In this document: positions 1-49,281 of the stretch, piece by piece | Position numbering within the stretch: position 1 is the first letter of the stretch | Layout of the letters: every line of letters begins with the position of its first letter | DNA from: Prochlorococcus sp. AG-432-D11 | GTDB taxonomy: Bacteria; Cyanobacteriota; Cyanobacteriia; PCC-6307; Cyanobiaceae | DNA: 49,281 nucleotides | NCBI GenBank assembly: GCA_003212885.1 | Contig: QCOP01000005.1 | Span: forward strand, 1 to 49,281 | Direction: 5' to 3' | Position numbers and translations under genes: made by a program | Notes under the pieces: generated by a model | Told to the model about the DNA's origin: nothing | What the model saw: the letters and a program-made list of their open reading frames with translations, nothing else | Databases searched by the model: none

Positions 1-267
1 AACGCTAGAGGAATCTATTGCTAAAAAATAAGTTAGACCCCCAACGAACCGAATATTTCAGACTCTCTGATAAGCAAGTATCTAAGGCACAAATATATAT
101 GGACAAAAAAGCACTGAATTAATTAATGAGAACCAAACTATTTTGCTGCAACAATTTTTACTGGTAAATTAAATTAACCTGGTGTGATGAGCTAATTGAG
201 TGAGAGTTGAATAGCTACACTGTTCACGCACTATTCACACATTGCAAGTTTCTCCAAACCAATTGAT
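1..267. other. Left-edge non-coding stretch
   Basis: No gene of useful length is visible on either strand. Frame 2 reads nine sense codons and a TAA at 29-31 (TLEESIAKK), which could be the tail of a gene that begins before the window, but nine residues cannot prove it. The rest is A+T-rich and presumably carries the promoter of the EVE-domain gene at 268. Confidence 0.4.
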
Positions 268-729
268 ATGAATGAACCTCAGTGGTGGCTAATGAAAAGC
301 GAACCTGATGTATACAGCATAACTCATCTTAAAGAAGAAAACGAAACTTTATGGGATGGAATTAGAAACTATCAAGCCAGGAATTTCATGCGAAATATGT
401 CAGTTGGAGACAAGGCTTTTTTTTATCACTCGAACTGCAAACCTCCAGGAATAGTAGGAATGATGGAAGTAACGAAAACAAACTTGGTCGACCCAACTCA
501 ATTTGATAAAGATTCAAAGTATTTTGACCCAAAATCAAATAAAGAAAAGCCTCGGTGGGATTGTGCAAAACTCAAGTATATTTGTGAATACAAAAGAAAA
601 CTTTCTCTTAAAGAAATTTCAGAAAAATTCTCCGCTGATGAATTGATTTTAGTAAGAAAAGGGAACAGGCTCTCTATTATTCCTGTTCCAAATATCATTG
701 CCAAAAAATTATTAACCTATCTTGAATAA
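268..729 (+). CDS. EVE domain-containing protein
   Basis: A 153-residue protein that is essentially one EVE domain, a PUA-like fold thought to bind modified bases or RNA (thymocyte nuclear protein 1 family). Visible family motifs are WWLMKSEP at residues 6-13, WDGIRNYQARNFMR at 29-42 and FFYHSN at 51-56, all typical of the pocket-lining segments. Length matches stand-alone bacterial EVE proteins. It starts at ATG 268 and converges with the DUF2811 gene at its 3' end. No partner gene hints at its substrate. Family assignment is secure; the ligand and cellular role are unknown. Confidence 0.9.
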   Translation: MNEPQWWLMKSEPDVYSITHLKEENETLWDGIRNYQARNFMRNMSVGDKAFFYHSNCKPPGIVGMMEVTKTNLVDPTQFDKDSKYFDPKSNKEKPRWDCAKLKYICEYKRKLSLKEISEKFSADELILVRKGNRLSIIPVPNIIAKKLLTYLE

Positions 730-740
730 ATCTTCAATAT

Positions 741-1031
741 TTAATCAGAATAATTAATTTTTGAGAGTGACTTAGAGGAGAACATGTTCCCAACATATAG
801 TCTCGTTATCTGCCTAGAATCAACTCCATTCTGCACAAGAAATCCAGCCAAAGCAGCCTGTATTAATCTATATTGATCCCAATTAGGATAAGTCTCAATA
901 AATTCATTCATTGCCTTCTTAAGAGGAGTAGGGAGTTGAGCCTGGAAGCTAATTACCGGATCTTGAACACAGGAACATTGTGTATCTAAACTTGTATCAT
1001 TTGATACATCATTCAATTCGCCTACTTGCAT
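741..1031 (-). CDS. DUF2811 family protein
   Basis: A conserved cyanobacterial protein of unknown function. The DUF2811 core is residues 27-80 of the ATG-initiated form: ISFQAQLPTPL followed by NWDQYRLIQAALAGFLVQ. The ATG at 1031 is preferred because it is preceded by an A/G-rich AAAGAAAG and gives 96 residues; the frame stays open upstream to a TTG at 1121, which would add 30 basic residues without family support. Residues 1-26 are variable and include two adjacent cysteines (20-21). No signal peptide or membrane segment. The gene lies between a convergent EVE gene and a region holding two DnaA-box-like sequences. Confidence 0.8.
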   Translation of the reverse strand: MQVGELNDVSNDTSLDTQCSCVQDPVISFQAQLPTPLKKAMNEFIETYPNWDQYRLIQAALAGFLVQNGVDSRQITRLYVGNMFSSKSLSKINYSD

Positions 1032-1217
1032 CTTTCTTTGAAATTTTTTCAACGTAACTAGTAAGCCATATTCTTTCGAAATCTTCAAGTGCACTTTTAA
1101 GCCTGTCTCACCCTTTCGCAAAGCAAGACCTTATATTTTTCAATAGTTCTGAAGGAGGGGTAGGAGCATTCCTTATAGCTCAGAAATATTAAAAGTCAAC
1201 AAAATTGGCAAATAATT

Positions 1218-1275
1218 TATTTTCCACAGGCAGTACGCTTAGGTTTGATTTGAGGGGATGAGCCTGTGGAAAATA
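1218..1275. repeat. Inverted pair of DnaA-box-like sequences
   Basis: A perfect 14-bp inverted repeat, TATTTTCCACAGGC at 1218-1231 and its complement GCCTGTGGAAAATA at 1262-1275, separated by 30 bases. Each arm holds TTTTCCACA (1220-1228; complement 1265-1273), the 9-mer known as the cyanobacterial DnaA box. It lies between two minus-strand genes. The 30-base loop and lack of a following T-run argue against an ordinary terminator. DnaA binding is an inference from sequence only. Confidence 0.5.
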
Positions 1276-1351
1276 TGTGAATACTGCTTCAAAGTATGGG
1301 GAAATAACTTTTGGAGTTAAATATAAAGAAACCTTTTTTTTGAAAGGATTC

Positions 1352-1714
1352 TCACATGTTTCTCACTGCTTCTATTATTCCTTTTGCTATAGGTATAGGC
1401 CAAAACATTTCAAACCCTCTTCTATTACTTTCATTTCCTGAAAGAATAAGCCTTAAGCTCCAATCATCCTTATTTCCTTCAAGGCAAGCCCACCAAGATT
1501 TTTTTTCTAATTCAATAAATATTTTCTCTTGGGGCAAAATTTGATTTATAAGACATTCATGCTGATGGATCAATTCACAAACTATTTGAGACATTTGAGT
1601 CCATTCATTCAAAGTAAGTTCAACCGCCCAATGATCGCAACCAATTAAAAAAGGAAAGACTTCTTTTGAAGGATCATTCGCTACTCTCCAACCAGACCCT
1701 TCAATCTTTTTCAT
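1352..1714 (-). CDS. DUF1818 family protein
   Basis: A 120-residue protein of the cyanobacterial/plant DUF1818 family, function unknown. Recognisable features are the N-terminal [15 protein letters not shown], the segment [17 protein letters not shown] and the C-terminal GFEMFWPIP. It is Trp-rich with no membrane segment or signal peptide, so probably cytoplasmic. Its ATG (1712-1714) overlaps the stop codon of rpoZ as ATGA, so the two are almost certainly co-translated from one mRNA. The coupling to the RNA polymerase omega gene is the only functional hint. Confidence 0.85.
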
Positions 1715-1938
1715 CCAGGCAACAAATCAGGCTGATCTTGTTCATCACTCAACTCAATAATTGCACGTTGCACGGGTTTCACCGAAGATTCCTCAAGAAG
1801 CCCATCAAAATCATCAAATCTACGCTGCTTTGCCCGAAAAGCAATACGAACTGTTGTCAAATAACGATTGCTTGATTGCCGAATCAAACTTTCACCTCTT
1901 TTGGCAAGATCTTTTGAATGAACCTCTGATCTAAACAC
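1711..1938 (-). CDS. rpoZ: DNA-directed RNA polymerase subunit omega
   Basis: A 75-residue omega subunit, which helps assemble RNA polymerase by chaperoning beta'. The cyanobacterial omega signature is clear: [19 protein letters not shown] followed by an acidic stretch and [14 protein letters not shown]. The start is GTG at 1938. The gene overlaps the downstream DUF1818 gene by four bases (ATGA) and is divergent from the Hsp70-like gene, so a bidirectional promoter must lie in about 70 bases between them. Length and composition are normal for the family. Confidence 0.92.
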
Positions 1939-2010
1939 AAATTATTTAAAGTACTAGATTTATTCTAATGGAAAACATCTCAATTGAGCCATCCTGGCTA
2001 TGAAAAAACT

Positions 2011-3624
2011 ATGGATGATAATTTAAGCTCAGAAGAAATTCTTAATTCACAAAGGAAGACAGGCACTCTCGCAATTGATTTGGGGAATTGCACAACTATT
2101 GTGGCATTCCAAGATGAACTTAATAGAAACATCGAATTATTAGATCTTTCACCAATCAGCAGAATCCCTGGTGAAGTTCCTAGTCTTGTATGGCAAAATC
2201 CAAAGTTGAATGGCTCTTTTCTATTTGGTCAAGAAATACAAGTATTAACATCAGATCTCAAGCGAAGCCCTTATCTATCAAGTGATTTCAAGAGATGGAT
2301 AGGGTCACAGAAAAAGCAGAATTTAAACGATGAAAAAATTTCTGCTGAGAAAGCAGGGGAGCTATTAATCAAAAAGATTTGGGATCTTATTCCAGATATT
2401 TATGAGATAAAAAGACTAGTCATTACTGCTCCAATAGAAACATATAAGCCATACAGAAAATGGTTGTATGAGATTTTTGGAAATTTCAATGTTAATGAGA
2501 TTGCCCTTGTAGATGAACCTACTGCTGCAGCTATAGGTGCTGGAGAAAATGGAGGAGCGAAATTACTAGTTGTTGATATTGGAGGTAGCACTATTGATAT
2601 GTCAATGGTTCAAATTGAAGGAGGAGAAGGGAAAGCAGAACCTATTGCTCAACTTATGCGATTCAATGGAAAAGATCTTGAATATGAAACTAAACAAGTT
2701 TTTAGAGGAGCAAAAGTACTTGGCAAAGCTGGTCTGAGATTAGGAGGAAAAGATTTAGATAAATGGATATTAAATTTCTTGCATCCAGATCTTGATTCAA
2801 ATGATGATTTGCTTTTTGCATGCGAAAAGCTGAAATGCAAATTAAGTTCAGAAGATATATCTGATTCAACATCACTGACTGAAAAGATTACTCTTGTTGA
2901 AACTGATGAAATTATTACATTAAGACTAAATAGAGAAACCTTTGAAGAACTTCTTTGTCAAAGAGGTTTGATTAAAAGTTTAAAATCAGTTTTGGAAAAA
3001 ACTTTATCACGTGGTAGAGCAAGTGGTGTTGAACTTAGAGAATTATCAGGGGTAATAATTGTAGGAGGAGGATCTAGAATTCCTCTTATACGAAGATGGA
3101 TTCAGAAAGAAATTTCTCCAGTTCCTTTACTAACTCCTCCCCCAATTGAAGCTGTAGCAGTTGGTGCATTAAAACTAACTCCAGGGACTATCATTAAAGA
3201 TATTCTTCACAAAGGTATATCTATTCAATGCTGGGACCCAAGAAGCCTAAAACATATTTGGCATCCTATCTTTTTAGCAGGACAACATTGGCCAACAACA
3301 AAACCCTTCGAAATTATTCTTGGAGCCAACCAGATTAAACAAAGAGCAATTGAATTAAAATTTGCTCTAATTGAACAAGAACTTAATCATGAAATAATTT
3401 ACACTAATGGAATTCCAACTATCCAAGATAGTTGCTCAGAATTAAAGATTGAGGAGTTTAATAACAATTATGTCACAATTAATCTAGATCCAAATGGTAT
3501 GCCTGGTGAAGATTGTTTAAAATTAATGTTTACAATCGCAGAGGATGGGACATTATTTGTAGAAGGCATAGATCTAAGGACAAATAAACATATTTCTCAA
3601 ATAACTTTAGGTTATATCAATTAG
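2011..3624 (+). CDS. Hsp70-like actin-fold ATPase (DnaK paralogue)
   Basis: A 537-residue member of the Hsp70/DnaK superfamily, shorter than true DnaK (about 630-640). The nucleotide-binding domain is residues 1 to about 375, with phosphate-1 IDLGNCTT (22-29), LVDEPTAAAIGAG (167-179), phosphate-2 VVDIGGSTID (187-196) and adenosine motif IIVGGGSRIP near 350. The C-terminal part of about 160 residues is beta-rich and lacks the alpha-helical lid and C-terminal tail of DnaK. The ATG at 2011 was chosen; the frame is open to a TTG at 1984, nine codons earlier. It is divergent from rpoZ and convergent with pyrR. A specialised chaperone or actin-like ATPase; substrate unknown. Confidence 0.8.
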   Translation: MDDNLSSEEILNSQRKTGTLAIDLGNCTTIVAFQDELNRNIELLDLSPISRIPGEVPSLVWQNPKLNGSFLFGQEIQVLTSDLKRSPYLSSDFKRWIGSQKKQNLNDEKISAEKAGELLIKKIWDLIPDIYEIKRLVITAPIETYKPYRKWLYEIFGNFNVNEIALVDEPTAAAIGAGENGGAKLLVVDIGGSTIDMSMVQIEGGEGKAEPIAQLMRFNGKDLEYETKQVFRGAKVLGKAGLRLGGKDLDKWILNFLHPDLDSNDDLLFACEKLKCKLSSEDISDSTSLTEKITLVETDEIITLRLNRETFEELLCQRGLIKSLKSVLEKTLSRGRASGVELRELSGVIIVGGGSRIPLIRRWIQKEISPVPLLTPPPIEAVAVGALKLTPGTIIKDILHKGISIQCWDPRSLKHIWHPIFLAGQHWPTTKPFEIILGANQIKQRAIELKFALIEQELNHEIIYTNGIPTIQDSCSELKIEEFNNNYVTINLDPNGMPGEDCLKLMFTIAEDGTLFVEGIDLRTNKHISQITLGYIN

Positions 3625-3658
3625 TCGAACTTGTAGAATTTTTTTCACAAAGTATAAA

Positions 3659-4207
3659 TTAGTTCTTTAATAAATAAACACCCTCTTCACCATCTAAGCT
3701 TTGAAATCTAACTTCAATTGACTCTATCCTACGAGTAGGAACACTTCGACCACAAAAATCTGGCTGGATAGGTAATTCTCTATGACCTCTATCAATCATT
3801 ACGAGAAGCATAACTTTTTCTGCCCGTCCCCAAGCTTGCAAAGCTTCCAAGGCGGCCCTTACAGTCCTGCCTGTAAAAATGACATCATCCACTAAGACCA
3901 CTTGCCTGCCATCAATAGCCGAATGAATTTCAGTAGGTTGGACCATCCTTGTTCCAACTCTTTTTAAATCATCTCGGTAAAAGGTTGGATCTAAAACTCC
4001 TCTATCAATCTCATGTCCAACATGATCCTTTAATTCACTTGCTAGTACTTCTGCCAGCTGAACACCTCGTGTTGGAATCCCTAACAGAAGAAGATCTCGA
4101 CTATTGTGAGCACATTCAAGGACCTGTGAAGCCAACCTGCTTATGGTTAAAGCAAATGTTTCTTTAGATAGTATCTCTATCCGTTCTTGAATATCTTGAT
4201 TTTGCAT
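3659..4207 (-). CDS. pyrR: PyrR-type uracil phosphoribosyltransferase / pyrimidine regulator
   Basis: A 182-residue type I phosphoribosyltransferase that converts uracil and PRPP to UMP; in Firmicutes the same protein also binds pyr mRNA as an attenuator. The PRPP loop VVLVDDVIFTGRT is at residues 103-115, IPTRGVQLA at 44-52 and the family segment DPTFYRDDL at 73-81. Length is normal. It starts at ATG 4207, divergent from gpmI with about 160 bases between. No pyrimidine biosynthetic gene lies nearby, so the RNA-binding regulatory role cannot be inferred from context; salvage activity is the safer call. Confidence 0.92.
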   Translation of the reverse strand: MQNQDIQERIEILSKETFALTISRLASQVLECAHNSRDLLLLGIPTRGVQLAEVLASELKDHVGHEIDRGVLDPTFYRDDLKRVGTRMVQPTEIHSAIDGRQVVLVDDVIFTGRTVRAALEALQAWGRAEKVMLLVMIDRGHRELPIQPDFCGRSVPTRRIESIEVRFQSLDGEEGVYLLKN

Positions 4208-4369
4208 AAGTAAAAGGCTTTTTTCAAAAAACTGGCCTATCTAAAGTCATTAAAACTCTAAAGCTTGAATAAGCAAAAGCTGACGGAACTTGATACAAAT
4301 AGGGCCTAGGGCCGACAAAGCAGTAACTTAATAAGAACGCTTAAAAATTGAACGCTATCAAACTCGTCC
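4208..4369. promoter_or_regulatory. Divergent pyrR/gpmI promoter region
   Basis: This spacer must hold the promoters of both pyrR and gpmI. It contains a short direct repeat, AGGGCCT AGGGCC, near 4302-4314, unusual in being G+C-rich against an A+T-rich surround. No known operator was recognised. Confidence 0.4.
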
Positions 4370-5992
4370 ATGTCGAGCATCAGTTCCCTAAATCCAAGCT
4401 TTAAAAATCAAGTTGCTCCAGTTGTTCTGGCCATACTTGATGGATGGGGGCATAGAGAAGAATCTAATGACAATGCAATAAAACAAGCCAACACTCCAGT
4501 AATGGATTCTTTATGGAAGGCCTATCCACATACTCTGATTCAAGCAAGTGGGGCGGATGTTGGTCTGCCTGATGAACAGATGGGGAATTCTGAAGTCGGA
4601 CACTTAACTATTGGAGCTGGTCGAATTATTCAACAGGAATTAGTCAGGATAACTAATGTGGTAAAGCAAAAAAAACTGAATTCAATCCCAACATTTTCAA
4701 ATCTATCAACGAGTATTCAAGAAAGTAGCAACACTCTACATATTCTCGGACTCTGCTCTGATGGAGGAGTTCATAGTCACATCAATCATCTTTTAGGTCT
4801 TATTGATTGGGCTGCAGAACAAAAAATCAAAAATATTGCGATACATGCTTTCACTGATGGGAGAGACACTCCTGCAAAGAGTGCCTTGAAATTCTTAGAA
4901 ATAATTGATAATAAATTAAAATCTACTGGAAATGGTGAAATTGCAAGCCTCTGTGGCAGATATTGGGCTATGGATAGAGATAACCGTTGGGAAAGAATAT
5001 CTAAGGCCCATAATCTACTTACAAACCCTGATGTACCTATCAACAAATCATCGATCAAAGAGATTATAGAAAACAGTTATAAAAGTGGGATAACTGACGA
5101 ATTTATAGAACCTACAAGACTAAGCAAAACCTTTTTAAAAGATGGTGATGAACTCATAATGTTTAACTTTAGGCCAGATAGAGCCAGGCAATTAATTCAA
5201 TCACTAACCCTTGATAACTTTAATGAATTTGAACGCAATCAACATCCAAACATTAAAGGAGTGACCTTTACCCAATACGAAGCAAATTTACCTGTCTCTA
5301 TAGCTTTCCCACCAGAATCATTAGATAATTTGCTTGGGCAAGTAGTTTCCGATAATGGGCTTAAGCAATATCGGACCGCGGAAACTGAGAAGTATCCTCA
5401 TGTAACCTATTTCCTTAATGGAGGAATAGAAAAACCTTTAAAAGGAGAAGATAGACATCTTGTGCCTTCTCCAAGAGTGGCAACATATGATCTTTCACCA
5501 CAAATGTCTGCAGATCAATTAACCAATAGTTGCGTCAAAGCCATTGAGAGTGGAGTCTACTCATTAATAGTTATAAATTACGCAAATCCAGACATGGTTG
5601 GCCATACAGGCGTTTTAGAAGCCGCTCAGGAGGCTATTACAAAAGTTGATTGTTGTGTTGGAAAAATTCTTGAGGCAACTGGCAAAATGAGTGGAACATT
5701 ATTGATCACAGCAGATCATGGGAATGCGGAAGTAATGAAAGGTTCAGATGGGCAACCATGGACAGCTCATACAACAAATCCTGTTCCAGTCATTTTGATT
5801 GAAGGAGAAAAACGTCAAGTATCGGGTCTAGGTAACTCAATTCAGTTAAGAAATGATGGTGGGCTAGCAGATATTGCACCAACAATCCTTCAACTGTTAT
5901 CCCTACCGAAACCTGATGCAATGACGGGTAAGTCTTTGATAGAAAATATCAACGCTCTTACAATAAAATCTCGAATACCACAACCAGCTTAA
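4370..5992 (+). CDS. gpmI: 2,3-bisphosphoglycerate-independent phosphoglycerate mutase
   Basis: A 540-residue Mn-dependent mutase that interconverts 3- and 2-phosphoglycerate in glycolysis. It has the alkaline-phosphatase-like metal site: [10 protein letters not shown] near residues 19-28 with metal ligand Asp24, the phosphoserine motif MGNSEVGH with Ser74, and the C-terminal TADHGNAE followed by [11 protein letters not shown]. The inserted phosphotransferase domain carries [10 protein letters not shown] and [14 protein letters not shown]. Full length. It is followed after 12 bases by secG, probably in one operon, as often seen in cyanobacteria. Starts at ATG 4370. Confidence 0.97.
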
Positions 5993-6004
5993 AATCAAAA
6001 AATC

Positions 6005-6238
6005 ATGTTAATTTCTATTCTCTCTTGGGTTTGGGTATCTTCAGGAATTCTTCTAGTGCTTTTAATCCTTCTCCATAGCCCCAAAGGAGATGGAATGGGA
6101 GGAATTGCAGCAAGTGGTAGTTCAATGTTTTCTAGCGCAAGTAGTGCAGAAGCAACCCTAAACAAAGCAACATGGACCTGTTTAAGTATTTTTCTAGGTT
6201 TAGCAATTATTCTCAGTGCGGGATGGTTAGACACCTGA
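6005..6238 (+). CDS. secG: Preprotein translocase subunit SecG
   Basis: A 77-residue inner-membrane subunit of the SecYEG translocon. Two hydrophobic helices are evident, about residues 4-24 and 57-74, joined by a Gly/Ser-rich cytoplasmic loop with the typical SPKGDGMGG and a small-residue SSMFSSASSAEATLNK segment. Its position 12 bases after gpmI suggests co-transcription. Length is normal for cyanobacterial SecG. Confidence 0.9.
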   Translation: MLISILSWVWVSSGILLVLLILLHSPKGDGMGGIAASGSSMFSSASSAEATLNKATWTCLSIFLGLAIILSAGWLDT

Positions 6239-6273
6239 ATAAACTTTGAACAAATAATTCTTCAGTTAAAAAC

Positions 6274-6567
6274 ATGATTAGAAAGATATTTTATAATTAT
6301 TTTTTTGTACTTAGTTTACTCTTTATATTCTGCGAAAAAGTTTATTCTTACCCAAAATTTTGTAGCATTATTTATGGAGAGCACTCTCATGAAAAAGAAT
6401 TAGAAAAAAAATACTTTAAAACTGAAGTCTCTGAAATACTGAAAGAAGAGTATGGGTTTGAATGCTATCAAATAGGTGTTGAGTATAATCATTTAAAAGA
6501 GCCTATACTTGATAAACCGATTTTCTCTTGTTGCCAAAATTATGTGATAGAAGATAAGCAGGGATAG
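6274..6567 (+). CDS. Small secreted or periplasmic protein, unknown
   Basis: A 97-residue protein I do not recognise. Residues 1-25 form a signal peptide: basic start (MIRK), hydrophobic core FFVLSLLFIF and a probable cleavage after VYS (25). The mature part is hydrophilic with four cysteines (one near the start, one in FECYQ, an adjacent pair in SCC), suggesting disulfides outside the cytoplasm. It follows secG by 35 bases on the same strand. Composition is more A+T-rich than gpmI. It could be lineage-specific; no function is proposed. Confidence 0.55.
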   Translation: MIRKIFYNYFFVLSLLFIFCEKVYSYPKFCSIIYGEHSHEKELEKKYFKTEVSEILKEEYGFECYQIGVEYNHLKEPILDKPIFSCCQNYVIEDKQG

Positions 6568-6718
6568 TTGCAATCAAAATCAAAAAAAATAGAGCCAATC
6601 TATTCACAAATCACTTTAGAAGATTCAATAAAAATATGGTTTTATATAAATAATTTATCATTTTATCTTTTCTAAAAAAATATTGAGATACTTGCTAGAA
6701 ATCGTAGACGCAAGAAAT

Positions 6719-6752
6719 AAAAAAAGGACAGAGTAAAACTCTGTCCTTTTTT
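6719..6752 (-). terminator. Bidirectional intrinsic terminator after groEL
   Basis: Stem GGACAGAG (6726-6733) / CTCTGTCC (6739-6746) with loop TAAAA, flanked by a run of A on the left and T on the right, so a U-tract forms in either direction. It sits 32 bases beyond the groEL stop and also faces the small secreted protein gene on the plus strand. Confidence 0.9.
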
Positions 6753-6784
6753 AGATTTGATGATTGACTTGAACCTGAAACTAA

Positions 6785-8476
<1,692 letters not shown>

Positions 8477-8788
8477 TTAGTTGACTACAGCAAGAATGTC
8501 CTTTTCGGACAACAAAACAAATTCGTCACCGCCGATTTTGATATCGGTTCCGGCATATTTGCTATAGAGGACTTTGTCTCCCACTCCAACTTCAGGAGCT
8601 TGGCGAGAACCGTCATCATTACGCTTTCCAGGCCCAACTTGTACAACTTCGCCAACCTGGGGCTTTTCCTTAGCGGTATCAGGGAGCAAAATCCCTCCCG
8701 CAGTTTTCTCTTCAGATTCAGAGACTTTTACAAAAACACGATCTCCAAGTGGCTTAACGGTGGAGACGCTGAGAGATACAGCCGCCAT
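8477..8788 (-). CDS. groES: 10 kDa co-chaperonin GroES
   Basis: A 103-residue GroES, the lid of the chaperonin. Clear motifs are [12 protein letters not shown] near the N-terminus, the mobile loop [12 protein letters not shown] and the C-terminal KDILAVV. ATG 8788 is chosen because it gives the family length; the frame is open 14 codons further upstream, but those residues have no GroES similarity. First gene of the groES-groEL operon, behind a region containing a K-box-like element at 8899-8914 and no recognisable CIRCE operator. Confidence 0.96.
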
Positions 8789-8898
8789 GAATAATTGAGG
8801 ATAAATAGGCGAAAAACGCCGCAGACACACCGAGCTAAAACTCGATTAGTACTTGGTTAACATATTCACCAAACCATCATGACGACTACTACTATTCT

Positions 8899-8919
8899 GT
8901 GCGGTTGACCGAACCGCAC
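8899..8919 (-). promoter_or_regulatory. K-box-like inverted repeat upstream of groES
   Basis: A 21-bp inverted repeat with 8-bp arms (GTGCGGTT / AACCGCAC) and a 5-base centre, 111 bases upstream of groES and about 90 bases before atpD. On the minus strand 8914-8899 reads GTTCGGTCAACCGCAC, which fits GTTCGG-NNAN-CCNNAC, the K-box described upstream of cyanobacterial groE genes and linked to light- and heat-responsive, HrcA-independent expression. It could also act on atpD. The consensus is quoted from memory. Confidence 0.6.
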
Positions 8920-8976
8920 TGCAAAAAGGTCCTATGAGATGGTAGTCTTTCCCGGCTCCCCAAGTTCCTGCATTAG

Positions 8977-10476
<1,500 letters not shown>

Positions 10477-10561
10477 TTAATTGATTACATTAAGCAACTC
10501 CAAAATAATACCTTTTCCCTAAGAACACTAAAACCCACTTTCTAAATCAACTGTTATAAAA

Positions 10562-10963
10562 ATGTCCCTAACACTCCGAGTATTAGCCCCAGATCAAAGT
10601 GTATTTGACGGGTCTGCTGATGAAGTCATACTTCCAAGTACCTCAGGTCTACTTGGAATACTTCCAGGACATATTTCTATGGTTACAGCTATAGACACTG
10701 GTGTTTTAAGAGTACGAAATGATGGCAATTGGAATTCAATTGCATTGATGGGTGGTTTTGCAGAAGTTGAGTCAAATGAAGTAACCGTTCTTGTAAATGC
10801 TGCAGAATTGGGGGGGGAAATTGATATAAGTTCTGCTGAAAAGGCATTTGAAGAAGCTCAATCAATGCTTCTTCAATTAGATAGCAATGAAAATTCAACT
10901 GAAAAAATTAAAGCAAAAGAAAACCTAAACAGAGCGCGAGCAAGACTACAAGCAACTAAATAA
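10562..10963 (+). CDS. atpC: ATP synthase F1 subunit epsilon
   Basis: A 133-residue epsilon subunit, which couples the rotor to F1 and regulates ATPase activity. The N-terminal beta sandwich (about 1-85) includes DQSVFDGSADEVILPS and GLLGILPGHI; the C-terminal helical hairpin (about 88-133) has the typical ENLNRARARLQ. It follows atpD by 85 bases and is ended directly by a terminator hairpin. Confidence 0.96.
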   Translation: MSLTLRVLAPDQSVFDGSADEVILPSTSGLLGILPGHISMVTAIDTGVLRVRNDGNWNSIALMGGFAEVESNEVTVLVNAAELGGEIDISSAEKAFEEAQSMLLQLDSNENSTEKIKAKENLNRARARLQATK

Positions 10964-10999
10964 AAAAAAAGACCTAATTAACATTAGGTCTTTTTTTTT
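10962..10999. terminator. Bidirectional terminator between atpC and PSRP-3 gene
   Basis: Stem GACCTAAT (10971-10978) / ATTAGGTC (10983-10990), loop TAAC, with nine A before and nine T after, so it can end transcription from both converging genes. It begins at the atpC stop codon. Confidence 0.93.
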
Positions 11000-11036
11000 A
11001 TTGTACTAATGTTCCTAGACTCAAAATTTTGAGATA

Positions 11037-11522
11037 TTAAGCTGTACCGCAGAAAGTGACTTCGGGAAATTTCAATTTAGCTTCCTCTAAGGATTTACCT
11101 TTTCCTTCTTCCTGCCAAAAATTAATAACCTCAGTCGCTTTATTTAAAATCTCTACCCTCTCATTGTCAGTAATCCAACTTTTTTCCTCTAAATCTGTTT
11201 TTAATATTTCCCAAGCATCTTCTCTAGGCCAAAAAAAGTATGAAGTCAGCGGGCTAGGACCACCTCCAACAATTTGATCAACTGCAAGAGCAACATTGTC
11301 AGGCAACCATAAAATCTTCAACATAAATCTTCCTTCATCAGCTTTTGGGGTATGCCCTGAAGGCACACCATCAGCATCAAAAGTTGCGGATGCTAAAACT
11401 TCAGCTGCACCAAGCATCCCAGGCCTTCCAGACTTGGTTTGTGCAGGATCAGTACGAGCTGCCGAATCTTCTTTAACATCAGAATTTTGGTCGGAAACTG
11501 TCATTGCCAGTTTTGTAATCAT
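11037..11522 (-). CDS. Ribosomal protein PSRP-3 / Ycf65
   Basis: A 161-residue small-subunit ribosomal protein of the plastid/cyanobacterial PSRP-3 (Ycf65) family. The conserved domain is about residues 65-140: [39 protein letters not shown] and [14 protein letters not shown]. The N-terminal 60 residues are a poorly conserved extension rich in Ala, Asp and Ser. Start may be ATG 11522 or the in-frame ATG at 11504 (MTVSDQN); neither has a strong ribosome binding site. It converges with atpC across a shared terminator and is divergent from the HAD gene. Confidence 0.9.
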
Positions 11523-11568
11523 CTATTAAACCACTAACCTAACAGCCATAGATCCCAAAAATTGTTTT

Positions 11569-12360
11569 TTGAAATTTAAAGGTATTCTTATTTTTGATAT
11601 TGACGGTGTGATTCGTGATGTTTCGAATAGCTACCGTCTTGCAATACAAAAAACTGTAGAGACTTTCTCTTTATGGCATCCTCCAATCGAAGAAATTGAT
11701 TTTTTAAAATCTGAAGGTTGCTGGAACAACGATTATGAAACCAGCCTTGAACTAATTAAACGACGAGTTTCAAGTAAAGATCTTTCAATAGAAATCCCGT
11801 CGATTGAAAGTGTAATCGACAAATTTTGTGAATTCTACTTTGGAGGCAATCCAGATAAAGACCCTAAATGTTGGAAAGGCTTTATTTTGAATGAACCTCT
11901 TTTAGTAAAAAGAAATTTTTTCAGCACATTGACTAAGCTAAATATTGCCTGGGGATTTGTAAGTGGTGCAGAGCCGCAATCTGTGAAATTTGTGCTAGAA
12001 AATAGAATTGGTATTTCTTCTCCAGCATTTGTAGCCCTTGGGGATGCACCCGAAAAACCTAATCCTAAAGGGCTAATTTACATTGCAGAGAAATTACTCC
12101 AAAAACCTCTTGATCAAAACTCTCCGCCTATTGCGTATTTAGGAGATACAGTTGCAGACGTTTTAACAATAATAAATGCAAGAAAAGAAAAAAAATCTTC
12201 AACATTTATCAGTTTTGCAGTAGCGCCACCACATCTTCACTCTTATAACAATAAAAACCAAAGGTTTAGTTACGAACAAAAATTACTTCATGCAGGTGCA
12301 GATCATATCTTGAATTGCACCGAGGAAGTTTTAAATCATTTAATTGATTGGAGTAATTAA
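11569..12360 (+). CDS. HAD-superfamily phosphatase (TIGR01548-like)
   Basis: A 263-residue haloacid dehalogenase-type hydrolase. Motif I is LIFDIDGVIRD with nucleophile Asp10 and acid Asp12; motif II is the Ser in FVSGAEP; a Lys in EKPNPKGL fits motif III; AYLGDTVADV fits motif IV. The sequence resembles the cyanobacterial TIGR01548 subfamily, whose substrate is not known. No ATG is available; TTG 11569 is the first start with a sensible N-terminus because upstream codons offer only ATA. Its end overlaps the convergent pepP by four bases. Confidence 0.82.
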   Translation: MKFKGILIFDIDGVIRDVSNSYRLAIQKTVETFSLWHPPIEEIDFLKSEGCWNNDYETSLELIKRRVSSKDLSIEIPSIESVIDKFCEFYFGGNPDKDPKCWKGFILNEPLLVKRNFFSTLTKLNIAWGFVSGAEPQSVKFVLENRIGISSPAFVALGDAPEKPNPKGLIYIAEKLLQKPLDQNSPPIAYLGDTVADVLTIINARKEKKSSTFISFAVAPPHLHSYNNKNQRFSYEQKLLHAGADHILNCTEEVLNHLIDWSN

Positions 12361-13676
12361 TTCTCCATATCTTTTATTTCTTTAAGCGCACCTGAGGTTA
12401 GAACCTCAGGGAAAGACTCATCTACCAAAACATCATCTTCTATTCTTATTCCAATTCCTTTCCATCTTTCAGGAACCTCTGGCTGATCTTCAGGAACTTC
12501 TACAAAATCACTGATGTATAAGCCTGGTTCAACTGTTAAAACCATACCCTTCTCCAATTCAACTTCATAATCGCCAAGCCTATAAGCCCCTGCATCATGC
12601 ACATCTAGACCCAACCAATGACCTGTTCGATGCATATAGAAGTGTCTATATGCGCCTTGTTCAATAATCGAATCAATATTTCCTTTTAAAAGGCCTAGGT
12701 CCAATAAACCTTCTACAAGAACTCTTAATGCAGACATGTGAACTGTATCAGTAGTACTCCCTGTAACAACTGATTTAATAGCAGCTTGTTGAGCTGCAAG
12801 AACTATTTGATACAAATTCCTTTGCTCGGATGAAAAAGATCCACTAATAGGAAAAGTTCTTGTTATATCAGCATTGTAATAATCATTTGTTGAACAACCC
12901 GCATCGATTAATAACAAGTCCCCCCCTCTTAATTGAGATTGATTAGAAACATAATGGAGTATGCAAGCATTCTCTCCACTTGCCACAATCGACCCATAAG
13001 CAGGACCTCGGGCACCTTGATCAAGAAAGTAATGTTCGATCAAAGCTTGTATTTGTTTTTCAAACATTCCTGGCTTTGCTGTTGCTCGTGCCAACTCATG
13101 TGCTTTTGAAGTAATTTCAGCTGCTTTTCTCAAAGAAGCTATTTCCCATTTATCTTTTTTAAGTCTCAATTGATGCAGCAGCGGACAGGGAGGGAGCAAT
13201 TGTGCTGGTGCATATCCTTTCCTAGAAGAATCATTTAATAAAGAAGACCATGTCTTCAAAACAATTGCTTCTAATTTTGGATTTTTGCCTACACGAAAAG
13301 AAATTCCGTCAGCTTTCTCTAAATATCTAGGCAAAAAATCCTCAAGCTCTTCTATGGAATGGGCAATATCTGCTCCAAAGTTTGTCTGAGCTCCTTCTAC
13401 ACCCCATCTAAAACCAGTCCATATTTCAGCACTAATTTGCTTGGGCATCACAAACAAAATAAATCTTTCTCCAATAGGAAAATGTGGCAAAAATAAAGCG
13501 ACTGCATTTGGCTCATCAAAGCCAGTCAAATACCAAAAATCACTATTCTGCCTAAATGGATACTCACAATCAGCATGATGAACAACCAATGAAGCTGCAG
13601 GAATTATTGCAGCATTGCCAGATAAGAGTTCGAAAAAGCGTTCACGACGCTTTTGGAAAATATTCAGATTTTTCAC
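12357..13676 (-). CDS. pepP: Xaa-Pro aminopeptidase (aminopeptidase P)
   Basis: A 439-residue dinuclear metallopeptidase removing N-terminal residues that precede proline. The N-terminal AMP_N domain covers about 1-140 (SDFWYLTGFDEPNAVALFLP); the pita-bread catalytic domain shows LLIDAGCSTNDYYNADITRT with two metal Asp, HRTGHWLGLDVHD with the metal His, VLTVEPGLYI and IRIEDDVLV with the two metal Glu. All ligands are present and length is normal. The start is GTG 13676. It is divergent from the CNNM gene and overlaps the HAD gene tail to tail. Confidence 0.95.
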   Translation of the reverse strand: MKNLNIFQKRRERFFELLSGNAAIIPAASLVVHHADCEYPFRQNSDFWYLTGFDEPNAVALFLPHFPIGERFILFVMPKQISAEIWTGFRWGVEGAQTNFGADIAHSIEELEDFLPRYLEKADGISFRVGKNPKLEAIVLKTWSSLLNDSSRKGYAPAQLLPPCPLLHQLRLKKDKWEIASLRKAAEITSKAHELARATAKPGMFEKQIQALIEHYFLDQGARGPAYGSIVASGENACILHYVSNQSQLRGGDLLLIDAGCSTNDYYNADITRTFPISGSFSSEQRNLYQIVLAAQQAAIKSVVTGSTTDTVHMSALRVLVEGLLDLGLLKGNIDSIIEQGAYRHFYMHRTGHWLGLDVHDAGAYRLGDYEVELEKGMVLTVEPGLYISDFVEVPEDQPEVPERWKGIGIRIEDDVLVDESFPEVLTSGALKEIKDMEN

Positions 13677-13782
13677 AGAAAAGTCACCAACATTTGTTTT
13701 CAGGATGGCAGGAAAGCAAACTTTGTGGAAAATATATTTAAAAGACTCCTATTTCTCATTTTTTGCTTTTCTTACTTTGAAC

Positions 13783-14769
13783 ATGAGTTCAGACCTCCTA
13801 TTACTAACTATTCTTGTTTTAATTGTAATTGTTGGATCAGCATTGTGCTCAGGTGTTGAAGCAGCTCTTTTAGCAGTCAACCCACTAAGAGTTCATGAAT
13901 TAGCAGCAAGAGAAAACCCTGTCAAAGGAGCAAGACGACTTGCAAAGTTAAGACGCCAACTAGGTAGAACCTTGACAGTAATAACAATTACCAATAATAG
14001 CTTTAATATTTTTGGAAGTTTAATGCTAGGTAGTTATGCGACATTCGTTTTTAAAGACAATTTAGCTATTCCAATCTTCTCATGCGTATTAACAATATTA
14101 GTCCTACTACTTGGAGAAATACTCCCCAAATCTCTTGGGACAAAACTTGCTCTAAAGGTATCTCTAGCCAGTGCTCCTATTCTCCATTTGTTAACTCTCA
14201 CCATGAGACCTTTACTCTTACCATTAGAGAGAGTTCTACCAGTAATTACTAGTGAAAATGAAATAACTACAGACGAAGAGGAAATTAGGCAAATGACGAA
14301 ATTAGGTTTACAAAAAGGTCAAATCGAAGCTGATGAAGCAGAAATGATTTCTAAAGTGTTTCAATTAAATGATTTGACTGCTAGAGACTTAATGACCCCA
14401 AGAGTCTCCTCTCCTACGCTACCAGGTAATATTTCAATACAAGCTTTACAGAGTACTTTGATCAATAACAACTCGCCAACATGGGTGATTTTAGGGAAAG
14501 AAGTAGACAAGGTCATTGGCATAGCCAATAGAGAAAGAATACTTACAGCATTACTACAAGGAAATAATCAATTAACTCCCACTGATCTTAGTGAACCTGT
14601 TGAATTTGTCCCTGAAATGATTCGAGTTGATCGTTTACTTAATACATTTAACAAAGACAAAAAAGGGGTCCGAGTTGTAGTTGATGAGTTTGGAGGTTTT
14701 GTAGGAGTCATTCGTGCAGAAGCTGTTTTAGCTGTTCTGGCTGGTTGGTGGAGAGATTCAAATAAATGA
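13783..14769 (+). CDS. CNNM/DUF21 domain protein with CBS pair
   Basis: A 328-residue membrane protein of the CNNM/CorC (HlyC/CorC) family, implicated in Mg2+ or other divalent cation transport. The DUF21 domain (about 1-175) has three or four membrane helices, with GSALCSGVEAALLAVNPLRV and LLGEILPKSLG; the CBS pair covers about 185-325 and starts at RDLMTPRVS. It ends just after the second CBS motif, so the C-terminal CorC_HlyC domain of longer relatives is absent. ATG 13783 is preferred: it begins directly before the first helix, while the upstream open frame overlaps pepP. Its stop overlaps the next ATG (ATGA). Confidence 0.87.
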   Translation: MSSDLLLLTILVLIVIVGSALCSGVEAALLAVNPLRVHELAARENPVKGARRLAKLRRQLGRTLTVITITNNSFNIFGSLMLGSYATFVFKDNLAIPIFSCVLTILVLLLGEILPKSLGTKLALKVSLASAPILHLLTLTMRPLLLPLERVLPVITSENEITTDEEEIRQMTKLGLQKGQIEADEAEMISKVFQLNDLTARDLMTPRVSSPTLPGNISIQALQSTLINNNSPTWVILGKEVDKVIGIANRERILTALLQGNNQLTPTDLSEPVEFVPEMIRVDRLLNTFNKDKKGVRVVVDEFGGFVGVIRAEAVLAVLAGWWRDSNK

Positions 14770-16085
14770 GTCAAAGTCAAGCATGTTTAGATTCTTGTGA
14801 ATACCTTCTTTCAAAATGGAGGGGAAAGCTTAATTTAACTAACAAAGAAAGAGGATTATTAGCTGAAGAAATCACAACTTTTGACAATCAACTAGAAAGG
14901 CTATCGAATAGAGAATTTAACATCGCCGTTTTTGGTCGTGTAGGAGTTGGGAAATCAAGTTTACTCAATGCATTAATCGGTCAAAAAGTGTTTCATACTG
15001 ATATAGCCCATGGATCTACGAAAAATACTCAAAAAGTCTTATGGGAAAAGCCATTAAAAACAATAAATTCAATACAACTTATTGACACTCCAGGAATTGA
15101 CGAAATAGCTGGAAAAGGGAAAAAGCAGTTGGCATCGAATGTAGCCTTTCTTTCAGACTTAATTCTCTTGGTTCTAGATTCTGATATTTCAAGACTAGAA
15201 CTCGAAGCTTTAGAAAATCTTCTTCGCAAAAATAAACCTATTATCTTAGTTCTTAATCGAAGTGATCAGTGGTCCTTCAAGCAACGGATGGAACTAATCG
15301 CCAAAATTAAAAATCGCCTGCCTAAAAAAAACCAAAATATTATCATCGAAGTTGCAGCTTCTGCGCCAAGGGAACCTCACCTATTACCTGATGGAAGGAT
15401 CCGTAGTGAAATACGTCCCCCTGAAATCAATCAATTATTAGCAACACTTTCTGACATCATTGACAACCAAGGTAGAACTTTATTAGCACTAAATTCTCTT
15501 AACCAAGCTGATTATTTATTCCAGTCATTATCAAAAAAGCGATTAACTCACAAAAAAAAAGTTGCACAAGCCTTGATTGGCAAATTTGCAACTATAAAAG
15601 CCTCTGGTGTGGCAATTAATCCACTATTAGTTTTTGATTTTGCTGCAGGACTTACTCTTGATACTGCTTTGATCATACAGCTAGCAAAATTATATGGTTT
15701 GGAACTAAGAGGGCATTCAGCTAGAGAAATTCTCAAAACTATATCTTTACACAATTCGTGGCTTGGAGGTGCACAAATTGGAATAAATTTTTTTCTAGGT
15801 GCTCTACAACATCTTCTCCTCATTGCAAGTCCTTTTACAGGAGGTGTCACTCTTGCTCCAGCAGGACCTGTAGCCTTAGTACAAGCAGTTCTAGCAGTTC
15901 ATACTACCCAAATCACTGGACGTCTTGCTGCTCAAACTTTTCTAAATGGCAGTTCAATTAGAGGAACTCAACCTAAGTTATTTCTCGAATATCTTTTAAA
16001 AAAAGATCCTCAATTGAGAAAATGGATTGACAACTATTCCACCCAAATCCATCGAACAGACTCAACCCACACATTCTTGCCATGA
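14766..16085 (+). CDS. GTPase with C-terminal DUF697-like membrane domain
   Basis: A 439-residue predicted GTPase of the Era/YcjF-like group. G1 is GRVGVGKSS (57-65), G3 is IDTPGIDE near 113-120 and G4 is LNRSD near 168-172. The C-terminal half (about 285-400) contains Gly/Ala-rich hydrophobic segments such as PLLVFDFAAGLTLD and GVTLAPAGPVALVQAVLAV, consistent with a DUF697-type membrane-associated domain. It overlaps the upstream CNNM gene and the downstream nadD by ATGA, so it is translationally coupled to both. Exact function unknown; related plant and cyanobacterial proteins are membrane GTPases. Confidence 0.85.
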   Translation: MSQSQACLDSCEYLLSKWRGKLNLTNKERGLLAEEITTFDNQLERLSNREFNIAVFGRVGVGKSSLLNALIGQKVFHTDIAHGSTKNTQKVLWEKPLKTINSIQLIDTPGIDEIAGKGKKQLASNVAFLSDLILLVLDSDISRLELEALENLLRKNKPIILVLNRSDQWSFKQRMELIAKIKNRLPKKNQNIIIEVAASAPREPHLLPDGRIRSEIRPPEINQLLATLSDIIDNQGRTLLALNSLNQADYLFQSLSKKRLTHKKKVAQALIGKFATIKASGVAINPLLVFDFAAGLTLDTALIIQLAKLYGLELRGHSAREILKTISLHNSWLGGAQIGINFFLGALQHLLLIASPFTGGVTLAPAGPVALVQAVLAVHTTQITGRLAAQTFLNGSSIRGTQPKLFLEYLLKKDPQLRKWIDNYSTQIHRTDSTHTFLP

Positions 16086-16669
16086 ATATAAAAAATAATT
16101 GCATTGCACTTTTTGGTACAAGTGCCGATCCACCTACCTTTGGTCATAAAGCTCTATTGGAAGAGCTCAGTAAAATATTTCCTCTAGTTATCACCTGGGC
16201 AAGTGATAATCCCCTCAAAAAACATGTCGCCTCTCTCGAAATTCGATATAAGCTTCTGGATGCTTTAATCAAAGATATTGGAATATCAACAATACAAATA
16301 GATCAAACTATTAGCTCCCCAAGAACGATTTTGACTGTCCAAAAAGCAAGAGAAAATTGGCCAGAAGCAGATTTAATTTTCATCATTGGAAGTGATTTAA
16401 TTCAACAAATGCTAAGTTGGGAAAATATCAACAATCTCTTTGGCCAGATAAAGTTTGGAGTTGCACCACGTGAAGGATGGTCGATAGAACCAGAAACCAT
16501 AAATCAACTTACGAGCATGGGCGCAAAAATTCAAATATTACCGCTAAAAATTCCCCAAAGTTCCAGTTCAATACTTCGAGACAAACCTATTGTAGCCAAA
16601 ATTCCTCAAGTTCTCTTGCCATTAATTCTCGAACAAAATCTCTATGGAATAACAAACTTAAAATCATGA
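16082..16669 (+). CDS. nadD: Nicotinate-nucleotide adenylyltransferase
   Basis: A 195-residue nucleotidyltransferase making nicotinate adenine dinucleotide from NaMN and ATP, the penultimate step of NAD synthesis. The dinucleotide-binding motif is ALFGTSADPPTFGHKALL near residues 9-26, and the family segment LIFIIGSDLIQQM is present. The C-terminal ISSTR-type motif appears as SSSILRD. It overlaps the GTPase gene upstream and nadE downstream, each by ATGA, so the last two steps of NAD synthesis are made from coupled genes. Confidence 0.92.
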   Translation: MNIKNNCIALFGTSADPPTFGHKALLEELSKIFPLVITWASDNPLKKHVASLEIRYKLLDALIKDIGISTIQIDQTISSPRTILTVQKARENWPEADLIFIIGSDLIQQMLSWENINNLFGQIKFGVAPREGWSIEPETINQLTSMGAKIQILPLKIPQSSSSILRDKPIVAKIPQVLLPLILEQNLYGITNLKS

Positions 16670-18369
16670 AAATAGCACTTGCACAATTAAATCCTGTAAT
16701 TGGAGATCTTGAGAATAACTCAAAAAAAATAGTAGATGCCTGTTATGAAGCCAATAATCATGATTCTGATCTTGTTATTACTTCTGAGTTGTCACTATGG
16801 GGTTACCCACCAAAAGATTTACTATTAAATCCCTATATGCTTAATCAACAGACAACGATACTAAATAATATTGTTAAAATAATTGCAAACAAAATGCCTA
16901 GAATAAACTTATTAATTGGAATCGCTGAGCAAACTCCAGACAAGCAATTACCTAACTTATTTAATTCAATTGTACTTGCAAATAAAAATTCTTGGTTGGT
17001 GATTGCACGGAAACAATTATTACCTTCTTATGATGTGTTCGATGAAAACAGATATTTCCGAAAAGGTAAAAGTACTAGTATTTTTGAGCTAACTAAAGAC
17101 AATCATCTATTTAAAATAGGTATTTGCATATGCGAAGACCTCTGGGTTGAAGAAGACATCATAGGGAATAGAGTAATAGGTGTAGATCCTCTCAAGACTC
17201 TAGAAAATAAAAAGCTTGATTTATTATTGAACCTCTCTGCCTCTCCCTTTGCTCTAAACAAACAATCTTTACGAAAGCAATTAGCTCAAAAAGCAGCTAA
17301 AAGACTGTCATGTCCGGTTATATACCTCAATCAAGTAGGTGCCAATGATGAGTTGATTTTTGATGGGGCCAGTTTTGTCACAGACCATAAAGGAAATATC
17401 TTATCAAAATTACCTTCCTGTAAAGAAGAAGTAGTGATATGGGATAGCAAACAAACTACAAAAACATACCTTCAGAAAGCATCACATATTGAAGAAGTTT
17501 TACTAAGAGCACTCACACTTGGCCTCAAAGATTATGCAAATAAATGCGGTTTCAAAAAAGTCCTCATTGGCCTGAGTGGCGGCATCGACTCAGCACTAGT
17601 TACTATTATTGCTACCGCAGCAATGGGTCCTGAAAACGTTCAAGCAATCCTAATGCCTTCTCCATGGAATTCTAAAAACTCATTGACCGATGCATTGGAA
17701 CTATCAAAACGTCTTTCGATAAGAACAAAGACTATGCCAATCACTTCTATGATGGAAAGCTTTGAAAAAACTTTAAGTGACAACCTTCAGGAAACTCTTA
17801 AAAATATAACTTTAGAAAATCTTCAACCAAGAATTCGAGGAACCCTTTTAATGGCAATAGCTAATCAATCCAATAAATTACTACTTGCAACTGGAAATAA
17901 ATCTGAAATAGCTGTAGGTTATTGCACATTATATGGAGATATGAATGGCGCTCTTGCCGTTATTGGTGATTTATATAAATCAAAAATATATGAATTGTCA
18001 AACTGGCTTGATTCAAACGAATCAAGCCAGTTTCGTCAATCATTCTCTCTCCCCCTAGAAATAGAAATTATTGGTACTTCAATTCGGGAAAAACCACCCA
18101 GCGCTGAACTAAAGCCTGGTCAACAAGATACTGATGTACTCCCACCATATGAAATACTTGATCCCCTTCTAAAAGATCTTATTGAGCATAGACTAAGTTC
18201 ATTAGAACTAATGAAGAACGGATATACCTTAGAACAAATCAAGCATATCCAAAAACTGATTAAACAATCAGAGTTTAAAAGATATCAAGCACCACCAATC
18301 TTGAAAGTCAGCAACCATGCATTTGGGAACGGATGGAGAATGCCCATAGCTTCGCGCTACAATATATAA
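16666..18369 (+). CDS. nadE: Glutamine-dependent NAD+ synthetase
   Basis: A 567-residue two-domain enzyme amidating nicotinate adenine dinucleotide to NAD+. The N-terminal nitrilase-like glutaminase domain (about 1-260) has catalytic Glu41 in SELSLWGYPPKD and the cysteine in GICICEDLW. The synthetase domain has the PP-loop GLSGGIDSALV near 300 and REKPPSAELKPGQ near 480. The start is ATG 16666, overlapping the nadD stop (ATGA); the frame is open further upstream inside nadD but without family similarity. A perfect 15-bp inverted repeat lies in the coding sequence at 18000-18033, in a variable segment before the PSAEL motif. Confidence 0.95.
   Translation: MKIALAQLNPVIGDLENNSKKIVDACYEANNHDSDLVITSELSLWGYPPKDLLLNPYMLNQQTTILNNIVKIIANKMPRINLLIGIAEQTPDKQLPNLFNSIVLANKNSWLVIARKQLLPSYDVFDENRYFRKGKSTSIFELTKDNHLFKIGICICEDLWVEEDIIGNRVIGVDPLKTLENKKLDLLLNLSASPFALNKQSLRKQLAQKAAKRLSCPVIYLNQVGANDELIFDGASFVTDHKGNILSKLPSCKEEVVIWDSKQTTKTYLQKASHIEEVLLRALTLGLKDYANKCGFKKVLIGLSGGIDSALVTIIATAAMGPENVQAILMPSPWNSKNSLTDALELSKRLSIRTKTMPITSMMESFEKTLSDNLQETLKNITLENLQPRIRGTLLMAIANQSNKLLLATGNKSEIAVGYCTLYGDMNGALAVIGDLYKSKIYELSNWLDSNESSQFRQSFSLPLEIEIIGTSIREKPPSAELKPGQQDTDVLPPYEILDPLLKDLIEHRLSSLELMKNGYTLEQIKHIQKLIKQSEFKRYQAPPILKVSNHAFGNGWRMPIASRYNI
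18000..18033 (+). repeat. Perfect hairpin inside nadE
   Basis: AAACTGGCTTGATTC (18000-18014), loop AAAC, then the exact complement GAATCAAGCCAGTTT (18019-18033). It is in frame and encodes SNWLDSNESSQF, between two conserved blocks of the synthetase domain. No T-run follows, so it is not a standard terminator. Confidence 0.9.
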
Positions 18370-18595
18370 CCATTAAATACTCCTCCAATAATTTCATTAT
18401 AAGTATCTTCATTCTCTTATATATTTTTTGAATTTATTTTTCTTACTTGAAATGACAAAAAAATAAACAGCAAGAAGAAAAATATGAAAAAATAACATAT
18501 TAAAAATGACAAGTATCTAGGCCAGATATGATTTAAATCATAAAATAAGTCAAGTCATAAAAGCCAATAGAAAAAAATTATTTCTTATATTTTAT

Positions 18596-19684
18596 TTATT
18601 CCAATCGAGAAATTGGCCTCAATAAAGAGTCAACAAGAATTCCTTCTTTCAGAGCCATTACAACACCGGCAGCTTCAATATAATTAGAAACTTTATACAC
18701 TTCTACTTCACTTTTAGGAATACCATCAAGTCCTAACGAGTCCAATTCAACATTTAATACTGTTGAATTACCTACTAAAATAATAGGGATTTTTCTTTCA
18801 ATGCAGGCTAATATACATTCACCGCCTATAGAGGTCTGAGGTGCAATAACTGCACCAACGTCATCAATCTTCAAAATATTTCCACATGATCTACTTGATT
18901 GACTAGAAATATTTGAAGGCAACAATTCTGGGGCTTGACTTAAACCCACTAAAACAGATGGCAAGAATGTAAAGCCTATTTCTTCTGAAGCTGCTCTGGG
19001 ATCAATACTTGAATCAAGAGGTAATGGCAACATTGCGGGAGAATGTGCGCATGGAATTCCAAGATGCTTAACAAGCAAATGACTTATAACAGCTTCACCT
19101 CCCGATAAAATATCTACACCAGAACCTTGTCTATATTCATCCACATCTTGATTGCTGACCTCATCAGGGAATCTAGTTACAATAGCTATTGCTCCAACTC
19201 CAGCTCGTTTTAGTGCTTCCCCTGCTCTCAAAAGAGAATCAGGATTAGCTAATCCACCCCAACTTGCACCACTAGACCTCTTCTCCAAAGATATATTCAA
19301 GACGGTGTCAGTAACAATTATTGGACCTATATCTAAACCCAGAGAAGCCCTACAAGCATTGGCTACGTTTAAATGGTGCTGCTTTAAAGTATCAGTTAAA
19401 CCCTTGTCTATGAGCAATCCAACTTTTTGCTTTCTGACACACTTCAAGTAAATTTCACCTTTTGCAAAGCTATTCATTGCGAAGCCTTCTACATAATGAA
19501 TATGCTCATCCCTCCAATACAAAGAGGCAGCGTTCATTACATTTGGATGAGTGATCAAACAACCACTGGCACTAGCTATTAACCTCGATACTGGGATCGC
19601 ATCTCCTCCATATCCACCAACTTCACAACCAATGCCTGTTGGAATGATTAAAATTGTAGGGAAAGAGCCAGAAGAAATAGACAA
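18596..19684 (-). CDS. DUF3326 family protein
   Basis: A 362-residue protein of the DUF3326 family, found in cyanobacteria and plants, function unknown. Typical segments are ILIIPTGIGCEVGGYGGDA, ASGCLITHPNVMNAASLYW and GVGAIAIVTRFPDE; the composition suggests a soluble enzyme with a nucleotide-binding-like fold. There is no ATG; TTG 19684 gives the family N-terminus, and no ATG/GTG occurs upstream in frame. It lies 14 bases after a small unknown gene which itself lies 14 bases after atpG, so it may be read through from the ATP synthase operon. Role unassigned. Confidence 0.82.
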   Translation of the reverse strand: MSISSGSFPTILIIPTGIGCEVGGYGGDAIPVSRLIASASGCLITHPNVMNAASLYWRDEHIHYVEGFAMNSFAKGEIYLKCVRKQKVGLLIDKGLTDTLKQHHLNVANACRASLGLDIGPIIVTDTVLNISLEKRSSGASWGGLANPDSLLRAGEALKRAGVGAIAIVTRFPDEVSNQDVDEYRQGSGVDILSGGEAVISHLLVKHLGIPCAHSPAMLPLPLDSSIDPRAASEEIGFTFLPSVLVGLSQAPELLPSNISSQSSRSCGNILKIDDVGAVIAPQTSIGGECILACIERKIPIILVGNSTVLNVELDSLGLDGIPKSEVEVYKVSNYIEAAGVVMALKEGILVDSLLRPISRLE

Positions 19685-19698
19685 ATTATATAAAAGAC

Positions 19699-19923
19699 TT
19701 ATTTTGTGATTTTAATGTTGTTATTCAATATAATTACAGCCTCTACAATTAAGACACTATCAATATCTGAATTTTTTGAAGCATTTGAAGAAGCTATAAA
19801 CCACCGCAAAGGATCTCCATACAAATTTAAATTGTCTAATATAAATTGACGTAAATCAAAAATAGATAAATTTTTAGGAGGCTTTAAGGTAACTTCTATT
19901 GTCTTTAAAATCACTTCAAGCAA
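19699..19923 (-). CDS. Small conserved-looking protein after atpG, unknown
   Basis: A 74-residue soluble protein of unknown function. It contains LRQFILDNLNLYGDPLRWFI (about 24-43), which looks like a folded alpha/beta core, and ends in a hydrophobic beta strand VLIVEAVIILNN. Candidate starts are TTG 19923, preceded by AAAAGG, or a GTG three codons in. It is 14 bases downstream of atpG and 14 bases upstream of the DUF3326 gene, so all three are probably on one mRNA. It is not a known ATP synthase subunit. Confidence 0.65.
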   Translation of the reverse strand: MLEVILKTIEVTLKPPKNLSIFDLRQFILDNLNLYGDPLRWFIASSNASKNSDIDSVLIVEAVIILNNNIKITK

Positions 19924-19937
19924 GCCTTTTAATCAAC

Positions 19938-20888
19938 TTAGGCACTGGCACCACCAACCACTTCTAAAATCTCTTGAGTAATTGCCGCCTGTCTTGCTTT
20001 GTTATAAGTCAAGTTAAGTGTTTTACCTAGCTCTTTAGCATTATCACTTGCATTATTCATAGCAGTCATTCTACAAGCCAATTCTGAAGCTGCAGACTCT
20101 TGCAATGCTCGTAAAAGCTGATTTTGAAGATATAAAGGCAATAATGAATTCAGTAGTTGATCAGGACTTTGTTCAAAAACAACATCGGATGAAAGCTGAG
20201 GTTGTTCATTAGATGGAGCTGCATCTTTCTCCACAACCAATTGACTATTTTTAGTAGTTAGCCTAAAGATCTCATCATCATCTTCAGCAATTCCTTGAGG
20301 GTCAAGCGGGAGCAAAGTTTGAACAACAGGATTACAACTTACTAGACTTACAAATTTAGTGTAAATAACTTCTATTCTATCAGTACTTTCTGATAAGAAT
20401 TCAGCCAGAACCTCACTGGTTATTGACTCAGCATCTTTAGAAGTAGGTACTTGGTCAAGGTCCTTAAAAGAAGCCTTAATCTTATATTGACTAGACCTAT
20501 TCTGGAAATAGGTTATAGCTTTCCTTCCTATGAGGACTAAATCGACAGAGAAACCTTGACGAGTCAATTCTAAATAACGTTGTTCTGTTCGTTTAATAAT
20601 GTTGGTATTGTACCCTCCGCACAATCCCCTATCTCCTGTTACTGAAAGTAGTGTGATTGACTTGACATCCCTTGACTCTAGTAAAAGAGCTTCTGATGTT
20701 TCAAATCCCATACGAGATTGAATATTTTCAAGTACTCTTGCTAGTCGATCAGCAAAAGGACGACTTCTGAGAACTTGTTCTTGAGCTCTACGCACCTTTG
20801 CAGCCGCGACAAGTCTCATTGCCTCAGTAATTTTTCTTGTGTTTTTGACTGAGACAATTCTGTCTCTAATCTCCTTTAGATTTGCCAT
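19938..20888 (-). CDS. atpG: ATP synthase F1 subunit gamma
   Basis: A 316-residue central-stalk subunit. N-terminal [21 protein letters not shown] and C-terminal [20 protein letters not shown] form the conserved coiled coil. The photosynthetic-type insertion is present around residues 200-250 ([16 protein letters not shown] onward) but lacks the regulatory cysteine pair of chloroplast gamma, as is usual in cyanobacteria. It follows atpA by 31 bases. Last of the recognised ATP synthase genes on this strand. Confidence 0.97.
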
Positions 20889-20919
20889 TGGAATTTATTG
20901 CTCCAGTAAATATCTTGAT

Positions 20920-22452
<1,533 letters not shown>

Positions 22453-22495
22453 TTAAGGGGACTAAGAAGAAAGTGAAGGATAGAGACGAAAGTGA

Positions 22496-23044
22496 CTAAG
22501 TTGCCTTAGACAGAGCAAAGCCTAATCTACGGACTTGACCTGAAAGGCTAGCGTCAATAACTTTAGAGCCAACTTTGACAACGAAACCTCCAATTAGACC
22601 AGGGTCTAATTTAAGATTCATCTCCAGATTGTCTGTACCAGCTATTGCTTGAACCTTCTTTAAAAGTTCATTTTGCTGATCTTCGTTGAGTTCTGTAGCT
22701 GAAGTCACAGTTGCTAAAGCAATGTTTCGCTGCTCTCGATATAATTCCAACAATCTTTCTAAGACAGCATCTAAAAAAGCTATACGCTGACGATCAGCTA
22801 AAAGCTTTAAGAAATTAAGAAATGAAGGAGTGATTTTCTTTGAAAAAATCTTAATCAAGGCCGCTTTCTTCGCATCTGCTTCTAGAACAGGAGAAGCCAT
22901 TGCTTCTTTTAATTCAGGAGACTCGTTCCATAAAGCAAGTATTGACTTTGCCTGGTCAATAACTACTTCAGCTTCACCGTCGCTATTAGCAATTTGTAAA
23001 AAAGCCTCTGCGTATGGGGTAGTAATAGTATTTAAAAGTGGCAT
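22496..23044 (-). CDS. atpH: ATP synthase subunit delta
   Basis: A 182-residue OSCP/delta subunit linking the peripheral stalk to the top of F1. N-terminal helical domain with TTPYAEAFLQIA, and C-terminal LDPGLIGGFVVKVGSKVIDAS, the family signature. The ATG at 23044 shares a base with the atpF stop, so the genes are translationally coupled. Confidence 0.95.
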   Translation of the reverse strand: MPLLNTITTPYAEAFLQIANSDGEAEVVIDQAKSILALWNESPELKEAMASPVLEADAKKAALIKIFSKKITPSFLNFLKLLADRQRIAFLDAVLERLLELYREQRNIALATVTSATELNEDQQNELLKKVQAIAGTDNLEMNLKLDPGLIGGFVVKVGSKVIDASLSGQVRRLGFALSKAT

Positions 23045-23559
23045 TAGTTAATCCCCATATTATTTATTGACTTTGTGAGAATATCTGATTGAGATTGAGC
23101 ATTAAGTTTTTCAGGAAGAGCATTTAAGGCTTTTGCTATAGCAAGACGAGCAGCTTCCCTTCTCAATTGAGAACTAACTCTAGATGCTTCTGAATTTAAA
23201 TCAGAAGCTGCTCCTTGTTTAATGCGAGCCATCTCCTCAACAGTACGCTTCTCACTCTCTAAACGAATTGCTTCTGCTCTAGCCTGAGCATCAGCCCTAA
23301 TTTTTAGAGCTTTTTGTTCTGCTGAAGAAAGCTCAAACTTGGCTTTCTCAAGATCCGAAGTTGCATCTTTAAGACGAGATTCTGCATCTTCAAGATCAAC
23401 CAAAATAGTTTTTCTTCGTCTCTCAAGCATACTTCCAAGAAAATTTGGTAGAAACTTATAAAGACCAAAGATAACTACAGCCCAATTAAGAATGTTTGTT
23501 TCAAACAAATTCAAATTGAGGCCAAACCCTGAACTAGCGAAAGGAATAAATAATGTCAT
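23044..23559 (-). CDS. atpF: ATP synthase F0 subunit b
   Basis: A 171-residue peripheral-stalk subunit: a single N-terminal membrane helix (about 15-40, [19 protein letters not shown]) followed by a long charged coiled coil (about 45-165) rich in Glu, Lys, Arg and Ala. It starts at ATG 23559, overlapping the end of the b' gene by four bases (ATGA). Photosynthetic bacteria use a b/b' heterodimer. Confidence 0.95.
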
Positions 23560-24017
23560 TTGGCAGCCATTAGTCTTTCTACAATTAAATCCCCAATCAA
23601 TTCTGAATCAGCTTTTAACTGACGCAGAGCTGATTCTTTTTGAGAGTCAATCTCAAGCCTTGCTTTTTCTCTAGAAGCGTTTGACTCAGCATTAGCTAAA
23701 GCTATTGCCTCTTTATAAAGGTTCTCTGAATCCTTTTCAGCCTCAGCTATGACGGCTTGGGCAGACTGACGAGCTTCCAGAAGTTGATTTTTTAAATCCA
23801 CTTCCAATTTTTCTACTTCAGCAATTTTCTTTTTTGCCTCTGCTCGACTAGTAAAAACAAAGTCTTCTCTTTCTTCAACTACCCGTCCAACGGGTTGGAA
23901 GAAAATTTTATTTAGTACATACGTCAGGAGAACAACTTGAACTGCCATTAAAGGCAGTGTTGCGTCTATGTCAAAAAGACCTCCCTCAGAAGCACCCAAC
24001 AGAAACAAACTGGTCAT
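23556..24017 (-). CDS. atpF2: ATP synthase F0 subunit b'
   Basis: A 153-residue second peripheral-stalk subunit, characteristic of photosynthetic organisms (also called atpG in cyanobacterial usage). The N-terminal membrane segment [23 protein letters not shown] lies about residues 17-39; the rest is a charged coiled coil. It overlaps atpF by four bases and follows atpE after 136 bases. Confidence 0.94.
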
Positions 24018-24153
24018 TGGGAAGGAGAAAATAAAAATTAAGCAAGCTGATAGAACAAAAAGCTTTATTCTTCAGCAAAAGTGAGGTAATAAAAAGTCAC
24101 AAACTAAGAATTTGGACAGAACCTACTCTCGCTTGAGATACACCTTGTAAGGC

Positions 24154-24459
<306 letters not shown>

Positions 24460-24539
24460 TTAGACCTGCGCGGGGACATCTCGTAAATTTTTTAAGATGG
24501 GTTCGATAAAAAAAAGAACCTACGCTAGGGATGAATTGC

Positions 24540-24562
24540 GCCAGATCAAGGTCAAATCTGGC
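24540..24562 (-). other. Stem-loop between atpB and atpE
   Basis: A 7-bp perfect stem, GCCAGAT (24540-24546) / ATCTGGC (24556-24562), with a 9-base loop, 18 bases after the atpB stop in the transcript. There is no following U-run, so an RNA-processing or stabilising hairpin ahead of atpE is more likely than a terminator. Function is inference. Confidence 0.4.
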
Positions 24563-24580
24563 ATTAAATAAAGACGAACT

Positions 24581-25306
24581 CTAGTGATGCTCCTCTACTG
24601 CTTCACCAATGTAGTAAGCAGCTAAAGTAGCAAAAATTAAAGCCTGAATAGCACTTGTAAAGAGCCCCAAAAACATGACTGGTATAGGTAGAACTAGAGG
24701 AACCAGAAAAACCAGAACTGCAACTACCAATTCATCAGCCAAAATGTTTCCAAACAAACGAAAGGAAAGTGACAATGGCTTGGTGAAATCTTCAAGAATC
24801 TTGAAAGGAAGCATTATTGGGGTTGGGTGAACGTAATATTCGAAATACCTCAAGCCCTTATTACTTAAGCCCGCATAGAAATATGAAAGCGAGACAAGCA
24901 AAGCTAATGCAATGGTTGTATTTATATCTGCTGTAGGAGCACCAAGCTCCCCACTAGGCAATCGGATCAACCTCCAAGGGACTAAAGAGCCTCCCCAATT
25001 GCTAACAAAAATAAATAAGAAAAGAGTGCCAATAAATGGCATCCAATCCCTATAGACCTTTTCACCAATCTGTGTACGAGCCAAGTCTCGTATGTAATCC
25101 CAAAGGAATTCCAAAAGATTCTGAATGCCTTTTGGATCACGCTCCATTTTTTTGGTGCCAACTACAACAAAAGCAATTAAGGCCCCTAAGAGAATCCAGG
25201 AAGTAATAAAAACCTGACCATGAATTTTGAGGCTGCCAATCTGCCAATAAAGGTGTTGGCCAACCTCTAGTTCAGCAAATGGAATTAAAAATGGAGGAAA
25301 ACCCAT
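24581..25306 (-). CDS. atpB: ATP synthase F0 subunit a
   Basis: A 241-residue proton-channel subunit with about five membrane helices. The essential arginine is in [16 protein letters not shown] near residues 180-195, and the C-terminal [23 protein letters not shown] carries the conserved Gln. N-terminal [21 protein letters not shown] is the photosynthetic-type sequence. It follows atp1 after 75 bases and is separated from atpE by 178 bases with a stem-loop. Confidence 0.97.
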
Positions 25307-25381
25307 TTTGAAAAAATTAGAATCGCTAAGCGAATTAGTGAACCTTAAACCATAACGTGCTTCTTCAATAAGTACTTTTGC

Positions 25382-25843
25382 TCATGGCTCAAGCAGAAAC
25401 TGAAGGACCAAGGATGGCTTATAGAGCATGAAGCCTATAAAACTTGGTAAAAAATGAAGCTCTGGCAATTTTGAGACAGCCAAAACCATTAATACCGGTA
25501 AAAGCAACTGAATCTTACTGACAGAAGAAGACGTTTTCCCTAATTGACCGATGCTCCTAGAGAGCAGTCTCAAATAGACGATCCCCAACAATGCTCCAAA
25601 CAAGAGACTGAGAAGATCCTGAACGTCAAAAAAAACAATAGTTGTGATACCAGCAAAGGCAGTCACAATTAATGTTGTTCTGAATATGCGCAGCTGAAGC
25701 TGTACATATTCTTCATTTGGATCCTTGTTTTTGGGATCTAAGGAGTCCAATGTCATGATCCTTGCTGCTTTTACAGGGAAATCCAAAGATGTTTGATTTA
25801 CAGCTTCTTCCTCGCCAGGAGGATGATTAGCAGTTTTCAACAT
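25382..25843 (-). CDS. atp1: ATP synthase-associated protein Atp1 (AtpI-like)
   Basis: A small hydrophobic protein heading the main ATP synthase operon, as in other cyanobacteria; AtpI-type proteins assist F0/c-ring assembly. Membrane helices are seen at about residues 55-73, 76-95, 110-123 and 128-148 of the 153-residue form. The ATG at 25843 lacks a clear ribosome binding site; an in-frame ATG at 25756 (MTLDSLDPK) is preceded by AAGG and gives 124 residues, which may be the true start. Sequence conservation in this family is low, so position is a main part of the evidence. Confidence 0.85.
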   Translation of the reverse strand: MLKTANHPPGEEEAVNQTSLDFPVKAARIMTLDSLDPKNKDPNEEYVQLQLRIFRTTLIVTAFAGITTIVFFDVQDLLSLLFGALLGIVYLRLLSRSIGQLGKTSSSVSKIQLLLPVLMVLAVSKLPELHFLPSFIGFMLYKPSLVLQFLLEP

Positions 25844-26237
25844 TTAAGGATACCTGCAAAGGCTCCAACGCCGTTAAGGCCCGCGGAATCTACCATGCAG
25901 CAGGTCTCAAAACAGTACCAAGGAGTGACAGATATCATCCTCAATCAAAAATGCTGGCCGATCATGGGATTTATATTTGTATAACTAATCTTTAATGAAA
26001 AATAAAATCTCAATAACAACCTGTATCGTTTACCTCAAGCATAAACAACATTAATAGATGCTTAAATAGTAATTTTTAAAAGGCTTTTGGGAGAAACAGC
26101 TTATATTAAATCTTAAAAAACTTAACTATAGGAACATATTTGAAAACTTCCTAACAAAAAAACTGTTTCTCATAGAAAAGACTTGGCAAAACCGATTTTA
26201 AACGGCTCAATAGAAGAGATTTTTTAAATTTCTAATC
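25844..26237. promoter_or_regulatory. Divergent region between atp1 and ftsW
   Basis: A 394-base spacer without a convincing gene. It must contain the main ATP synthase promoter (minus strand) and the ftsW promoter (plus strand). On the minus strand TATACA at 25983-25978, within TATACAAATATAAAT, is a candidate -10 element, but no matching -35 is clear. The part nearest atp1 is less A+T-rich than the remainder. If atp1 starts at 25756 the ATP synthase leader is over 200 bases long. Confidence 0.35.
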
Positions 26238-27491
26238 TTGAGAAGTCTAGAAAGGAAACATATTAATCAAGGAAACTCTTTAGCAAAGACTCCAACTGGA
26301 ATCGCACGCAAAAAACAACCCGAGTTGAATTTATTTAATAAGTTTCTTCCTCTCCCTTGGTTTCTTTGGCCCCCAGAAGGCCGCTTAATACTAGCTTTAG
26401 TTGTGTTTTGGAGTATTGCTGGAGTGTTTATTCTTGGTTCTGCCAGTTGGTGGGTATCAAGTAAAGAAATGGGAGATGGAAGTTATCTTGTAAAAAGACA
26501 ACTTTTATGGCTTATAGCAAGTTGGAGTATTTGTTGGCTCACAATATCTATTAAATTAAAAACTTGGTTAAAAATCTCCAAGCTATTTCTTTTAATTGGC
26601 TTAGCCTTAGTCATCTCAACTTTATTTTTCGGGAGTACAATAAATGGATCTTCTAGATGGCTTATTCTTGGCCCAATAAGCTTTCAACCTTCTGAACTTA
26701 TTAAACCTTTTGTTATTCTCCAAGGTGCAAATCTATTTGGTCAATGGAAAAGACTAGAGGCAAGTCAAAAGTTTTTTTGGCTTGGAATCTTTGCTCTATT
26801 AATAATATCTATCTTAGGCCAACCAAACTTAAGTACTGCTGCTCTGACAGGAATACTTCTTTGGATGATTGCCTTGGCCGCAGGAATTGAGTACAAGTAT
26901 TTATTTTCAATTGCATGTTCAGGTCTATTTTTTGGCATGCTAAGTATCTTGAGCAATGAATATCAAAAACTTCGAGTCAGTTCATTTCTTAATCCCTGGA
27001 ATGACCCTGAGCATAGTGGATATCAGCTAATACAAAGTCTATTAGCAATAGGTTCTGGTGGCCTTTTTGGTGAAGGATTTGGCCTCTCTACTCAAAAACT
27101 ACTTTATCTTCCATTTATTAGTACAGATTTTATTTTTGCAGTTTTCGCCGAAGAATTTGGGTTCGTAGGATGCCTAATGCTAATTAGCTTCTATATCCTT
27201 TTTGCTTTTCTTGGATTAAGAGTATCTTTAATGTGCAAAAATAATTATTCTAAATTGATAGCTGTTGGTTGTACTATTCTACTCATTGGTCAATCCATTC
27301 TGCATTTAGCTGTCACTTCTGGCTCTATTCCAACAACTGGACTACCCTTACCAATGATTAGTTATGGAGGAAACTCTCTGCTTGCAAGCCTAATTATTTC
27401 AGGCTTATTAATTAGATGTGCTATTGAATCATCAGACAACTTCGAAAATATACAAACTAAAAAGAAGCTAGTTCATAAAAAAAGTGCTTAA
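26238..27491 (+). CDS. ftsW: FtsW/RodA-family septal peptidoglycan polymerase
   Basis: A 417-residue SEDS-family membrane protein, with about ten membrane helices starting near residue 50. Family motifs are FGSTINGSSRWLILGPISFQPSE near 130-152, a loop with WNDPEHSGYQLIQSLLAIGSGG, DFIFAVFAEEFGF and the C-terminal TTGLPLPMISYGG. The last motif together with a separate gene context favours FtsW (division) over RodA (elongation), though this is not decisive. The start is TTG 26238; no in-frame ATG precedes the first helix. Residues 1-45 are a basic cytoplasmic tail. It is followed closely by ccdA. Confidence 0.88.
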   Translation: MRSLERKHINQGNSLAKTPTGIARKKQPELNLFNKFLPLPWFLWPPEGRLILALVVFWSIAGVFILGSASWWVSSKEMGDGSYLVKRQLLWLIASWSICWLTISIKLKTWLKISKLFLLIGLALVISTLFFGSTINGSSRWLILGPISFQPSELIKPFVILQGANLFGQWKRLEASQKFFWLGIFALLIISILGQPNLSTAALTGILLWMIALAAGIEYKYLFSIACSGLFFGMLSILSNEYQKLRVSSFLNPWNDPEHSGYQLIQSLLAIGSGGLFGEGFGLSTQKLLYLPFISTDFIFAVFAEEFGFVGCLMLISFYILFAFLGLRVSLMCKNNYSKLIAVGCTILLIGQSILHLAVTSGSIPTTGLPLPMISYGGNSLLASLIISGLLIRCAIESSDNFENIQTKKKLVHKKSA

Positions 27492-27518
27492 CCTGTTTAA
27501 ATCTATCTGGAGCATCAA

Positions 27519-28238
27519 ATTACCTCTATTTCAATTCTATTATCAGACCTTGCTCAAAACAGTGAGCGATTAATAAGCACTGGTTTATCTAATCCTGGGC
27601 CAACAACTGTCATATTAGTTTTTTTTGGCGGATTACTAACTAGTCTTGGGCCGTGCGCCATTTCTCTTCTTCCAATTACATTAGCTTATTTAGGAGGTTT
27701 TAACGACGAAGAATCTCCAATTGCGAGAAGCATGAGATTTTGCAGCGGAATTGTGCTTTCTCTTGTAACTCTAGGAATTATCAGTGGTTTATTTGGGAAA
27801 ATTTATGGTCAATTGCCTGGTAACTTTTCAAAAATAGTTGCATTAATAGCCATCTTGATGGGACTAAATTTATTAGGAGTATTAAAAATTAATTTTCCTA
27901 ACCTTCCTAATTTAGATTCATGGATAAAAACATTTCCTAAACCTCTCGCACCAATTGCAGCAGGGTATACCTTTGGCTTGGCATCGTCACCATGCACAAC
28001 ACCAGTATTAGCAGTATTACTAGCTTGGATAGCTAAAAGTGGAAATCCAATTACAGGAATATTACTTTTATTTTGCTTTGGCACAGGTCAAATTATACCT
28101 TTGCTAATTGCTGGTACAGCAGCAGCTTCTCTTCAAAGCCTACTAGCTTTAAGATCAATTACTCAGTGGATACCAACAATATGTGGATTCATTTTATTAA
28201 TAACAGGCTTTCTATCTATCCTATCTACGTGGATATAA
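27519..28238 (+). CDS. ccdA: Cytochrome c biogenesis thiol transporter CcdA
   Basis: About 239 residues and six membrane helices; CcdA passes reducing equivalents across the thylakoid/plasma membrane for apocytochrome c reduction in system II. The two redox cysteines are in TSLGPCAISLLPI (Cys46) and ASSPCTTPVLAVLLAW. The reading frame is open from 27501, directly after a stop, but contains no ATG, GTG or TTG before an ATG at 27732, which lies beyond the first essential cysteine. I chose ATT 27519 because GGAG stands six bases upstream; CTG 27507 is the alternative. It is followed after three bases by ccs1, its usual partner. Confidence 0.82.
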   Translation: MTSISILLSDLAQNSERLISTGLSNPGPTTVILVFFGGLLTSLGPCAISLLPITLAYLGGFNDEESPIARSMRFCSGIVLSLVTLGIISGLFGKIYGQLPGNFSKIVALIAILMGLNLLGVLKINFPNLPNLDSWIKTFPKPLAPIAAGYTFGLASSPCTTPVLAVLLAWIAKSGNPITGILLLFCFGTGQIIPLLIAGTAAASLQSLLALRSITQWIPTICGFILLITGFLSILSTWI

Positions 28239-28241
28239 ATA

Positions 28242-29528
28242 ATGGCCTATATAAAAAGACTATTTAACATTTTATCAAATCTAAAATTTGCCATTGGATT
28301 GCTATTTATCATTGCTTTTGCAAGTGGAATTGGCACATCCTTGCCACAAGGTGAATTTCCAGAAACATACATAGATCAATACTCTACAAAACATTACTTA
28401 GGCTTATTTTCAGGGGAATTTATAATTAAATTAAGCCTAGACCATATTTATTCTAGCTTATGGTTTATAAGCCTACTAAGTACTCTTGGTGTCTCTCTAA
28501 TTTTATGCACATTTCGGAGACAACTGCCATCCTTGCAATCAGCAATAAAATGGACTTATTATAAAAATGTAAGTCAAATTAAAACATTAGCTATTTCAAA
28601 GACTTTCCAAATTAATTCCTCACCAATAGACTTAAAAGCATTTTCAATAAAGCTCAAGCAAGAAGGTTGGGAAGTTAGAGAAGCTAATAATAATATTTCT
28701 GCAAGAAAAGGTTTAATTGGAAGATTAGGTCCTCCACTAGTACATCTAGGATTAATATTACTAATGATTGGCTCTACTTTTGGTGCTTTAAATGGAAGTA
28801 AATTAGAAAAATTTCTTGCACAAGGTTCATCAATCAATCTTTTGAGCCCTGACCAAAAAAATGAATTAAATATAAGTTTAAATAAATTTGATATTGAAAG
28901 ACAGCCAAATGGATTTACAGAGCAATTTAGGTCACTTATAGAGCTAAAGGACAGTTCGAATGACTTTACAAAGGAGATCAGCGTAAATCATCCTCTTAGA
29001 TACAGAGGTATAACAATTTATCAAGCTGATTGGAAGCTTTCTGCAATTACTATGAAATTTGGCGATAGTCCAAAGCTGCAATTGCCATTAACTCAAATAC
29101 CAGAACTTGGTGAGCAGGTCTGGGGAATAAAAATCCCCAATATAAAACTTATCAAAGAACCACTGTTGTTAACTTTAACAAGTGAGCAAGGGCCAGTTAG
29201 AATCTATGATGACAAAGGAAATCTAATCAAAAATCTTAGACCAGGTAGCGGGCCAAAAAACATTAAAGGAGTTAATATAGAAGTATTAAATATAATTCCA
29301 AGCAGTGGCATTTTATTTAAATATGATCCAGGGGTACCAATTGTATATTCAGGTTTTGCAATAACACTTTTAGGGGGATTCTTAAGCATTCTTTCAACTA
29401 AGAAACTTTGGATAATTTCAGAGCCAGACAAAAAATTGATACATTTCGGTGGATTATCTAATCGTAATCCAGAAGGATTAGCACTAGAGTTACCCACCCT
29501 CTACGAAAAATTATCTAAAAATAACTGA
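28242..29528 (+). CDS. ccs1: Cytochrome c biogenesis protein Ccs1 (ResB/CcsB family)
   Basis: A 428-residue system II cytochrome c synthase component, partner of CcsA. Membrane helices are near residues 15-35 (FAIGLLFIIAFASGIGTSLPQGE), 70-90 and 165-182 (RLGPPLVHLGLILLMIGSTF), then a large lumenal ResB domain with NHPLRYRGITIYQADW, and a final helix near 368-388. Length and motifs match cyanobacterial Ccs1. It begins three bases after the ccdA stop codon, forming a ccdA-ccs1 operon behind ftsW. Confidence 0.93.
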   Translation: MAYIKRLFNILSNLKFAIGLLFIIAFASGIGTSLPQGEFPETYIDQYSTKHYLGLFSGEFIIKLSLDHIYSSLWFISLLSTLGVSLILCTFRRQLPSLQSAIKWTYYKNVSQIKTLAISKTFQINSSPIDLKAFSIKLKQEGWEVREANNNISARKGLIGRLGPPLVHLGLILLMIGSTFGALNGSKLEKFLAQGSSINLLSPDQKNELNISLNKFDIERQPNGFTEQFRSLIELKDSSNDFTKEISVNHPLRYRGITIYQADWKLSAITMKFGDSPKLQLPLTQIPELGEQVWGIKIPNIKLIKEPLLLTLTSEQGPVRIYDDKGNLIKNLRPGSGPKNIKGVNIEVLNIIPSSGILFKYDPGVPIVYSGFAITLLGGFLSILSTKKLWIISEPDKKLIHFGGLSNRNPEGLALELPTLYEKLSKNN

Positions 29529-29532
29529 ATTA

Positions 29533-29946
29533 TTAATCCTCCTTTTTCTTTCCATAGCTTACTCTAATAATAGTATGAACATTACCTCTCGGATTAAAAT
29601 CAGCCTCTAATTCCATCCAATAAGGTTTACAAGAATCAACAAGATCATCTAAAATTTTATTAGTTACTTCCTCATGTGATATTTTACATTCTCTAAAACT
29701 ATTTATATACAACTTTAAAGACTTAAGCTCTAAAGTAAACTCATGTGGCTGATATATCAATTTTAATATCGCAAAATCTGGATAACCTGAAAATGGGCAC
29801 TTACATGTAAATTCAGGCAATTTAATATCTATTTCATAATGACGATATGGTGCAGGATTCTTGAACGTTACCAGTTTGCCTTCCGAAATAGATCTTTCAC
29901 CATATAAAGGTGAAAAGTCTTTGTGAAAGCTCTTATCAATACTCAT
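29533..29946 (-). CDS. queF: NADPH-dependent 7-cyano-7-deazaguanine reductase
   Basis: A 137-residue T-fold enzyme reducing preQ0 to preQ1 in queuosine synthesis for tRNA. The nucleophile is Cys50 in [11 protein letters not shown], with the conserved Asp57; the NADPH-site motif is LELKSLKLY (72-80), and FNPRGN lies near the C-terminus. Size fits the short single-domain form. The ATG at 29946 lies at the edge of a 12-bp inverted repeat that also covers the expected ribosome binding site. It converges with ccs1 four bases away. Confidence 0.93.
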
Positions 29947-29974
29947 ACTTAAATTAGTTAATTAATTTAAGTAT
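29945..29974 (-). promoter_or_regulatory. Inverted repeat covering the queF start
   Basis: ATACTTAAATTA (29945-29956), six-base spacer, then exact complement TAATTTAAGTAT (29963-29974). On the queF mRNA the hairpin would include the first two bases of the AUG and all of the ribosome-binding zone. It may be an RNA switch or a protein operator; being all weak pairs, it could also be chance in A+T-rich DNA. Confidence 0.5.
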
Positions 29975-30081
29975 ATTTTAGAGTTGAAAACACTAAAACT
30001 TTTTTAAAAAAAATCTTAAATAAAGATCTTTGGTTCTCGTGAAACTAAAAAATCAAGTGAATCATAGGATTTCTCAGTTTT

Positions 30082-30095
30082 GTATCAAAGGGTAC
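30082..30095 (+). promoter_or_regulatory. NtcA-type binding site
   Basis: GTATCAAAGGGTAC matches the NtcA consensus GTA-N8-TAC exactly, 49 bases before the start of the 75-residue gene that precedes glnB. NtcA, the CRP-family nitrogen regulator, controls glnB in many cyanobacteria. The -10 element expected about 22 bases downstream is only weakly represented (TAATAG at 30120-30125). Confidence 0.65.
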
Positions 30096-30144
30096 ATACA
30101 GTAGACGCAAAACACGCATTAATAGTTCAACACAACTTTTCGTT

Positions 30145-30372
30145 ATGGACATCTGTCTGGTTAAAACTGAAGACTGGTTTCTAATTAGACCAACAAGTAT
30201 TCATGGAATGCTTTGGCTCCAAACTCATTTTGAGACTGGTGAGTGGGAATCCATTTCAAAAGCACAAGCAAAATTATCAATTCAAAATGCTAATGAGCTT
30301 ATGAGTGACGCTCAAGAAGCCGGATTGAGTATAAATACCGTCCCAGCCGTTTCAGTAAATACAATCCTCTAA
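30145..30372 (+). CDS. Small protein upstream of glnB, unknown
   Basis: A 75-residue protein I do not recognise by family. The N-terminal half has aromatic and hydrophobic residues (MDICLVKTEDWFLIRP, GMLWLQTHFE), the middle is a predicted amphipathic helix (KAQAKLSIQNANELMSDAQEAG) and the end is NTVPAVSVNTIL. No signal peptide or membrane helix. It starts at ATG 30145 just after an NtcA-type site and ends 54 bases before glnB, so it is probably co-transcribed with the PII gene and nitrogen-responsive. That makes it a candidate partner or fellow target of nitrogen control; this is inference. Confidence 0.7.
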   Translation: MDICLVKTEDWFLIRPTSIHGMLWLQTHFETGEWESISKAQAKLSIQNANELMSDAQEAGLSINTVPAVSVNTIL

Positions 30373-30417
30373 CCAAAAGGCAAAAACTCACTAATATTTA
30401 AATATGGTTATTTCTAG

Positions 30418-31568
<1,151 letters not shown>

Positions 31569-31667
31569 TTCTTAATAAAAGCATGCATGAAACCGAATAA
31601 AAACCGGAGAACTCACGAATTCTTCAATTTTGCTTAGAAGATCAATGTGATGTAGCAGGTTTAGGAC

Positions 31668-31925
31668 GTGGCTAGAAAAGTATCCAAATCCCATCAAAAG
31701 ATGATTGCTAAGCGAACTCGTCTTAGAATTGTAGGAGGCTTTGCAAATGCAAAAGTACTTGAACTCTTGCATCCTGGAAGTTTTGCCACCTTAGACAATC
31801 AACCGCATGACTTACCTCCATTTGAGGTAATCAATTGCAAAGGTGGCAGATGCTTAGTTCGTCAGCAATCTTGGGGAAATTATGTTCACTGGGAAGTAGA
31901 ACAACATCGGCTGAGATCAGCTTGA
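31668..31925 (+). CDS. Small basic protein, unknown
   Basis: An 85-residue protein of unknown function with GTG start at 31668. The N-terminus is strongly basic (MARKVSKSHQKMIAKRTRLR), followed by a probable small beta domain with ELLHPGSFATL, FEVINCKGGRCLVRQQSWG and WEVEQHRLRSA. The charge pattern would suit nucleic-acid or ribosome binding, but I recognise no family. It lies between divergent tlyA and purB; purB begins 38 bases downstream and may be co-transcribed. Confidence 0.68.
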   Translation: MARKVSKSHQKMIAKRTRLRIVGGFANAKVLELLHPGSFATLDNQPHDLPPFEVINCKGGRCLVRQQSWGNYVHWEVEQHRLRSA

Positions 31926-31963
31926 ACTAAAGTATTAAATTAAAATAAGAAAATTCAAAACCT

Positions 31964-33259
31964 TTGATTGAACGCTACACACTGCCTGAAATGGGCAAAA
32001 TCTGGACAGAGTCTGCCAAATATCAAACATGGCTTGAGGTTGAATTAGCCGCCTGCGAGGCTAATTTTGAGCTTGGAAACATCCCTCAAGATGCTATTCA
32101 ACAAATTCGTCAAAAAGCAAGCTTTAATAAAAAAAGAATTTATGAAATTGAAGCAGAAGTAAAACATGATGTAATTGCCTTTCTTACTAGTGTTAATGAG
32201 CATGTAGGAGATGCAGGCAGATATATTCATGTGGGCATGACTAGTAGTGATGTACTTGATACTGGTCTAGCACTGCAATTAAAAGAATCAACAAAATTAC
32301 TAATTGAAGAAATAGATAAATTAGAAAAAGCTATTAGATCAAAAGCAAAAGAGCATAAATCCACAGTAATGATTGGACGCTCCCATGCAATTCATGGAGA
32401 ACCAATAACATTTGGATTTAAATTGGCAGGTTGGCTTGCCGAAACCATTAGAAATCGTAAACGATTAGAGAACTTATTAAAAGAAATTGCTATTGGACAA
32501 ATAAGTGGGGCTATGGGTACTTATGCCAATACTGATCCTGAGATAGAAAGAATTGCATGCAACCATTTAAATCTCATCCCCGACACGGCAAGCACTCAAA
32601 TCATCTCTAGAGATCGTCACGCAAGTTATGTACAAATTCTTGCATTAGTAGGATCTTCATTAGATCGATTTGCAACTGAAATCAGGAATCTTCAAAGAAC
32701 TGATGTTCTAGAAGTTGAAGAAAGTTTCACAAAAGGTCAAAAAGGTAGTTCCGCAATGCCTCATAAAAGGAATCCTATCCGCAGTGAAAGAGTAAGTGGC
32801 CTTTCAAGGGTACTTAGAAGCTATGTTGTTGCAGCATTAGAGAACGTTGCACTTTGGCATGAGAGAGATATCAGTCACAGTTCTATTGAAAGAATGATGC
32901 TTCCAGATACCTCAATAACTCTTCACTTTATGCTTAGAGAAATGACGAATATCATCCAAGAATTAGGCGTATATTCAAAAAATATGCTGAAAAATGTAAA
33001 TATATATGGAGGGGTGATTTTTAGCCAAAGAGTTCTCTTGGCACTTGTAGAGAAAGGTTTAACTAGAGAAAAGGCTTATGAATTAGTACAAAAACATGCT
33101 CACAATGCCTGGAATAATGAATCAGGAAACTTTAAATCCTCTCTTAGAGAAGATGAGGAAATTAAAAATCTGATAAAAGCAGATGAGCTCGATCTCTGTT
33201 TTAGTGCTGACATTCATCAAGCCAATTTAAAAACAATTTGGAATAGACTAGAAATCTAA
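31964..33259 (+). CDS. purB: Adenylosuccinate lyase
   Basis: A 431-residue fumarase/aspartase-superfamily lyase acting twice in purine synthesis, cleaving SAICAR and adenylosuccinate with release of fumarate. The signature KGSSAMPHKRNPIRSE near 262-277 and the catalytic His segment GMTSSDVLDT near 88-97 are clear. The start is TTG 31964, giving the usual N-terminus IERYTLPEMGKIW. It is followed after 40 bases by fumC; the two could form a small unit linking fumarate release and use. Confidence 0.96.
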   Translation: MIERYTLPEMGKIWTESAKYQTWLEVELAACEANFELGNIPQDAIQQIRQKASFNKKRIYEIEAEVKHDVIAFLTSVNEHVGDAGRYIHVGMTSSDVLDTGLALQLKESTKLLIEEIDKLEKAIRSKAKEHKSTVMIGRSHAIHGEPITFGFKLAGWLAETIRNRKRLENLLKEIAIGQISGAMGTYANTDPEIERIACNHLNLIPDTASTQIISRDRHASYVQILALVGSSLDRFATEIRNLQRTDVLEVEESFTKGQKGSSAMPHKRNPIRSERVSGLSRVLRSYVVAALENVALWHERDISHSSIERMMLPDTSITLHFMLREMTNIIQELGVYSKNMLKNVNIYGGVIFSQRVLLALVEKGLTREKAYELVQKHAHNAWNNESGNFKSSLREDEEIKNLIKADELDLCFSADIHQANLKTIWNRLEI

Positions 33260-33299
33260 TCAAAATTATTTGTCCTAAATATCTCTGCGATAAATATCC

Positions 33300-34694
33300 A
33301 TGTCAACTGCATTCCGCTTAGAAACAGATAGTCTAGGTAAAGTTAAAGTCCCTTACAAAGCTCTCTGGGGAGCTCAAACACAACGATCTCTAAAAAACTT
33401 TGATATTGGTTCGGAAAAAATTCCATTAAAACTCATTTATGCCATAGCAAAAATCAAACAAGCTGCATCAAGAGTTAATTGCCGTCTTGGAGTTCTTGAC
33501 GTAAACAAACAAAAATTAATCGAGATAGCAACATCTCAGATAATCAATGGTGATCATGATGCACAGTTCCCTTTACGAATTTGGCAAACAGGTAGTGGAA
33601 CTCACTCCAATATGAATGTCAACGAAGTGATTAGTAATATCGCAGCAAAAAGTCTAAATCATCCATTGGGAACTTATCACTCCTTACACCCTAATGACGA
33701 TGTTAATCAATCTCAATCAACTAATGATGTTTTCCCAGGAGCCATTCAAATTGCAACCATTGAAGAAATTACAACAAAACTGCTCCCTGAAATAAACTTA
33801 TTAAGAAAATCATTTGCTGACAAAAGCAAAGAATGGGCCAATATCATCAAAGTTGGACGTACCCATTTGCAAGATGCAGTGCCAATGACTCTTGGGCAAG
33901 AAGTATCCGCTTGGGAGAAACAAATTGAACTTAGCTACTCGAGGATTGAAAGCAGTCTAAATGAGATTTATGACTTGCCTCTTGGTGGAACAGCAATAGG
34001 TACTGGCTTAAACTCTCCAAATAAATTTTCTCAAGAAATTGCTCTAGAGATTGCTGATATAACTAAACTTCCTTTCAGGTCAACAAGGAATAAATTTGCG
34101 CTTATGGCTAGCCATGATGGATTAGTCAATTTGATGGCACAACTAAAAATACTATCTGTATCTCTCTTCAAAATATCAAACGACATTCGTCTCCTATCAT
34201 GTGGCCCAAGAACTGGCTTAGGAGAATTATCTCTACCTGAAAATGAACCAGGGAGCTCAATCATGCCTGGGAAAATAAACCCAACTCAATGTGAGGCAAT
34301 GTCAATGGTATGCATACAAATCATGGCCTTTGATTCCGCTGTCAGCATTGCTGGAAGTAGTGGACATCTACAAATGAATGCATATAAACCATTGATTGCT
34401 TTTAACTTACTTAAGTCCATAGAACTTTTATATGATGCATGTAAAAGTTTCAGAGTATTGATGCTTGATGGCATAAAACCAAATCATAAAAAAATCAAAA
34501 CACATCTTGAGAACTCATTGATGTTAGTTACAGCTCTAACTCCCAAAATTGGTTATAAAAAAGCCAGTGAGATAGCTCAATTTGCACATAAAAACAATAC
34601 TAGTCTGAAACAAGCCGCTATTCATTTAAAATATATTTCATCAGATGAATTCGACAAAGTCATAGACCCTTCAAAAATGATAGATAACAATTGA
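33300..34694 (+). CDS. fumC: Fumarate hydratase, class II
   Basis: A 464-residue iron-independent fumarase interconverting fumarate and L-malate. Family motifs are WQTGSGTHSNMNVNEVI near 97-113, VGRTHLQDAVPMTLGQE near 185-201 and the signature GSSIMPGKINPTQCE near 319-333. Full length, ATG start. It follows purB on the same strand, which shares the fold but is distinguished by its SSAMPHKRNP loop. It converges with the helicase gene 15 bases away. Confidence 0.97.
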   Translation: MSTAFRLETDSLGKVKVPYKALWGAQTQRSLKNFDIGSEKIPLKLIYAIAKIKQAASRVNCRLGVLDVNKQKLIEIATSQIINGDHDAQFPLRIWQTGSGTHSNMNVNEVISNIAAKSLNHPLGTYHSLHPNDDVNQSQSTNDVFPGAIQIATIEEITTKLLPEINLLRKSFADKSKEWANIIKVGRTHLQDAVPMTLGQEVSAWEKQIELSYSRIESSLNEIYDLPLGGTAIGTGLNSPNKFSQEIALEIADITKLPFRSTRNKFALMASHDGLVNLMAQLKILSVSLFKISNDIRLLSCGPRTGLGELSLPENEPGSSIMPGKINPTQCEAMSMVCIQIMAFDSAVSIAGSSGHLQMNAYKPLIAFNLLKSIELLYDACKSFRVLMLDGIKPNHKKIKTHLENSLMLVTALTPKIGYKKASEIAQFAHKNNTSLKQAAIHLKYISSDEFDKVIDPSKMIDNN

Positions 34695-34709
34695 TGATCC
34701 AGATTAATT

Positions 34710-37487
34710 TCATATGGACCGTTGTGTTGCAGGATTAAGTGTTGGGTCTTGCTTGAGATACTCAGTAAATAAATCTTCTGCCTCTCGCACTGGAAAACGG
34801 TTAATTGCTTTCAAAGCAGATCTAGCATTTGTTCTTAGTTGTTGACTAATTGCTTCACAATGAGGAATCTGTGAAAGCAAATCCACAGTTCGACGAAGTA
34901 TCCTTACAACGTCTCCTTCATCAAGAGAAGTATTAGCCATCAGATCAGTCCAGGTAGCCCCACGAGCCCAAGCCTCTACAAGTCCAATCAGCTCTGAGTC
35001 ATACCAAATGGGTATATCTACCTGATTAGTATCTTGAGTTCTTAGAAGTTCCCTTCTAATAGCCGAAAGATCACTCAATGCCTGAGAAGCATTGTGAGAA
35101 GCCAAAAATCCACTCCATAAATTTCTTCGACTAACATCTGTACCTATTGCCTCTATAACTCCAGACAATTCAGAAGGATCCAAATCATCAAAATGTCCAC
35201 TCATTAAAGCCAGACCAATCCATAGTTCATTATCACCTCGCAAAACTGCTACTGTTCTACCAATATCGGTAAGCTTAGAATCAACTAAACAGCCAAAATA
35301 CTTTAATATCTCCAATAAAGAGAGAAATCTATCCCAATGACTATTTGATCGATGATAAATGAAATTCTGTCTATCATTAATTTCCTTTTTTAACTCTTCA
35401 ACTTTTCTTTGATGCTTCTTAATTTTTTTTCTGTCCCCCCATTTATGTACCGGAAGTTGTTGTAGCTCTAGTTCTAAATTACTCACAAGCTTAGACTGAA
35501 GAAGTACTTCGCTCGCTAAATCATATTGGGGAGTAGTCATATCATGTATATTGGCTAATTCAGAAATCTTTTTAGCAATAATATTAGTCTTACTATCACC
35601 ATGAGATATATCCCCAAGTCTAATTACACCTGGATCAGCAATAGTAGTCATATCCAAGCAAGTTATTTCAGCATAAAGGCTGACCACAGACGGACATGCC
35701 AATAAAATCCAAACATTTTCAGCAGTCAGGCACAACAGGATTGGGAATTTCCCAGGCCCAGATCTCTTTTGAACAATAACTGCAGGGGTAATTCGATTTT
35801 GGAACTGCGGTGTTTTAATACTGACCAAGGTACCTATGCTTGCAAATTGCAAAGCTAAAGTAAGCTCATTTGCAAGTGTTTCTGAGGCTTGCTTCTGCAA
35901 AATTTTTAATAAACGTCTTTCTTCTCTAAGACGACATCTCCTCTTTTCATAGTCTTCAAAATCATTCCAGGATATATCACCAACCATCTCTTCTAAAACA
36001 ATTAATTGATCTTTTAATTTCTCAAGGGAATCCTCATCGTCTACTAAATCCAGAGTAGCCAAATAACAACCAAAGCTTCTTTGGACTAACTCTCTTGATT
36101 TTGAAAGATCATACCTCTGTAATAAATTTAGAACCATTCCGTAACTAGGAGTAAATTGACTTGCCAGCGGATCAGGCTCACTAGTAGCAATTGCCCCAGC
36201 TTCACGCACTCCCTCGAATCGACTTTGAACCGAAACAACAAAGCCCTTTTTATCTAGCCCTCTTCTACCAGCCCTCCCAGCCATCTGAAGGAATTCACTG
36301 CCTTTTAATAATCGGTGTCCACTCTCTGCTCTTTTCGATAATGTCGAAATTACAGTAGTTCTAGCAGGCATATTAATACCAGCGGCCAATGTTTCAGTAG
36401 CAAAAACGACCTTGACCAGTCCACTTTGGAACAATTCCTCAATTAATTCTTTCCAAGCAGGTAATACACCCGCATGATGAGATGCCATTCCTCTCAGTAA
36501 AGCAACTGAATGAATCCCATCACGAACTCCATCTGGATTAGCTGCTATATATAATCTTAAACGATTCTGAATTTGCTTCTTTTCCTCAGATGTAACTAAA
36601 TTCATTTTTGAGATATCTTTAAGAGCTCTATCACAACCTCGGCGACTAAAAATAAAGTAAATAGCTGGTAACATCTTTCTCTCTGCCAAGCCTCGAACAA
36701 CAAAGTCTATGCTTGGAGCTTCAGGCTGAAGTGGTTTATTTATTTTGCCTCTTCGTTTAATTCCTTTAGGGGGGCGCCACACCTTACAACTGGAATGCAG
36801 CCCTGTCCTCTTCTCATTAAGTAAAGGATGAATGCCCTTCGCACTACAGAACTTAAAGTCTAAAGGGACAGGACGAAAATCACTAGATATCAAATCTGTG
36901 GGGCCATGCACTTGTTGAATCCAATCAGTTAACTGCCCTGCATTTGCAACAGTTGCAGACAACGCAACTAACTGAACTGAAGAAGGACAATGGATAATGG
37001 ATTCTTCCCAAACTGTCCCACGTTGAGAATCATTCATATAGTGACATTCATCCAGAACAACTGCTTCAACATCACAAAGAGGATCATCTTTCTGATCAGA
37101 CTCTGCATAGAGCATATTTCTAAAAATCTCAGTAGTCATAACAACGACTGATGCATCTCTATTAACGCTTAAATCACCAGTCATTAATCCAACATGTTCT
37201 GCACCAAATTGCTTTCGAAAATCTCTAAGTTTTTGATTAGAAAGAGCCTTTAATGGTGTCGTATAAAACACTTTTTGACCATGAGAAATTGCTCGATATA
37301 TGGCATACTCTCCAATTAATGTTTTGCCTGATCCTGTTGGAGCACTAACAACAACAGAATGTCCCAGATTTAATGAGTCAATTGCTTCTAATTGGAAATC
37401 ATCTAAAGAGAAAGGAAAAATCTCAGCTAAATCAAGGTCATTTGTGACAAAATTACCTTCAGTTTTATGGCTTTCTGCTTTACTCAT
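34710..37487 (-). CDS. Ski2-like DExH-box RNA helicase
   Basis: A 925-residue superfamily 2 helicase related to Ski2/Mtr4 and plastid ISE2. Motif I is SAPTGSGKTLIG near 49-60, motif II is DECH in VVLDECHYM, motif VI is QMAGRAGRRGLD, and the conserved AAGINMPARTTV precedes it. The C-terminal part (about 730-925) fits a DSHCT domain; a basic coiled region (KWGDRKKIKKHQRKVEELK) lies near 660-690. ATG 37487 is preferred over a TTG immediately before it. Probably acts in RNA processing or turnover. It is divergent from bioF. Confidence 0.92.
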   Translation of the reverse strand: MSKAESHKTEGNFVTNDLDLAEIFPFSLDDFQLEAIDSLNLGHSVVVSAPTGSGKTLIGEYAIYRAISHGQKVFYTTPLKALSNQKLRDFRKQFGAEHVGLMTGDLSVNRDASVVVMTTEIFRNMLYAESDQKDDPLCDVEAVVLDECHYMNDSQRGTVWEESIIHCPSSVQLVALSATVANAGQLTDWIQQVHGPTDLISSDFRPVPLDFKFCSAKGIHPLLNEKRTGLHSSCKVWRPPKGIKRRGKINKPLQPEAPSIDFVVRGLAERKMLPAIYFIFSRRGCDRALKDISKMNLVTSEEKKQIQNRLRLYIAANPDGVRDGIHSVALLRGMASHHAGVLPAWKELIEELFQSGLVKVVFATETLAAGINMPARTTVISTLSKRAESGHRLLKGSEFLQMAGRAGRRGLDKKGFVVSVQSRFEGVREAGAIATSEPDPLASQFTPSYGMVLNLLQRYDLSKSRELVQRSFGCYLATLDLVDDEDSLEKLKDQLIVLEEMVGDISWNDFEDYEKRRCRLREERRLLKILQKQASETLANELTLALQFASIGTLVSIKTPQFQNRITPAVIVQKRSGPGKFPILLCLTAENVWILLACPSVVSLYAEITCLDMTTIADPGVIRLGDISHGDSKTNIIAKKISELANIHDMTTPQYDLASEVLLQSKLVSNLELELQQLPVHKWGDRKKIKKHQRKVEELKKEINDRQNFIYHRSNSHWDRFLSLLEILKYFGCLVDSKLTDIGRTVAVLRGDNELWIGLALMSGHFDDLDPSELSGVIEAIGTDVSRRNLWSGFLASHNASQALSDLSAIRRELLRTQDTNQVDIPIWYDSELIGLVEAWARGATWTDLMANTSLDEGDVVRILRRTVDLLSQIPHCEAISQQLRTNARSALKAINRFPVREAEDLFTEYLKQDPTLNPATQRSI

Positions 37488-37611
37488 CAAACCATACTAG
37501 TTTACTGAAGATGAAAAATTTGCATATGTGTTCCATTTTATCTTTGATATTTAAATAGAAAAAATAAAACAAATACAAAAATCTAAGATAATCAAAATAA
37601 TAGAGTTAAAA

Positions 37612-38754
37612 ATGCAAAACATTCCACCTTCAAGAATACGCACATTACAAGCCTGGGAGCCAGGAGAAGAAGAATGCTATTTAAATGAAATCAAGGATAC
37701 ATCAAATTCTAATAATCCCCTCATTGATCTGGCTAGTAATGATTATCTTAGTCTCAGTTCCCACCCAGAACTTATAAAGGCTGCAAAGAATATAATGACA
37801 ACTCAAGGAGTCGGTGCTGGAGGCTCCAGATTTATTACAGGCACTAGACCCATTCACCAAGATCTAGAAACTGCACTAAGTAAATGGTTAGGGCGTGAGA
37901 AGGTTTTATTGTTCCCTAGTGGTTTTCAAGCAAACATAGCAGCTATTAATGCATTAGCAAAAAGAAATACACCAATTATTGCTGACAGACTCATTCATCA
38001 TTCTCTTTTAGTTGGAATAAAATCTAGTGGAGCAAAATTGAAACGCTTCTCCCATAACAACCTTGAAGACTTAGAAAGATTATTAAAGAATGCCGCACAA
38101 GAAACTATTGAAAGACCTCTAGTAATTACAGAAAGCCTTTTCAGTATGGAAGGAACAAGCCCCTCAATACTTGACATGTCTAAAGTATGTATAAAGTATA
38201 AAGCACAACTTATTATCGACGAAGCGCATGCTCTTGGAGTATTAGGGGTTGAAGGCAAAGGACTTTGCTATGGAATAGATGAATCAATAGGAATAATTAG
38301 TGGTACCTTTGGTAAAGCTTTCGGAAGTGGAGGGGCTTTTTTAGCAACTAACCAACAAATAGGAGAGCATCTAATTCAAACTAGTGGAGCCTTTCGATAT
38401 ACGACAGCTTTAGCTCCTCCTCTTGCAGCCGCATCACTTCAAGCACTTAGATTAATAGAAAAGAATCCGGGTTGGGGAATCGCGCTACAAGAATCGTCAA
38501 AAAATTGGCGCTCTAAATTAAAAGCACAAGGATGGTATCTTCCTCAAAGTAATAGTCAAATCTTGTCACTTTTACTTGGTTCAGACCAATCAGCACTTGA
38601 TTTACGAGACAAGCTTTTCAAAAACGGTATTCTTGCATCTGCTATTCGGCCCCCTACTGTCCCTGAGGGAACATCACGATTAAGAATTATATTAAGAAGA
38701 AACTTACCAGCACTCACTCTTGAAAAGTTAATGTCTTGCATAGGTAAAGCATGA
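37612..38754 (+). CDS. bioF: 8-amino-7-oxononanoate synthase
   Basis: A 380-residue PLP enzyme of the alpha-oxoamine synthase family, condensing pimeloyl-ACP with L-alanine. The PLP lysine is in GTFGKAFGSGGAF near 230-242, with DEAHALGVLG upstream and LASNDYLSLSSHP near the N-terminus. First gene of a tight cluster bioF-bioK-bioC-bioD-bioA covering pimelate release to diaminopelargonate and dethiobiotin; bioB is not in the window. It overlaps the next gene by ATGA. Confidence 0.96.
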   Translation: MQNIPPSRIRTLQAWEPGEEECYLNEIKDTSNSNNPLIDLASNDYLSLSSHPELIKAAKNIMTTQGVGAGGSRFITGTRPIHQDLETALSKWLGREKVLLFPSGFQANIAAINALAKRNTPIIADRLIHHSLLVGIKSSGAKLKRFSHNNLEDLERLLKNAAQETIERPLVITESLFSMEGTSPSILDMSKVCIKYKAQLIIDEAHALGVLGVEGKGLCYGIDESIGIISGTFGKAFGSGGAFLATNQQIGEHLIQTSGAFRYTTALAPPLAAASLQALRLIEKNPGWGIALQESSKNWRSKLKAQGWYLPQSNSQILSLLLGSDQSALDLRDKLFKNGILASAIRPPTVPEGTSRLRIILRRNLPALTLEKLMSCIGKA

Positions 38755-39458
38755 AACAGATCATTACGATGCATGGATGGTGTAGCAATAGTGATTTTTG
38801 GGGGAATTGGTATAGTCACTTTCCAAAAGACAATTGGCTCTGGGGGAATAATGAACGAGGCTATAGTTATCATCAATCAACAATTCCAAACTGGTATGAG
38901 ATAGATAAGGGCAATGCTGATAATAAAAAAGTAGTCATATGTCATTCTCTTGGTCTTCAATTAATAGATGACGAAATCCTCCACAATGCTACTCATGTTA
39001 TTTTATTAAATTGTTTTAGCAGCTTTGTCCCTAAATCAAAAGTTAGTAGATCTCTCAAAGTAGGTCTCAATGGAATGTTAAACCAATTTGGAACTAAAAA
39101 TGAGAAATCAATGCTAAAATCATTTAAACAAAAAGCAGGCATACCAAAAAATTTAGATACAGTTTTTACGACTTATGGGCATAAAGAAATCTCTCAATCC
39201 TCTCGACAAAAACTAAGAGAAGATTTAAACATACTTATGAATTCCAAGAAATTACCAGTTGGTATAAATCCCAAGCATAAAGTTTTAAACATTTATGGTT
39301 TAAAAGACAAGGTGGTTTGCTTGGATGCATCCCAAAAACTTTCGGAAGACCTCAAAGAGCGTCTAAACGTAGCGCCTGTAAGATGGGAAATTGAAGATTT
39401 AGGTCACTCAAACTTTTCACCTACTCTAATTAATAAAATAAAGATCTGGTTGGATTAA
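38751..39458 (+). CDS. bioK: Pimeloyl-ACP methyl ester esterase, BioK type
   Basis: A 235-residue alpha/beta hydrolase in the slot of BioH: it should release pimeloyl-ACP from its methyl ester, ending pimelate synthesis. The oxyanion segment is MHGWCSNSDFW (7-17). The nucleophile elbow is CHSLG with Ser66, so the usual first Gly of G-x-S-x-G is Cys64. Asp in GLKDKVV and His in LGHSNF can complete the triad. It sits between bioF (ATGA overlap) and bioC (no gap). BioK is the form reported for marine Synechococcus/Prochlorococcus; the assignment rests on context, length and fold. Confidence 0.82.
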   Translation: MKQIITMHGWCSNSDFWGNWYSHFPKDNWLWGNNERGYSYHQSTIPNWYEIDKGNADNKKVVICHSLGLQLIDDEILHNATHVILLNCFSSFVPKSKVSRSLKVGLNGMLNQFGTKNEKSMLKSFKQKAGIPKNLDTVFTTYGHKEISQSSRQKLREDLNILMNSKKLPVGINPKHKVLNIYGLKDKVVCLDASQKLSEDLKERLNVAPVRWEIEDLGHSNFSPTLINKIKIWLD

Positions 39459-40217
39459 ATGATAGGAAAGAATTGGCCAAAAAACATTCTAAGTAATTTT
39501 GATTACGCCTCAAATCAATATAATCAATTCGCGTCATTGCAAAAAGGTATCGCCAAAGAACTTGCTGACCAATGTTCTCAACAATTTCTTCCAGAAGGAA
39601 CTTGGGTTGATTTAGGGTCAGGAACAGGTTTCCTTGCTGATTATATAGAAAACTTAAATCCCTCAAAAAATGTCATAAGAATTGATGGCTCTATGAATAT
39701 GCTAGACCAACAAAAGCAAGTGAAGTTTAAACAGGTATGGGATCTAAATAAAGGACTTCCCACTTTAACTAATCCAGTCACTCTACTCGCATCTAGTTTC
39801 GCATTGCATTGGTTAGAAAATCCTAAAGAAAGAGTTAGAGAATGGTATTCAGCTCTGGCCAACGGAGGATATCTAGCACTTGCTGTCCCTATTAGTTGTA
39901 GCTTCCCAGAATGGGAAAGAGCTGCTCTGAATTCAAATGTAAATTTCACTGCAATGAGTCTTCCATCCTCCGAAGAACTAATAGCTTGTCTTCCCAGTAA
40001 AAATATTAAGATTGAAAAAATTAAAAAAATAACCCAATATGAATTACATGCTTCTAAGCTTCTTAAACCTATTGTTAAGGCTGGTGCTCATGCGACTAAT
40101 CAACCATCTTTAACCGTTGGCGAGTTAAGAAGATTGATTAATTCATGGGCATTGCCAACAAAACATAGATATTTCGAACTTACATGGTTCATTCAAATAC
40201 TACTGGCAAAAAAGTGA
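39459..40217 (+). CDS. bioC: Malonyl-ACP O-methyltransferase
   Basis: A 252-residue SAM-dependent methyltransferase that methylates the free carboxyl of malonyl-ACP, disguising it so that fatty acid enzymes build the pimelate chain. The SAM motif VDLGSGTGFLADYI is near residues 47-60, with RIDGSMNML and the post-motif ASSFALHWLENP. It begins at the base after the bioK stop and its TGA shares one base with the bioD ATG (TGATG), so the run is translationally coupled. Confidence 0.92.
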   Translation: MIGKNWPKNILSNFDYASNQYNQFASLQKGIAKELADQCSQQFLPEGTWVDLGSGTGFLADYIENLNPSKNVIRIDGSMNMLDQQKQVKFKQVWDLNKGLPTLTNPVTLLASSFALHWLENPKERVREWYSALANGGYLALAVPISCSFPEWERAALNSNVNFTAMSLPSSEELIACLPSKNIKIEKIKKITQYELHASKLLKPIVKAGAHATNQPSLTVGELRRLINSWALPTKHRYFELTWFIQILLAKK

Positions 40218-40870
40218 TGTTAAATTTTCCCAAGATTGTCGTTTGTGGTACTGATACAGATGTAGGGAAAACTCTTATTAGTACACTCTTAGTGCAAGGA
40301 TTAAATGCAACCTATTGGAAACCAATACAAAGTGGTATACAAGATGGTGGGGATACAAGTTTTGTCTGTCAAACCTTAAAACTTCCACAAGAAAGATTTC
40401 TTTCAGAAGCATATAGACTTCAAGCACCCGTATCTCCTCATTGGGCTGCTGAGCAAGATTCGCAATGGATTGACCCAAAATGCCTAGCTATACCATGTGT
40501 TAAAAATACACTTGTCATTGAAACGGCCGGAGGACTAATGGTTCCTCTTAACAGAAAATGGCTGCAAATTGACCAAATCAAAGAATGGGGACAACCTATT
40601 ATCCTTGTGGCACGAAGTGGATTAGGGACTCTTAACCACACGTTGCTAAGTATTGAAGCAGCAAAAAAAAGAAACATTCCATTAATTGGACTAATCCTTA
40701 ATGGGCCTGTTCATCAAGATAATCCAAAGACTTTGGAGCAATTTGGCGGAATTCCTGTCATTGCTCAAATTCCTCGATTAGAAAAGATTTCTCCAAGAAG
40801 TCTTGCGAATGAATGGGAAAAACAAAATATGAAAAGTAAATTCAACGATTTAATCGAGAGAAATTTCTAA
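40217..40870 (+). CDS. bioD: Dethiobiotin synthetase
   Basis: A 217-residue ATP-dependent carboxylase closing the ureido ring of dethiobiotin. The P-loop is CGTDTDVGKTLIST near residues 10-23, with KPIQSGIQDGGDT and the ETAGGLMVPL motif. The ATG at 40217 (MLNFPK) overlaps the bioC stop by one base and gives the family N-terminus; the frame is open to an ATG 33 bases earlier within bioC, which is less likely. Confidence 0.93.
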   Translation: MLNFPKIVVCGTDTDVGKTLISTLLVQGLNATYWKPIQSGIQDGGDTSFVCQTLKLPQERFLSEAYRLQAPVSPHWAAEQDSQWIDPKCLAIPCVKNTLVIETAGGLMVPLNRKWLQIDQIKEWGQPIILVARSGLGTLNHTLLSIEAAKKRNIPLIGLILNGPVHQDNPKTLEQFGGIPVIAQIPRLEKISPRSLANEWEKQNMKSKFNDLIERNF

Positions 40871-40915
40871 TAAAATTAGTTGGTTATCCGAGATTTCAAA
40901 AAACCGATTTGACAA

Positions 40916-42220
40916 ATGAATTATCCTGAAAATCTTGCTAACAAAAACTTCCAAGCAGAAAATCAACATTTCTGGCCTCCCTTTACACAGATTTCGCTAG
41001 CTTCTCCTCTCAAAGAAGTTGTCAAGGCCAAAGGAGCCCTTTTGTATACAAAAGACTCTACTCCTATCATAGATGGAATTAGCAGTTGGTGGGTTACTCT
41101 ACATGGCCACTCAAATGAATATATTGCTAATGCGATCTATAATCAAGCATTAACACTAGAGCAAGTAATCTTTGCTGACTTCTCTCACCCTCAAGCACAA
41201 AAATTAGTTAAAAGACTATCCGATAAAACTGGTCTTCAACGATCTTTTTTCTCTGACAATGGATCAACAGCTGTAGAAGTAGCTCTCAAAATTGCCTGCC
41301 AATGGTGGTTTAACAAAGGAGAGCCAAGATATCAAATAATTGCTTTCGATGGTGCGTATCATGGCGATACTTTTGGAGCTATGGCAGTTGGTGAACGTAA
41401 TTTATTTAATGCACCCTTTGAAAAAATGCTTTTCCCAGTTCAAAGGCTGTCATGGCCAGATACATGGTGGGGGAACGAAGATATCGAAGAGAGAGAAGAA
41501 AAGACCTTAAATGATTTAAAAAGGTTATTAGAAACACCAACTGCAGCTGTCATTTTTGAACCACTAATTCAAGGCGCAGGTGGCATGAGAATGGTAAGAG
41601 AAGAATTTCTAAAAAAACTAACTTTAATTGTTCATCAAGCCAATTCATTAATCATAGCGGATGAAGTTATGACAGGATTTGGTCGATCTGGATCTATGTT
41701 TGCTCATCAACGCGCAAAAGTGCAGCCAGATCTTATTGCACTTTCTAAGGGCCTAACAGGGGGCTTCTTGCCAATGGGAATAACTATGGCAACAGAAGCG
41801 TTATTCGAAGGATTTTTAGGAAGCGACCCAAGCAAAACCTTTTGGCATGGGCATAGCTTTACAGCTAATCCACTCGGTTGTGCAGCAGCTAATGCGAGTT
41901 TAGATCTCCTTGAACAGAATCCAATTCTCTTTGAGAGCTTTGAAGTAAAGCACAAATTTTACTTAGAAAAACTTTTTAAACATCCAAAAGTGATCAAACC
42001 TAGAGTATATGGATCTATCGCTGCATTTGAAATTGCTGTTAGAGACAACAAAGGCTACTTAAGTTCTTGTGGAAAAAAATTAAAAGCTTATTGCCTACAA
42101 AAGAATGTATTTATAAGACCTCTCGGTAATGTTGTGTACCTTCTCCCCCCTCTATGCATAACTGATAGTCAACTCGAGCAGTGTTATACAGCTATTGAAA
42201 ATGGCTTAGACACTCTTTAA
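40916..42220 (+). CDS. bioA: Adenosylmethionine-8-amino-7-oxononanoate aminotransferase
   Basis: A 434-residue class III PLP aminotransferase that uses SAM as amino donor to make diaminopelargonate. Motifs: SSWWVTLHGHSN near 57-68 (substrate site), FSDNGSTAVEVALK, AFDGAYHGDTFGAM, IADEVMTGFGR and the PLP lysine in ALSKGLTGGFLPMG. Last gene of the biotin cluster, 45 bases after bioD although its reaction precedes BioD. It converges with the DUF3143 gene, directly abutting its stop codon. Confidence 0.96.
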   Translation: MNYPENLANKNFQAENQHFWPPFTQISLASPLKEVVKAKGALLYTKDSTPIIDGISSWWVTLHGHSNEYIANAIYNQALTLEQVIFADFSHPQAQKLVKRLSDKTGLQRSFFSDNGSTAVEVALKIACQWWFNKGEPRYQIIAFDGAYHGDTFGAMAVGERNLFNAPFEKMLFPVQRLSWPDTWWGNEDIEEREEKTLNDLKRLLETPTAAVIFEPLIQGAGGMRMVREEFLKKLTLIVHQANSLIIADEVMTGFGRSGSMFAHQRAKVQPDLIALSKGLTGGFLPMGITMATEALFEGFLGSDPSKTFWHGHSFTANPLGCAAANASLDLLEQNPILFESFEVKHKFYLEKLFKHPKVIKPRVYGSIAAFEIAVRDNKGYLSSCGKKLKAYCLQKNVFIRPLGNVVYLLPPLCITDSQLEQCYTAIENGLDTL

Positions 42221-42484
42221 TCAAGGTCCCTGCAATAAAGCATCCTCAATATCTTGCCTAGATAAGCCGTAAGGGAATGAAAATTTAGTTTCTTTTCTCT
42301 CATTATGCCAAATTATCATTAGCTCATCTGGACAGATCTCTATATGTCCAGATGCTTCTGATAAAGACAAAATCCATTGGCAGGGATTATTACTACTTTG
42401 AGAGGCTCCAATAGTTTTCAACCAAAACTCTATAGCCTCTAATGAATGCTGATTTAATGGTGTCGACTCAGACGGAAGTTTCAA
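42221..42484 (-). CDS. DUF3143 family protein
   Basis: An 87-residue cyanobacterial protein of the DUF3143 family. Characteristic pieces are LPSESTPLNQHSLEAIEFWL at the N-terminus and YGLSRQDIEDALLQGP at the C-terminus. It starts at TTG 42484, six bases after the stop of the J-domain gene, so the two are likely co-transcribed; the same pairing is common in cyanobacteria to my knowledge. Function unknown. Confidence 0.85.
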   Translation of the reverse strand: MKLPSESTPLNQHSLEAIEFWLKTIGASQSSNNPCQWILSLSEASGHIEICPDELMIIWHNERKETKFSFPYGLSRQDIEDALLQGP

Positions 42485-42490
42485 CAGCCT

Positions 42491-42991
42491 TTACTGGAAT
42501 TTCATTAAATTAAGCAGGCTTTGAAGAGTACTTAACCAACTCGGAGCAACTTGTAATGGTCTGCCATTAAATATTCCAAGGCCAACTCCAAGAAGCAAAC
42601 TTGTAACAAAAACAACTACTAATAAAAAAAGAGAAAACAATTCACCACCTGAGAAAGGTCTTCTATTTTCACTTTCATAAACAAACTCATAAGAAGTAAG
42701 TTTGTTAGCATCACTCAATTCTGAACGTTTAGAATTATTTTTTATTTCTTCGTCATACTCATGCCTCTTAAATGGATCAGACAAACATTCATATGCCTCA
42801 TATAATTCAAGAAACTGCTGCGCTGCCTGATCAGATGGTAAAAGAGATGTGTCAGGATGCAAAGCTTTACTCAAACGATGAAAAGAGGTCTTAAGTTCTT
42901 GGCTGGTGGCAAGCCGAGATACTTCCAGTATTTCGTAATAGGTCCTCTTTAATGGCAACAGTCTATTGAAAATTTTAATAATTAACCTCAC
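42491..42991 (-). CDS. Membrane-anchored J-domain (DnaJ-like) protein
   Basis: A 166-residue protein with a J domain at about residues 17-80: YYEILEVSRLATSQELK, the HPD triad in LHPDTSLL and YECLSDPFKRHEYD. A linker is followed by one membrane helix (about 120-142, LFSLLLFLLVVVFVTSL-like hydrophobic run ending in LGVGLGIF) and a short tail. It should recruit an Hsp70 to the membrane. The start is GTG 42991, only nine bases from the divergent rsmG start. Followed by the DUF3143 gene. Confidence 0.88.
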   Translation of the reverse strand: MRLIIKIFNRLLPLKRTYYEILEVSRLATSQELKTSFHRLSKALHPDTSLLPSDQAAQQFLELYEAYECLSDPFKRHEYDEEIKNNSKRSELSDANKLTSYEFVYESENRRPFSGGELFSLFLLVVVFVTSLLLGVGLGIFNGRPLQVAPSWLSTLQSLLNLMKFQ

Positions 42992-43000
42992 ATAAATTAT

Positions 43001-43768
43001 ATGGCCAAACTCAACTTAATAAATGGATTAAAACTTCAAAATATTAATGAAGTTTGGAACTATCTAGGCTGGCAACCTTCAGAAAGTCAAGTCGAAAAGT
43101 TTTGTCTTCTACAATCCCTTTTAAAAGAAGAGAATCAAAAAGTCAATCTCACCAGACTAGTTAATGGTAATGACTTTTGGATCAATCAAATTTTGGATAG
43201 CCTTTGGCCTATTCAAAACGAACTAAAGGATGACAATTTTAGCAAGAAAGTTATAGACGTAGGAACAGGCTGTGGCTTGCCAGGACTAGCTATTGCAATA
43301 GCAATGCCAAAAGCAGAAGTTTGGTTAATTGACTCAATAATTAGAAAAACTTGCGCAATTCAAAAAATAACTCATGCTTTAAATCTGAATAAAAGAGTGC
43401 AAATAATTACTAAACGAATAGAAATCGTTGGCCAAGAACCAAATTTTAGAGAGAGTTTCGACATTGCCCTAGCTCGAGCAGTCTCTAGTGCTCCAGTTGT
43501 AGCTGAATATTTGGTCCCTTTGGTAAAGTTATCTGGAGAAGCACTTTTATATAAAGGAAAGTGGTCTCAAGAATCAAATGATTTGCTTCAAGAAGCAATT
43601 GTGCCACTAAACGCCACAATTAAAAACTTTGAAACTCTAGAACTTCCAGATGCTAGAGGCACTAGAAGTATCATTAGGCTAGTGAAAATAAAATCATGTC
43701 CTCAAAAATATCCAAGAAGAATTGGAACTCCAACTAAAAAACCATTAGGTACTAAAAAATTATTTTGA
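43001..43768 (+). CDS. rsmG: 16S rRNA (guanine-N7) methyltransferase
   Basis: A 255-residue SAM-dependent enzyme (GidB) that methylates G527 of 16S rRNA. The SAM site is VIDVGTGCGLPGLAIA near residues 84-99, with NLTRLVN upstream and FDIALARAVSSAPVVAEY downstream; the C-terminal tail PRRIGTPTKKPLG is typical. It starts at ATG 43001 and overlaps the convergent aldo/keto reductase by nine bases. Confidence 0.95.
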   Translation: MAKLNLINGLKLQNINEVWNYLGWQPSESQVEKFCLLQSLLKEENQKVNLTRLVNGNDFWINQILDSLWPIQNELKDDNFSKKVIDVGTGCGLPGLAIAIAMPKAEVWLIDSIIRKTCAIQKITHALNLNKRVQIITKRIEIVGQEPNFRESFDIALARAVSSAPVVAEYLVPLVKLSGEALLYKGKWSQESNDLLQEAIVPLNATIKNFETLELPDARGTRSIIRLVKIKSCPQKYPRRIGTPTKKPLGTKKLF

Positions 43769-44983
43769 AGACAACCGTTGAGCACTGCTGCCTCCACAAC
43801 GCTCTTTTAATTTGCGTAAAATTCCAGGAATGGAATCAATCCAAGGACTATTAACAAGACATTGTCTTAAATCAACTTCACTAATAGACAAATCGAGACA
43901 ATCAGCATTTTCACCAGGGAACCAATGGCCTCCATTACCAAGAAGGCTATAACGTGCTCTTGCATAATTAGTCATATCCCATGCTTCAGAAAGGTTGTAT
44001 AGCCAAAGTAAAAGTGGAATATTTATGTTACCAGGAGTGTTGTGCCAAGCTGGTAACCCTTGATGCCAAGTAGTCATCCATGATTTACCAAGAATTTTAA
44101 TTGCTTCATTATTTAATTTTTTAGTGATAGAAGGAATATAGCTTTTTGACTGATGAAGGTTTTTTACTGCCTGAATATGAAAATCAAAATCTATCAGATT
44201 AGAAGTGCCAATACTGATCGTATGAACCATATTGTTATTCAAGCAAAAAAGATCATTAAAGACTATTGGATGTATAGGGTTACATAAACTAATTAACTTT
44301 GATGAAGGAGAATGTAAATGTCCACCTTTGTCTGTGGGACTTATAATGAAAACGCCTAAATCTAGTTTATTTGCTGCATTTATTGCGCGAATATTATCTT
44401 GATATATAAAATACCAATGCAAATTAACATAATCAAATTGATTGGTATTTATTACATCAATAATTAAATCTGTTGGTCCATGAGTAGAAAACCCAATATG
44501 CTCAATTAGTCCTTTCTTCCTCCATCTTTTAAGGACATCTAAACACCCATTAGGTCTAATTGTTTGTTCAAAATGTTCAGGAAGATTAAGACCATGAATT
44601 GATAACAAATTAATCTTTTTAGACTTCAATCTTTCAAAGCTAATTTCAAGCTCTGCTTCAAACTTCTTGGGATCTTCCATAGGCGGGACCTTGGTCTGTA
44701 TAATTCTCTTTGAATCTGGAATACTTTGAAATGCCCAACCTAATTGCATTTCAGAAGTCCCATAATGCCTAGCTGTTTCAATATGGTGCAAGCCTAATTG
44801 CATTGACAATTTCAGTATATTTTCCAATTTCTCTTGATTTGTTTTGTGAATATCTTTCCCAGGAATATCACTCCAACTTTGTTGAAAACGCATACCTCCT
44901 AATGATAAAATTGGCATATTAATTTCTGTCCGACCAAAACGTCTATAAGGAACAACATAATTTTTACCTAAATTATTTTTCAC
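43760..44983 (-). CDS. Aldo/keto reductase family oxidoreductase
   Basis: A 407-residue TIM-barrel oxidoreductase, COG1453-like. N-terminal YRRFGRTEINMPILSLGGMR; the catalytic Tyr and Lys appear in HYGTSEMQLG and QTKVPP, with His in LLSIHGLN. The usual catalytic Asp position reads Glu (HHIETARHYG). The C-terminal region ends with HWFPGENADC and WIDSIPGILRKL; many relatives carry an iron-sulfur domain here. The GTG start at 44983 overlaps the ferredoxin gene by 11 bases, so ferredoxin is a plausible electron partner. Substrate unknown. Confidence 0.85.
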   Translation of the reverse strand: MKNNLGKNYVVPYRRFGRTEINMPILSLGGMRFQQSWSDIPGKDIHKTNQEKLENILKLSMQLGLHHIETARHYGTSEMQLGWAFQSIPDSKRIIQTKVPPMEDPKKFEAELEISFERLKSKKINLLSIHGLNLPEHFEQTIRPNGCLDVLKRWRKKGLIEHIGFSTHGPTDLIIDVINTNQFDYVNLHWYFIYQDNIRAINAANKLDLGVFIISPTDKGGHLHSPSSKLISLCNPIHPIVFNDLFCLNNNMVHTISIGTSNLIDFDFHIQAVKNLHQSKSYIPSITKKLNNEAIKILGKSWMTTWHQGLPAWHNTPGNINIPLLLWLYNLSEAWDMTNYARARYSLLGNGGHWFPGENADCLDLSISEVDLRQCLVNSPWIDSIPGILRKLKERCGGSSAQRLSSK

Positions 44984-45359
44984 TGCGATTCTTAAGCCTA
45001 GAAACCTTGGGAAGAATTCCTAATGGAGTTATATCTTGCATTTCTAATTCTTTTTTTAGTTTCTCTAACTCTTCAAATTCAACCCAATGTATACAATCAA
45101 CAGGACAAGTATCTATAGCCTCTTGTATAAGATCTGTACTATCTCCATCCTGCCTAATTGCTCGGGAACGACCTAAAGTATCCTCAACAAGAAAAGTATT
45201 TGTAGCAACATGTGCGCAATATCTACATCCAATACATGCCACCTCATCAACCCATACTGCTTTTGCGCGAAGCTGACCACCTAGAACAGGTTCTTTTTCT
45301 AAAGGGGTTATAGCTTCCTGAGAACTAGCTTGAAAAGCTTTCTCTGGGAAAGAGTTCAC
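44973..45359 (-). CDS. Bacterial-type ferredoxin
   Basis: A 128-residue ferredoxin with a single iron-sulfur site: CIGCRYCAHV near residues 40-49 and CPVDCIHWV near 89-97. The C-x2-C-x2-C...CP pattern indicates one [4Fe-4S] (or [3Fe-4S]) cluster. N- and C-terminal extensions of about 35 and 30 residues flank the core, unlike the short plant-type PetF. The start is GTG 45359, 13 bases after the Ycf35 gene, and the end overlaps the aldo/keto reductase. Likely electron carrier for that enzyme or for the Ycf35 module. Confidence 0.9.
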   Translation of the reverse strand: MNSFPEKAFQASSQEAITPLEKEPVLGGQLRAKAVWVDEVACIGCRYCAHVATNTFLVEDTLGRSRAIRQDGDSTDLIQEAIDTCPVDCIHWVEFEELEKLKKELEMQDITPLGILPKVSRLKNRSEK

Positions 45360-45372
45360 GTGAAAAAATCGA

Positions 45373-45762
45373 TTAATCCCAACGCGAAACTACTAACTCA
45401 ATTGAGCCGTCAATATGATTCTTTTGCTCAGAGACCTGGAAACCTTCGTCTCTAGTAGCTGATAAAACAGTATTTAATGCATATTGCTGAGTGAGCTTTG
45501 CTACAAACCGCTCAACAGGGATGTTTTGCTTCCAAAGGTCCAAATCTGCTACTAATTCATAAGTCTGAGTGGATTTATTCCAACAAAAACCAATGTCTGC
45601 GCTGTCTTTAACCTTTACTGCTAAATCAGCTTTTACAGTTTGTCCTCGATAACCTCGAATCATTTGCTCATCTTTTTCTGGAATGTAACCAAGATTATGA
45701 AGAGCTTGAATTAAAGGCTCAATTTTACGTAATTCAGTTTTTACAGTAGTGAAGTGTGACAT
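45373..45762 (-). CDS. ycf35: Ycf35 / DUF1257 family protein
   Basis: A 129-residue protein of the Ycf35 family, conserved in cyanobacteria and in red-lineage plastid genomes, function unknown. Typical parts are MSHFTTVKTELRKIEPLIQ at the start, VKADLAVKVKDSADIGFCW in the middle and IELVVSRW at the end. ATG 45762 is preferred: it shares one base with the stop of the DUF2997 gene (TGATG), so translation is coupled. The persistent linkage with DUF2997 and a ferredoxin suggests a redox or photosynthesis-related role. Confidence 0.9.
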   Translation of the reverse strand: MSHFTTVKTELRKIEPLIQALHNLGYIPEKDEQMIRGYRGQTVKADLAVKVKDSADIGFCWNKSTQTYELVADLDLWKQNIPVERFVAKLTQQYALNTVLSATRDEGFQVSEQKNHIDGSIELVVSRWD

Positions 45763-45965
45763 CAAAGAATCTCAGCAGAAATAGTTTCATTTTGTACCTC
45801 TTGGGAAAGATATGCCTCAGGTGTCTTCTGAGAAGTCTCAACAACACCTAAAGCATCTTCAAGCCTCTCAGTAAGCTGATGGCAAGAACTCCCTATCATT
45901 CCCTCAACAGTTTCTTCGACAACTCCATCTTGACGAATTCGAAATCGCAGTGTCCGTTGAGGCAT
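45762..45965 (-). CDS. DUF2997 family protein
   Basis: A 67-residue protein of the DUF2997 family: MPQRTLRFRIRQDGVVEETV and CHQLTERLEDALG are typical. It is basic at the N-terminus and acidic after residue 30. It starts at ATG 45965 and is coupled to ycf35 by a one-base stop/start overlap. The preceding HEAT-repeat gene ends 91 bases upstream, so a promoter could also lie in that gap. Function unknown. Confidence 0.85.
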   Translation of the reverse strand: MPQRTLRFRIRQDGVVEETVEGMIGSSCHQLTERLEDALGVVETSQKTPEAYLSQEVQNETISAEIL

Positions 45966-46056
45966 TCTTGAGGAATGAAATTTAAAAACTAAATACTATA
46001 GAAAACAAACAATTTTGGTGGATTATTTGCTACATGTAAACATTAAGAATCACAAA

Positions 46057-46869
46057 TCAACTTAAAGAACCTTCTTCTTTTAGTGTTTTCAAGCGAAAAT
46101 GCACACTTTGGTCATCCATTTGCTCCAAAACTATTTGTGCTTCGTAACGAACAGAATGTTCTCCATCATGAAGAAGAGCTTCAATTAATTGACCGACTAA
46201 AGAATCCTTTGTGGACACTGAAAGTTTTTCATATAAACGACCAAGAGACCAAATACAATTACTCCTAACTACAGGCTCATCATCAATTTGAAGACTTAGT
46301 AACAAAATTTTAGTCGCCTCTTCAGCACTCTCAAAGGAACTTGAACCTACTTCTGAAAGAGAACTTGCTGCCCAAAGCCTAACTGCCGCTACGTCAGTTT
46401 CCAATGCTTCAACTAGTGGTTTCATGACAGGGGCATTGGAGTAATTCCCAAGGCTCCATGCAGCTGCTTTTCGGACATATGCATTACTGTCATTTTTTAA
46501 GAGGGAAAGAAGAATATTAACTGCCTTTGAAGAAGGATTCCTACCAAGGGCATACACAGCACTCATTCTCTCAACAGGACAAGGCTCAGACAACAAAGGC
46601 AAAAGGAAAGGAAGCGCGCGAGGATCTCTATGTTCACAAAACACTCTTAACCCTTGCAATCTCTCTTCGTGCCCCTGTTGAAGCCATTTCAAACCTAAAT
46701 CACACTCATTAGAAGCATTGTTTTTATTTGCGCGAACAGACTCAAGCTCAATTTCATCAAGAGGGTCCCCTTGAATTTCAGCAGCAAGTTCTTGAGCAAG
46801 TACTTGAGGGTCAATTGCAAGACTGGCAAAATCTTTATTTACTGAGTTTGAACTTACTTCTTTATTCAT
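46057..46869 (-). CDS. HEAT-repeat protein
   Basis: A 270-residue protein made mostly of HEAT/PBS-lyase-like repeats from about residue 60 to the end: repeated units such as RMSAVYALGRNPSSKAVNIL, VRKAAAWSLGNYSNAPVMKP, VRLWAASSLSEVGS and VRYEAQIVLEQM. Such proteins are usually protein-binding scaffolds; in cyanobacteria some act as phycobilin lyases or in iron-sulfur handling, but no specific motif decides this. ATG 46869 is preferred over a TTG two codons earlier. It begins 18 bases after a small membrane protein gene, apparently in the same operon. Confidence 0.85.
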   Translation of the reverse strand: MNKEVSSNSVNKDFASLAIDPQVLAQELAAEIQGDPLDEIELESVRANKNNASNECDLGLKWLQQGHEERLQGLRVFCEHRDPRALPFLLPLLSEPCPVERMSAVYALGRNPSSKAVNILLSLLKNDSNAYVRKAAAWSLGNYSNAPVMKPLVEALETDVAAVRLWAASSLSEVGSSSFESAEEATKILLLSLQIDDEPVVRSNCIWSLGRLYEKLSVSTKDSLVGQLIEALLHDGEHSVRYEAQIVLEQMDDQSVHFRLKTLKEEGSLS

Positions 46870-46887
46870 ATCCAAATATTAATAGGG

Positions 46888-47061
46888 TTAGTGAAGATAA
46901 CCAAGTGGAGCAGGTGCAAGCATGTCACCTGGCAGCCATAGACGTGCTGTAACAGCAAAAAATGCCACCCCAAAAATCAAAAGGATGATTGCAGGGAGAA
47001 TAGTTGAACGAAAGAATGACAAAACAAAATGGATTTTGCAACTATTCTGCACGGAAATCAT
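46888..47061 (-). CDS. Small single-span membrane protein, unknown
   Basis: A 57-residue protein, easily missed because of its length. From ATG 47061 it reads a polar N-terminus, then FFRSTILPAIILLIFGVAF, one membrane helix, and the conserved-looking tail ARLWLPGDMLAPAPLGYLH. An alternative start is TTG 47022, giving 44 residues. It is 18 bases upstream of the HEAT-repeat ATG, on the same strand, and heads the minus-strand module that includes DUF2997, Ycf35, ferredoxin and aldo/keto reductase. The Trp/Pro-rich tail resembles real membrane proteins rather than a random frame. Function unknown. Confidence 0.65.
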   Translation of the reverse strand: MISVQNSCKIHFVLSFFRSTILPAIILLIFGVAFFAVTARLWLPGDMLAPAPLGYLH

Positions 47062-47108
47062 CTGGAGTGCTCAACGAGTGGCTCACACAATTAATTTTGG
47101 GGCAATTT

Positions 47109-48371
47109 ATGAAAAGGCGATCTTTAGAAAGAACAACAATTGTTGCAGTTGAAGGATTTGCAAGCGGCCTTCCCTTAATGGCAATCACAAGACTTCTGCA
47201 AGGATGGCTAGCGGCAAGTGGGATCCCAATTAGCTTAATTGGACTCCTTGGACTAATAGAACTCCCTTATACATTAAAAGTGCTATGGGCTCCAATAATT
47301 GATTTCTGGACAATTCCATGGCCGGACAGAAGACGAGGATGGATATGTCTTCTACAAATTCTTATTGCTGGCTCACTAATTTCTTTTACTCTTCTAGACC
47401 CATCAACAAAAGGAAAGGACCTAATTTTCATAGGAATCGCAGCTTTAGTAACAGCCGTTTTAAGTGCTTCGCTAGACATAGTTGTTGATGCATATAGAAC
47501 GGATTTACTCCCTGATCAAGAAAGAGGTATTGGAGCAGCATCAGCAACACTTGGATACAGATTTGCAATGCTAACTATTGGAGGCGGTGGTTTCTTTATT
47601 GCAGGGACTTATGGATGGCAAAAGGCATTTTTGTTTTCATCTATATTGATGCTTTGTTTGACACCAATCACAATTGTTGGACCAAAATTAAGAGCACTCA
47701 AAAAACCGCTATTAAATTTCAAAGAAGCAGTGATAGGTCCTGGCAAAGAATTTCTTCATAGAACAGAGCGCAAAAAAGCTTTTCAACTCTTATTGCTGGT
47801 ACTTCTATATAGGTGGCCTGACGGACTTTTAAGTTTAATGGCTACTCCATTTTTAATCGAATCCGGCTTTAAACCTGAAATTATTGGAGCCATCCAAGGG
47901 GGATGGGGGATCGCAGCAACAATGATTGGAACAGCTTTTGGCGGTATTACTTTCTCCAAAATTGGACTAAATAAAGCTTTATGGATCTATGGACTTATAG
48001 GAGCTTTAAGTAATCTCGCATATTGGTGGCTTGCTCAGTTTGGAGGAGGTAATGAAGAACTTTTAATAGCCGTAACCGTAGAAAATTTTTGCGGAGGCAT
48101 GATGGTCAGCGCTTTCATAGCTCTTTTAATGAGCTTATGTAACCCTTCTTTTTCTGCAACTCAATATGCATTGTTCTCGAGTATTTATGCCCTTAGCCGA
48201 TCATTATTATCCGCACCTGGCGGTTTCATAGCTGAATCAATTGGTTGGAGTAATTTCTTCGCCCTTAGCATAATTACAGCTATTCCGTCATTTTTGCTAA
48301 TGGCCATTCTGACTCCATGGACAGAACATCTTCCTAGAGGAGCGTTCAAAAGCAAAAGAGAACCTATTTAA
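47109..48371 (+). CDS. AmpG-like MFS transporter
   Basis: A 420-residue protein with about twelve membrane helices, resembling the AmpG muropeptide permease group of the major facilitator superfamily. Visible parts are [21 protein letters not shown] in helix 1, [12 protein letters not shown], a [16 protein letters not shown] segment and SLDI/AYR-type helix 4-5 residues typical of AmpG, and the repeated half with [18 protein letters not shown] 47109 is chosen; starts further upstream (TTG 47004, ATG 47016) would overlap the divergent small gene. It may carry peptidoglycan fragments; substrate not proven. It overlaps rlmN tail to tail by eight bases. Confidence 0.8.
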
Positions 48372-49281
48372 ATTTTGTTTGCAGATACTGGCGCCTTAAT
48401 TGTCCGCATGCAGCATCTTTATCAAGACCTCGACTTGCTCGAACTGTGGCAGAAATGCCACGAGATTCAAGAATGGATTTAAAAAGTACAATTTGTGATT
48501 GAGATGGTCTCTGAAAATTCTCGCCTTCAATTGGGTTATAAGGAATTAAATTGACATGACTATGCAGCCCATTTATCAAAGAAGCTAATTGCTCTGCATG
48601 ATGAATTTGATCATTCAAGTTTCCTAATAGAATATATTCGAAACTAACTCTTCTTCCAGTTAACTCAAAATAAGACCTACAATCCTTAAGTAATAATGAT
48701 ATTGGATAAGCTCTTGCAGATGGAACAAGTTTTTCACGTAATGTCTGATTTGGAGCATGCAAGCTAATAGCAAGAGTAAATTGCACACTCCCAAGCCTTT
48801 TTTGAGCAAGCTCAACAAGCTTAGGAAGTGTATTTTTTACTCCTACAGTACTCAGAGTAATCCTTCGCTGACTAATTCCTAAGTCATGATTCAAGCAATG
48901 TATAGCATCTAAAACAGATTCAATATTTAGCAAAGGTTCTCCCATACCCATAAATACAACATGCGAAGGTCGTCTATCAAAAGCTTCTCTAAGGCTAATT
49001 ATTTGAGTCATAATTTCATGAACAGCTAATGAACGCTGATATCCACCTTTACCTGTTGCACAAAATATACATCCCATGGAACATCCTATCTGACTTGAAA
49101 GACAAATAGTAAGCCTTTTTTCTGTTGGAATTCCAACAGCTTCAATAGTTTCATTATCATCAGTAGATAATAATATTTTTTTTGTTCCATCATGGGCTGT
49201 AAGGCGATGAACTTCCTGCAGCCTTCCAATCGTAACTCCTTGTTCCTTTAATCTTTGCCTCCAAGCTTTTGGTAACACAGT
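48364..49281 (-). CDS. rlmN: 23S rRNA (adenine-C2) methyltransferase, 5' end cut off
   Basis: A radical SAM enzyme methylating A2503 of 23S rRNA and A37 of some tRNAs. The cluster motif is CSMGCIFC (C-x3-C-x2-C), and [15 protein letters not shown] and LAISLHAPN are conserved. The second catalytic cysteine is in [12 protein letters not shown] near the C-terminus. About 305 residues are in the window; the family is near 350, and the frame runs off the right edge without a proper start, so the gene is truncated by the window rather than broken. Confidence 0.95.

Follow-up and report, generated by a model that had tools for sequence, protein, structure and literature searches.

A perfect 15-bp coding hairpin in a picocyanobacterial nadE gene, a probable template-switch scar

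The nadE gene of the source genome contained an exact hairpin, which was most probably a mutational scar of template switching (quasipalindrome correction) and not a regulatory device. The hairpin fits a template switch because it was exact and in frame, was accompanied by no insertion or deletion, had one arm more conserved than the other, and showed pairing that was unconserved. It was a real but ordinary feature, probably one of several such scars in the family. The mechanism is already known; what the hairpin adds to it is modest and concerns the frequency of such stems in the genes of this family. The window, that is, the whole stretch of DNA analysed, comprised 49,281 nucleotides (bases 1–49281 of contig 5) of a genome of 981 kb, in 57 contigs and 54% complete.

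The perfect 15-bp stem and its 4-base loop (AAACTGGCTTGATTC-AAAC-GAATCAAGCCAGTTT; 15 of 15 pairs) occupied positions 18000–18033 and lay in frame within nadE, exactly as the preliminary description had reported (Table 1). The hairpin-bearing frame was matched by the NAD+ synthase model NF010588 of NCBIfam (score 635.9 bits; cut-off 479) and by the NAD+ synthase family PF02540 of Pfam, and its best named matches were from Prochlorococcus and Synechococcus. The start of nadE overlapped the 3' end of an upstream frame (16082–16669) by 7 bases. This frame was nadD-like as judged by reading its translation, so that two NAD-synthesis genes would be coupled.

Table 1. Positions of the nadE hairpin elements in the window and of the genes with xseA stems in two other family genomes
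Feature	Position	Strand	Basis or remark
nadE, NAD+ synthase, 568 aa	16663..18369, stop within coordinates	+	open frame and profile matches
Left arm, AAACTGGCTTGATTC	18000..18014	+	spans conserved WLDS core, residues 448–451; putative template
Loop, AAAC	18015..18018	+	read from sequence
Right arm, GAATCAAGCCAGTTT	18019..18033	+	encodes ESSQF within a variable region; matches the reverse complement of the left arm exactly; putative switch product
xseA stem locus L267 (G003)	gene 2216–3220	minus	coding-stem survey
xseA stem locus L271 (G057)	gene 16438–17592	minus	coding-stem survey

Long perfect stems were rare in the coding DNA of the source genome. The gene survey drew on 762 kb of the genome, in which 529 frames of at least 150 aa made up 578 kb, and perfect stems of at least 15 bp with loops of 3–10 were counted. 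Two were found, the 15-bp stem of nadE and a 16-bp stem of mraY, whereas synonymous and codon shuffling, at 100 rounds apiece, averaged 0.06 and 0.01, respectively; a second synonymous-shuffle run of 40 rounds gave an expectation of 0.05. When mismatches were admitted into 15-bp stems (loop 3–10, innermost three pairs intact), the genome's own genes held 2, 0, 14, 68, and 390 stems with 0, 1, 2, 3, and 4 mismatches, respectively, against 0.05, 0.97, 7.6, 55, and 310 by synonymous shuffle. The perfect class exceeded its expectation while the one-mismatch class was empty, in both cases with small numbers. Stems of at least 10 bp showed a moderate surplus in the same genes, numbering 25, compared with 14 mirror repeats, which served as a control, and 10.2 by synonymous shuffle. 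In a survey of open frames from stop to stop, an AT repeat in the family genome G038 was counted many times, and a 14-bp stem was recorded in an open frame of L158, not within a called gene.

A protein segment that permits a palindrome could have acquired the stem by a chance choice of codons. The amino acids do go far towards the stem: among sampled synonymous versions of residues 446–457, drawn with the codon use of the genome, all 15 pairs formed in 0.07%, and 9–10 of the 15 pairs were the commonest outcome. However, the two stems found stand against an expectation of 0.05–0.06 in the genes examined, and the palindrome-friendly residues were peculiar to the source genome, since its relatives formed a mean of 4.8 pairs. 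The hairpin exceeds the chance expectation, in agreement with the rarity first claimed for it, and a coincidence of residues and codons was an unlikely origin.

The hairpin segment was compared with 109 aligned loci of relatives. A gap within residues 440–462 excluded 53 of them, 5 had identical segments, and 51 distinct loci were kept. Among the excluded loci, those with a directly visible gap at these residues lie outside the family. Averages were taken over the 47 kept loci with at least 48% identity, the other 4 being below this value. The 51 distinct relatives formed 2–8 of the 15 pairs, and none had a perfect stem. The mean over the 47 relatives was 4.8 of 15 pairs, near the average of 4.1 obtained for 34-mers taken anywhere in this nadE. 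By this alignment, the pairing of the hairpin is not conserved. The length of the segment was the same in all 51 distinct relatives, which aligned without a gap across residues 440–462 and kept the order of the flanks, so that nothing was inserted at the hairpin.

The preliminary description had also offered a captured palindromic element as an origin, for which nothing spoke beyond the palindrome itself. This reading was contradicted by the ungapped alignment, in which the source genome showed no gain in length. The genome search for the 15-mer, which had been proposed as a check, likewise turned out against it, since the only exact matches were the two arms. Seven near-copies were found, a single one differing at 1 position and the other six at 2. 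These lay on seven different contigs, so that none forms a hairpin with another. Furthermore, the coding stems listed in the survey shared no common sequence by eye, except at the same gene. A captured element was therefore barely credible.

The RNA of positions 17990–18043 was predicted to fold at −27 kcal/mol (z = −7.9), and none of 200 shuffles was as low. So strong a predicted fold would suit an mRNA hairpin under selection in this lineage, acting in pausing, stability, or co-translational folding. However, the hairpin was conserved in 0 of the 51 distinct relatives, and a conserved RNA signal was not supported. A terminator scan returned no terminator-like site in 16000–19000, and no T run followed the nadE stem on the 3' side when the sequence was inspected, so an attenuation or termination site was not borne out. 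No Rfam family matched at its gathering score in the whole window. The promoter scan of 16000–19000 gave 10 promoter-like sites, compared with 11.4 in shuffles. On the strength of the predicted fold, a lineage-specific RNA function is possible; selection for a functional mRNA hairpin was, on all of this evidence, a very improbable origin.

The two arms differed in their conservation. The mean identity to the 47 relatives, all of them rather distant, was 9.3 of 15 bases for the left arm and 6.3 of 15 for the right arm. The left arm covered residues 447–450 and parts of residues 446 and 451 (N-W-L-D and the adjacent serines). The sequence WLDS or WIDS was present at residues 448–451 in 42 of the 47 relatives, with a variable residue preceding the tryptophan. 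The ESSQF of the right arm precedes position 458, where 42 of the 47 relatives carry arginine. The placement of the hairpin in a variable segment thus held for the right arm and failed for the left, which spans the conserved core. Codon 451, which encodes a left-arm serine, was TCA in this gene and AGT or AGC in 41 of the 47 relatives, with TCA in only one. This relative (L036) shared the AAAC loop and the preceding GATTC, carried GATTC after the loop where GAATC stands here, and formed 8 of the 15 pairs. When the frequencies in the relatives' alignment columns were multiplied, with the columns taken as independent, the product for a right arm that pairs fully with this left arm was 7e-9.

We infer the switch itself, its direction, and its origin in a single event from these features. 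The polymerase would have stalled during replication of nadE at an imperfect inverted repeat, a weak one made up of the codons of D-S and the following E/D-S, and a few bases would have been copied from the nascent (or opposite) strand before the polymerase switched back. The reverse complement of one arm would thereby have replaced as many as about 15 bases in the other, with length and reading frame kept. The variant would then have been tolerated and fixed, and a function of the hairpin would not be required. The right arm, at tolerant positions, was the likelier product, with the left arm copied onto the right, as suggested by the alignment. The left arm may itself have changed in part, since its TCA serine codon departs from most relatives, which leaves the direction of the switch unsure.

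The 8 of 15 pairs of the best relative represent a weak seed, and the mean of the relatives is near background. The precursor was not seen because the comparison set contained no close relative. The nearest relative found for the whole NadE protein was 60% identical, and the genus was represented by the source genome alone. The synthetase domain was matched at an E value of 1e-95 or better in 187 of 400 family genomes, the source included, and the highest identity in this domain among the other matches listed was 64%. Several nadE matches, among them those of G003, G054, and G055, carried one in-frame stop within the matched stretch, which probably marks the genuine end of a somewhat shorter protein.

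The second stem of the source genome, a perfect 16-bp coding hairpin in mraY (L148:7129–7168, minus strand), looks alike in its arms. For mraY, 57 of 60 genomes were matched and 29 loci of relatives were examined. The right arm encoded NKNPAK, as in several relatives and near the others. The left arm encoded F-A, where the residue corresponding to the phenylalanine was tryptophan in 28 of the 29 relatives and tyrosine in one, and the next residue was mostly leucine or isoleucine. The relatives formed 4–10 of the 16 pairs. By sequence comparison, one arm appears conserved and the other is without a near-invariant tryptophan, as in a case similar to nadE.

Perfect coding hairpins were also present in other genomes of the family. 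The related single-contig genome G031 had perfect 15-bp coding stems in glmU, dnaE, and umuC, and two of three sister genomes had an orthologue for each gene. The sisters formed 10 and 10 of the 15 pairs in glmU, 9 and 5 in dnaE, and 8 and 7 in umuC. In xseA, the gene of the exonuclease VII large subunit, G003 and G057, which belong to two genera, had a perfect coding stem of 19 bp at the PV(I/V)TGIGHE stretch. A compensatory pair and the loop sequence set the two stems apart. For this gene, 49 of 61 genomes were matched and 30 loci were examined, one of them from G003. The other 29 loci formed 5–14 of the 19 pairs, the source genome being among them with 9. In addition, both G003 and G057 carried S-C at two positions, a pair of residues absent from 29 of 29 other loci. 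In E. coli, exonuclease VII belongs to the enzymes that keep such mutations in check, and the presumably perfected palindrome in these two genera sits in the gene for its large subunit.

A 13-bp stem in dnaG was perfect in G031, G051, and 2 of 29 further relatives, and the other 27 formed 6–12 pairs. The pairing at this site (6–13 of 13) was largely set by a conserved protein motif, so that a protein sequence alone can bring a stem near perfection. A perfect 18-bp coding hairpin was also recorded in G031, in a 348-residue frame (L277, gene 5014–6057, minus strand); no NCBIfam model matched this frame at an E value of 1e-20.

An artefact of amplification or assembly was weighed as well, since strand-displacement amplification makes inverted chimeras and the assembly statistics of the source (981 kb, 57 contigs, 54% complete) resemble those of a single-cell or partial assembly; a single-cell origin would fit them. 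Both flanks of the nadE hairpin, however, continued with correct order, strand, and reading frame and aligned to relatives ungapped in the segment, an arrangement that would not result from one inverted chimera. A double switch in the course of amplification might have left it. The same kind of coding stem was carried by the single-contig family genomes G031, G051, G003, and G057, and near-complete family genomes also carried perfect coding hairpins where those of relatives are imperfect. These hairpins make an amplification artefact unlikely to explain the class, and for nadE an artefact was an improbable source compared with a template switch in the cell.

In start-to-stop frames of at least 150 aa, with stems of simple repeats left out, seven family genomes had 13 perfect coding stems of at least 13 bp, located at 11 distinct gene sites; synonymous shuffles of the same 1.26 Mb gave 0.58. 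G031 contributed 6 of the 13, whereas G038 had none. As a control, mirror repeats of this length were counted, and they were absent from the family genomes except for 6 in G051. In this genome the mirror repeats outnumbered the stems (2), which indicates that repeat-rich genes can inflate such counts. Outside the family, no coding stem of at least 13 bp was found in 312 kb of coding sequence, with 0.06 expected. This sample combined 100 kb from each of two class-level cyanobacteria with 200 kb of E. coli K-12. Because the outside samples were small and their G+C differs, a family-specific rate is only suggested, and the contrast is weak.

Alone, the nadE hairpin is an ordinary mutational scar. 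As a set, the cases in nadE, mraY, glmU, and dnaE suggest that core bacterial genes can have several neighbouring residues replaced through template switching. Tests built on independent substitutions would read such rewrites as bursts of adaptive change. A broader proposal would be that template switching is unusually frequent in marine picocyanobacteria, perfecting coding hairpins and replacing runs of residues, including near-invariant positions such as the tryptophan replaced by phenylalanine in mraY; this proposal is tentative and rather doubtful. With many strains sequenced, the picocyanobacteria would be well suited to measuring template switching.

The proposed event has counterparts in known systems. 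In E. coli, template switching at imperfect inverted repeats yields perfect or more perfect ones, according to the available sections of PMC7202029. The quasipalindrome mutations of thyA and lacZ described there resemble the event proposed for nadE in that an imperfect coding inverted repeat is made perfect or more perfect, but they are mutations at hotspots and in reporters, whereas the nadE event was deduced from a fixed sequence without its precursor. In Saccharomyces cerevisiae, coding DNA was rewritten by template switching with up to five neighbouring amino-acid replacements, and the homogenization of inverted-repeat arms involved, as proposed for nadE, multi-base non-synonymous changes that match the arms (available sections of PMC8604942). 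That study compared close strains and parental nodes, whereas the nearest NadE relative was as distant as given above. A perfect hairpin can also arise from one template-switch event, as could have occurred in nadE, according to the portion of PMC8794818 available; that work concerns RNA genes, whereas the nadE stem lies in a protein gene and was not kept in relatives. The available sections of PMC7202029 contained no mention of exonuclease VII, and a full-text literature search returned no paper joining Prochlorococcus, template switch, and inverted repeat.

Perfect stems were also present outside the genes of the source genome. These non-genic stems reached 20 bp, and several had terminator-like runs of A and T, as judged by reading the sequences. 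Two of the perfect stems lay in the window outside long open frames, with 20 bp at 10959–11002 and 15 bp at 6720–6752. Both had A/T runs at their ends and resembled bidirectional terminators.
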